From an uncultured Lachnospiraceae bacterium (lineage in GTDB: Bacteria > Bacillota > Clostridia > Lachnospirales > Lachnospiraceae): a stretch of 37,329 nt of DNA. Under the pieces are notes generated by a model, which was not told where the DNA came from, did not search any database, and saw only the letters and a list, made by a program, of their open reading frames with translations. Location of the stretch: assembly GCA_944381505.1 (NCBI GenBank), contig CALWLK010000032.1, positions 1 through 37,329 on the forward strand, given 5' to 3'. Made by a program: the position numbers and the translations under genes. Positions within the stretch are counted from its first letter, which is position 1; every line of letters begins with the position of its first letter. Below are positions 1 through 37,329 of the stretch, one piece after another.

Positions 1-46
1 CTGTGGTGTATTTTGGTCGGTACCCGGGAGGTGTTTTTATTATATC

Positions 47-80
47 AAAAAATGCTGAGGCGGTTCTTCCGCCCCAACAT
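47..80 (-). terminator. Distal intrinsic terminator behind the chromate-transporter operon
   Basis: Read on the - strand, the arms at 80-69 and 63-52 form a 12-bp stem (two G-U pairs) around a 5-nt loop. Six U follow (A-run 47-52 on the + strand). It lies about 90 bases beyond the end of the - strand transporter pair and beyond the hairpin at 124-156, so it looks like a second, stronger stop for that operon. Another - strand unit would be possible only if it began between the two hairpins, and I see none. Confidence 0.6.
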
Positions 81-123
81 TTATTATAGAACCTTTTTAT
101 ATAGTGTTAAGACTATGTCACAT

Positions 124-156
124 AAAACGGCGGAGAAGTGAAAACTTCCCCGTTTT
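124..156. terminator. Proximal, possibly bidirectional terminator hairpin
   Basis: AAAACGG (124-130) pairs with CCGTTTT (150-156), and GAAGT (135-139) pairs with ACTTC (144-148) around a GAAA loop; the two parts are joined by an asymmetric internal loop. A T-run follows on the + strand (152-156) and TTTT follows on the - strand. It sits 12 bases after the stop codon of the second chromate transporter, so it probably ends that operon on the - strand. Confidence 0.5.
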
Positions 157-167
157 TCTTTCATAAG

Positions 168-755
168 CTATGCAATCGCCCCGCCAAAGTTAAATAGGAT
201 CCCGACTATTGCTGAAAAACCTATCCAAACTATAGGATGGAGCTTTTTCGTCTGAGGTATGAATCGGGTGAGGACTATGAGGGCTGCCGCAAGTATCACA
301 GCCTCCGGCTTTAATACTCCAAGTGCCCCGCTGTCCGCCTCTTTTGAGGCGTCAAAAAATGCGGAGGCCGCAACCGAGAGCCCCGAGGCCGCAATGAGTC
401 CTGCCGAGGTGGGCCGGAGACACTTAAACACCGTATCGACATATACATTGTTTCTGAAGGCTTTCAGAAAGCCTGCAATTATAAGGATGATTATCACTGA
501 GGGAGTAACTAACCCGATGGTGGCTGTGATTGCGCCGGGAATGCCTCTTACCACGAATCCCACATAGGTGGCGGCGTTTACGCCCAGCGGCCCCGGAGTG
601 GACTCGGAGACAGCTACCATGTCCATGAGCTGAGACTGAGTGAACCAGCCGGTCTTATCCGCCATCTTGGAGAGAAAGGGAAAGGTGGCGAGGCCACCGC
701 CTACTGCAAACAATCCTGTTTTAAAGAATTCCCAAAATAATTGAAGCCAGATCAT
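168..755 (-). CDS. Chromate transporter, half-size protein (second of a pair)
   Basis: A 195-residue, strongly hydrophobic protein of the CHR (ChrA) family. Near the N terminus it has FKTGLFAVGGGLATFPFL, then STPGPLGVNAATYVGF, the two glycine/proline-rich signatures of a CHR domain. About five to six membrane segments follow. Full-length ChrA has two CHR domains; here they are split over two adjacent short genes, the usual arrangement in Firmicutes, so the two proteins probably work as a heterodimer. The start at 755-753 overlaps the previous stop by one base (TAATG), and AAGGAGATG stands just upstream. The transported anion (chromate or another oxyanion such as sulfate) cannot be told from the sequence. 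Confidence 0.85.
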   Translation of the reverse strand: MIWLQLFWEFFKTGLFAVGGGLATFPFLSKMADKTGWFTQSQLMDMVAVSESTPGPLGVNAATYVGFVVRGIPGAITATIGLVTPSVIIILIIAGFLKAFRNNVYVDTVFKCLRPTSAGLIAASGLSVAASAFFDASKEADSGALGVLKPEAVILAAALIVLTRFIPQTKKLHPIVWIGFSAIVGILFNFGGAIA

Positions 756-1312
756 TATTTTTCATCTCCTTTTCCTTTGGCCTTAAATTGAACGAGGCCT
801 ATACCCAAGATAGCCGAGATTACGACGAAGATCACCGGAGATATATCGAATACTATGGAACCTGCCGCTACCACAAGGAAGATCACAAGGCCCATTCTGC
901 CGGTGACTGCGTTTTTCCAAAGCTTTATGACAGCATTCAGGATCAGGACGCACACACAGACTCTTATGCCGGCGAACGCGTTTATCACTATCGGAAGGTG
1001 GGAGAAGGTAGAGATAAAGCCTGCAAGTATGCTTATGATGACAAGGGAGGGGAATACGACTCCCAGAGTGGCGGCTATACCTCCTGCGGTTCCTTTGTAT
1101 TTCTGTCCTATGAATGTGGCCGTATTTACAGCTATAGCGCCCGGGGTGCACTGGCCTATGGCAAAGTAATCCGCCAGCTCCTCATCGGTGGCCCAGTGCC
1201 TGTTCTCCACTATCTCACGCTGGAGCATGGGAAGCATGGCATAGCCCCCTCCGAAGGTCAAGGCGCCGACCTTTGCGAAGGATAAAAACAATTGTGCGAG
1301 TATTTTGAACAT
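755..1312 (-). CDS. Chromate transporter, half-size protein (first of a pair)
   Basis: A 185-residue membrane protein with the CHR-domain signatures KVGALTFGGGYAMLPML (N-terminal) and CTPGAIAVNTATFIGQ (about residues 54-69). It is homologous to the next gene downstream, with which it is translationally coupled. The start at 1312 is preferred over an in-frame ATG at 1351 because GGAGG (complement of 1321-1325) lies eight bases upstream of it, and because the extra 13 residues at the longer start look unlike the family. The C terminus is charged (KAKGKGDEK). No regulator gene accompanies the pair in this window. The short palindrome at 1365-1379 lies in its upstream region. Confidence 0.85.
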   Translation of the reverse strand: MFKILAQLFLSFAKVGALTFGGGYAMLPMLQREIVENRHWATDEELADYFAIGQCTPGAIAVNTATFIGQKYKGTAGGIAATLGVVFPSLVIISILAGFISTFSHLPIVINAFAGIRVCVCVLILNAVIKLWKNAVTGRMGLVIFLVVAAGSIVFDISPVIFVVISAILGIGLVQFKAKGKGDEK

Positions 1313-1364
1313 AAGCTTAACCTCCGAGATACATAAACTGCATATAAGCATATATCAATCGGCT

Positions 1365-1379
1365 GACATTGAAAATGTC
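1365..1379. promoter_or_regulatory. Palindrome upstream of the chromate-transporter pair
   Basis: GACATT and AATGTC flank GAA, a perfect 6+3+6 inverted repeat in the divergent intergenic region between the transporter pair and the phoH-like gene. It could be an operator. I cannot assign a regulator or place a convincing -10/-35 around it. Confidence 0.25.
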
Positions 1380-1521
1380 CAAAATACATAAAAATCATAT
1401 ATTTAAATAAATTTTACCTCTCCTTAATGTCGCCCTGATGTTAATGCCCTCAAACTGTGATAAATAATAAGTATAACTATATGTTGCGGGAAAGGAGAGT
1501 ACTCGGTACAAAATACGCCCT

Positions 1522-2892
1522 ATGGTAAAAAATTATGTCTTGGACACAAACGTCCTTCTGCAGTCCCCTGAAGCTTTGTTTTCCTTTGAGGATAATACAG
1601 TGGTAATACCTGTAGTAGTCCTTGAGGAGCTTGACAACATGAAAAAGGCGGAGGGAGAGACAGGAGCAAACGCTCGAAAGACTATAAGGAGCATTGAAAA
1701 GCTCAGGCTCACGGGAGATCTCTTAAAAGGGGTACCTCTCCCCGAAAAAGGTAAAATAATTGTCGAGAAGAATTTTGTGGATGTGGAGCTTCCCCCGGAT
1801 CTTCCGGAAGCAAAAGCCGACAACAGGATATTGAAGGTGTGCAAGGGTCTCTCGGACTCAAAAAGAAACAAGGTGATTCTTGTAACAAAGGACATACTTT
1901 TAAGGATAAAAGCTCAGATAATAGGAATAAAGGCTGAAGATTTTGAAAGGGAGCAGGTAAAGGCAGATCCCTCCTATACGGGGAGAAGAGAGGTGTATGT
2001 CCCCGATGAGTGCCTTAAGGATATGAAAAAGAGCGGGATACCCGTCTCATTGGCTTACGAGTCTGATAAAAGCGGTGCAAAGTCAGTGCCCGAGCTATGC
2101 GAAAATGAATTTATCCTCCTTAAATCGGAGCTCTCCGAGAAAAAGACAAGGCTCGGGAGAGTGGAGAACGGAGTCATCAAGAAGCTTGAATACCAAAAAG
2201 CCACACCCTACGGTGTGACACCTCGAAACCTTGGAATGACCTTCCTGCAGGAGGCTCTCATGCAACCTGCCGAAAAAGCTCCTCTTGTGATCGTCAAGGG
2301 GATGGCGGGAACGGGAAAGACCTTCTACGCCCTTGCGGTAGGCCTCGAAAAGATACTAAATCACCCCACGGGTGAATACAGACGCATACTCATCTGCAGA
2401 CCCAATTCTCAATTTGACGACGATATAGGATTCCTCCCGGGAGACGAGGAGGAAAAGATAGCGCCTCTTATGAGGCCTGTAACAGACAATCTGGAGCAGC
2501 TTCTTGATTCCAACGAAAAGCACAGATATGACAGCGAGGCCGAGCTCAAGGACAAAGTGGCTGAGATATTTGACAGGGGAATAATCAAGACAGAGGCTTT
2601 GAATTTTATAAGGGGAAGATCCATAGTGAACACCTATCTGATAATAGACGAGGCACAGAATATGACCCCGGGGCAGGTGAAGGGAATAATCACAAGAGCG
2701 GGAATGGGAACTAAAATAATACTTCTTGGAGACCCCAATCAGATAGACAGGCCCTTCCTTGACGAGAGGACCAACGGCCTTTCCTATGCCTGCGAGCACA
2801 TGAAGGGAAGCCCTCTTTGCTGGCAGATAACTCTGGGAGTTGAGGAGTGTGTGAGATCGGCCTTAGCGGTGGATGCGGTAAAAAGGCTTTAA
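1522..2892 (+). CDS. PhoH-family ATPase with N-terminal PIN domain (YlaK/PhoH2-like)
   Basis: A 456-residue protein. Residues about 1-150 form a PIN ribonuclease-like domain starting YVLDTNVLLQSPEALFSF; the acidic residues of VLDTNVL, VLEELDNM and KADNRIL are the expected metal ligands. Residues about 240-456 are the PhoH ATPase domain, with Walker A GMAGTGKT near residue 260 and Walker B LIIDEAQNM followed by ILLGDPNQID. Length and domain order match PhoH2/YlaK proteins, which are considered RNA helicase/RNase-like enzymes. No antitoxin-like partner gene is visible. The ATG at 1522 gives the normal PIN N terminus, but the nearest Shine-Dalgarno (AAGGAGAG, about 1492-1499) is more than 20 bases away, so initiation is unusual. 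Confidence 0.88.
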   Translation: MVKNYVLDTNVLLQSPEALFSFEDNTVVIPVVVLEELDNMKKAEGETGANARKTIRSIEKLRLTGDLLKGVPLPEKGKIIVEKNFVDVELPPDLPEAKADNRILKVCKGLSDSKRNKVILVTKDILLRIKAQIIGIKAEDFEREQVKADPSYTGRREVYVPDECLKDMKKSGIPVSLAYESDKSGAKSVPELCENEFILLKSELSEKKTRLGRVENGVIKKLEYQKATPYGVTPRNLGMTFLQEALMQPAEKAPLVIVKGMAGTGKTFYALAVGLEKILNHPTGEYRRILICRPNSQFDDDIGFLPGDEEEKIAPLMRPVTDNLEQLLDSNEKHRYDSEAELKDKVAEIFDRGIIKTEALNFIRGRSIVNTYLIIDEAQNMTPGQVKGIITRAGMGTKIILLGDPNQIDRPFLDERTNGLSYACEHMKGSPLCWQITLGVEECVRSALAVDAVKRL

Positions 2893-2906
2893 AAATCGGG
2901 AAATTC

Positions 2907-2915
2907 TGCTATAAT
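2907..2915 (+). promoter_or_regulatory. Extended -10 promoter for the ABC ATPase gene
   Basis: TGCTATAAT is a perfect extended -10 (TGN plus TATAAT at 2910-2915) in the 63-base gap after the phoH-like gene. The -35 region 17 bases upstream is poor, as is common for extended -10 promoters. The start site would be near 2922, giving a leader of about 34 bases with GAAGGGGAAG as ribosome-binding site. Confidence 0.6.
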
Positions 2916-2955
2916 AGTTATATTTCCAAAAACATATCCGAAGGGGAAGTACTTT

Positions 2956-4068
2956 ATGGCGAGTGTTCAGTTAAAGCATATCAGCAAGAGATATCCCAAC
3001 GGCTTTGAGGCCGTGAAGGATTTCAACTTGGATGTGGAGGACAAGGAATTTATCATATTCGTGGGGCCTTCCGGCTGTGGCAAGACCACTACCCTAAGGA
3101 TGATAGCAGGCCTTGAGGACATTAGCTCGGGAGAGATATACATTGACGGAAAGCTTATGAACGAGGTGGAGCCAAAGGACAGAGACATCGCCATGGTGTT
3201 CCAGAGCTATGCTCTCTATCCTCATATGACGGTCTACGACAACATGGCCTTCTCCTTGAAGCTCAAGAAGAGGCCGAAGGAGGAGATAGACAGGGCGGTC
3301 AGGGAGGCTGCAAGGATACTGGATTTAGAGCCTCTGCTAAAGAGAAAGCCCCGAGCCCTCTCGGGAGGACAGAGACAGAGAGTAGCCATGGGCAGGGCGA
3401 TAGTCAGAAATCCCAAGGTTTTCCTTATGGATGAGCCCCTCTCGAACCTTGACGCGAAGCTCAGGGGCCAGATGAGGGTGGAGATATCAAAACTCCACAA
3501 AAGGCTGGGGGCAACTGTCATATATGTGACCCATGACCAGACAGAGGCCATGACCTTGGGCAGCAGGATCGTTGTTATGAACGAGGGGGAGATACAGCAG
3601 ATCGACACTCCACAGAATCTCTACGACCACCCCTGCAACAAGTTTGTGGCGGGATTTATAGGCTCTCCCCAGATGAATATGACGGAGGCCGAGGTCCTTT
3701 GTGACGGGGGAGAGGTGAGGCTTTCCTTTGAGGGAAACGAGATCATCCTTGCCCCTGAGAGGGCGAAGGCCCTTAAGGACGGCGGCTATATCGGGAAAAG
3801 GGTCATCCTCGGGATAAGGCCTGAGGATGTGCACGAGGATCCCGAGTCTCTGAAAAAATACGAAGATACTCTCATAACCGCCGAGATAAAGGTTTTCGAG
3901 ATGCTTGGAGCGGGCGCTCTCCTCTACTTCAATGTGGGGGACTCTCAGTGGGTAGCCTCTGTGTCCGCATCCACAGAGGCGAGAGCGGGAGACGTTATAA
4001 AACTGGCCTTGGATACCGACAGGATACATATTTTTGATCGCGATACCGAAAAGACCATCACAGACTGA
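2956..4068 (+). CDS. ABC transporter ATP-binding protein, MalK/UgpC/MsmK type
   Basis: A 370-residue ATPase of the carbohydrate-uptake (CUT1) class. Visible motifs are Walker [10 protein letters not shown] (about residues 37-45), the Q-loop in [18 protein letters not shown], signature [15 protein letters not shown], Walker [14 protein letters not shown] and the H-loop in [12 protein letters not shown]. Residues after about 235 form a TOBE/MOP-type regulatory domain typical of MalK/UgpC/MsmK. No permease or binding protein lies near, so it is probably a general ATPase serving several sugar importers elsewhere in the genome, as MsmK and MsmX do. It has its own promoter; the next gene follows after 19 bases, so the downstream pair may be co-transcribed. 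Confidence 0.9.
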
Positions 4069-4087
4069 ATAAAAGACACGGAGGACT

Positions 4088-5632
4088 ATGGAGCTTAAAA
4101 AGACAAAGCTTAAAGAAAAATTAACTGAAAAGACCGAGGAGACCCTGAAGGCCGTAGTGCCCATAGTTGTGATCGTCATGGCACTCTGCTTTACCGTGGC
4201 GCCTATAGAGCCGGGAATACTTTTGGCCTTCCTCATAGGCGCGGTGTTTCTGGTGGTGGGAATGGTCTTCTTTACCTTCGGGGCGGATCTGTCCATGACA
4301 CCCATGGGTGAGAACGTGGGTACCTGCATGACTCGCACAAAGAAGCTCTCGGCCATGCTCATATTAAGCTTCATACTGGGCTTTGTGGTGACTGTGTCCG
4401 AGCCTGACCTGCAGGTCTTGGCGGAGCAGGTCCCCTCAGTTCCTAACATGGTGATAGTTTTGTCCGTGGCTCTGGGAGTGGGACTCTTTCTTGTGACGGC
4501 TGTGGCGAGGATGCTTTTTAATATAAAGCTTTCTCACATGCTGGTGTTTTTCTATATCATAGTCTTTGCGCTTACCTCCTTTGTTCCCGACGACTTCAAG
4601 GCTGTGGCCTTTGACTCGGGAGGCGTCACCACCGGACCTATGACTGTGCCCTTCATAATGGCTCTCGGCATAGGTATCTCCTCCGTCAGAGGAGACGAGA
4701 GGGCTGAGGATGACAGCTTCGGCCTTGTGGCCCTGTCCTCGGTGGGCCCTGTGCTCTCGGTTTTGATACTTGGGATGCTGTATCATCCGGAGAGCGGAGA
4801 TTACGTTGCGGAGAGATTTCCGGAGATCGAGAATTCGGTGGAGCTTTTCTCCGTATTTGCCCACGGTTTCCCCGAATATATGGCGGAGGTGGCCGTATCT
4901 CTGCTTCCGATAATATTGTTTTTTGCAGTGTTTCAGCTTGTCTTTAAGAGTATGGGAAAGAGAGCTCTTATAAAGACAGCCATAGGAATGGGCTACACCT
5001 ACTTGGGCTTGGTGCTTTTCCTAACGGGAGTCAACGTTGGGTTTATGCCTGCGGGAAATTATCTGGGGCAGGTGCTTGCGGGAGGCGAATTGAAGTGGCT
5101 TACCATACCTGTGGGAATGCTGGTGGGGTATTTTATAGTGCTTGCGGAGCCCGCAGTCATAGTCCTCACGCATCAGGTGGAGGATCTTACCTCAGGCTCC
5201 ATATCCGCAGGTCCCATGCGGCTCGCGCTCTCTTTGGGAGTGAGTGTATCTCTGGGGCTTGCCATGTTGAGAGTCCTGACAGGCATATCCATTCTGTGGT
5301 TTTTGATACCGGGATATGGGATAGCCCTCCTTTTGTCCTTCGCCGTCCCCAAGATTTTTACCGCTATAGCCTTCGACTCGGGCGGAGTGGCATCGGGGCC
5401 TATGACGGCGACGTTTTTGCTTTCCTTTGCCATAGGTGCCTGCTCAAGCGTGGGTGGCAATATAGTGGCGGATGCCTTCGGAGTGGTGGCAATGGTGGCG
5501 ATGACGCCGCTTATAACCATACAGATACTGGGACTTGGATATAAGCTTGATTATGACCGGAGGATGCGCAGAGCCAGGAAGGCGGAGCTTGCGTTTACAG
5601 CCCTTTCGGACGACGAGATAGTGGAGCTTTAA
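4088..5632 (+). CDS. DUF1538-family membrane protein with two homologous halves
   Basis: A 514-residue polytopic membrane protein with about 12 or more hydrophobic segments. The halves repeat one signature: FDSGGVTTGPMTVPF (about residues 174-188) with a following DSFGLVALSSVGPVLS, and FDSGGVASGPMTATF (about residues 430-444) with a following DAFGVVAMVAMTPLIT. This is the DUF1538 pattern. The family is regarded as putative permeases of unknown substrate. The gene stands 18 bases before a P-II-like gene, the arrangement used by transporters gated by P-II proteins such as AmtB/GlnK, so activity is probably tuned by a nucleotide or metabolite signal. The start is supported by GACACGGAGGACT just upstream. 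Function remains unknown. Confidence 0.82.
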   Translation: MELKKTKLKEKLTEKTEETLKAVVPIVVIVMALCFTVAPIEPGILLAFLIGAVFLVVGMVFFTFGADLSMTPMGENVGTCMTRTKKLSAMLILSFILGFVVTVSEPDLQVLAEQVPSVPNMVIVLSVALGVGLFLVTAVARMLFNIKLSHMLVFFYIIVFALTSFVPDDFKAVAFDSGGVTTGPMTVPFIMALGIGISSVRGDERAEDDSFGLVALSSVGPVLSVLILGMLYHPESGDYVAERFPEIENSVELFSVFAHGFPEYMAEVAVSLLPIILFFAVFQLVFKSMGKRALIKTAIGMGYTYLGLVLFLTGVNVGFMPAGNYLGQVLAGGELKWLTIPVGMLVGYFIVLAEPAVIVLTHQVEDLTSGSISAGPMRLALSLGVSVSLGLAMLRVLTGISILWFLIPGYGIALLLSFAVPKIFTAIAFDSGGVASGPMTATFLLSFAIGACSSVGGNIVADAFGVVAMVAMTPLITIQILGLGYKLDYDRRMRRARKAELAFTALSDDEIVEL

Positions 5633-5650
5633 GCGGGATCAGGAGGATAT

Positions 5651-6334
5651 ATGAGCAAGGTTTACATGATGGCTGCAGTCACTAAGCGCCCCATGAAAAA
5701 GAGGCTTTCCGATATATTGAACAGAGGCTCCGTCAAGGTGAGCTTCTCTATCCCCGCATGGGGGACGGCGAGCAGCGAGATGCTTGATTATTTCGGCCTT
5801 GAAGACGTGGAGAAATCACTTTTGCTATCCATAGTCACCGACGAGACTTGGCGCAAGGTAAAGGCCTCTCTGGAGGATGATTTCAGGATAGACGCTCCCG
5901 GAAGGGGGATATCCTTTATAATACCTGTCTCGAGTATCGGAGGAAAAAAGGCGCTGGAGTTTTTTACCGAGGGGCAGGAATTTCGCAAGGAAGAGGAGAG
6001 CGTTATGAAGGATACCAAATATGAACTCATAGTGGTCATAGCAAACCACGGCCACAGCGAGGAGGTAATGGACGCTGCAAGAAAGAAGGGAGCCGGCGGG
6101 GGCACTGTGATCCACGCAAAGGGGACGGGACTTGAGAGCGCCGAGAAATTCCTCGGTTTTTCAATAGTTGATGAGAAGGAATTGATACTCATAGTATCAA
6201 AGACAGAGTCCAAGAACGAGATAATGAAGTCTGTAATGGAAAATGCAGGCTCAAAGAGCGGGGCGGGAGCAGTAGTGTTTTCTCTTCCGGTGACAGATAC
6301 GGCCGGAATAAGATTCAGAGGAGAGGCTATGTGA
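5651..6334 (+). CDS. P-II-like protein made of two P-II-related domains
   Basis: A 227-residue protein. The C-terminal half (about 115-227) is recognisable as P-II-like: YELIVVIANHGHSEEVMDAA, then GGGTVIHAKGTG in the T-loop region, then ELILIVSKTESKNEIM and GAVVFSLPV. The N-terminal half repeats the layout: VYMMAAVTKRPMKKRLSDIL, WGTASSEMLDYFG, SLLLSIVTDETWRKVKASL and ISFIIPVSSIGG. It is therefore an internal duplication of a roughly 110-residue unit. Canonical P-II proteins are single-domain trimers of about 112 residues. The uridylylated tyrosine and effector residues of GlnB are not obvious. Adjacent to the DUF1538 gene and followed by a terminator, it is the likely regulator of that membrane protein. 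Confidence 0.75.
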   Translation: MSKVYMMAAVTKRPMKKRLSDILNRGSVKVSFSIPAWGTASSEMLDYFGLEDVEKSLLLSIVTDETWRKVKASLEDDFRIDAPGRGISFIIPVSSIGGKKALEFFTEGQEFRKEEESVMKDTKYELIVVIANHGHSEEVMDAARKKGAGGGTVIHAKGTGLESAEKFLGFSIVDEKELILIVSKTESKNEIMKSVMENAGSKSGAGAVVFSLPVTDTAGIRFRGEAM

Positions 6335-6365
6335 GACAACCGAAAAAATGTAAGGAAATCTTTAG

Positions 6366-6394
6366 AAACAAGGTGGCGCGCCACCTTGTTTTTT
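6366..6394 (+). terminator. Perfect palindromic terminator after the P-II-like gene
   Basis: 6366-6391 is a 26-base perfect palindrome (AAACAAGGTGGCG plus its complement) with T at 6389-6394 behind it. It closes the ABC ATPase / DUF1538 / P-II unit. Its right arm also contains the weak -35 of the next promoter. Confidence 0.8.
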
Positions 6395-6415
6395 ATATAG
6401 TCTTAATGGTATACT
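6386..6415 (+). promoter_or_regulatory. Promoter for the envelope/c-di-AMP gene run, overlapping the terminator
   Basis: TGGTATACT (6407-6415) is an extended -10. TTGTTT (6386-6391) stands 18 bases upstream as a weak -35 and lies inside the right arm of the preceding terminator. Start would be near 6422. The leader begins with a small CGGG/CCCG hairpin (6427-6443) before AAAGGATAAAAAC and the ATG at 6460. Confidence 0.5.
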
Positions 6416-6459
6416 ATGAATTTGAACGGGTATATTTTGCCCGATGAAAGGATAAAAAC

Positions 6460-6861
6460 ATGCTTAATGCCGAAAAGATAAGACTGATGACCGACCTCGC
6501 CATCTATGAAAAGAAAAATGACGAGAAGGTCTTCAAGATAAACGACCATTATAAGGGGGACTATGTATCGAGCCACCTTATATCAGCCTTCATAAGATTC
6601 AGTCTGTGCTTCATACTCATGCTTGTGACGGTGTTTTTCCTTGATTTTGCAGGCATTTTTCAAATGCTCAACGAGCACGGCACCGGGAAAGCGGCGGAGG
6701 AGCTGGCGGCGGCTTACCTTATCGGGCTTTTGATATATCTTTTCATCGCATATCGAGTGGCGGCGGTGAGATATAAGAAGGCAAAGAGAGGAGCACTTTT
6801 GTACGCTACAAAGCTTAAAAGACTCGGAAGAAAATACAGCAAGGGAAGGAAGAGACCGTGA
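6460..6861 (+). CDS. Unknown small membrane protein with two membrane segments
   Basis: I do not recognise this 133-residue protein. The first 40 residues are hydrophilic and charged. Two hydrophobic segments follow, at about 42-64 (AFIRFSLCFILMLVTVFFLD) and about 83-102 (LAAAYLIGLLIYLFIAYRVA). The C terminus is very basic (KLKRLGRKYSKGRKRP), so both ends probably face the cytoplasm. Its stop overlaps the GTG start of the next gene (GTGA), so the two are translationally coupled. Its place at the head of the run leading to cdaA suggests an envelope role, but this is inference only. Confidence 0.6.
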   Translation: MLNAEKIRLMTDLAIYEKKNDEKVFKINDHYKGDYVSSHLISAFIRFSLCFILMLVTVFFLDFAGIFQMLNEHGTGKAAEELAAAYLIGLLIYLFIAYRVAAVRYKKAKRGALLYATKLKRLGRKYSKGRKRP

Positions 6862-7769
6862 TAATTTTTGTGGGATTGAGAAACAAGCTTAAGGAGATAT
6901 ATGCCTCCTACGATATATTTATAAGGCCTGTCATAAAGTTTATATTTGCCTTTTCAGTTTTCTTTTTTGTGAGCAGTTACATAGGATATTTTCAGCGCAT
7001 ATCCGAACTTCCTGTGATACTTGTAAGCTCGCTTGTATGCTGTGTCCTTCCCTGGGGAGCTCCGGCTCTCTTGGGAGGAGTCTTCGTACTTCTCGACATA
7101 ATGGAAGTTTCTGTGGTCTATGCGGGAATAAGCTTCCTGTTTTTCCTGATGATAGCGGTCTTATATTTCGGCTTCAGGCCCGGAAACGGATTTCTGATGG
7201 CTTTCATACCTCTTATGTTCTTCATAAAGCTGCCTTTTGCGGTACCGCTTATACTGGGGCTTGGCGCAGGGGCGATATCTGCGGTGCCTGCGGCCTGCGG
7301 AGTATTTGTGTATTTCATCATTAAGTATTTCCACGACAATGCGGCGGATATGAGCACTGTCTTAAGCCTCGACAACCTGACAGGCAATATCACAGGCATA
7401 CTTGAGGACACCTTGGGCAACAAATATATGCTTCTTTTGATAGTGGCTTTTGCCGTGACTATAGTTCTTGTGAGCATAATAAAGAACCTGAGCGTGGATC
7501 ACGCTTGGACTATTGCTGTGTTTGCCGGAGCTCTGGCGCTCATGGTGATAGTGGTGGGCGGAGGCATCTTCTTGGAGACTGAGGGGTCAACTGTTACGGA
7601 CCTTATAGGCATAGTGATCTCCGCAGCCATAGCCTTTGTCTACGAGTGTATGTTCTTTGCCGCGGACTACAGAGGCACGGAACACGTGAGCTTCGAGGAC
7701 GACGATTATTATTACTATGTTAAAGCCGTTCCCAAGGTGAAATACATGGAGGACGAGAGAGAAGAATAA
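6858..7769 (+). CDS. Unknown polytopic membrane protein upstream of cdaA
   Basis: A 303-residue protein with about eight hydrophobic segments between residues 22 and 275 and a short acidic, tyrosine-rich C-terminal tail (EDDDYYYYVKAVPK). I do not recognise a named family. It starts at GTG 6858, which overlaps the previous stop; GGAAGG lies nine bases upstream. An internal GTG at 6870 is an alternative start. It is followed 26 bases later by cdaA and is very likely in the same transcript. The conspicuous tail, DDDYYYY, faces the cytoplasm if the segment count is even. Possible roles in cell-envelope assembly or in control of the cyclase rest on gene position only. Confidence 0.6.
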   Translation: MIIFVGLRNKLKEIYASYDIFIRPVIKFIFAFSVFFFVSSYIGYFQRISELPVILVSSLVCCVLPWGAPALLGGVFVLLDIMEVSVVYAGISFLFFLMIAVLYFGFRPGNGFLMAFIPLMFFIKLPFAVPLILGLGAGAISAVPAACGVFVYFIIKYFHDNAADMSTVLSLDNLTGNITGILEDTLGNKYMLLLIVAFAVTIVLVSIIKNLSVDHAWTIAVFAGALALMVIVVGGGIFLETEGSTVTDLIGIVISAAIAFVYECMFFAADYRGTEHVSFEDDDYYYYVKAVPKVKYMEDEREE

Positions 7770-7795
7770 ATAAGTTCTCAGGATAAGGATAATTT

Positions 7796-8668
7796 ATGGG
7801 AGATATAATCGCAAATCTGCAAAGCTGGGTATCGCTTCTGCCCGCATTTTCGGTAACGAACCTTATTGAGGTCATCATTATCGCTTTTTTGGTGTACGAA
7901 CTCCTGCTTTGGATAATGAATACCAAGGCGTGGACGCTCCTTAAGGGAATAATAGTTATCCTTATATTTACACTTCTTTCGGCGGTGCTTCACCTTACCA
8001 CTATACTCTGGATACTGGAGAGGATCTCCACTATAGCCGTGCTGGCGCTGATAGTTATTTTTCAGCCTGAGCTCAGGAAGGCCCTCGAACAGCTCGGAAG
8101 CAGGAGCTTTGTAAACGGCATATTGAATTTTGACGACGGCAGGACCCGAAACGAGCTGTCAAGGGTGGACATAGAGCGCATAGTCAAGGCTACCATGGAG
8201 ATGGCCAAGCAGAAGACCGGGGCTCTCATGGTCATTGAGCGCAGCGTGCCTTTGAAGGAGATAGAGGATACAGGTATAGCCATAAACGGTCTGATAAGCT
8301 CAGGGCTCATAATAAATATCTTTGAGAAAAACACACCTCTGCACGACGGAGCCGTGCTTATAAGAGGCAACCGAATAATCGCAGCCACCTGCTATCTGCC
8401 TCTCTCCCAGAATATGAGTATCAGCAAGGATCTGGGAACGAGACACAGGGCGGCGCTTGGAGTATCCGAGGTATCCGACAGTATAACTGTAGTGGTATCA
8501 GAGGAGACAGGGATGATAACGGTCGCGCGGAACGGTGAGCTTAAGCGCATGGCGGACGCCAAGGCCTTAAAGGAGGCCTTGATGACCATTATAGCGGACG
8601 AAGAAGAAAAATCACTGAGCAGATGGTGGAGAGGAAAGATCAAGAATGAGAGAAAAACGGAAGAATAA
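7796..8668 (+). CDS. cdaA: Diadenylate cyclase CdaA (c-di-AMP synthase)
   Basis: Makes cyclic di-AMP from two ATP at the membrane. The 290-residue protein has three N-terminal membrane segments (about 21-41, 47-66, 69-89) and a C-terminal DAC (DisA_N) domain. The catalytic motifs are present: DGA at residues 184-186 in NTPLHDGAVLIRGNRIIAA, and RHR at 216-218 in LGTRHRAALGVSE. Length and layout fit CdaA (273-290 residues). It overlaps cdaR by 23 bases, the standard cdaA-cdaR pairing. In most Firmicutes glmM follows cdaR; here it does not. c-di-AMP controls potassium and osmolyte uptake and wall homeostasis. Confidence 0.95.
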   Translation: MGDIIANLQSWVSLLPAFSVTNLIEVIIIAFLVYELLLWIMNTKAWTLLKGIIVILIFTLLSAVLHLTTILWILERISTIAVLALIVIFQPELRKALEQLGSRSFVNGILNFDDGRTRNELSRVDIERIVKATMEMAKQKTGALMVIERSVPLKEIEDTGIAINGLISSGLIINIFEKNTPLHDGAVLIRGNRIIAATCYLPLSQNMSISKDLGTRHRAALGVSEVSDSITVVVSEETGMITVARNGELKRMADAKALKEALMTIIADEEEKSLSRWWRGKIKNERKTEE

Positions 8669-9881
8669 TCTTACACTTAAGCTTTTGAGCTTGGGTCTCG
8701 CCTTTCTCATATGGCTTATAGTGGTGAACGTTTCCAATCCTGACATAGAGATGTCTGTGACCGTGCCCATAGAGGTGAGGAACGCAGATGTCCTTACCTC
8801 GGCCGACAAGACCTACAGCCTTGACGAAAAGAATGTGCGCATAAGCTACAAAATCCGTACCCAATTCCGAAGCAGGGTGAGCGCAAGCGATTTCAGCGCA
8901 TATATAGATCTTGAGGATTACAGTATCACCGGGGCAGTGCCGGTCTATACGAGTGTACTCAACGGAAAGAACAATCTGGTGGGTTCGGTGTCCGCAAGTC
9001 CCATGGTGGTACACGTGGATACAGAGGATATACAGCGGAAGCGCTTTGACATGGAAAGCGGCACTTTCAGCGCTGTGACTGAAGGAGGTGCGGCGGACGG
9101 GTATGCCGCGGGTGAGATAGAGACAGAGACGGATTACATCTATGTACAGGGCCCTGTATCAGAGATCGGAAAGATAAGCAGAGTCGGAATAGAGGTAAGG
9201 ATAACAGAGGCCACAGAAAATGTGTCCGGAGAGGCTACTCCTGTTTTCTATGATGCAAACGGAAATATCATAACAGATATTGACGAGAGAGTCACTCTCA
9301 GTAGAGAGACTATAGCCTACACTGTGCCTATCTATAATATAAAGGCTATGAGTATAACCGCAGATGTGATGGGCGAGCCTGCGGAGGGCTATGAATTTAA
9401 CGAGGTGGAGTGTAGTCCCTCATTCATAAACGTATACGGGCCGGACGAGATACTTGACGAGTACAATACGATAAATATACCCGAATATGAGCTGGATATC
9501 ACAGGAGCGTCACAAAATATCACGAGATCTGTGGATATATCGGAATACATTCCCGAGGGACTCAGCCTTGCCGAGCCGGGAAGCGAGATAACCGTTGTTG
9601 CAAGGATAAGGAGAAGGCCTGTGGTGACAGTAACCACAGAGTCGACGGAAAGCGTGGACGAGGGGGAGCCGGCGGAGACTGACGAAAATGACAGCACCTC
9701 AGAAACCCCCGAGAGCTCTGAGAGTATTTTGCAGAGCTCTGAGGCCGCTTCGGAACAGAGCGGACCACATATGACAGAGAGCTCCCCCGAGGGTGAGCGG
9801 AACAGCGAGAGCTCGCATGGCACATCGGGGGCCGACGAGTCTCCCTTGGAGTCTCGTCAGGACAGCAGGAGCGAAAGATGA
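8646..9881 (+). CDS. cdaR: YbbR-domain protein CdaR, regulator of CdaA
   Basis: A 411-residue single-pass membrane protein. A short basic N terminus and one membrane segment (LSLGLAFLIWLIVVNVSNPD, about residues 13-32) are followed by about three YbbR-type beta-rich repeats outside the cell, up to about residue 325. The rest, about 85 residues, is a low-complexity Ser/Glu/Thr tail (for example SESILQSSEAASEQS), an unusual extension. CdaR binds and modulates CdaA, and the genes overlap here. The start at ATG 8646 has GTGGAGAGGAAAG upstream. The next gene starts in its stop codon (ATGA). Confidence 0.9.
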   Translation: MREKRKNNLTLKLLSLGLAFLIWLIVVNVSNPDIEMSVTVPIEVRNADVLTSADKTYSLDEKNVRISYKIRTQFRSRVSASDFSAYIDLEDYSITGAVPVYTSVLNGKNNLVGSVSASPMVVHVDTEDIQRKRFDMESGTFSAVTEGGAADGYAAGEIETETDYIYVQGPVSEIGKISRVGIEVRITEATENVSGEATPVFYDANGNIITDIDERVTLSRETIAYTVPIYNIKAMSITADVMGEPAEGYEFNEVECSPSFINVYGPDEILDEYNTINIPEYELDITGASQNITRSVDISEYIPEGLSLAEPGSEITVVARIRRRPVVTVTTESTESVDEGEPAETDENDSTSETPESSESILQSSEAASEQSGPHMTESSPEGERNSESSHGTSGADESPLESRQDSRSER

Positions 9882-11224
9882 TTGGGATAAGCTTCATCCT
9901 GTCTTTTCTTGCGGCCTTTATCATTTCCTATGCCGCAAAGTTCATGGAACCCGGACCGAGGCAGGCTATGTATCTTTTGTCAGGTATCATATTGACAGCC
10001 TCGGCGATATATAACTATTATAGAGGAGTAAAGAAAAGCGGCAGCGCCGTGGATCTTTTGGCGCTGTTTTCCCTCTCCTACACAGGTGGGATGGGCGTAT
10101 CCTGTTTGAAACTCTCGGCGCTTCAGACTGACTGGGAGCCGATGACTTGGGTATGCCTGTTTTTGGCGTATATGGGTTTTTATCTGGCCTATACGAGATC
10201 CGGGGCTGTGTCATTCAGACATAGGAAATCCACCCGAAGGGTAGGATTCATGCCGAAGAGAGTTTTTGTGAGCATGGTATGCCTGACGGCTATATCAGCA
10301 GCGGCCTTCGTCATAGAGGCAATGCTCTTGGGGTATATACCTCTTTTTACCGTTGACGTGCCTCACGCATACTCCTATTTTCATATTTCGGGCCTCCATT
10401 ACTTTACGGTAAGCTGTGTGCTGGTGCCCTCGTTGGCTTTCATATATATCTTCGAGCTGAGAAAGGCCCGAGGATATATCGGTATCAGGGATATGGCGTT
10501 TTCTGTAGTATGTACGGCCTTGGCGTTATGCATACCGATACTGTGCGTGTCGAGGTTTCAGCTTCTTTTCGCTGTTTTGCTTCTCTTTATAACGGCCCTT
10601 ACAGCGGTCAGGCCGGCTCTCAAAAAGACGGCGAGGGCGGCAGCCGGGCTGTTTATACTTATGCTTCCCCTGTATGTTTTCCTCACGGTGGAGAGAGCTC
10701 ACAGCGTGGAGTATCTTAATGGGATATTTGAGATGAAATATGAGGAGCTTCCAATATTCATATCTCAGCCCTATATATACATAGCCAATAACTATGACAA
10801 CTTTAACTGTTTGGTGAGGGACCTCTCCGAGCACAGCTATGGCCTCAGGATGCTCTTTCCCCTGTGGGCCTTTACGGGGCTTAAATTTTTAGCTCCCGCA
10901 CTGGTGAGCTTCCCTATCTATGTGACAAAGACAGAGCTTACGACTCTCACCTTGTTCTATGACGCTTACTATGATTTCGGGGTTTTGGGAGTGGCCTTGT
11001 TTTCTGCCCTGACAGGCTTTCTGTGCAGGAGAGCGGCGGGGCTTTCGGGAGACAAAAATCCCGTGGGGTACCTGATATATGCTCAGCTTGCCGCATATAT
11101 GGGGCTTTCATTTTTTACAACGTGGTTTTCGAACCCTACGACTTGGTTTTATCTCGCTGTCAGCGTAATAATATATTTATATACAGGAGGCTATTTTGAG
11201 AAACTGCCTGAGATGCGTGCTTAA
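9878..11224 (+). CDS. Oligosaccharide repeat-unit (O-antigen-type) polymerase-like membrane protein
   Basis: A 448-residue protein with about 11-12 membrane segments and a larger extracytoplasmic region around residues 270-350 (YLNGIFEMKYEELPIFISQP and NNYDNFNCLVRDLSEHSYG). This topology and these segments resemble the Wzy-like oligosaccharide repeat-unit polymerases. It would link repeat units of a surface or wall polysaccharide. No glycosyltransferase, flippase or other polysaccharide gene is in the window, which is unusual for a Wzy-type enzyme and leaves the substrate open. It is coupled to cdaR by a 4-base ATGA overlap and overlaps the next gene by 29 bases, so it sits inside the c-di-AMP/envelope run. 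Confidence 0.65.
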   Translation: MIGISFILSFLAAFIISYAAKFMEPGPRQAMYLLSGIILTASAIYNYYRGVKKSGSAVDLLALFSLSYTGGMGVSCLKLSALQTDWEPMTWVCLFLAYMGFYLAYTRSGAVSFRHRKSTRRVGFMPKRVFVSMVCLTAISAAAFVIEAMLLGYIPLFTVDVPHAYSYFHISGLHYFTVSCVLVPSLAFIYIFELRKARGYIGIRDMAFSVVCTALALCIPILCVSRFQLLFAVLLLFITALTAVRPALKKTARAAAGLFILMLPLYVFLTVERAHSVEYLNGIFEMKYEELPIFISQPYIYIANNYDNFNCLVRDLSEHSYGLRMLFPLWAFTGLKFLAPALVSFPIYVTKTELTTLTLFYDAYYDFGVLGVALFSALTGFLCRRAAGLSGDKNPVGYLIYAQLAAYMGLSFFTTWFSNPTTWFYLAVSVIIYLYTGGYFEKLPEMRA

Positions 11225-12323
11225 TATCGTTGTGCCTGTAATGGGTGTGGTGCTGCTTTTTACTGTGGGGCTGAGGCTTGCAGTGTTTTTCCTTCCCTTT
11301 GTGGCGGGATATATACTTGCGGCGCTGGCAAATCCCATTTCGGTATATCTCCAAAGGAAGATAAAAATAAAGAGAAAGCATTCCTCGGTGCTCATAATGA
11401 TAGTGGTGCTGGCTCTTGTGGTGCTGCTCATTTATCTTGCAGGTTCATGGGCTTTTGACCTTTTTCTGTCCTTCATAAATGCTCTTCCGGGATACATAGA
11501 GTCGTTTATGGCAGCTGTAGACGAGTTGTTTGAGACCCACTCGGGTACTATAGAGAATCTTCCGGGAGATATAGGTGGAGTCATCCTTTCACTCAGGGAA
11601 AATCTGAACAGCCTCATAACAGATCTTATGGGAGAGGTGGTATCCCCTACGGCTGCCGTGGCGGGAAATGCGGTGAAGTCTATTCCGATAGTATTTATAT
11701 ATGGACTTATAATGGTGCTCTCCGCCTTTGCCTTCATGATAGACTGGGAGAACGTACAGGCCTTTTTGAAGAAGAACCTTCCGAGGAAGCTTCAGGACTA
11801 TATCGCTTACCTCAGGAATGACATGAAAAACATAATAATCGGATGGCTGGCAGCTCAGTTCAAGATAATGTTTGTGGTGTTTGCGGTGCTGTTTGTGGGA
11901 TTTTTGCTCCTCAAGGTAAAGTATGGAGTATGGCTTGCGGTTTTGACGGCGTTTTTGGATTTCCTGCCTGCATTGGGAGTGGGATTTATCATGTGGCCAT
12001 GGATAGCTTTAGAGATACTCTCGGGGAATTTTATCATGGCTCTGTGGCTCAGCCTCATATATATCGGAACACAGGTGGTCAGACAGGTGCTGCAGCCGAA
12101 GATAATGGGTGACACCATGGGACTGCCTCCCCTATGGACGCTTTTCTTCCTGTATATGGGATTTAAACTGTACGGTATAGCCGGTATGATATTTTCCGTC
12201 CCTGTAGGAATGCTCTTTTTGAGCGTGTACAGATACGGCTTTTTCGACAGGGTCTTTTCATCGGCGGGAGAGCTGATAGAGATAGTGTCGGGCTTTATGA
12301 ATGAAAAGAGTGAGAAGAAGTAA
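11196..12323 (+). CDS. AI-2E (PerM/YdiK)-family membrane protein
   Basis: A 375-residue polytopic protein with the family outline: paired N-terminal membrane segments, an extracellular/amphipathic stretch (about 95-165), then LLKVKYGVWLAVLTAFLDFLPALGVGF and QVLQPKIMGDTMGLPPLWTL. The latter is the conserved region of the AI-2E transporter family, similar to sporulation protein YtvI. Members export small molecules or ions; the substrate here is unknown. The best start is TTG at 11196: AGGAGG stands at 11185-11190, five bases upstream, and the following sequence reads as a normal N terminus. It overlaps the end of the polymerase gene by 29 bases. TTG start and overlap suggest reduced, coupled translation. 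Confidence 0.82.
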   Translation: MRNCLRCVLNIVVPVMGVVLLFTVGLRLAVFFLPFVAGYILAALANPISVYLQRKIKIKRKHSSVLIMIVVLALVVLLIYLAGSWAFDLFLSFINALPGYIESFMAAVDELFETHSGTIENLPGDIGGVILSLRENLNSLITDLMGEVVSPTAAVAGNAVKSIPIVFIYGLIMVLSAFAFMIDWENVQAFLKKNLPRKLQDYIAYLRNDMKNIIIGWLAAQFKIMFVVFAVLFVGFLLLKVKYGVWLAVLTAFLDFLPALGVGFIMWPWIALEILSGNFIMALWLSLIYIGTQVVRQVLQPKIMGDTMGLPPLWTLFFLYMGFKLYGIAGMIFSVPVGMLFLSVYRYGFFDRVFSSAGELIEIVSGFMNEKSEKK

Positions 12324-12329
12324 TCTTTT

Positions 12330-13859
12330 ATGGGAGAAGGATCCAAGCTTTCGGGAACAAAAAGCATAGGAAGGCGTGTCGTTGCGGTTTTGCTGCTGCT
12401 TTTGGCGGCGGCTGCGGCGGCATGCCTTGTTTTTTATTTTAAGAGAGTGGATTACTACAGAACTCATTTTCAAAAGAACGTGTATATAAATGGCATATCT
12501 GTGGAGGGCATGACCTCCAATGAAGCCTCCGGGATAATATATGACAACATTGAAGACTACAGCCTCAGGCTGAGACTGAGATACCTTCCGACAGAGATAA
12601 TAGATGGGGAGGACGTGGATCTCTCCATAGAGTACAGCGACACTCCCGCAGAGATACTCATGGGAGAGGACCCTTACAAATGGCCCTTTAATTCGGGGAA
12701 AAGGAGAGATTACAGCATAGCTAAAAGCATCAGCTTTGACGAGGGAAAGCTTTTGGAGATAACAGAGGGCTTGGATTGTCTCAAGCCTGAAAACGTAAGC
12801 GAGCCCAAGGACGCATATATAAGCGAAAGTCCCGACAGAAAGAGCTTTATCATAGTGCCGGAGGTAAAGGGGAACCTGATAGACAAGGACAAGCTTTTCG
12901 AGGAGATAAAAGGCGCTCTTTGGGTGCTTAAACCGGAAATTGAGCTTGAAGACACAGGGGTATATGCGGAGCCTGAGATAAAGGCTGCAGATCCGAAGCT
13001 TAACGAGAGCTTGAACGAGCTCAACAAATATATGTCCGCCTCAATAACACTTGACGTGGGAAACGGGATAAAGGAGATATGTAATTGGGAAGTCATAAGG
13101 GAAATGATAGTGGAGGACAGCGCTCAGGGGGGGCCGGTATTCTCGGATGAGCTCATGAGGGGATATGTGGAGAGCCTTGCGGCTCGCTATGACACGGCGG
13201 GTACAAAGAGGAGATTTGAGACGGTGTATGGCTCCTTCGTTGAGGTGGAGGGACTCTACGGAAACCGAACAGACATCGAGGCCGAGTGTGAGCGGCTGAA
13301 ATCGGAGATAGCTTCAGGCACAGTGACGGAGAGAAAGCCCGTGTATGTGGAGCCCTCGGTGCCCTCCGACGGCGATATAGGGGAGGACTATATAGAGGTC
13401 AATCTGACAGCCCAAAGACTTTTCCTCATAAGAAACGGACAGGAGATAATGAATTCAGATATCGTTTCAGGCTGTGAGGCCGATGGACATGGGACAGCCT
13501 CCGGCATATTCCCGGTCATTGACATGACTTCCGAGGGAGCTGTGGAGGAGAGAGGGTATCCCGTAAACTTTTCGGTGGAGTTCGGAGAGGGGACGGCGTT
13601 CTACGACGCATCTTGGAGATCGGCCTTCGGGGGAAACATCTACAAGAGCTCCGGAACAGGCGGAGGTATTTGTCTTCCCTATTCCAAGGCGAAGATACTC
13701 TACGAAAACACCTATAAAGGAATGCCTGTCATATGCTACAGGACAGCCGACGAGGCCCTTCCCGAGGAGAGCGTTGACAGCGCCGAACAGGCGGAGGAGA
13801 ACGGGGGTCTATATGCAACCCCTTCAGAGGCTTTTCATTTTCAGGAAAAAGATATATAA
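12330..13859 (+). CDS. L,D-transpeptidase-like protein with degenerate active site (probable pseudoenzyme)
   Basis: A 509-residue membrane-anchored protein: membrane segment about residues 16-36, two peptidoglycan-binding repeats of the PG_binding_4 type (first begins VYINGISVEGMTSNEA), then a C-terminal YkuD/L,D-transpeptidase domain (about 350-470). The fold signatures DASWRSAFGGNIYKS and LPYSKAKILYENTYKGMPV are intact. Active L,D-transpeptidases have HDASWR and SHGCxN; here these read YDASWR (Y425) and TGGGIC (443-448). The catalytic His and Cys and the Ser-His are therefore gone, although a Cys occurs two positions later (C448). It probably binds wall peptide without cross-linking. The gene begins six bases after the AI-2E gene with only a weak ribosome-binding site. 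Confidence 0.85.
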   Translation: MGEGSKLSGTKSIGRRVVAVLLLLLAAAAAACLVFYFKRVDYYRTHFQKNVYINGISVEGMTSNEASGIIYDNIEDYSLRLRLRYLPTEIIDGEDVDLSIEYSDTPAEILMGEDPYKWPFNSGKRRDYSIAKSISFDEGKLLEITEGLDCLKPENVSEPKDAYISESPDRKSFIIVPEVKGNLIDKDKLFEEIKGALWVLKPEIELEDTGVYAEPEIKAADPKLNESLNELNKYMSASITLDVGNGIKEICNWEVIREMIVEDSAQGGPVFSDELMRGYVESLAARYDTAGTKRRFETVYGSFVEVEGLYGNRTDIEAECERLKSEIASGTVTERKPVYVEPSVPSDGDIGEDYIEVNLTAQRLFLIRNGQEIMNSDIVSGCEADGHGTASGIFPVIDMTSEGAVEERGYPVNFSVEFGEGTAFYDASWRSAFGGNIYKSSGTGGGICLPYSKAKILYENTYKGMPVICYRTADEALPEESVDSAEQAEENGGLYATPSEAFHFQEKDI

Positions 13860-13950
13860 TAATAAAGAATTTTTTTCGGCACCATGGAGACAGATAATAA
13901 AGACGGGATTTAATGCGAAGGTTTAACATATTTTCAGGAGGAAAAAAGAG

Positions 13951-14427
13951 ATGAGAAAGGTCAAAAATGCCCAGGAGAATATCCGCACTACCTTGGAGGA
14001 GAGCGCGGAGAGCATAAAGAAGGCGGCAAAGGAGGCCGAGGCGGCAGCCGTAAAGACAGTGGAGGACGTAAAGGATAAGGTGGCGGAGATCACAGAGACC
14101 ACTGAGAAGAAGGCCCGCGCCGTAAAGAAAACTGTAAAGAGCGTATCGGCAAAATCCGCTTCAAAGGCTGCGGCAAAGCCTGCAAAGGCTGCTCAAAAGA
14201 AAAAGAAAGCCGCTTTTGCAAAGAGCCTTAAGGAGAAGCTTACCTTTGAGTTCAACGGCGCGAAGGCAGAGTATGCTGATATCATTAAGCGCGTGGAGAA
14301 GGATGCCCTTTCAAAGTGCGGCGACGCTACCATAAAGAAGCTTGACGTTTATTTCAACGCCAATGAGAATACTGCTTACTATGTCGTAAATGACGAGGCA
14401 AAGCCTGAATACAAGGTAGTATTTTAA
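13951..14427 (+). CDS. DUF6465-type protein with Lys/Ala-rich histone-like N terminus
   Basis: A 158-residue cytoplasmic protein. Residues 1-92 are Lys/Ala/Glu-rich and probably helical, becoming very basic toward the end (AKSASKAAAKPAKAAQKKKK), like bacterial H1-type or phasin-like proteins. Residues about 93-158 form a small compact domain (LTFEFNGAKAEYADIIKRVE ... KKLDVYFNANENTAYYVVND) that matches my memory of DUF6465 proteins of Clostridia. The function is unknown; the basic linker suggests nucleic-acid or polyanion binding. AGGAGG lies seven bases before the ATG, and a strong terminator follows, so it may be an abundant, separately expressed protein. I see no convincing promoter in the 91 bases upstream. 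Confidence 0.7.
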   Translation: MRKVKNAQENIRTTLEESAESIKKAAKEAEAAAVKTVEDVKDKVAEITETTEKKARAVKKTVKSVSAKSASKAAAKPAKAAQKKKKAAFAKSLKEKLTFEFNGAKAEYADIIKRVEKDALSKCGDATIKKLDVYFNANENTAYYVVNDEAKPEYKVVF

Positions 14428-14440
14428 TAATAGTCTTTCA

Positions 14441-14483
14441 GGCAGGCATGACTCGAAATAGACTCGGTCAGCCTGCCTTTTTT
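14441..14483 (+). terminator. Strong intrinsic terminator after the DUF6465-type gene
   Basis: GGCAGGC (14441-14447) pairs with GCCTGCC (14471-14477). TGAC and GTCA extend the stem inward past one bulged A. TTTTTT follows. It lies 13 bases after the stop codon. Confidence 0.85.
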
Positions 14484-14491
14484 GTATCCTT

Positions 14492-14553
14492 AAGGCTCAA
14501 ATATCTTGTCCGGGACAGGCAAGGCACGTTTTCGGAATGGGTATTTGAGCTTT
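14492..14553 (+). other. Structured leader before the rRNA methyltransferase gene
   Basis: AAGGCTCAAATA (14492-14503) is complementary to TATTTGAGCTTT (14542-14553), giving 12 pairs (one G-U) around 38 bases. The interior can itself fold (CTTG/CAAG and GTCC/GGAC inside 14505-14523). It lies between the terminator at 14441-14483 and GGAGGGAGAAG at the start of the next gene. It could be a 5' leader element or an operator-like repeat. I do not recognise a known riboswitch class and see no clear promoter. Confidence 0.35.
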
Positions 14554-14575
14554 CAAATCAAGTCGGAGGGAGAAG

Positions 14576-15889
14576 ATGGCTGCGAAAAAAAACGAAAGAG
14601 GATTTTCAAAGGAGAGAGAAAAGCTTCCTGAGGAGTACCTTGTGCGGATGAAGGGGGTCTTCGGAGAAGACTATGAAGATTTCCTTGGGTCTTATGATGA
14701 ACCTCCCAAGAAGGGCCTGAGGTTCAACACCTTGAAGGCTCGCCCCGAGACAGTTTCCATGCTCGTGGAAAAGTGGGGGCTTAAGCCCGTACCTTGGTGT
14801 CCCTCAGGTTGGATATACGAGGAGGAAGCGGAAGGACGCGAAATAAGGCCGGGGAAGTCCCCCTATCATGCGGCGGGAGTATTCTATATTCAGGAGCCAT
14901 CAGCCATGATAACAGCGGAAAAAGCGGATATAGGCCCCGAGGACGTTGTTCTTGACCTTTGCGCGGCACCCGGAGGAAAGTCCGGACAGGCAGCCTGTAA
15001 GGCGAAACTTCTCCTGTCAAACGAGATAATGAAGGACAGGGCAAGGATACTCAGCTCAAATATCGAGAGGATGGGATTTAGGAATGTAATAGTGAGCTCC
15101 GCCTCGGGGGAGGAGCTCTCGGAGATATTCCCGGAATTCTTTGACAAGATAATAGTGGACGCGCCATGCTCCGGAGAGGGAATGATGAGAAGGGATGACA
15201 CGGCGAGAAGGGAGTGGAGCGAGGAGAACGTGAGGCTCTGTGTTAAAAGACAGAGAGACATACTGGAGTCGGCTCTGAAAATGCTGAAGGACGGGGGAAG
15301 GATAGTGTACTCCACCTGTACCTTTGAGCCGGATGAGAATGACGGTATGGCTGAGAACTTTTGCAGCGACCATCCGAACCTTGTGCTTTCGGGAATGACG
15401 AGCATTTATCCCCATAAGGCCGACGGCGAGGGACATTTTTGCGCGGAGATAGACAGAGTAGACGGCGCTGTGCCTCCTGTGGAGGCCGGCAGGTACATTG
15501 ATTTGGAGGAGATAAGGTCCGAGGTCTCAAGGAGGCTTGCGGCGGGACATATCCATGTATTAAGAAGCGGCGTGACGCCGGGGGAGCATATATCCGGAAA
15601 GCACAAGAAGGAGGATATATATGTTCCCTCCCATGCGGAGATACTTGCGAGAACTTCAGAGGAGCTTAAAGCGGACAGCATAGACCTTAAAAGCGAGACG
15701 GCTGCGACAGCCTACCTCAGGGGAGAGAGCATAAGGCTTTCGGATCTCGGGGAAGAGGAATACGAGCTGAGGTCTGTGAGAGACGGAAGCTTCGTGGCGG
15801 TCTGCTACGACGGCTATGCCATGGGCCTCGGGAAATATGTGGGAGGAGTAATAAAGAACCATTACCCCAAGGGGTTGAGACAGTTTTAA
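14576..15889 (+). CDS. RsmB/RsmF-type 16S rRNA m5C methyltransferase
   Basis: A 437-residue SAM-dependent RNA cytosine-5 methyltransferase of the NOL1/NOP2/Sun group. SAM site: VVLDLCAAPGGKSGQAA (about residues 124-140). Catalytic motifs: IIVDAPCSGEGMMRR (motif IV, general Cys) and GRIVYSTCTFEPDEND (motif VI, nucleophilic Cys). The N-terminal part (PEEYLVRMKGVFGEDYEDFL, LRFNTLKARPE) and the extra C-terminal domain ending in GLGKYVGGVIKNHYPKGLR are typical of RsmF-like enzymes of Firmicutes. It probably modifies 16S rRNA; the exact base cannot be told. The start has GGAGGGAG six bases upstream, and the gene is flanked by terminators, so it is a single-gene unit. Confidence 0.9.
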   Translation: MAAKKNERGFSKEREKLPEEYLVRMKGVFGEDYEDFLGSYDEPPKKGLRFNTLKARPETVSMLVEKWGLKPVPWCPSGWIYEEEAEGREIRPGKSPYHAAGVFYIQEPSAMITAEKADIGPEDVVLDLCAAPGGKSGQAACKAKLLLSNEIMKDRARILSSNIERMGFRNVIVSSASGEELSEIFPEFFDKIIVDAPCSGEGMMRRDDTARREWSEENVRLCVKRQRDILESALKMLKDGGRIVYSTCTFEPDENDGMAENFCSDHPNLVLSGMTSIYPHKADGEGHFCAEIDRVDGAVPPVEAGRYIDLEEIRSEVSRRLAAGHIHVLRSGVTPGEHISGKHKKEDIYVPSHAEILARTSEELKADSIDLKSETAATAYLRGESIRLSDLGEEEYELRSVRDGSFVAVCYDGYAMGLGKYVGGVIKNHYPKGLRQF

Positions 15890-15901
15890 CAGGAGGACAA
15901 A

Positions 15902-15955
15902 ACTCCCGACGATGTGTGAGATTTACAATTTCAGACAATCGCCGGGAGTATTTTT
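15902..15955 (+). terminator. Intrinsic terminator after the rRNA methyltransferase gene
   Basis: ACTCCCG (15902-15908) pairs with CGGGAGT (15943-15949). After one A/C mismatch, CGAT pairs with ATCG. TTTTT follows at 15951-15955. Confidence 0.8.
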
Positions 15956-15973
15956 AAGCCAAATTATGCGACT

Positions 15974-15992
15974 TTTACAAACTGTTTGTAAA
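15974..15992. promoter_or_regulatory. Palindromic operator candidate upstream of the decarboxylase operon
   Basis: TTTACAAA (15974-15981) and TTTGTAAA (15985-15992) are perfect inverted repeats separated by CTG. It lies about 45-50 bases upstream of the -10 at 16041, a position suitable for an activator or a repressor. No regulator gene is adjacent. The half-site does not match a box I can name with confidence. Confidence 0.5.
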
Positions 15993-16037
15993 TTCGAGTA
16001 AATCGGTACTTTTGTACTTCAATTTAAACATAAAAAG

Positions 16038-16046
16038 TGTTATAAT
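16038..16046 (+). promoter_or_regulatory. Extended -10 promoter of the decarboxylase operon
   Basis: TGTTATAAT contains a perfect -10 (16041-16046) with the TGN extension. TTCAAT at 16018-16023 is a weak -35 with 17-base spacing. Start near 16053; TGGAGG at 16067-16072 precedes the ATG at 16080. Confidence 0.65.
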
Positions 16047-16079
16047 TCTAACGAATTTTGCGAAAATGGAGGTTTTGAT

Positions 16080-17480
16080 ATGACTGATTCATCACAGGCA
16101 CAAAGAAGGATCGATACACTTCTCGACGAGGGAAGCTTTGTAGAGATCGGAGCTGCTGTGACGAGCCGCCTTGCGGAGAGATCGGCAGCTTATGACAAGC
16201 CCGGAGACGGGGTGGTAACGGGATATGGCACCATTGGCGGATGTCTTGTATATATATACGCTCAGGATGCTTCCGTATTCGGCGGTTCCATAGGTGAAAT
16301 GCACTCCGGAAAGATAATGAGGATATATGATATGGCTGTAAAGATGGGAGCCCCCATAATATCCCTCATTGACTGCGCGGGAGTGAGGCTCTCCGAGGGG
16401 ACGGATTCACTTTACGGTTTCGGACAAATGTTTTTGAATCAGACAAAGGCAAGCGGGGTCATCCCTCAGATAGCCGCGGTATTCGGTACATGCGGAGGAG
16501 GAATGGCTGTCAGCGCGTCAATGTCTGATTTTGTTTTTATGGAGAAGGAAAAGGGAAAGCTCTTTCTCAATTCTCCCGACGCCGTGACAGGCAACTATAC
16601 CGAAAAGTGCGACACCGCTTCCGCCGAGTGGCAGGCAAGGGAGACGGGGATAGCCGACTTTACAGGCAGCGAGGAGGAGATACTTCAGGGCATAAGAGAG
16701 CTTGTAGGGGTGCTTCCCGCAAACAATCAGTCGGATCTGTCCTATGACAGCTGTGAGGACGATCTTAACAGACAGGTGGAGGGCATAGACAGCCTTTCCT
16801 CCAAGGCGGATATGCTTAAAATGATATCTGATAACGGTCTCTTCATAGAGGTAAAGAAGGAGCATGCTCCCTCTGTCACCACGGGCTTCATAAGGCTCAA
16901 TGGTCAGACTGTGGGAGCCGTGGCGAACAGCAAATCTGAAATCACTCATTTCGGATGCAAGAAGGCCATACACTTCCTGAATTTCTGTGATGCCTTTGAG
17001 ATCCCTGTCCTTACTCTCTGCGATGTAAGCGGCTTTGCAAAGGATAAGTGCAATGAGAAAAATCTTGCAAGGGCCCTCGGAAAGCTCACCTTCACCTATG
17101 CGAAGGCGACAGTGCCCATGGTAACTCTCATCACGGGACATGCCTACGGAACTGCGGGAGTGGTCATGGGATCAAAGTCCATAGGAGCAGACATAGTCTA
17201 TGCGTGGGAGAACGCCGACATGGGACTTATGGATCCGAAGGAGGCTGCAAAGCTTGTTTATGAGAAGGAGATAGCGGAGGCTTCGGACAGTGTGGAGAAG
17301 ATCAAGGAACTGACGGAGCAGTACAGAAGGAACGTTTCTTCGGCTCACGCAAACGCCATGAGAGGATATATAGACGATATAATCGTACCCTCGGAGACAA
17401 GGCAGAGGCTTATAGCAGCCTTTGAGATGCTTTTCACAAAGAGTGTTTACCCTGTCTCAAGGAAGCACGGAACAGTTTAG
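16080..17480 (+). CDS. Biotin-dependent acyl-CoA carboxyltransferase (MmdA/PccB/12S-like)
   Basis: Transfers carboxyl between an acyl-CoA (methylmalonyl-CoA or similar) and carboxybiotin. The 466-residue protein has the two crotonase-like halves of the family. The N half has GGSIGEMHSGKIMRIYDMA, GAPIISLIDCAGVRLSEG and FGTCGGGMAVSASMSDFVFM; the C half has ETLCDV-like VLTLCDVSGFAKD, TLITGHAYGTAGVVMGSKSI and GADIVYAWENADMGLMDP. It is shorter than classical MmdA/PccB (about 510-530 residues), mainly at the N terminus. It heads an operon with a biotin carrier, a Na+-pump beta subunit and an OadG-like subunit. The acyl substrate (methylmalonyl-, malonyl- or glutaconyl-CoA) cannot be settled from sequence. 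Confidence 0.85.
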   Translation: MTDSSQAQRRIDTLLDEGSFVEIGAAVTSRLAERSAAYDKPGDGVVTGYGTIGGCLVYIYAQDASVFGGSIGEMHSGKIMRIYDMAVKMGAPIISLIDCAGVRLSEGTDSLYGFGQMFLNQTKASGVIPQIAAVFGTCGGGMAVSASMSDFVFMEKEKGKLFLNSPDAVTGNYTEKCDTASAEWQARETGIADFTGSEEEILQGIRELVGVLPANNQSDLSYDSCEDDLNRQVEGIDSLSSKADMLKMISDNGLFIEVKKEHAPSVTTGFIRLNGQTVGAVANSKSEITHFGCKKAIHFLNFCDAFEIPVLTLCDVSGFAKDKCNEKNLARALGKLTFTYAKATVPMVTLITGHAYGTAGVVMGSKSIGADIVYAWENADMGLMDPKEAAKLVYEKEIAEASDSVEKIKELTEQYRRNVSSAHANAMRGYIDDIIVPSETRQRLIAAFEMLFTKSVYPVSRKHGTV

Positions 17481-17502
17481 GAGAGTATGAGAGGTGGATT
17501 TA

Positions 17503-18303
17503 ATGAAGGACAAGTTTAAAAAGCTGCTTTTTATAAGCCTCGCTTTTGCTCTCTCGGCATTTATTGTCACAGGCTGCAGTGCTTCGGGAGCGTCGGATGA
17601 GGCCGAGCTTTCCGAGACAGATACTCTGATGCTCACGGGACTTGACGAGCTTTCGAGGGGGCTCGTGACAAGCCTTGACACCATAGACGATGAGGAGCTT
17701 GACGAGTTTTTGGTTCAGGCCGAGGATATGGGGGAGCAGGCTCTTGTAAACGGATACAATACATGGAAAACGACCAGAGACGATCTGGGAGCTCTGAAGA
17801 GTATCAATACTGTTGAGACCGAAAAGACAGGGGCGAAGGCCTACAGAGCTGTGGTGGACGCCACGTATGAAAAGAGAGATTGTGAGATCACAGTAGGCAT
17901 AAGCAGATCGGCAGAGGCCGGACAGACGATAGTTGCAATAGACGAGCTGTCTTTCTCCCCTGTCTACAGCGTGGGAGAGCTCATGGCTCAGGCATTTACA
18001 AATATGGTGGTCGGAATGGGAACAGTATTTGCGGTACTTATATTTATAGCTCTGATAATAGGATTGTTCAGGTATCTTCCCAATCCTGAGGCTAAGGCGG
18101 CCGAAAAGGCAAAGGAGAGCGCCGTGCAGGAGGCTGCGGAGACGGCCTTGGAGCTCTCGGCTTCGTCCCGGGATGATGAGATATGCGCTGTCATAGCCGC
18201 CGCAATAGCGGCCTATGAGGCGGAGACAGGTACAAAGAGGCCTTCGGGAGGCCTTATCGTGAGGAGCATAAAGCGCGTTCCAAACGTGATAAAGAGGAAA
18301 TAG
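17503..18303 (+). CDS. OadG-type gamma subunit fused to a lipoprotein-like extracellular domain
   Basis: A 266-residue protein. It begins with a lipoprotein signal (KKLLFISLAFALSAFIVTGC; lipobox Cys near residue 25), followed by an extracytoplasmic domain of about 130 residues resembling DUF3887-like folds. A single membrane segment follows (VVGMGTVFAVLIFIALIIGL, about 168-187). The cytoplasmic tail ends in DDEICAVIAAAIAAYEAETG and GGLIVRSIKRVPN, the typical C terminus of OadG/MmdD subunits. Canonical OadG is only about 80-120 residues, so the lipoprotein domain is an addition. It anchors the decarboxylase to the membrane pump. ATG 17503 is chosen over GTG 17494 because GAGAGGTGG overlaps the latter and is correctly spaced for the former. 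Confidence 0.75.
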   Translation: MKDKFKKLLFISLAFALSAFIVTGCSASGASDEAELSETDTLMLTGLDELSRGLVTSLDTIDDEELDEFLVQAEDMGEQALVNGYNTWKTTRDDLGALKSINTVETEKTGAKAYRAVVDATYEKRDCEITVGISRSAEAGQTIVAIDELSFSPVYSVGELMAQAFTNMVVGMGTVFAVLIFIALIIGLFRYLPNPEAKAAEKAKESAVQEAAETALELSASSRDDEICAVIAAAIAAYEAETGTKRPSGGLIVRSIKRVPNVIKRK

Positions 18304-18365
18304 GACAGGGAAAGTATCGGCAGAGCTTTTTCGGATAAAGGATGCGAAAGGAAAGGAAAATCAAA

Positions 18366-18734
18366 ATGAAGAATTATACCATAACAGTAAACGGCAACGT
18401 ATATAACGTGACAGTAGAGGAGGGACAGGCAGCACCCGCAGCCGCAACACCTGCAGCCGCAACACCCGCACCCGCAGCTGCAGCACCCGCCGCAGCGGTA
18501 AAGCCCTCGGCACCTGCAGGCGGCATAAAAGTCGAGGCTCCCATGTCGGGAAAGATATTGGCTGTGAAGGCCTCGGTAGGCCAGACTGTAAAGAGGGGAG
18601 AGGCGATACTTGTCCTTGAGGCCATGAAGATGGAGAACGATATAGTTGCTCCGGAGGACGGAACCATAGCCTCGATAAACTGCGCCTCGGGAGATCAGGT
18701 GGAGTCCGGAGCCCTTCTCGCAACGCTTAATTAA
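18366..18734 (+). CDS. Biotin carboxyl carrier protein of the decarboxylase (MmdC/GcdC/1.3S-like)
   Basis: A 122-residue protein that carries the biotin arm between the carboxyltransferases and the Na+ pump. It has an N-terminal beta strand segment (YTITVNGNVYNVTVEEG), an Ala/Pro linker at about 22-50, and a biotinyl/lipoyl domain at about 51-122 with the biotinylation motif EAMKMEND, target Lys at residue 88. The length matches MmdC and the 1.3S subunit of transcarboxylase. ATG 18366 is preferred over ATG 18342, because GGAAAGGA is placed eight bases upstream of it and the extra residues from the earlier ATG are not family-like. It lies between the gamma-like and beta subunits. Confidence 0.92.
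   Translation: MKNYTITVNGNVYNVTVEEGQAAPAAATPAAATPAPAAAAPAAAVKPSAPAGGIKVEAPMSGKILAVKASVGQTVKRGEAILVLEAMKMENDIVAPEDGTIASINCASGDQVESGALLATLN
18421..18500 (+). repeat. GC-rich Ala/Pro linker repeat within the biotin carrier gene
   Basis: The linker is encoded by imperfect direct repeats of units such as GCAGCCGCAACACC (Ala-Ala-Thr-Pro). It is a flexible hinge expected between the N-terminal segment and the biotin domain. Simple repeats of this type change length easily between strains. Confidence 0.6.
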
Positions 18735-18755
18735 AAGAAAGAAGAGGCGATATAA

Positions 18756-19904
18756 ATGGATTTAGGAGCTACCTTTTCAAACCTGTTGGGACAGACGGCC
18801 TTTGCAAGTCTGACAGTAGGCAATTTCATTATGATAGCAGTGGCATTCCTGTTTCTCTACCTGGCGATAAAGAAGGGCTTTGAGCCTCTTCTTCTGATAC
18901 CTATAGCCTTCGGAATGCTTCTGGTAAACATATACCCTGATATAATGTATTCTCCCGAGGAGGCGGGAGGGGAGACAGGAGGGCTCCTGTGGTATTTCTT
19001 TAAGCTTGACGAGTGGACCATACTGCCTTCTCTCATATTTATGGGCGTTGGAGCGCAGACAGACTTTGCTCCGCTCATAGCCAACCCCAAGACCTTCCTC
19101 ATGGGAGCGGCAGCCCAGTTCGGAATATATGCCGCATATTTTGTGGCTATACTCCTCGGGTTTAACGGCAAGGCGGCGGCGGCCATCTCCATAATAGGCG
19201 GAGCTGACGGACCCACTTCCATCTTTCTTGCAAACAAGCTGGGAGAGACGGCTATTTTGGGCCCTATAGCAGTGGCTGCTTACTCCTACATGGCCCTTGT
19301 GCCCATTATCCAGCCCCCTATCATGAGAGCTATGACCACACCAAAGGAGAGAGCCGTCAGGATGGACGCTTTAAGGCCTGTATCTAAGCTTGAGAAGATA
19401 CTGTTCCCTATAGTGGTCACAACAGTTGTATGCCTTATCCTTCCTACCACAGCTCCCCTTGTAGGTATGCTGATGCTTGGAAATCTCTTTAAGGAGTCGG
19501 GAGTTGTAAAACAGCTCCAGGAGACTGCGGCAAACGCCCTGATGTTCATAGTCGTAATACTTCTCGGCACCTCTGTGGGAGCCACCACCAGCGCCGAGGC
19601 CTTCCTCAACATGGACACAATAAAGATAGTGGCATTGGGACTTATTGCCTTCGCCTTCGGAACGGCGGCGGGCGTATTCCTCGGAAAGATAATGTACAAG
19701 CTTTCGGGAGGAAAGATAAATCCCCTCATAGGCTCGGCGGGCGTTTCGGCGGTGCCGATGGCCGCAAGAGTTTCCCAGAAGGTCGGAGCGGAGACAGACC
19801 CCACGAACTTCCTTCTCATGCATGCCATGGGCCCCAATGTGGCGGGCGTTATCGGAACCGCAGTTGCAGCGGGTACGTTTATGGCAGTCTTCGGAGTGAA
19901 GTAA
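18756..19904 (+). CDS. Na+-transporting decarboxylase beta subunit (OadB/MmdB/GcdB)
   Basis: The membrane subunit that decarboxylates carboxybiotin and exports Na+. The 382-residue protein has about nine to eleven membrane segments. The family signature IIGGADGPTSIFLANKLG (about residues 148-165) carries the Asp known to be essential for Na+ coupling in OadB. The second conserved region is INPLIGSAGVSAVPMAARVSQ with HAMGPNVAGVIGTAVAAGT near the C terminus. Length (canonical about 375-430) and context fit well. It lies 22 bases after the biotin carrier and 77 bases before the OadA-type gene. The sequence does not tell which decarboxylase (oxaloacetate, methylmalonyl-CoA or glutaconyl-CoA) it serves. 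Confidence 0.93.
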   Translation: MDLGATFSNLLGQTAFASLTVGNFIMIAVAFLFLYLAIKKGFEPLLLIPIAFGMLLVNIYPDIMYSPEEAGGETGGLLWYFFKLDEWTILPSLIFMGVGAQTDFAPLIANPKTFLMGAAAQFGIYAAYFVAILLGFNGKAAAAISIIGGADGPTSIFLANKLGETAILGPIAVAAYSYMALVPIIQPPIMRAMTTPKERAVRMDALRPVSKLEKILFPIVVTTVVCLILPTTAPLVGMLMLGNLFKESGVVKQLQETAANALMFIVVILLGTSVGATTSAEAFLNMDTIKIVALGLIAFAFGTAAGVFLGKIMYKLSGGKINPLIGSAGVSAVPMAARVSQKVGAETDPTNFLLMHAMGPNVAGVIGTAVAAGTFMAVFGVK

Positions 19905-19950
19905 AAAGCTAATTATAAAACAGAGATAAAACACAAAGTTCAGTTTCATA

Positions 19951-19977
19951 TGCGGACTTAAACCGCAAACGGAGGTT
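19951..19977 (+). promoter_or_regulatory. Small hairpins around the ribosome-binding site of the OadA-type gene
   Basis: TGCGG (19951-19955) can pair with CCGCA (19963-19967). Alternatively AAACC (19961-19965) can pair with GGTTT (19973-19977), which touches the Shine-Dalgarno GGAGG (19971-19975). The two are mutually exclusive and could adjust translation of the last operon gene. The helices are only five pairs, so chance is possible. Confidence 0.25.
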
Positions 19978-19981
19978 TAAC

Positions 19982-21388
19982 ATGGCAGATACACAAAAAA
20001 GGCAGGTAAAGATAGTTGAGACTGTATTGAGAGATGCTCATCAGTCCCTCATTGCCACCCGCATGCCTACCGAGGAGATGCTTCCCATAATAGACAAGAT
20101 GGACAAGATAGGCTACTATGCGGTGGAGTGCTGGGGAGGAGCTACCTTTGACGCTTCTCTGAGATTTTTGAAGGAGGACCCTTGGAAGAGATTGAGGCTC
20201 CTTCGAGACGGCTTCAAAAACACAAAGCTCCAGATGCTTTTCAGAGGACAAAATATCCTCGGATATAATCACTATGCCGACGACGTAGTGGAATATTTCG
20301 TTCAGAAGTCGGTGGCAAACGGAATGGATATAATCCGTATCTTTGATTGCCTTAACGATATAAGGAATCTTAAGACAGCGGTAAACGCCACCAAGAAGGA
20401 GGGAGGACATGCTCAGATAGCTCTCTGCTATACCTTGGGAGACGCCTACACCATGGATTACTGGAAGAACCTCGCCAAGAAGGTGGAGGACATGGGTGCC
20501 GACTCCCTGTGCATAAAGGATATGGCGGGACTTCTCCTTCCCTATGAGGCTGAGAAGCTGGTGAAGGCCTTGAAGGAGGGAACGGATATCCCCATAGATA
20601 TACACACACATTATACTTCGGGAATGGCCGCAATGACCTATATGAAGGCGGTGGAGGCAGGAGCCGATATCATAGATACGGCCTGCTCGCCCTTTGCGCT
20701 GGGAACATCACAGCCTTCCTCCGAGGTTATGGTAAAGGCCTTCCAAAACACGCCTTATGACACAGGACTCAACGTGGAGAAGATGACGGAGATCTGCGAC
20801 TACTTTGAGCCCTACAAGGAGGAGTGCCTCAAGTCCGGGCTTTTGAATCCCAAGGTAATGGGAGTAAATGTGAACACCTTAAAGTATCAGGTTCCCGGAG
20901 GAATGCTCTCGAACCTTGTAAAGCAGCTTGCAGACGCAGGCAAGTCGGATAAGCTTCAGGAGGTTTTGGAGGAGATACCGAGAGTGAGAAAGGACTTCGG
21001 TGAGCCGCCCCTCGTAACACCTTCGTCTCAGATCGTCGGAACTCAGGCGGTCATGAATGTGCTCTCAGGGGAGAGGTACAAGCTGGTTCCCAAGGAGTCC
21101 AAGAAACTCGCCAAGGGAGAGTTCGGACAGTCCGTAAAGCCCATGGATCCCGAGGTGCAGAAGAAGATACTCGGGGACGAGGAGCCTATCACTTGCAGGC
21201 CCGCGGACCTTATAGAGCCGGAGCTTCCGAAGTACGAGAAGGAGTGCGCTCAGTGGATAAGGCAGCCTGAGGATGTGCTCTCATATGCTCTTTTCCCCGC
21301 TGTGGCAAAGGAATACTTTGAGTATAGGGATGCTCAGGACACCGGCATAGACAAGAAGGCCGCAAAGGACGGGGCATATCCGGTATAA
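19982..21388 (+). CDS. OadA/5S-type carboxyltransferase subunit (oxaloacetate decarboxylase alpha, no biotin domain)
   Basis: A 468-residue DRE-TIM-type carboxyltransferase. It begins KIVETVLRDAHQSLIATRMP with the metal-binding Asp of the family, then GATFDASLRFLKEDPWKRL, YCTLG-like ALCYTLGDAY, the biotin-accepting Lys region DSLCIKDMAGLL and the metal ligands in DIHTHYTSGMAAMTYMKA. A PYC_OADA-type conserved C-terminal region follows (about 300-450). Classical OadA (about 590 residues) ends with its own biotin domain; this one stops before it, so it uses the separate carrier encoded upstream, as the 5S subunit of transcarboxylase does. Substrate is oxaloacetate or pyruvate. It closes the operon; a strong terminator follows. 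Confidence 0.9.
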   Translation: MADTQKRQVKIVETVLRDAHQSLIATRMPTEEMLPIIDKMDKIGYYAVECWGGATFDASLRFLKEDPWKRLRLLRDGFKNTKLQMLFRGQNILGYNHYADDVVEYFVQKSVANGMDIIRIFDCLNDIRNLKTAVNATKKEGGHAQIALCYTLGDAYTMDYWKNLAKKVEDMGADSLCIKDMAGLLLPYEAEKLVKALKEGTDIPIDIHTHYTSGMAAMTYMKAVEAGADIIDTACSPFALGTSQPSSEVMVKAFQNTPYDTGLNVEKMTEICDYFEPYKEECLKSGLLNPKVMGVNVNTLKYQVPGGMLSNLVKQLADAGKSDKLQEVLEEIPRVRKDFGEPPLVTPSSQIVGTQAVMNVLSGERYKLVPKESKKLAKGEFGQSVKPMDPEVQKKILGDEEPITCRPADLIEPELPKYEKECAQWIRQPEDVLSYALFPAVAKEYFEYRDAQDTGIDKKAAKDGAYPV

Positions 21389-21449
21389 ATCATACGGCAG
21401 CGAAAAAGTATAGGGTAAAAGTATAAGATATATAATTTATTAAACGCTT

Positions 21450-21521
21450 AAAGGCGGAAATGACGAGAGAACGGGTTTGAAAAATCTATCCCGAGACTCA
21501 AGAACATTTCCGCCTTTTTTT
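21450..21521 (+). terminator. Long-stem terminator of the decarboxylase operon
   Basis: AAAGGCGGAAATG (21450-21462) and CATTTCCGCCTTT (21505-21517) form a perfect 13-bp stem around a 42-base loop, followed by a run of T to 21521. The loop contains CGGG and CCCG (21472-21475, 21490-21493), which can pair. The size of the loop is unusual for a simple terminator. Confidence 0.8.
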
Positions 21522-21725
21522 GTGAGAGAAAATTACCAAATATACGATAAAAAGTATGTCGGACAGACCTCGGATACGAAATTCAGTATATATAAAATAT
21601 CTGAAATATGTACTGATGAAAAATATCCTGTTTTTACGATAAAAAATACAAAATACTTCATATATGAAGGAAATTTATTTTATTTATATGATATATTGAA
21701 TGGTTTTCAGTTGAGAACCCGGTAA
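21522..21725 (+). CDS. Possible small protein of 67 residues (doubtful)
   Basis: A frame from GTG 21522 to the stop at 21723-21725 would encode a Tyr/Lys/Ile-rich peptide (starting MRENYQIYDKKYVGQT, ending LYDILNGFQLRTR). Its composition and codon use are far more AT-rich than the neighbouring genes. No Shine-Dalgarno precedes it, and the start falls directly behind the terminator T-run. It may be a degenerate remnant of an acquired gene or a chance frame. I do not recognise it. Confidence 0.2.
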   Translation: MRENYQIYDKKYVGQTSDTKFSIYKISEICTDEKYPVFTIKNTKYFIYEGNLFYLYDILNGFQLRTR

Positions 21726-21793
21726 AAATATATGAAAAACAGTACATAAATATATAGAAAGTTTACAAAAAATATTAAATCTTACGCAAAATA

Positions 21794-21822
21794 TTGACAA
21801 TCAGTTGTCAATTAACTAATAT
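21794..21822 (+). promoter_or_regulatory. Strong promoter with overlapping operator for the aldehyde dehydrogenase gene
   Basis: TTGACA (21794-21799) and TAATAT (21817-21822) are separated by exactly 17 bases: a near-consensus sigma-A promoter. TTGACAA (21794-21800) and TTGTCAA (21805-21811) form a perfect 7+4+7 inverted repeat that starts at the -35 and covers the front of the spacer. Occupancy of this site would block RNA polymerase, so repression is the natural reading. The XRE-cupin regulator encoded two genes on is the obvious candidate. AAGGAGGGAAG precedes the ATG at 21874. Confidence 0.75.
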
Positions 21823-21873
21823 TGTAACCGTAGTAAATATATTATAAATAGTATATTTTAAGGAGGGAAGCAT

Positions 21874-23355
21874 ATGAATCCGATGGATTATATCAGGAAA
21901 GAGCCTTATGAGCTTTTTATCAATGGAAAGCGTGTTACCCCGGAGGAAAAAGCGACTTTTCAGGCCATAAATCCTGTAAACAATGAGCCCTTCGCCACTA
22001 TATATAAGGCGGGGAGAAAAGAGACCGAGGCGGCCATAGACGCTGCAAGGTATGCCTTTGATAAGGGCCCTTGGGGAAAGATGTCCCCGAGGGAAAGAGG
22101 AGATCTCCTTCTTAAGGCGGCGGAGCTCTTGCAGGAGAGACTCGAGGAATTCGCCGCAGTGGAGACCATGGAATGCGGAAAACTCTACGGCAGCGCGTAC
22201 TACTATGACGGGGCAAAATCCGTGGACGCACTGAAATACTATGCCGGGGCGGCCAGATGTCTTAAGGGAGAGGTAGTGCCCATAGACAATGATACGGTAA
22301 ACATGGTTCAGTATTATCCCCACGGGGTAGTGGGAGAGATACTTCCTTGGAACGGACCTTTCATGATGGGCTGCCAGAAGATAGGAGCTATACTCGCAGC
22401 GGGAAATACCTGCGTTGTGAAGCCCTCCTCATGGGCTTCCCTGACGATGCTTATGTTTGCCGAGCTCCTGAAGGAGGCGGGTTTTCCTGACGGAGTGGTA
22501 AACGTTGTCACCGGCTCGGGAGCGGTAGTGGGAGATATACTCGTAAAAAGTGAGAAGGTAGACATGGTAGCTATGACGGGAGGGACCGCCACAGGAAAGG
22601 CAATAATAGAGTCCTCCAAGGATACCGTAAAGGATATAGCCCTTGAGCTGGGCGGAAAGAGCCCTAATATAGTGTTTGACGATGTAAATGTGGACGAGGC
22701 TGTGAAGTGGGCCAAATTTGCCTTCACCCTGAACTCCGGCGAAGTATGCGTTTCCGGAACAAGGCTCATCCTGCAGAGAGGCATCTATGAGGAATTCCTT
22801 GAAAAGCTGAAGGCAGAGTGCGAGAAGGCTGTACCGGGAGACGGATTCGACCCTGATGTTACCCTCAGTGCCCTCATACACAAAGAACATTGCGACGAGG
22901 TGTGGAGATATATTGAGTCAGGAAAGAAAGAGGGGGCAAGGCTCATATGCGGAGGAGAGCATTACACTGATCCCAAGCTTCAAAAGGGAAATTTCGTTCC
23001 CATCACAGTCTTTGCCGATGTGACTCCCGATATGACCATATTCCAAGAGGAGATATTCGGGCCGGTGCTCTGCGTGACACCCTTTGATACAGAGGAGGAG
23101 GCCATAGAGATAGCCAACGGAACGAAATACGGCCTTGCAGGCGGCGTGTTCACCAAGGATATGAAGAGAGGACTCAGGGTGGCGCAGGCTATAAAGGGCG
23201 GTCAGATATACATCAATTCTTACTTCTCAAAGGGTATGGTAGAGTCGCCGGGAACAGGCTGGAAGCAGTCGGGCCTTGGCGTAGCGGGAATAAAGAAGTA
23301 CATGATCTCAAAGACCATATTCATAGACACAAAGGACGGGGATGTTCCCTTCTAA
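21874..23355 (+). CDS. NAD(P)-dependent aldehyde dehydrogenase
   Basis: A 493-residue ALDH-superfamily protein that oxidises an aldehyde to its acid. Landmarks are GEILPWNGPFMMGCQKIGA (about 154-172), the cofactor lysine in VVKPSSWASL, MTGGTATGKAI, general-base E258 in ELGGKSPNIVFDD, nucleophile C292 in NSGEVCVSGTR, and QEEIFGPVLCVTPFD. In most members the residue before the VC is Gln (GQ.C); here it is Glu (GEVC). Length is typical. It is first in the cluster with the regulator, amine-type permease and selenoprotein reductase, so it may oxidise an aldehyde produced from, or feeding into, the reductase substrate; betaine-aldehyde-like substrates are possible but unproven. Confidence 0.9.
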   Translation: MNPMDYIRKEPYELFINGKRVTPEEKATFQAINPVNNEPFATIYKAGRKETEAAIDAARYAFDKGPWGKMSPRERGDLLLKAAELLQERLEEFAAVETMECGKLYGSAYYYDGAKSVDALKYYAGAARCLKGEVVPIDNDTVNMVQYYPHGVVGEILPWNGPFMMGCQKIGAILAAGNTCVVKPSSWASLTMLMFAELLKEAGFPDGVVNVVTGSGAVVGDILVKSEKVDMVAMTGGTATGKAIIESSKDTVKDIALELGGKSPNIVFDDVNVDEAVKWAKFAFTLNSGEVCVSGTRLILQRGIYEEFLEKLKAECEKAVPGDGFDPDVTLSALIHKEHCDEVWRYIESGKKEGARLICGGEHYTDPKLQKGNFVPITVFADVTPDMTIFQEEIFGPVLCVTPFDTEEEAIEIANGTKYGLAGGVFTKDMKRGLRVAQAIKGGQIYINSYFSKGMVESPGTGWKQSGLGVAGIKKYMISKTIFIDTKDGDVPF

Positions 23356-23378
23356 AATAAAAAAGCATCTGTGAACCC

Positions 23379-23416
23379 TTGAAAATACTTTCAAAATCCT
23401 GTAATTATAATATAAT
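23379..23416 (+). promoter_or_regulatory. Inverted repeat and -10 region upstream of the XRE-cupin gene
   Basis: TTGAAA (23379-23384) and TTTCAA (23389-23394) form a 6+4+6 inverted repeat. TATAAT occurs twice just downstream (23406-23411 and 23411-23416). The spacing to a good -35 is not ideal for either. The repeat resembles the operator at 21794-21811 in half-site (TTGA..) and 4-base spacer, consistent with autoregulation. Confidence 0.4.
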
Positions 23417-23480
23417 GACAGTTAAAGCTGAAAAGTATAAGGAAAGTATTTAAATTATAAGCGGGAACAGAGGTGCATAT

Positions 23481-24077
23481 ATGGGAGAGAATTACACAGA
23501 CGATTTCAATATAGGCGCAAAGATAAGAAAAATGCGCAAGATCAGAGGGCTCACTTTGGAGAAGTTTGCGGAGGATACAGGCATGAGTTACTCATACCTC
23601 TCCGAGCTTGAGAATAACAAACATTCCATTTCCATCAATAATCTGCAAAAGATAGCGAGTTACTTTCAGATAGACCTGATACACTTTCTGGAGAAGACAG
23701 AGAGGAAGAATACACTCATCAGGAAAAAGGACAGGAACACCCTTAAGACTGAGGATGGGATACTTTTTCAGGCCATTTCCTCCGAGGAGACCGAAAACAT
23801 GCAGATTACCTTTGTGACTCTGCCGCCTGATACTCCCAAGAAAAAACAACAGCATATACACAAACATCCTCAGGGGGAGGAGTTTATCACGGTCACGAAA
23901 GGGGAAGCCACAGTCGTGATCGAAGAAGAGAAATATGTTCTGAAGGAGGGGGATTCTGTCATTTTTCCCTCCAACAAGGAACATGTTATCTTTGCCGAGG
24001 ACAAAGGTGCGGAGCTTATACTTATCGGAGCCCCGCCCTACGGCAGGAATTATCTTGACAAGCTCAAAATGAATTGA
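23481..24077 (+). CDS. XRE-family transcriptional regulator with C-terminal cupin domain
   Basis: A 198-residue regulator. Helix-turn-helix residues about 12-68: IGAKIRKMRKIRGLTLEKFA, then GMSYSYLSELENNKHSIS. The C-terminal cupin_2 domain (about 110-190) contains HIHKHPQGEEFITVTKGEA and GDSVIFPSNKEHVIFAE, with histidines and a glutamate in place for a small-molecule or metal site. Proteins of this architecture (PuuR-like) usually sense the substrate of an adjacent amine or amino-acid catabolic operon. It sits between the dehydrogenase and the permease, each with its own upstream control element. It is the likely ligand-responsive switch for this cluster. Confidence 0.88.
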   Translation: MGENYTDDFNIGAKIRKMRKIRGLTLEKFAEDTGMSYSYLSELENNKHSISINNLQKIASYFQIDLIHFLEKTERKNTLIRKKDRNTLKTEDGILFQAISSEETENMQITFVTLPPDTPKKKQQHIHKHPQGEEFITVTKGEATVVIEEEKYVLKEGDSVIFPSNKEHVIFAEDKGAELILIGAPPYGRNYLDKLKMN

Positions 24078-24090
24078 TTCCGCTCGAAAC

Positions 24091-24124
24091 AAAAACCTCC
24101 TCCTGAATAAGGAAGGAGGTTTTT
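24091..24124 (+). promoter_or_regulatory. Terminator-like hairpin that buries the permease ribosome-binding site
   Basis: AAAAACCTCC (24091-24100) pairs with GGAGGTTTTT (24115-24124). TCCT (24101-24104) pairs with AGGA (24110-24113) around the loop GAATA, with a single bulged A (24114). The total is 14 pairs. The right arm contains the Shine-Dalgarno AAGGAGG and a U5 run that ends one base before the ATG at 24125. It can act as an intrinsic terminator, as a translation block, or both. Confidence 0.7.
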
Positions 24125-25477
24125 ATGAGTAATGAAACCAAGGGATTATCTCCTAAAGCTTGTATAATGATGGCCATAGGTGGAATGGTGGGAAGTTCCA
24201 TCTTCACTCTCTCGGGAGTGACCTACAGTATGGCAGGAGCGGCGGCCGTGCTGACCTGGCTTTTTGCAGGAGTGATACTTCTCCTCTATGCCTTGAACAT
24301 AGCGGAGTTGGCCACCACCTTCCCAAAATCAGGGGGCATATATGTTTATCCCCACGCCGTCATAGGAAAGACAAAGAAGGGAAAGGACTTCGCAGGGTGG
24401 ATAGCCGCATGGTCATGGCTCAACGTGAGCATATTCGGCACAACTTTTTCAGCTCTATGCGTCAGCACATATCTCGGGCAATTCATACCGGCTGTGGGGA
24501 ACAGCAGAGCTCTTCAGATACTCATACCCATACTTTGGATAGCCCTGACTTGGTTTTTAAACGCTCGGAGCGCAAACGCTTTCGGAAGCATTCATAATAA
24601 GATAACCTATGCTCTTCTCTTTGTATTGGGCGTATATATAGTTTTGGGTTTTGTAAGCGGTAAGGGAGAGAATATGACTCCCTTTGTGAGCGGGACCATG
24701 GGAGCCTCGGGAATAGTTGCAGGCATACCCATAGCAATGCTGGGATACGGATCAATCATTGCCGTGGCATCCTTCGGAGGAGAGATAGAAGACCCCAAGC
24801 ACAACATACCGAGGATAATAGGAAAGGCTGTGCTCATAACAGTGATCGTATACTGCCTGATACTTATATCCACCTTCCGCATGGCGTCGGTGGATTCCCT
24901 TATAGGGGCAAACGCTCAGTATTATCCCCTTGCCTTCGCCCTCGGAAGTGTAATGACAGGAGATATGGCTTGGGTGGTTTCAATAGTGCCTTTGGCGGCG
25001 CTCCTTGCCCTGACCACAAATATGAGCATAATGCTCATGGATGCCAGCCGCACTGTAATGGCTACGGCACAGTCAGGATTTTTGCCCAAGAAATTGGGAG
25101 AGCTTCATCCGGAGAGACACACCCCTATAATGGCGCTTTCGGTGGTCGCCGTCATATGTGTGATACTGTCTCTTAACCCCGACCTGATAAATATCATTAT
25201 CAACGCCGGCTCCATCTGTTCGGCTATCACAGTAGCCATTATAGCAGTTACTTTGATGACTCTCAGAAAAAAACAGAGGACAGGGGAGATAAAGGATGAG
25301 GGAGAGTTCAGGGTACCGGGAGGAAATGTATTCCCCATCATAACCTTGATAGTCATATTGATCACTCTCGTGCTCCTTTACTTCGGTGACGGAGGCTCGA
25401 CTTCATACCTTGTGGCTGTGCTGTGGTATGTCATAGGATTGGTTATCTTCGGGCTTAAAAGCCTTTTAAAGAAATAA
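24125..25477 (+). CDS. APC-superfamily amino acid/amine permease
   Basis: A 450-residue transporter with about 12 membrane segments. The first has the APC signature MMAIGGMVGSSIFTLSGVTY (about 15-34), and the unwound GxG-type motif GMVGSSIF fits substrate backbone binding. Conserved later segments include GYGSIIAVASFGGEIEDPKHNIPR (about 200-223). It probably exchanges or symports an amino acid or amine. The gene lies immediately upstream of the selenoprotein reductase and so probably imports its substrate. Its ribosome-binding site lies in a hairpin (24091-24124). A further hairpin (25481-25499) follows before the next gene. Confidence 0.85.
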   Translation: MSNETKGLSPKACIMMAIGGMVGSSIFTLSGVTYSMAGAAAVLTWLFAGVILLLYALNIAELATTFPKSGGIYVYPHAVIGKTKKGKDFAGWIAAWSWLNVSIFGTTFSALCVSTYLGQFIPAVGNSRALQILIPILWIALTWFLNARSANAFGSIHNKITYALLFVLGVYIVLGFVSGKGENMTPFVSGTMGASGIVAGIPIAMLGYGSIIAVASFGGEIEDPKHNIPRIIGKAVLITVIVYCLILISTFRMASVDSLIGANAQYYPLAFALGSVMTGDMAWVVSIVPLAALLALTTNMSIMLMDASRTVMATAQSGFLPKKLGELHPERHTPIMALSVVAVICVILSLNPDLINIIINAGSICSAITVAIIAVTLMTLRKKQRTGEIKDEGEFRVPGGNVFPIITLIVILITLVLLYFGDGGSTSYLVAVLWYVIGLVIFGLKSLLKK

Positions 25478-25480
25478 AGC

Positions 25481-25499
25481 GGGGTCTCAAGGAGATCCC
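25481..25499 (+). other. Intercistronic hairpin between permease and selenoprotein genes
   Basis: GGGGTCTC (25481-25488) pairs with GAGATCCC (25492-25499) around a 3-base loop, with one G-U pair. No T-run follows, so it is not a classical terminator. It may protect or separate mRNA segments and so set different levels for the permease and the reductase. AGGAGACTTATA then precedes the ATG at 25522. Confidence 0.4.
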
Positions 25500-25521
25500 T
25501 ACATAAAACAGGAGACTTATA

Positions 25522-26856
25522 ATGCTTAAAGCGGTTTATTATATCAATCAGTTTTACGCAGGAATAGGCGGAGAAGATAAGGCCGACACGGAACTCGGAT
25601 ATTTCGACGGAGCCAAGGGACCTGCTCAAGCGGCAGGCGCCCGCCTTAAGGGCGAGATGGAGATTGTAAGGACCATCTACTGCGGAGACAATTACGTAAA
25701 TACAGATGCAAAATATGAGAAGATGCTTCCGGAGCTCAAGAGGCTTATAGAGGAGGTAAAGCCTGATGTTTTTATTGCGGGTCCTGCCTTCAACGCCGGA
25801 AGGTATGGAGTAGCCTGCGCGAAGGTATGCGACTACGTAAGGAGAGAGCTTCATATCCCGAGCGTCACTGCCATGTGGTGGGAGAACCCTGCCATAGGCA
25901 TGTACGTGAAGGACAACTACATCCTGCCAACGACGGAGACTGCGGCGGGTATGGGAAAATCCCTCCCCAAGCTGGCGGATTTTGCCTTAAAGCTTGCCAA
26001 AAAAGAAAAGATAGGTCCTGCCCGCAAAGAGGGCTACTTTGCAACAGGACACAGGTACAATGAGTACAATGAAAAGACCGGAGCCGATAGAGTTGTGGCC
26101 ATGCTCTTGGATAAGCTTAACGGGAGAGAGTACAGGACGGAGGTACCCATGAGGGGCTTTGAGCAGGTTCCCCCGGCAGCCAAGGTTGAAAATATGTCCG
26201 AGGCTGTGGTGGCCCTTATAACCACAGGAGGCCTGGTGCCTGTGGGGAATCCCGACAAGCTCAAGCAGGCTTTTGCGGATAAATACGGAAAATATGATAT
26301 CTCGGGCGTTGACGAGCTGAAAAAGGGCGTCTATGAGTCCATCCACGGAGGATATGATACAACGGCTGCAAGCGAAGACCCCCACAGGCTCATACCTTTG
26401 GACGAGATGAGGGAGCTGGAGAAGGAGGGCATAATAAAAAAGACCTTCAAGTATTTCTACACTCTTTGCGGTGTCGGAACGAACGTGGAAAACAGCAAGG
26501 AGATGGGAAGGAGGATGGCCGAAGATCTGAAGGAAAGCGGTGTCTCCGCCGCCATACTCACCTCCACATGAGGAACCTGTACGCGTTGCTGTGCAACGCT
26601 GGCTAAAGAGCTGGACAGAGCGGGTATACCCAACGCCCATATCACGGCATTCACCTCTGTGGCTCAAAGCGTCGGTGCGAACAGGATCGTATTCGGCGGA
26701 GATTTCACATCCCCTGCGGGAAATCCCAAGCTGCCTTTGGACAGAGAAAAGGCATACAGACGGAAGATACTTGAAAAATGTATAGAGGCTTTGACTACAG
26801 ATGTGGAAAAACCTACCATCTTCACGGTCGATGATGAGAAAGGAGGCGAGGATTAA
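25522..26856 (+). CDS. Selenocysteine-containing GrdB-like subunit of a glycine/sarcosine/betaine reductase-type enzyme
   Basis: A 444-residue selenoprotein if TGA 26569-26571 is read as selenocysteine (residue 350). The first 349 residues follow GrdB/GrdF/GrdH closely: AVYYINQFYAGIGGEDKADT at the start, AGPAFNAGRYGVACAKVCDY, ALITTGGLVPVGNPDKLKQA, DPHRLIPLDEMRELEKEG and the run-up VSAAILTST. After the TGA the same frame continues GTCTRCCATLAKELDRAG, VGANRIVF and GNPKLPLDREKAYRRKIL, again GrdB-like, to the TAA at 26854. A compact hairpin (26583-26599) begins 11 bases after the TGA. Such proteins cleave C-N bonds reductively, forming a selenoether passed to selenoprotein A. The stop overlaps the next ATG by one base. 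No grdA, grdC, grdD or sel genes are in the window. Confidence 0.93.
26583..26599 (+). other. Bacterial SECIS-like hairpin for selenocysteine insertion
   Basis: GCGTTGC (26583-26589) and GCAACGC (26593-26599) form a perfect 7-bp stem with loop TGT, starting 11 bases after the TGA codon. Its 17-base size and its distance from the TGA are similar to the minimal SelB-binding hairpin of E. coli fdhF. The apical sequence differs, as expected for Firmicutes SelB. It lies within the coding sequence. Confidence 0.75.
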
Positions 26857-28181
26857 TGCCCGAGATGAAAAAAACTCTTAAGAGAAAATACTTTGACGTA
26901 AGGGATGCAGTCTTTGCCGAAAAGAACGACTACAGAGATCATATCCTCTATGTGTCAAAGGAGGAGCTCAAAAAGGAGATAAGGCCCCTCATGAAGGCTG
27001 TCAAGGATGTGGATTTCGAGATAGTAAAGCCCGGGGAGAACTGTAGGATAATACATCTTCTGGACACTATCCAGCCCATGTTAAAGACAGAGGGGGAGGG
27101 GACGCAGTATTCGGGCTTCTTCGGGGACCCTGTGATGGCCGGGACCGGAGTGACGAACCTTTTGAGAGGCTTTGCCGTAATGGAAAGCGCTGCCCTTCCC
27201 TGGGATGAGAGCAGCGCCTCCAGTGGCTTGTTATATCCGAGGGACGCCATAATGGATATGACAGGCCCCATAGCGGATATGACACCCTTCTCAAAAACGG
27301 TGAACTTGGTTATACTTTATGAGCTTGAAGAAGGAAAATCCTCTATAGAGTATGACAGCGAGATCCGAATGATAGGCATAAAGGTGTCGACTTTACTCGC
27401 CGCCCTCACAGTAGGTCTTGAGGAGGATGACAGCGAGGACTTCTCTATAGATGAGGAGAATAAGGACCTTCCCAATGTGGTGCTGGTATGGCAGTGCCAG
27501 AATCAGGGCCCCTACTCCAACACCTATTTGTACGGACAGTCCATAGACGATATAGTTCCCACCCTTCTGCACCCCAACGACATGCTGGACGGATGCGTCG
27601 TCAGCGGAAACTATGTCTGGCCGGCCTTCAAGGTGCCCACTTACCTACATGTAAACCACCCCATACTGCTGGAGCTTTACAAAAAGCATGGTAAGGAGCT
27701 TAATTTCAAGGGAGTAATCTTCTGCAGGAGCCACAATCCCTCAAACTGGCACAAAACCAGATGCGCCAACATCGGGGTAAAGATAGCCCAATTTTTGGAC
27801 GCAGACGGCCTTATAATGGCTTGGGAGGGAGGCGGAAACGCCGCTACAGACGGTATGCTGACTATTCAGTGTGCTGAAAAACACGGAATAAAGGCCGCCA
27901 CCATAACCTTTGAGTTCGGAGGAGTTGACGGAACGGAGGGCATACTTCTGGTGGACGATGTTCCGGAGGCCGACGCCATATGCAGCGGAGGCTCCATAGA
28001 GAAGCCCTATACCATACCTGATGTGGAGCGAGTGGTGGGAGGAAAGACTTTCAGGCTCAACAAGGAGTCGGGGGGATTTTTCCCTCCTGCCGATAAGAGC
28101 CTCACCTTTGAACAGACCACACACTTTTATTTGGGAGGAAACCAATCCGGAGCAAGCACTCTCTTTGCCGAGGCTTATTAA
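26856..28181 (+). CDS. GrdE/GrdG/GrdI-like reductase subunit lacking the processing cysteines
   Basis: A 441-residue homologue of the proprotein of protein B of glycine/sarcosine/betaine reductase (Gly_reductase family). Recognisable stretches are VKPGENCRIIHLLDTIQPML, AIMDMTGPIADMTPFS, YLYGQSIDDIVPTLLHPNDM, LYKKHGKELNFKGVIF and ADGLIMAWEGGGNAATD. In GrdE, cleavage at an internal Cys near residue 242 creates a pyruvoyl group that binds the substrate. The GrdE sequences I recall read NCVxACDK there; this protein reads NYVWPAFK (residues 252-259), so both cysteines are missing. The nearest is C247. Either it is not processed, or it uses another residue. Partner of the upstream selenoprotein (TAATG overlap; AAAGGAGGCGAGG upstream). 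A terminator follows. Confidence 0.88.
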   Translation: MPEMKKTLKRKYFDVRDAVFAEKNDYRDHILYVSKEELKKEIRPLMKAVKDVDFEIVKPGENCRIIHLLDTIQPMLKTEGEGTQYSGFFGDPVMAGTGVTNLLRGFAVMESAALPWDESSASSGLLYPRDAIMDMTGPIADMTPFSKTVNLVILYELEEGKSSIEYDSEIRMIGIKVSTLLAALTVGLEEDDSEDFSIDEENKDLPNVVLVWQCQNQGPYSNTYLYGQSIDDIVPTLLHPNDMLDGCVVSGNYVWPAFKVPTYLHVNHPILLELYKKHGKELNFKGVIFCRSHNPSNWHKTRCANIGVKIAQFLDADGLIMAWEGGGNAATDGMLTIQCAEKHGIKAATITFEFGGVDGTEGILLVDDVPEADAICSGGSIEKPYTIPDVERVVGGKTFRLNKESGGFFPPADKSLTFEQTTHFYLGGNQSGASTLFAEAY

Positions 28182-28199
28182 ATAAAAATTTTATATGAT

Positions 28200-28269
28200 A
28201 AAAGCGGAGCTGTCATTGGCGGTCAGGCGAAAGTTTTTAAGCTTGTCCGCAAATGACAGCTCCGCTTTT
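28200..28269 (+). terminator. Very long-stem terminator after the reductase genes
   Basis: An 18-bp perfect stem: 28200-28217 (AAAAGCGGAGCTGTCATT) pairs with 28252-28269 and ends in TTTT. The 34-base loop has GCGG (28219-28222) and CCGC (28247-28250), which can extend a second helix. It works in both directions by sequence. It ends the selenoprotein cluster. Confidence 0.8.
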
Positions 28270-28356
28270 GTGAATTTCAGGTATCCGGCCAAACAGCACA
28301 TAAATTAAGTTTCGCTGTCTATTTCTTACTATTATTTGTCTATTCGCTTAACTTTA

Positions 28357-28385
28357 TTGACTGCTTTGCCGCTCACTTTTATAAT
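28357..28385 (+). promoter_or_regulatory. Near-consensus promoter of the glucosaminidase gene
   Basis: TTGACT (28357-28362), a 17-base spacer and TATAAT (28380-28385). Start near 28392. GGGAAAGG lies about eight bases before the ATG at 28415. Confidence 0.8.
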
Positions 28386-28414
28386 GGCTTTATCATAATG
28401 GGAAAGGTATAGAT

Positions 28415-30436
28415 ATGACTAAGAGACTATTAAGGAGAGCGGTGTGTGCGCTTTTGGCGGCGGGCATTGCGTTTGCACCGCCTGCGACATCATTATCTGA
28501 CATAAATACAGCTTATGCCGCCGAGTGGACGGGAAGAGTCAATGCCACTTCCCTCAATGTCCGCAGCGGCCCGGGGACGAGCTACAGCTCCGTCGCCCGC
28601 CTCTCAAATAATGCAGAGGTCACAGTATTATCTCAGGAGAACGGAAGCGACGGCTATGTGTGGTACAAGATACGCTGGTCAGGCGGAGAGGGTTATGCGA
28701 GAAGCGACTATATCAGGGAGCCTGTGGCCTACACCACCGATGCTGCCTTTGAGGAATACCTCAATCAGCAGGGTTTCCCGGAGAGCTATAAGAACGGCTT
28801 GAGAGAGCTCCATGCCCAATATCCCAATTGGATATTCACAGCACAGCACACAGGACTTAGCTGGAATGACGTTATAAATGAGGAGAGTATTATAGGAAGG
28901 AATCTGGTCCACAAGGACTCCATATCATCATGGAAGTCAATAGAGCAGGGAGCCTATGACTGGGACAACTCAACTTGGGCGCCCCTTGACGGAAATGCTT
29001 GGAATCCCGCTTCACGGGAGATAATAATGTATTACATGGATCCCAGAAATTTCCTGACAGACCCCTATATCTTCCAATTTGAGCTTCAAAGCTACAATGA
29101 GTCTACACAGACGAGAGACGGTGTGGTAAAATTAGTTGAGGGAACCTTCCTTGCAGGGGAGGCGATAGTCCCCATAGAAGGCTCGCAGATAGCGGGAGGC
29201 ACTCCCGTTGACAATACGTCGCAGACATCTGCGTCAGGATCGGAAACGACGGGCACGGGCTCTCAGACTTCCACAGGAGGAGTCGTTGTCGGAAGCGGGC
29301 CCGCTTCCTCGGACTCGGGCTTTGTAAATTCAGGGCCGGGAGCTGTCTTGAGCGCTCAAAGCACGCAGGAATCTGCCCCCGGAATCATAATAAGCCCCGG
29401 GGCCGGAGGCACCGGAGTTGCCGAGACTCAGAGCTCACAGGGAGCGGAAAATACTTCTCAGTCTGATACCTCATCGACTGTACCCATGAAGTCTGTTCCC
29501 TACGTGGATATAATAATGGAGGCGGCAAGGCAATCAGGGGTGAGCCCCTATGTGCTCGCTTCAATGATAGTGCAGGAGCAGGGCAAGAACGGAGGCTCGG
29601 ATCTCATATCCGGAAATAACGCTTCCTATCCGGGAATATATAATTTCTTTAATTCAGGGGCCTATGCCCATGACGGAATGGGAGTGGTGGAGGCGGGCCT
29701 CAATTACGCCTCTCAGGCTTCTCAGACCGGAACGGATCTGAGGCCTTGGAACAGCATTGAAAAGGCTATAATAGGAGGAGCCATATCCTACGGGCTCAAC
29801 TATGTAAAGCAGGGGCAGGACACCTTCTACTTGAAGAAATTCAACGTCCAGGGCAATAATAAGTATCAGCACCAGTATATGACGAACGTTCCCGCTGCAG
29901 CGTCGGAGGGAGAGAAGGTATCCTCGGCATACAACGATCAGATAAAGTCAACAGCCTTGACCTTCAAGATACCGGTTTATACCGATATGCCTGAGACAGC
30001 CTGTGCGGCGCCTGCGACAGACGGAAGCCCCAACAACAAGCTGAGGACTCTGTCCATAGACGGATTTACGCTGACGCCCACCTTCAACAAGGATACGTCA
30101 AGCTACAGCCTTATAGTTGACAGCTCCGTAACGAGCCTGAACATAATCGCTCAGGCCATCGACTCGGAGGCAACTGTAAGCGGAGCCGGAACTGTGGATA
30201 TAGCCTCGGGAATCAGCAGCGTCACCATAAGAGTGACCGCAGGAAACGGAAGCACAAGAGACTACGTTATAAATATAAGCAGGAGCGGCGGCTCAACGCC
30301 GGTTCAAAACACGACGGAGGCTCCTCAGGAGACCGGAGGAGCGGTGACGGATCAGCCGGCCGTAAGTCCTGTGTCGCCCTCACAGCCTGAGAACGGCTCG
30401 CAGAGCTCACAGCCGTCTGTAATAATTATAGGATAG
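28415..30436 (+). CDS. Secreted SH3b / endo-beta-N-acetylglucosaminidase with cadherin-like domain
   Basis: A 673-residue exported wall hydrolase. Signal peptide 1 to about 35 (cleavage near AYA-AEW). Bacterial SH3 domain about 36-100 (NATSLNVRSGPGTSYSSVAR). A glucosaminidase-type region follows in two parts: FPESYKNGLRELHAQYPNWI onward (about 118-253), and about 359-525 with SPYVLASMIVQEQGKNGG, whose Glu near 387 is the likely acid. An insert of about 100 Ser/Thr/Gly-rich residues (about 254-358) separates the parts. A cadherin-like beta-sandwich domain (about 539-622: KLRTLSIDGFTLTPTFNKDT) and a low-complexity tail end the protein. It resembles proteins annotated as mannosyl-glycoprotein endo-beta-N-acetylglucosaminidase in Clostridia; peptidoglycan is the likely substrate. 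The next gene follows after 12 bases. Confidence 0.85.
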   Translation: MTKRLLRRAVCALLAAGIAFAPPATSLSDINTAYAAEWTGRVNATSLNVRSGPGTSYSSVARLSNNAEVTVLSQENGSDGYVWYKIRWSGGEGYARSDYIREPVAYTTDAAFEEYLNQQGFPESYKNGLRELHAQYPNWIFTAQHTGLSWNDVINEESIIGRNLVHKDSISSWKSIEQGAYDWDNSTWAPLDGNAWNPASREIIMYYMDPRNFLTDPYIFQFELQSYNESTQTRDGVVKLVEGTFLAGEAIVPIEGSQIAGGTPVDNTSQTSASGSETTGTGSQTSTGGVVVGSGPASSDSGFVNSGPGAVLSAQSTQESAPGIIISPGAGGTGVAETQSSQGAENTSQSDTSSTVPMKSVPYVDIIMEAARQSGVSPYVLASMIVQEQGKNGGSDLISGNNASYPGIYNFFNSGAYAHDGMGVVEAGLNYASQASQTGTDLRPWNSIEKAIIGGAISYGLNYVKQGQDTFYLKKFNVQGNNKYQHQYMTNVPAAASEGEKVSSAYNDQIKSTALTFKIPVYTDMPETACAAPATDGSPNNKLRTLSIDGFTLTPTFNKDTSSYSLIVDSSVTSLNIIAQAIDSEATVSGAGTVDIASGISSVTIRVTAGNGSTRDYVINISRSGGSTPVQNTTEAPQETGGAVTDQPAVSPVSPSQPENGSQSSQPSVIIIG

Positions 30437-30448
30437 ACAGGGAGTAGT

Positions 30449-31981
30449 ATGAAGAGTTTCAAGATTTTAAGACATGGATCAATATTCAAGCATTTGACGG
30501 GGGTGCTGATGATCATCGCCATGACGGTCTGCATGGTTTTCCCGAGCTTTGCCGCCTCAGGGCAGATAAGCTTCAGCGATCCCACTGCAGTGACGGGGAC
30601 AGAGGTCAACGTCACCATGAAGATCAGCGCCGACGAGGGCACTGCAATATCTGACGCAAACGTTGTGTTGAGCTATGACTCGGAGAAGCTCGAATTCATA
30701 GCCGGCACGGATGCGGACGGAGGCGCAGGCACCATAAGAGTGCACGGAGTGTCAAACGGAGGCGGAACAGCCAATCTGGAATATAATCTCAGATTCAACG
30801 CCAAGGCGGCAGGCACCGCAGCCATAAACATAAGCACTCAGGAGGTCTATGACAGCGCGGATCAGCTCATACAGATGAGCCATTTGGGAAATTCCTCGGT
30901 GAATATCTCAGCGCAGGCCGAGGCCTCCGCAAATGCGGATCTTGCATCCCTCAATGTGAGCCCCGGAAGCCTTTCGGAGAGCTTCAGCCCTGAGGTGACC
31001 TCCTACAGCGTGAGCGTGGGACCTTCAGTGGACACTCTCGTCATAGACGCACCTCCCGCAGACGGAGGAGCCAATGTTATCATCTCCGGCAATGAAGGCC
31101 TTCAGATGGGCGACAACACCATAACCGTGAGAGTGACGGCGGCGGACGGTGTCACCTCCAAGGACTATATCTTAAATGTCTCCAAGGTGGAGGGCGGAGC
31201 AGAGGCACCCGAGGGAGAAGGGGAGTCCACAGCCGAGACCATGGCGGAGCCTTCTACGGAGGGCGTAAAGCTCTCGTCAACCGGAAAGACGATCACTATT
31301 ATGACTCCCGGCTCTGATGTACAGGTACCTGAAGGCTTTAAGGCGGGAACCATATCCGTGGACGGACACAAGGTACAAGGATGGGTATGGGGCGCTGACA
31401 CAGACCCTCAGTACTGCGTGGTATATGGAATGAATGAGAACGGAGAGCTCAACTTCTACAGGTATGACATTGCCGAGAAGACGATACAGAGATACTTTGA
31501 GGATCCCCTTGCGGTGGGTTCTGTCAGCGGCGCTCAGTATACCGAGCTTCAGCAGACCTATGACAGCCTCGTGAGAGATTATGATCTCAGGTTCGTCCTC
31601 ATCTGCGTTTTGGCAATACTTGCTCTCATTTTCCTGGCGGTAATAATCTACCTTGCCCTTAAGCTCAGGAATTCCTCTGACGGAGACAAAAACTCGAGGA
31701 AGAGTACAAGTGTGAAGGAGCGCTCAAAGAGCAGGGGAAGAGCCAAAAGGTATAGTGAAGAGTATGACGAGGATGCAGAGGAAGACGCGGATCTGAGCCA
31801 TGATTACAGCTACAGTGACGAGGACCTCTCCGAGGAGGAGGGCCCTGTGCCCGACGAGACTCAGGTCATAGAGCCTGTGAGAAAGGAAACAGACCGTGAG
31901 AAGAAGACCGCTGAGGCTCCATCAAAGCCGAAGGAGGGCTCGGACATATTCGATGATGAATTCGACACCTTCGATATTTAA
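30449..31981 (+). CDS. Cell-surface protein with cohesin-like and cadherin-like domains and a C-terminal membrane anchor
   Basis: A 510-residue type I membrane protein. Signal segment about residues 12-33 (LTGVLMIIAMTVCMVFPSFA). A cohesin-like domain covers about 35-155: ISFSDPTAVTGTEVNVTMKI, DANVVLSYDSEKLEFIAG. A cadherin-like beta-sandwich follows (about 165-248: ADLASLNVSPGSLSESFSPE, DGVTSKDYILNVSK). A short unnamed domain lies at about 275-365. A membrane segment follows at about 388-408 (VLICVLAILALIFLAVIIYL), then a roughly 100-residue cytoplasmic tail that is basic first and then strongly acidic (EEYDEDAEEDADLSHDYSYS). It shares the beta-sandwich module with the glucosaminidase upstream and is co-transcribed with it, so it may dock or scaffold that hydrolase. 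No dockerin is seen. Confidence 0.75.
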   Translation: MKSFKILRHGSIFKHLTGVLMIIAMTVCMVFPSFAASGQISFSDPTAVTGTEVNVTMKISADEGTAISDANVVLSYDSEKLEFIAGTDADGGAGTIRVHGVSNGGGTANLEYNLRFNAKAAGTAAINISTQEVYDSADQLIQMSHLGNSSVNISAQAEASANADLASLNVSPGSLSESFSPEVTSYSVSVGPSVDTLVIDAPPADGGANVIISGNEGLQMGDNTITVRVTAADGVTSKDYILNVSKVEGGAEAPEGEGESTAETMAEPSTEGVKLSSTGKTITIMTPGSDVQVPEGFKAGTISVDGHKVQGWVWGADTDPQYCVVYGMNENGELNFYRYDIAEKTIQRYFEDPLAVGSVSGAQYTELQQTYDSLVRDYDLRFVLICVLAILALIFLAVIIYLALKLRNSSDGDKNSRKSTSVKERSKSRGRAKRYSEEYDEDAEEDADLSHDYSYSDEDLSEEEGPVPDETQVIEPVRKETDREKKTAEAPSKPKEGSDIFDDEFDTFDI

Positions 31982-32004
31982 AACCTTATAAATAATTAAA
32001 AACT

Positions 32005-32040
32005 ATGCGCCTGACGGGAGGATACCTTTGTCAGGCGCAT
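32005..32040 (+). terminator. Hairpin after the cohesin-like gene, weak U-tract
   Basis: ATGCGCCTGAC (32005-32015) pairs perfectly with GTCAGGCGCAT (32030-32040); AGG/CCT can pair inside the loop. TGGATTTTAT follows, so the U-tract is imperfect. It separates the surface-protein pair from clpC. Confidence 0.6.
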
Positions 32041-32082
32041 TGGATTTTATAAACAATTAATAGATATATAACAGTTAATTAT

Positions 32083-32111
32083 TTGCAAAAGCCCGGGTCT
32101 GATAGTATAAT
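32083..32111 (+). promoter_or_regulatory. Promoter of clpC-radA
   Basis: TTGCAA (32083-32088), a 17-base spacer and TATAAT (32106-32111). No CtsR-type heptad repeat and no CIRCE element is visible around it, unlike clpC promoters in many Firmicutes. Confidence 0.7.
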
Positions 32112-32146
32112 TACTATTGTTTTTATCTGAAAATTCAGGAGGTTTT

Positions 32147-34657
32147 ATGAATCAATTTACAGAAAAGGCTCGTGTCGCTCTGGAGCTCGCTTATGATGCG
32201 GCGGAGGAAATGGGCAATAATTATATAGGATCGGAACATATCCTCTTGGGGCTTATCAGGGAGGGAAGCGGCTTGGCGTCCAGCGTCCTTCTGAGAAATA
32301 ATATAGACGCCGGGGGAGTTTTGAAGCTTGTGAGCGGGTATGTCTCATCGGAGGAGAGGGCTCAAGGCGCAAAGGCCGGATATACTCCCGGGGCCAAGAG
32401 GATACTGGAGGTCAGCTACAGGGAAGCCAAGAGGTTCGGCTCAGAGCTCATAGGCACAGAGCATCTGCTTATAGCAATGCTCAGGGATCCCGAGTGTGTG
32501 GCTACAAGGGTAATAAGCACCATAGGCGTGAGCATACAGAAGATATATTCGGATATTTTAAAAGCCATAGGTGAGGATCTGCCCGAGTACAAGGCAGAGC
32601 TCAAAAAGCGCGAGGGAAATGACAAGGAGGAGAGCACTCCAACCCTGAACCGATACTCAAGAGACCTGACGGAGCTCGCCCGCATGAATGAGCTTGACCC
32701 TGTAATAGGCAGAGAGAAGGAGATAATGAGGGTCATAAGGATACTCTCAAGGCGCACGAAGAACAATCCCTGCCTGATAGGAGAGCCCGGAGTGGGAAAG
32801 ACAGCAGTGGTGGAGGGGCTCGCTCAGCTCATAGTCGGCGGCAGTGTTCCCGACACCATAGTCGGAAAGCGGCTTCTGTCCCTCGACATCAGCGGGATGG
32901 TCGCAGGCTCAAAGTATCGCGGAGAGTTTGAGGAGAGGATAAAGAAGGTCATCGCCGAAGCAAAGGCCGACGGAGAGGTGCTCCTTTTTATCGACGAGCT
33001 TCACACCATAATAGGTGCAGGTGGTGCGGAGGGCGCCCTGGACGCCGCAAACATTTTAAAGCCCGCTTTGGCCAGAGGAGAGCTTCAGATAATAGGAGCA
33101 ACCACAGTAGAGGAATACAGAAAGCACATAGAGAAGGACAGCGCTCTCGAGAGAAGGTTCCAGCCGGTGGAGGTGGACGAGCCTGACACGGAGGAGAGCA
33201 TAAACATCCTTATGGGGATAAGATCCAAATACGAGCAGCATCACAGAGTCATAATAAGCGATGAGGCTGTGAGGGCGGCTGTGAAGATGTCTCAGAGATA
33301 TATAAACGACAGATTCCTCCCCGATAAGGCCATAGATCTCATAGACGAGGCCGCATCGAAGCTGAGGATAGGATCACACAGGGAGTCGGAGGATATAAAG
33401 AAGCTGAGGGACGAGGTGTCGGTTTTGGAGGCGGAGAAGGAGTCCGCAATAAAGACCGAGGACTTCTCGAAGGCGGGAGAGATAAAGAGAAAGCAGGAGC
33501 GGAAGAAAAAGAAGCTTGAAAAGCTGGAAACCGCTTGGCGTGAGGAAAAGGAGAGATTTGACCTGACAGTCACCGAGGAGGATATAGCCGAGGTCGTATC
33601 AGGATGGACCAAGATACCCGTAAAAAGGCTTTCACAGGAGGAGAGCGAGAGGATAAAGAATCTTGAGAGCATACTCCATGAGAGAGTAGTGGGACAGGAC
33701 GAGGCTGTGACCGCTGTGGCAAAGGCTATAAGGCGAGGCAGAGTGGGGATCAAAGACCCTAAGAGGCCCATCGGCTCCTTTATGTTCTTGGGGCCCACAG
33801 GAGTTGGAAAGACAGAGCTCTCAAAGGCTCTCTCGGAAGCAGTGTTCGGCTCGGAGAATTCTCTTATAAGAGTTGATATGTCCGAATACATGGAAAAGCA
33901 CAGCGTCTCAAAAATGATAGGTTCACCGCCCGGATATGTGGGCTTCGACGAGGGAGGACAGCTCTCTGAGAAGGTGAGGAGAAATCCCTACTCGGTCATA
34001 CTTTTTGATGAGATCGAGAAGGCCCATCCTGACGTGTTCAATATACTTCTCCAAGTCCTTGACGACGGACATATATCGGATGCCCAAGGACGTAAGATAG
34101 ATTTTAAAAACACAATAATAATCATGACCTCAAATGCGGGGGCTATGAACATCATAGAGCCTAAACGCCTGGGCTTTGCCTCCTCGGAGGACAGGGACAA
34201 GGACTACAGCGACATGAAGAACAAGGTCATGGACGAAGTAAAACACATGTTCAAGCCGGAGTTCTTGAACCGTATAGACGAGATAATAGTCTTCCATCAG
34301 CTCGGCAAGGAGCATATGCAGAAGATAGTCGACATAATGTTAAATGACATCGTTAAGCGTGTGAAGTCTCAATTGAATATAAGATTAAGGGTAACCGACG
34401 GAGCCAAGCAGCTTTTGACAGACAAGGGATATGACAGCAAATACGGGGCAAGGCCGTTGAGAAGGACTATTCAGAATCTTGTGGAGGATGAGCTGGCGGA
34501 AAAGATATTGGAGGGAGCCGTAAAAGAGGGTGATACAGTGAGCATAAGGACCGACCCCTCAAATCGCGACAAGCTTCAGATAAAGGTCGTTGCCCAAAGA
34601 AAAGCGGAGATACCTATGGAGGAAGGAAAAAAGCGAGGAAGCAATGAAGACAGGTAA
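32147..34657 (+). CDS. clpC: ClpC, AAA+ unfoldase of the Clp protease
   Basis: Unfolds proteins and feeds them to ClpP in the cytoplasm. The 836-residue protein has the N-terminal double Clp-N repeat ([20 protein letters not shown], then [19 protein letters not shown]). AAA-1 has Walker [18 protein letters not shown] and [19 protein letters not shown] ClpC-type M domain of moderate length follows (about 410-480), then AAA-2 with [31 protein letters not shown] and the C-terminal D2 region. ATG 32147 is chosen because AGGAGG stands at 32137-32142; a longer frame from TTG 32117 would include this site. The usual ctsR, mcsA and mcsB genes are absent upstream. radA overlaps its end by 14 bases. 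Confidence 0.96.
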
Positions 34658-36014
34658 AATACAGACCGTTTTCTTCTGTAAAAACTGCGGATATGAATCC
34701 TCAAAGTGGATGGGGCAGTGCCCCTCCTGCAGAGAGTGGAATACTTTTGTGGAGGAGCCTGTTTTAAAGACAGGCTCCAAAGCTTCGCTTGCCGATAAGG
34801 CCTGTGCGAAACCCCGAAAGCCTGTACACATAGATGAGATAGGCTTTGAGGAGTCGGAAAGGATACCCACAGGCTTCGAAGAGCTGGACAGAGTTTTGGG
34901 CGGAGGTATAGTGGAGAGTTCCCTCATACTTGTGGGAGGAGAACCCGGCATAGGAAAATCCACCATACTCCTGCAGCTTGCTGCAAATCTCGCCTCGTCC
35001 GGGAAAAAGGTGATGTATATTTCCGGGGAGGAATCCTTAAGACAGATAAAGCTGAGAGCCGACAGGGTAGGAAAGATAGAAGGAGAACTTGGGTTCCTAT
35101 CCGAGACAAATATAGAGAACATAGTGGCTGTGCTGGAGGAGCAGGATCCTGATGTGGCGGTTATAGATTCCATCCAGACCATGTACACAGACGAGGCCGG
35201 AACGGCTCCGGGAAGCATAACTCAAGTGAGGGAGTCCGCTTCAAGGCTTATGATGACCGCAAAGACGTCAAAGACAGCCATATTCTTAGTTGGGCATGTG
35301 ACAAAGGAGGGTACTGTGGCAGGCCCAAGAGTTTTGGAGCATATGGTGGATACAGTGCTTTACTTTGAGGGAGGCGAAGAGGGAAGCTACAGGATAATAA
35401 GAAGTGCCAAAAACAGATTCGGTTCCACAAACGAGATAGGCGTATTTGAGATGTGTTCGGACGGACTTAAAGAAGTTATGAATCCCTCCGAGCTTTTGCT
35501 GAAAGGTAGGCCAGAGGATGCGAGCGGAGCAGTGGTGGCATGTCTTATGGAGGGGACAAGGCCCATACTCATGGAGGTGCAGGCCCTTGTGACGGAGACC
35601 GGCTTCGGGATGCCGAGACGTCAGGCCTCAGGCATAGATTATAACAGGCTGAATCTCCTCTTGGCCGTATTGGAAAAACGGGCGGGCTTTGCCATGAGCA
35701 GGCTGGACGCCTACGTGAATGTCACCGGGGGAATGAGAGTAACCGAACCGGCTACGGATCTTGCGGTGATAATGGCTGTGATATCGAGCCTCAGAAACAC
35801 GGTCATACCCTCGGACACCATCATATTCGGAGAGGTGGGGCTCTCAGGCGAGGTGCGCGGTGTGGCTCACGCCGATCTCAGAGTCCGGGAGGCGCGAAAG
35901 CTGGGATTCAAGAGAGTTATATTGCCAAAGACAAATATGCAAAAGATCTGCGGGCTTGAGGGGATAGAGCTTATACCCGTGCGAAACATTCAGGAAGCCG
36001 CCTCGTGCATATAG
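34644..36014 (+). CDS. radA: DNA repair/recombination ATPase RadA (Sms)
   Basis: Promotes branch migration in homologous recombination. The 456-residue protein has a C4 zinc finger (Cys 12, 15, 26 and 29 in CKNCGYESSKWMGQCPSC), a RecA-like core with Walker A GGEPGIGKSTILLQL, the RadA-specific motif AKNRFGSTNEIGVFEM, and a C-terminal Lon-protease-like domain (VNVTGGMRVTEPATDLAVIM, IIFGEVGLSGEVRGV) typical of the family. Length matches (about 455). ATG 34644 is chosen because the zinc finger begins eleven codons later and GAGGAA lies just upstream; an in-frame start at 34590 would add 18 residues that the family lacks. It is translationally coupled to clpC, the common clpC-radA arrangement. Confidence 0.96.
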   Translation: MKTGKIQTVFFCKNCGYESSKWMGQCPSCREWNTFVEEPVLKTGSKASLADKACAKPRKPVHIDEIGFEESERIPTGFEELDRVLGGGIVESSLILVGGEPGIGKSTILLQLAANLASSGKKVMYISGEESLRQIKLRADRVGKIEGELGFLSETNIENIVAVLEEQDPDVAVIDSIQTMYTDEAGTAPGSITQVRESASRLMMTAKTSKTAIFLVGHVTKEGTVAGPRVLEHMVDTVLYFEGGEEGSYRIIRSAKNRFGSTNEIGVFEMCSDGLKEVMNPSELLLKGRPEDASGAVVACLMEGTRPILMEVQALVTETGFGMPRRQASGIDYNRLNLLLAVLEKRAGFAMSRLDAYVNVTGGMRVTEPATDLAVIMAVISSLRNTVIPSDTIIFGEVGLSGEVRGVAHADLRVREARKLGFKRVILPKTNMQKICGLEGIELIPVRNIQEAASCI

Positions 36015-36044
36015 GTTTTCATTTGGAATTTACATAAATTCGTG

Positions 36045-36073
36045 TTGCCCCGTCTGCTTTGAGGTATTATAAT
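36045..36073 (+). promoter_or_regulatory. Promoter of the small transaldolase gene
   Basis: TTGCCC (36045-36050), a 17-base spacer and TATAAT (36068-36073). AGGAGG at 36111-36116 is 11 bases from the ATG at 36128. Confidence 0.65.
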
Positions 36074-36127
36074 ATAATCAGGTATTACCGAGAATAATCT
36101 GATGATCTGAAGGAGGTATTTTCTGAA

Positions 36128-36784
36128 ATGAAATTTTTTATTGACACCGCTAACGTGGACGAGATAAGAGAAGCCAATGATATGGGGATCATATGTGGAG
36201 TCACCACGAATCCCTCTCTCATTGCAAAGGAAGGCAGAGATTTCAATGAGGTTATCAAGGAGATAACTTCAATAGTTGACGGCCCCATAAGCGGGGAGGT
36301 AAAGGCTACCACCACAAAGGCTGAGGATATGATAGCCGAGGGACGCGAGATAGCAAAGATCCACAAGAACATGGTAGTTAAGATACCCATGACAAAGGAA
36401 GGCTTAAAGGCTGTAAAGGTTTTGAACGCCGAGGGTATAAAGACTAACGTCACACTTATATTTACTGCGGCTCAGGCTCTTCTTGCCGCAAAGGCCGGAG
36501 CTACCTATGTGTCTCCTTTCCTGGGAAGGCTTGACGATATTTCCACCTGCGGAACAGATCTTATATACGATATAGTTCAGATATTTGACAACTATCCTGA
36601 TATCGACACTCAGATAATCTGTGCATCCACAAGAAATCCCATGCACATCATAGAGTGTGCAAAGGCGGGAGCTGATATTGCAACAGTTCCTTACAAGGTG
36701 CTTATGCAGATGTTCAACCATCCCCTTACAGATTCGGGAATAGAGAAGTTCAAGGCTGACTATGAGGCCGTTTTCGGCAAATAA
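36128..36784 (+). CDS. Small transaldolase / fructose-6-phosphate aldolase-like protein (TalC/FSA family)
   Basis: A 218-residue TIM-barrel aldolase acting in the non-oxidative pentose phosphate route or as an FSA. Landmarks are [16 protein letters not shown] at the start, [16 protein letters not shown], the Schiff-base lysine K85 in [50 protein letters not shown] and [20 protein letters not shown]. Family members of this length (about 214-220) are TalC-type transaldolases or FSA; the sequence alone does not settle which activity it has. It is a single-gene unit with its own promoter, followed by a palindrome (36793-36806) without a T-run. Confidence 0.93.
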
Positions 36785-36792
36785 GGCCAAAT

Positions 36793-36806
36793 AATTTCGC
36801 GAAATT
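36793..36806. other. Perfect 14-base palindrome after the transaldolase gene
   Basis: AATTTCGCGAAATT, nine bases after the stop codon and about 12 bases before the tRNA promoter. Without a T-run it is a poor terminator; it could be an operator or a chance palindrome. Confidence 0.3.
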
Positions 36807-36818
36807 TACGGTCTGCTA

Positions 36819-36847
36819 TTGACATTTTATGTGTATTAAAGTATAGT
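36819..36847 (+). promoter_or_regulatory. Strong promoter of the tRNA-Trp gene
   Basis: TTGACA (36819-36824), a 17-base spacer and TATAGT (36842-36847). Transcription should begin near 36853-36854, inside the inverted repeat at 36851-36875. Confidence 0.8.
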
Positions 36848-36850
36848 AGT

Positions 36851-36875
36851 CAAGGTCACTTTTTTAGTGACCTTG
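36851..36875. other. Perfect inverted repeat at the tRNA-Trp transcription start
   Basis: CAAGGTCACT (36851-36860) and AGTGACCTTG (36866-36875) are perfect complements around TTTTT. It overlaps the predicted start site and ends seven bases before the mature tRNA. It may be an operator, a 5' leader hairpin used in processing, or a remnant terminator. Confidence 0.55.
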
Positions 36876-36882
36876 AAATTTT

Positions 36883-36953
36883 AGGGGCATCATCCAATGG
36901 TAGGATACCGGTCTCCAAAACCGTCAATGAGGGTTCGAATCCTTCTGCCCCTG
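36883..36953 (+). tRNA. tRNA-Trp (anticodon CCA)
   Basis: The acceptor stem AGGGGCA/TGCCCCT is perfect, with G as discriminator base. The D arm ATCC-AATGGTA-GGAT, anticodon loop CTCCAAA (anticodon CCA, tryptophan) and T arm GAGGG-TTCGAAT-CCTTC are all in place. The terminal pair of the anticodon stem (27-43) is a C/T mismatch. The 3' CCA is not encoded. It is a single tRNA with its own promoter; ATTTTTC follows shortly after the gene. Confidence 0.95.
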
Positions 36954-37126
36954 TCAGATTTTTCAATATCTTATATTTTCAGGCAGATTCATGCCGTTTT
37001 CCCTACAGGATAAAAAATATATTTCAGTTTTTTCATTATCGTTTTATTGATTAATTTTATTTTTTTGTTAGAATATTATTATAACTGTTTGATGATTTTC
37101 GGATAAACAGACAGGAGACAAACATA

Positions 37127-37329
37127 GTGCTGGAAAGAAAAGACATTGAAATAATAAGTGAATTATTAGACCGAAAGCTTGAGCCCGTAAGGAAAGATAT
37201 AGGCGATCTCAAGTCCGATATGGCTGAGGTCAAAGAAGACGTCAAGGTACTTAAGACGGAAATGACAGAAGTCAAGGAAGATGTCAGAGTGCTTAAGACA
37301 GAGATGGCGGAGGTCAAGGAAGACGTCAG
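37127..37329 (+). CDS. Coiled-coil protein built on a 14-residue repeat (partial, runs off the window)
   Basis: The frame opens at GTG 37127, with AGGAGA nine bases upstream, and is still open at the window end (67 complete codons). It starts MLERKDIEIISELLDRKLEP. After residue 31 it consists of tandem 14-residue units such as MAEVKEDVKVLKTE and MTEVKEDVRVLKTE, each two heptads with Val/Leu at a and d positions, hence a continuous parallel coiled coil. I do not recognise the family; similar short Clostridial and phage proteins of unknown function are common. Function unknown. Confidence 0.7.
   Translation, partial: MLERKDIEIISELLDRKLEPVRKDIGDLKSDMAEVKEDVKVLKTEMTEVKEDVRVLKTEMAEVKEDV
37220..37329 (+). 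repeat. Tandem 42-base coding repeats
   Basis: Two full units (37220-37261, 37262-37303) and a third begun at 37304, all starting with ATG and in frame. The DNA has diverged mainly at third codon positions while the 14-residue protein repeat is conserved, which implies selection on the coiled coil. Confidence 0.8.

Follow-up and report, generated by a model that had tools for sequence, protein, structure and literature searches.

A FinG-FinH-FinI selenoprotein module in a Lachnospiraceae genome and its possible role in anaerobic flavin side-chain degradation

Organization of the five-gene cluster

The window is a 37,329-nucleotide stretch of DNA from an uncultured Lachnospiraceae bacterium (contig CALWLK010000032.1) and contains five genes (21874–28181), all on the plus strand in a common orientation. 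The first (21874–23355) encodes an aldehyde dehydrogenase of the FinG type (PF00171, 538 bits). It is followed by a PuuR-like XRE-cupin regulator (23481–24077), which matches the regulator at the same position in genome G045 at 51%, and by an APC permease (24125–25477). The permease is of the same type (63%) as the second APC protein in the FinG–FinH interval of genome G477's full fin locus; it matches the G045 permease at 53% and the remaining fin permeases at 32–35%. The fourth gene (25522–26856) encodes FinH, a GrdB-like selenoprotein (PF07355, 472 bits), whose reading frame contains an in-frame TGA (26569–26571) for selenocysteine 350 within a U-x-x-C motif (U350-GTC). A SECIS_4 element (RF01990) lies immediately after the TGA on the same strand (26572–26609) and scored 47.9 bits in Rfam against a gathering score of 38. 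The FinH stop codon (26854–26856) shares one base with the start of the last gene (26856–28181), which encodes FinI, a GrdE-like subunit (PF09338, 412 bits) with the sequence SGNYVWPAF and without the pyruvoyl cysteines. The GRDB and Gly_reductase domains extend across the full length of FinH and FinI. Gene, domain, and SECIS analyses confirmed the original prediction of five same-orientation genes that include a selenocysteine-containing GrdB-like protein and a GrdE-like partner. Its claim that GrdA, GrdC, and GrdD are missing nearby was borne out by tblastn of the window at E 0.001, which found no GrdA (the part after selenocysteine), GrdC, GrdD, TrxA, or TrxB, and no GrdX, FinB, FinC, or FinD.

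A candidate sigma-70 promoter (TTGACA-17-TAATAT, 10/12 match) lies upstream on the plus strand (21794–21822); the region holds 25 promoter-like matches, compared to 9.7 (sd 3.5) in shuffled sequence, so this match is weak on its own. A perfect palindrome (21794–21811) spans part of the candidate promoter and is a possible operator. It was not found upstream of the equivalent cluster in G045, and a conserved operator was rejected. Downstream on the same strand, a long hairpin (28200–28269) with perfect 18-base arms (28200–28217 and 28252–28269) and a local fold of -55.5 kcal/mol is probably a terminator; the automatic terminator scan did not list it because that scan admits loops of 3–8 bases only.

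FinH and FinI among Grd-type reductases

FinH is matched strongly at the family level by PF07355 and TIGR01918, as is FinI by PF09338, but FinH falls under the curated cut-offs for GrdB (481 against 602 bits), GrdF (478 against 800), and GrdH (454 against 775). In a GrdB tree of 77 sequences, the window FinH belongs to a separate clade of nine loci (support 100/100) that includes Muricomes intestini, and it is sister (96/83) to proteins from M. intestini, G653, and G477, each of which has a full fin locus. The tree of the FinI partners recovers the same clade. Ordinary GrdB, GrdF, or GrdH membership was rejected on the basis of the cut-offs and this well-supported separation, and FinH/FinI lie outside the GrdB/E, GrdF/G, and GrdH/I clades. 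The proposal of a separate, substrate-specific reductase thus withstood both the cut-offs and the tree comparison that it had called for. The other stand-alone member of the clade does not cluster with the window pair, which is nested within fin pairs. SECIS_4 elements are also present at all eight other FinH-clade loci (L015 among them), and selenocysteine occupies the identical position, Sec350, in the C. sticklandii GrdB described in PMC3091704. Searches by sequence for solved relatives of FinH gave chance-level matches only (E about 0.5). A fold search gave two matches just under E 0.001 (a sugar-type binding protein and MetH), which were not counted as meaningful because their TM-scores were at most 0.24; FinI had no solved relative by sequence and no fold match under E 0.001.

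The cysteine pair of the SGNCxxxC pyruvoyl site is absent from FinI in 9/9 clade loci. Across the 66 rows counted (duplicate L002 left out), SGNC was present in 45/45 glycine- and sarcosine-type partners and SGSF in eight betaine-type partners; the exceptions were L070, L121, and L122, with no such motif, and L126, with SGTY. Both cysteines are also missing from FarE (fluoroacetate) and GrdI (betaine), as described in PMC10838667. With the pyruvoyl cysteines that mark the glycine and sarcosine enzymes missing from FinI, the "amine-like" substrate of the original prediction is too loose a description. When long-branch sequences L070, L126, L121, and L122 were left out, together with duplicate L002 for the partner, FinI was altered at 66 positions relative to other partners; five of these are tryptophan, and 10 of the 66 fall in stretches that most other partners lack.

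The window pair resembles GrdB/GrdE in its UxxC selenocysteine, SECIS, and two-subunit layout. It differs in scoring below the equivalog cut-off, in its separate clade and missing SGNC site, in a 10–11-residue insert in FinI, and in not lying beside grdA, trx, grdC, or grdD. The GrdH/GrdI module shares the absence of SGNC and the separation from grdA; in contrast, FinH is 41% identical to its own genome's GrdH, no BCCT-type transporter adjoins it, and an aldehyde dehydrogenase is present. Like the window module, FarE/FarB (PMC10838667) has a transporter of its own and is predicted to deliver to shared proteins A and C. However, FinI reaches 142 bits where the FarE cut-off is 675, the five-gene cluster has no radical SAM gene, and its UxxC motif is kept.

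The original prediction held that proteins A and C are shared from elsewhere, and we infer the same. The refuting outcomes named with that prediction did not arise: the pair falls within none of the characterized clades, and the window genome encodes selenocysteine machinery (SelA, SelB, SelD, and tRNA-Sec). GrdA was not found in this assembly (86.6% complete). Among 30 genomes, GrdA was likewise not found in metagenome-assembled genome G393, leaving it in 28/30, or about 27/29 when G382 and G394, which have the same coordinates, are taken as one. In the same-genus genome G488, GrdA, GrdC, and GrdD lie between points that match the ends of window-genome contigs C49 and C55; the absence of GrdA coincides with this assembly gap, and true loss is not supported. 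A transporter gene within that G488 interval (L111, 12253–13025) has a 68% match among other genes on contig C73 of the window genome; this is either a paralogue or a rearrangement and does not fit the gap reading neatly. The GrdC/GrdD search of the window genome covered the window and the betaine module L003, with a further DNA query using the G488 grd region. L003, on contig C46, encodes a betaine-type GrdH (770 against a cut-off of 775) and a BCCT transporter (betaine_BCCT, 636.5 against 650). The 20 kb around it contain no GrdA, GrdC, or GrdD, and the surroundings of the G488 sarcosine module (L113) likewise showed none. Other Grd substrate modules therefore also stand apart, and the stand-alone layout, which had been taken as unusual, was rejected as a sign of novelty.

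Relationship to the fin neighbourhood

The "flavin-induced neighbourhood" (fin) was defined in a 2026 preprint on how riboflavin is converted anaerobically to lumichrome, the main text of which (PMC12934955) describes a C. scindens-like fin neighbourhood, including glycine-reductase genes, in M. intestini. By sequence, the window aldehyde dehydrogenase is the FinG orthologue and the selenoprotein pair is FinH/FinI, in the identical order. The window lacks the aldolase, alcohol dehydrogenase, RibF-like gene, and SorC-type regulator of those loci and has the XRE-cupin regulator instead, a layout shared with G045. The window FinG matches the dehydrogenases of the eight other FinH genomes at 60–74%, with the next best match at 39%; in the 15 genomes searched, FinG was thus present at 60% or more in 9/9 FinH genomes and other aldehyde dehydrogenases reached at most 39%. 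In 9/9 loci the dehydrogenase lies upstream of FinH in the same cluster, either adjoining it or separated from it by one or two genes. Under the authors' provisional FinB, FinC, and FinG test for fin membership, the window genome as assembled would not be classed as fin: FinG is present, FinC was not found in the incomplete assembly, and FinB is absent from the window; the FinH and FinI orthologues, which also mark fin, lie inside the M. intestini clade.

Among 397 genomes of the family, FinC (at least 45%) occurred in seven and FinH (at least 56%) in seven, with both in six (p 9e-12), using cut-offs set after the hits had been seen and counting the genome of the FinC query as one of the six. 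A FinC cut-off of 40% gave eight genomes, six still shared with FinH, and any FinC match gave 32/397, mostly distant paralogues. Neither the window genome nor G045 (96% complete, one contig), which has the identical five-gene layout, yielded a FinC. The lysine and GRN motif of class I FBP aldolases are kept in 7/7 FinC proteins, as is PTAN in 7/7 FinB proteins. The FinC motifs are family traits, because distant paralogues have both (the alignment included five non-fin paralogues and left out L148, a wrong ORF). Two candidate short fin variants without FinHI were rejected: G446 has a FinC-like protein (47%) and G545 has FinC-like genes with a FinD-like neighbour at two places (40–42%), and across the stretches covered neither shows a gene of the FinB or FinG type.

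According to the main text of PMC12934955, riboflavin induces finA-K, C. scindens produces lumichrome, and F. fissicatena, which is without finHI, produces hydroxyethylflavin. Growth was helped by riboflavin and not by ribose, ribitol, or lumichrome, and overflow or metabolic damage were offered as further explanations. That main text is silent on selenium and assigns no chemistry to finHI.

A possible route for flavin side-chain removal

The original prediction as a whole was partly supported. Because the FinH/FinI orthologues sit in a riboflavin-induced neighbourhood, the substrate, which it left blank, can be narrowed; the chemistry that follows is inferred at every enzymatic step. Gene content, orthology, selenocysteine and SECIS, pyruvoyl-site loss, and selenocysteine machinery come from this analysis, and riboflavin induction and lumichrome formation in C. 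scindens from the main text of PMC12934955. In the preferred model, to which we give even odds, the window module would form the lower half of anaerobic flavin side-chain degradation. FinG would oxidize formylmethylflavin (flavin-N10-CH2-CHO) to carboxymethylflavin (flavin-N10-CH2-COO-), which FinHI would bind. The FinH selenolate would attack the CH2 group and cleave the N10-CH2 bond; the alloxazine, expelled as lumichrome, would be a good leaving group and make a Schiff base unnecessary. The carboxymethyl group would pass to selenoprotein A (GrdA), and protein C (GrdC/GrdD) would release acetyl phosphate, which could yield ATP. Full fin loci would supply the upper half as well, in which FinB would phosphorylate riboflavin to FMN and FinD would oxidize the 4'-OH, after which FinC, as a class I aldolase, would split C2'-C3' to give formylmethylflavin and dihydroxyacetone phosphate. 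The hydroxyethylflavin of F. fissicatena is the product predicted if the last step is lost and the aldehyde is reduced instead. Since FinC was found in neither the window genome nor one-contig G045, the aldehyde there may come from elsewhere, or be another compound; the window module may take in flavin fragments that other cells or light have produced, with the APC permease, of a type also present in G477's full fin locus, as a possible route of entry. Alternatively, the upper half may lie on the unassembled part of the genome.

The leading alternative, which we consider unlikely, is that the substrate of the pair is a small amine, tertiary or quaternary and for example of the betaine type, which the dehydrogenase would make from an amino aldehyde after the permease imports an amino alcohol, with the fin link incidental or with a different substrate in the stand-alone layout. 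The best NCBIfam match of the dehydrogenase, and a point against the flavin model, is betaine-aldehyde dehydrogenase (471 bits, below the cut-off of 669), and such enzymes are among its best PDB matches. The APC permease and PuuR-like regulator, the missing FinC, and the absent pyruvoyl site, which is compatible with betaine too, all agree with this. However, the genome already holds the betaine-type module with its BCCT transporter, the window pair is nested in fin pairs without grouping with the other stand-alone member, and FinI carries its 66 altered positions and five tryptophans. A part for FinHI in flavin metabolism that involves a different intermediate or function, such as reductive cleavage at some other point of the pathway or the handling of reduced flavins in an overflow route, is improbable. 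The main text of PMC12934955 leaves the latter open and the substrate assigned here is a predicted one, but the known carboxylate substrates of B components (glycine, sarcosine, betaine, and fluoroacetate; see also PMC10838667) are all X-CH2-COO-, and 9/9 loci have, upstream in the same cluster, a dehydrogenase that could produce an acid of this kind. Drift from an ordinary module for the reduction of glycine, sarcosine, or betaine would explain the strong PF07355, PF09338, and TIGR01918 matches but is highly improbable given the GrdB, GrdF, and GrdH cut-offs, the separate clade, and the missing pyruvoyl cysteines.

The flavin model gives each fin enzyme a step, including the pair whose chemistry the preprint main text left blank, would explain lumichrome in the host with finHI and hydroxyethylflavin in the host without, and predicts acetyl phosphate formation and a selenium requirement. 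We put at somewhat below even the chance of the broader reading, in which the whole ribityl chain is removed anaerobically in a selenium-dependent manner, with dihydroxyacetone phosphate plus acetyl phosphate accounting for its five carbons, a Grd-type selenoenzyme cuts an aromatic ring nitrogen from CH2-COO-, and the stand-alone version in the window serves for scavenging, gaining acetyl phosphate from flavin fragments that other microbes or light leave behind. If the flavin model holds, a flavin would join the few known substrates of Grd-type selenoenzymes, and dietary selenium, vitamin B2, and lumichrome would become linked. Lumichrome serves as a ligand for MR1, an immune protein.

Gene Cluster and Selenocysteine Insertion Signals

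As originally predicted, the five genes of the window cluster lie in one orientation, all on the forward strand: an aldehyde dehydrogenase (21874–23355), an XRE-cupin regulator (23481–24077), an APC permease (24125–25477), a GrdB-like selenoprotein (25522–26856), and a GrdE-like protein (26856–28181). The only TGA interrupting the open GrdB-like frame (26569–26571) corresponds to Sec350 within the motif STUGTCTRC; Sec350 is also listed for C. sticklandii GrdB (PMC3091704). Directly 3′ of this TGA, the Rfam SECIS_4 model scored 47.9 bits (gathering score, 38), and it exceeded the gathering score in all eight other loci of the same GrdB-like clade; the scan covering seven of those loci also included a betaine-type locus on contig C46 of this genome (G000). 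The cluster had been placed between a strong regulated promoter and a long terminator. Fold and sequence inspection identified a hairpin with perfect 18-base arms closing the unit (28200–28269, forward strand), but the promoter is a weak candidate: the forward-strand TTGACA-17-TAATAT match lies inside a palindrome (21794–21811) that was not found upstream of the same cluster in genome G045, and promoter-like matches are frequent in this region (25 found versus 9.7 expected). The genes directly upstream (18342–21388) encode a biotin carrier and a membrane decarboxylase, both named from their sequences, along with an oxaloacetate-decarboxylase-alpha-like protein (PRK12331 score 749; cut-off 718). 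Two surface-type proteins are encoded downstream (28415–31981), one with SH3, Cadherin-like, and weakly glucosaminidase-like parts and the other of 510 aa.

A Separate Clade of Grd-Type Proteins

The GrdB-like protein passes the TIGR01918 model (519 bits; cut-off 65), yet it falls below the cut-offs for GrdB (481/602), GrdF (478/800), and GrdH (454/775), and its partner falls below every named model that it matched (GrdG, 254/780; FarE, 142/675; and two weaker). In a tree of 77 GrdB-type proteins, the window protein belongs to a nine-row clade (support 100/100), where it is sister to those from G382, G653, and G477 (96/83); the partner tree, built with a quick method and with long branches flagged, gave the same clade. 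The scores and the separate clade make an ordinary GrdB, GrdF, or GrdH identity very unlikely and support the prediction of a separate reductase type. Among 392 genomes of the order, 56 had some GrdB-like match and only G382 (71%) and G045 (65%) came near the window protein, all others reaching at most 49%. Among 397 genomes of the family, 62 had a match; six other genomes (G653, G477, G382, G493, G632, and G529) reached 56–74% and the rest at most 49%. The best identities in G488, a genome of the same genus, were 48%, 42%, and 40%, so the trait is patchy. Four further GrdB-like selenoproteins on long branches (L070:9954–11255, L126:5560–6855, L121:5441–6748, and L122:9117–10424) carry Ser for the Cys of UxxC (STUGTS); each lies outside the GrdB, GrdF, GrdH, and fin clades, and they possibly represent further Grd substrates.

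The fin Neighborhood and a Probable Flavin-Derived Substrate

Named members of the clade are Muricomes intestini (L016), Faecalicatena contorta (L014), and a Clostridiales MAG (L015, G393); equal coordinates suggest that L016 is G382 and L014 is G493. Seven of the nine clade genomes encode a class I aldolase of DhnA type, like the FinC found in the flavin-induced neighborhood (fin) of anaerobic riboflavin conversion to lumichrome. In G382, G653, G477, G493, G393, and G529, it shares one locus with a zinc-type alcohol dehydrogenase (FinD) and a RibF-like gene (FinB); in G632, FinB, FinD, and FinC (L164:3993–7239) are on a different contig from FinG-FinH-FinI (L109:8273–12568). The G529 genes are rearranged (L110:8353–16583), with FinG-FinH-FinI followed by FinD, FinB, a SorC-type regulator, and FinC, and no fin-type permease was seen in that stretch. 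The window aldehyde dehydrogenase shares 60–74% identity with its counterparts in the other eight FinH genomes, versus at most 39% for any other aldehyde dehydrogenase in the 15 genomes searched; judged by sequence, it is the FinG orthologue, and the GrdB- and GrdE-like proteins are hereafter FinH and FinI. According to the preprint, C. scindens has finA–K and produces lumichrome, M. intestini carries a C. scindens-like form, and F. fissicatena lacks finHI, yields hydroxyethylflavin, and has an extra aldehyde-alcohol dehydrogenase adjoining its locus (PMC12934955). The terms "selen," "acetyl phosphate," "carboxymethyl," "dihydroxyacetone," and "DHAP" are absent from its main text, and no link elsewhere between a selenoenzyme or glycine reductase and lumichrome or flavin fragments appeared in the titles and abstract openings of the matches listed.

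FinI differs from known partners at the pyruvoyl site. SGNC is present in each of the 45 partners of glycine or sarcosine type analyzed (as SGNCVSAC or SGNCVAPC); its first cysteine corresponds to residue 242 of G280 GrdE, the residue serving as pyruvoyl source in C. sticklandii. In contrast, the motif reads SGNYVWPxF in eight of the nine FinI sequences and GGNLAWPAF in the remaining one. Absence of these cysteines is shared with the betaine-type GrdI (SGSF in eight partners) and with FarE (FinI scores 142 of 675 on its model). GrdI and FarE, lacking both cysteines, are described as not being proproteins, with Schiff-base activation applying to glycine and sarcosine (PMC10838667). The missing cysteines argue that FinI should bind a compound with a leaving group needing no Schiff-base activation. 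FinI is also the more remodeled subunit, given 66 clade-fixed, elsewhere-rare positions (including five tryptophans, and with ten positions in segments that most other partners lack) versus 23 in FinH. AlphaFold models had mean pLDDT values of 84 (FinI) and 88 (FinH, but with a pTM of 0.55), and a fold search with them found no useful structural relative.

The lysine and GRN motif of class I FBP aldolase are conserved in 7/7 FinC sequences, a family trait because distant paralogues also have them, and FinB retains PTAN in 7/7; both features are compatible with a phosphorylated, FMN-type substrate. In the proposed route, FMN would be oxidized at C4′ and undergo retro-aldol cleavage of C2′–C3′ to formylmethylflavin and dihydroxyacetone phosphate. 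FinG would convert formylmethylflavin to carboxymethylflavin, which belongs to the X-CH2-COO− class of compounds reduced by Grd-type enzymes, and FinHI would act on it with a stabilized alloxazine anion as leaving group. Without FinHI, the aldehyde could instead be reduced to hydroxyethylflavin, as made by F. fissicatena. Carboxymethylflavin is probably the FinHI substrate, given the neighboring genes, the lost pyruvoyl site, and the published phenotypes of relatives.

The five window genes recur in unchanged order in G045 (96% complete, on a single contig; 70%, 51%, 53%, 65%, and 76% identity, respectively), and the full fin locus of G477 has a window-type permease (63%) placed precisely between its FinG and FinH genes, in addition to the usual fin permease. 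Since the window locus and that of G045, the two stand-alone ones, occupy separate positions in the GrdB tree, the gene arrangement has apparently been altered on more than one occasion around a constant set of enzymes. Neither G045 nor the G000 assembly (86.6% complete) yielded a FinC. Among the 397 family genomes, FinC (at least 45% identity) and FinH (at least 56%) each occur in seven and together in six (Fisher p = 9e-12, with cut-offs set after seeing the hits and genome relatedness uncorrected); G000 alone has FinH without FinC, and G446 alone the reverse. G000 may lack the upper fin pathway; it would then have to import formylmethylflavin or carboxymethylflavin, for which the APC permease is a candidate.

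Proteins A and C and the Selenium Machinery

The genome check for grdA, selA, selB, and selD recovered the selenium machinery but not grdA. Contig C70 carries tRNA-Sec (61.3 bits) followed by SelA (585 bits; cut-off 268), as well as SelB (363; cut-off 242), and C49 carries SelD (313; cut-off 125). GrdA had no match in the G000 assembly (1.80 Mb, 100 contigs). The search model works, since it found GrdA in 28 of 30 genomes, all picked for carrying GrdB-type genes; only G000 and the MAG G393 were without it. In G488 (97% complete), grdE, grdB, trxB, trxA, grdA, and grdC with grdD (in one shared frame) lie on one contig (L111). Matches of this stretch to G000 end at base 8367 of C49 (8369 long) and, on the other side, at base 4209 of C55 (4210 long), flanking the grd genes, so GrdA is missing just where the assembly breaks. 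A single transporter gene lying within that G488 interval matches another part of G000, on C73, at 68%.

The lone module had been considered unusual, a view not borne out here. A GrdI/GrdH module of betaine type, accompanied by a BCCT transporter (G000:C46:28991–31655; L003:8989–11656; GrdH 770, cut-off 775), its proteins 90–97% identical to G488 counterparts, has no GrdA, GrdC, or GrdD within the 20 kb seen around it, and the G488 sarcosine-type module (L113, 15 kb; GrdF 824.5, cut-off 800) lacks an adjacent grdA, so a stand-alone arrangement is normal. On C49, a GrdX-like ORF (1166–1573; L138) follows a possibly truncated transporter gene at the contig start, so a further Grd-type locus may have been truncated there.
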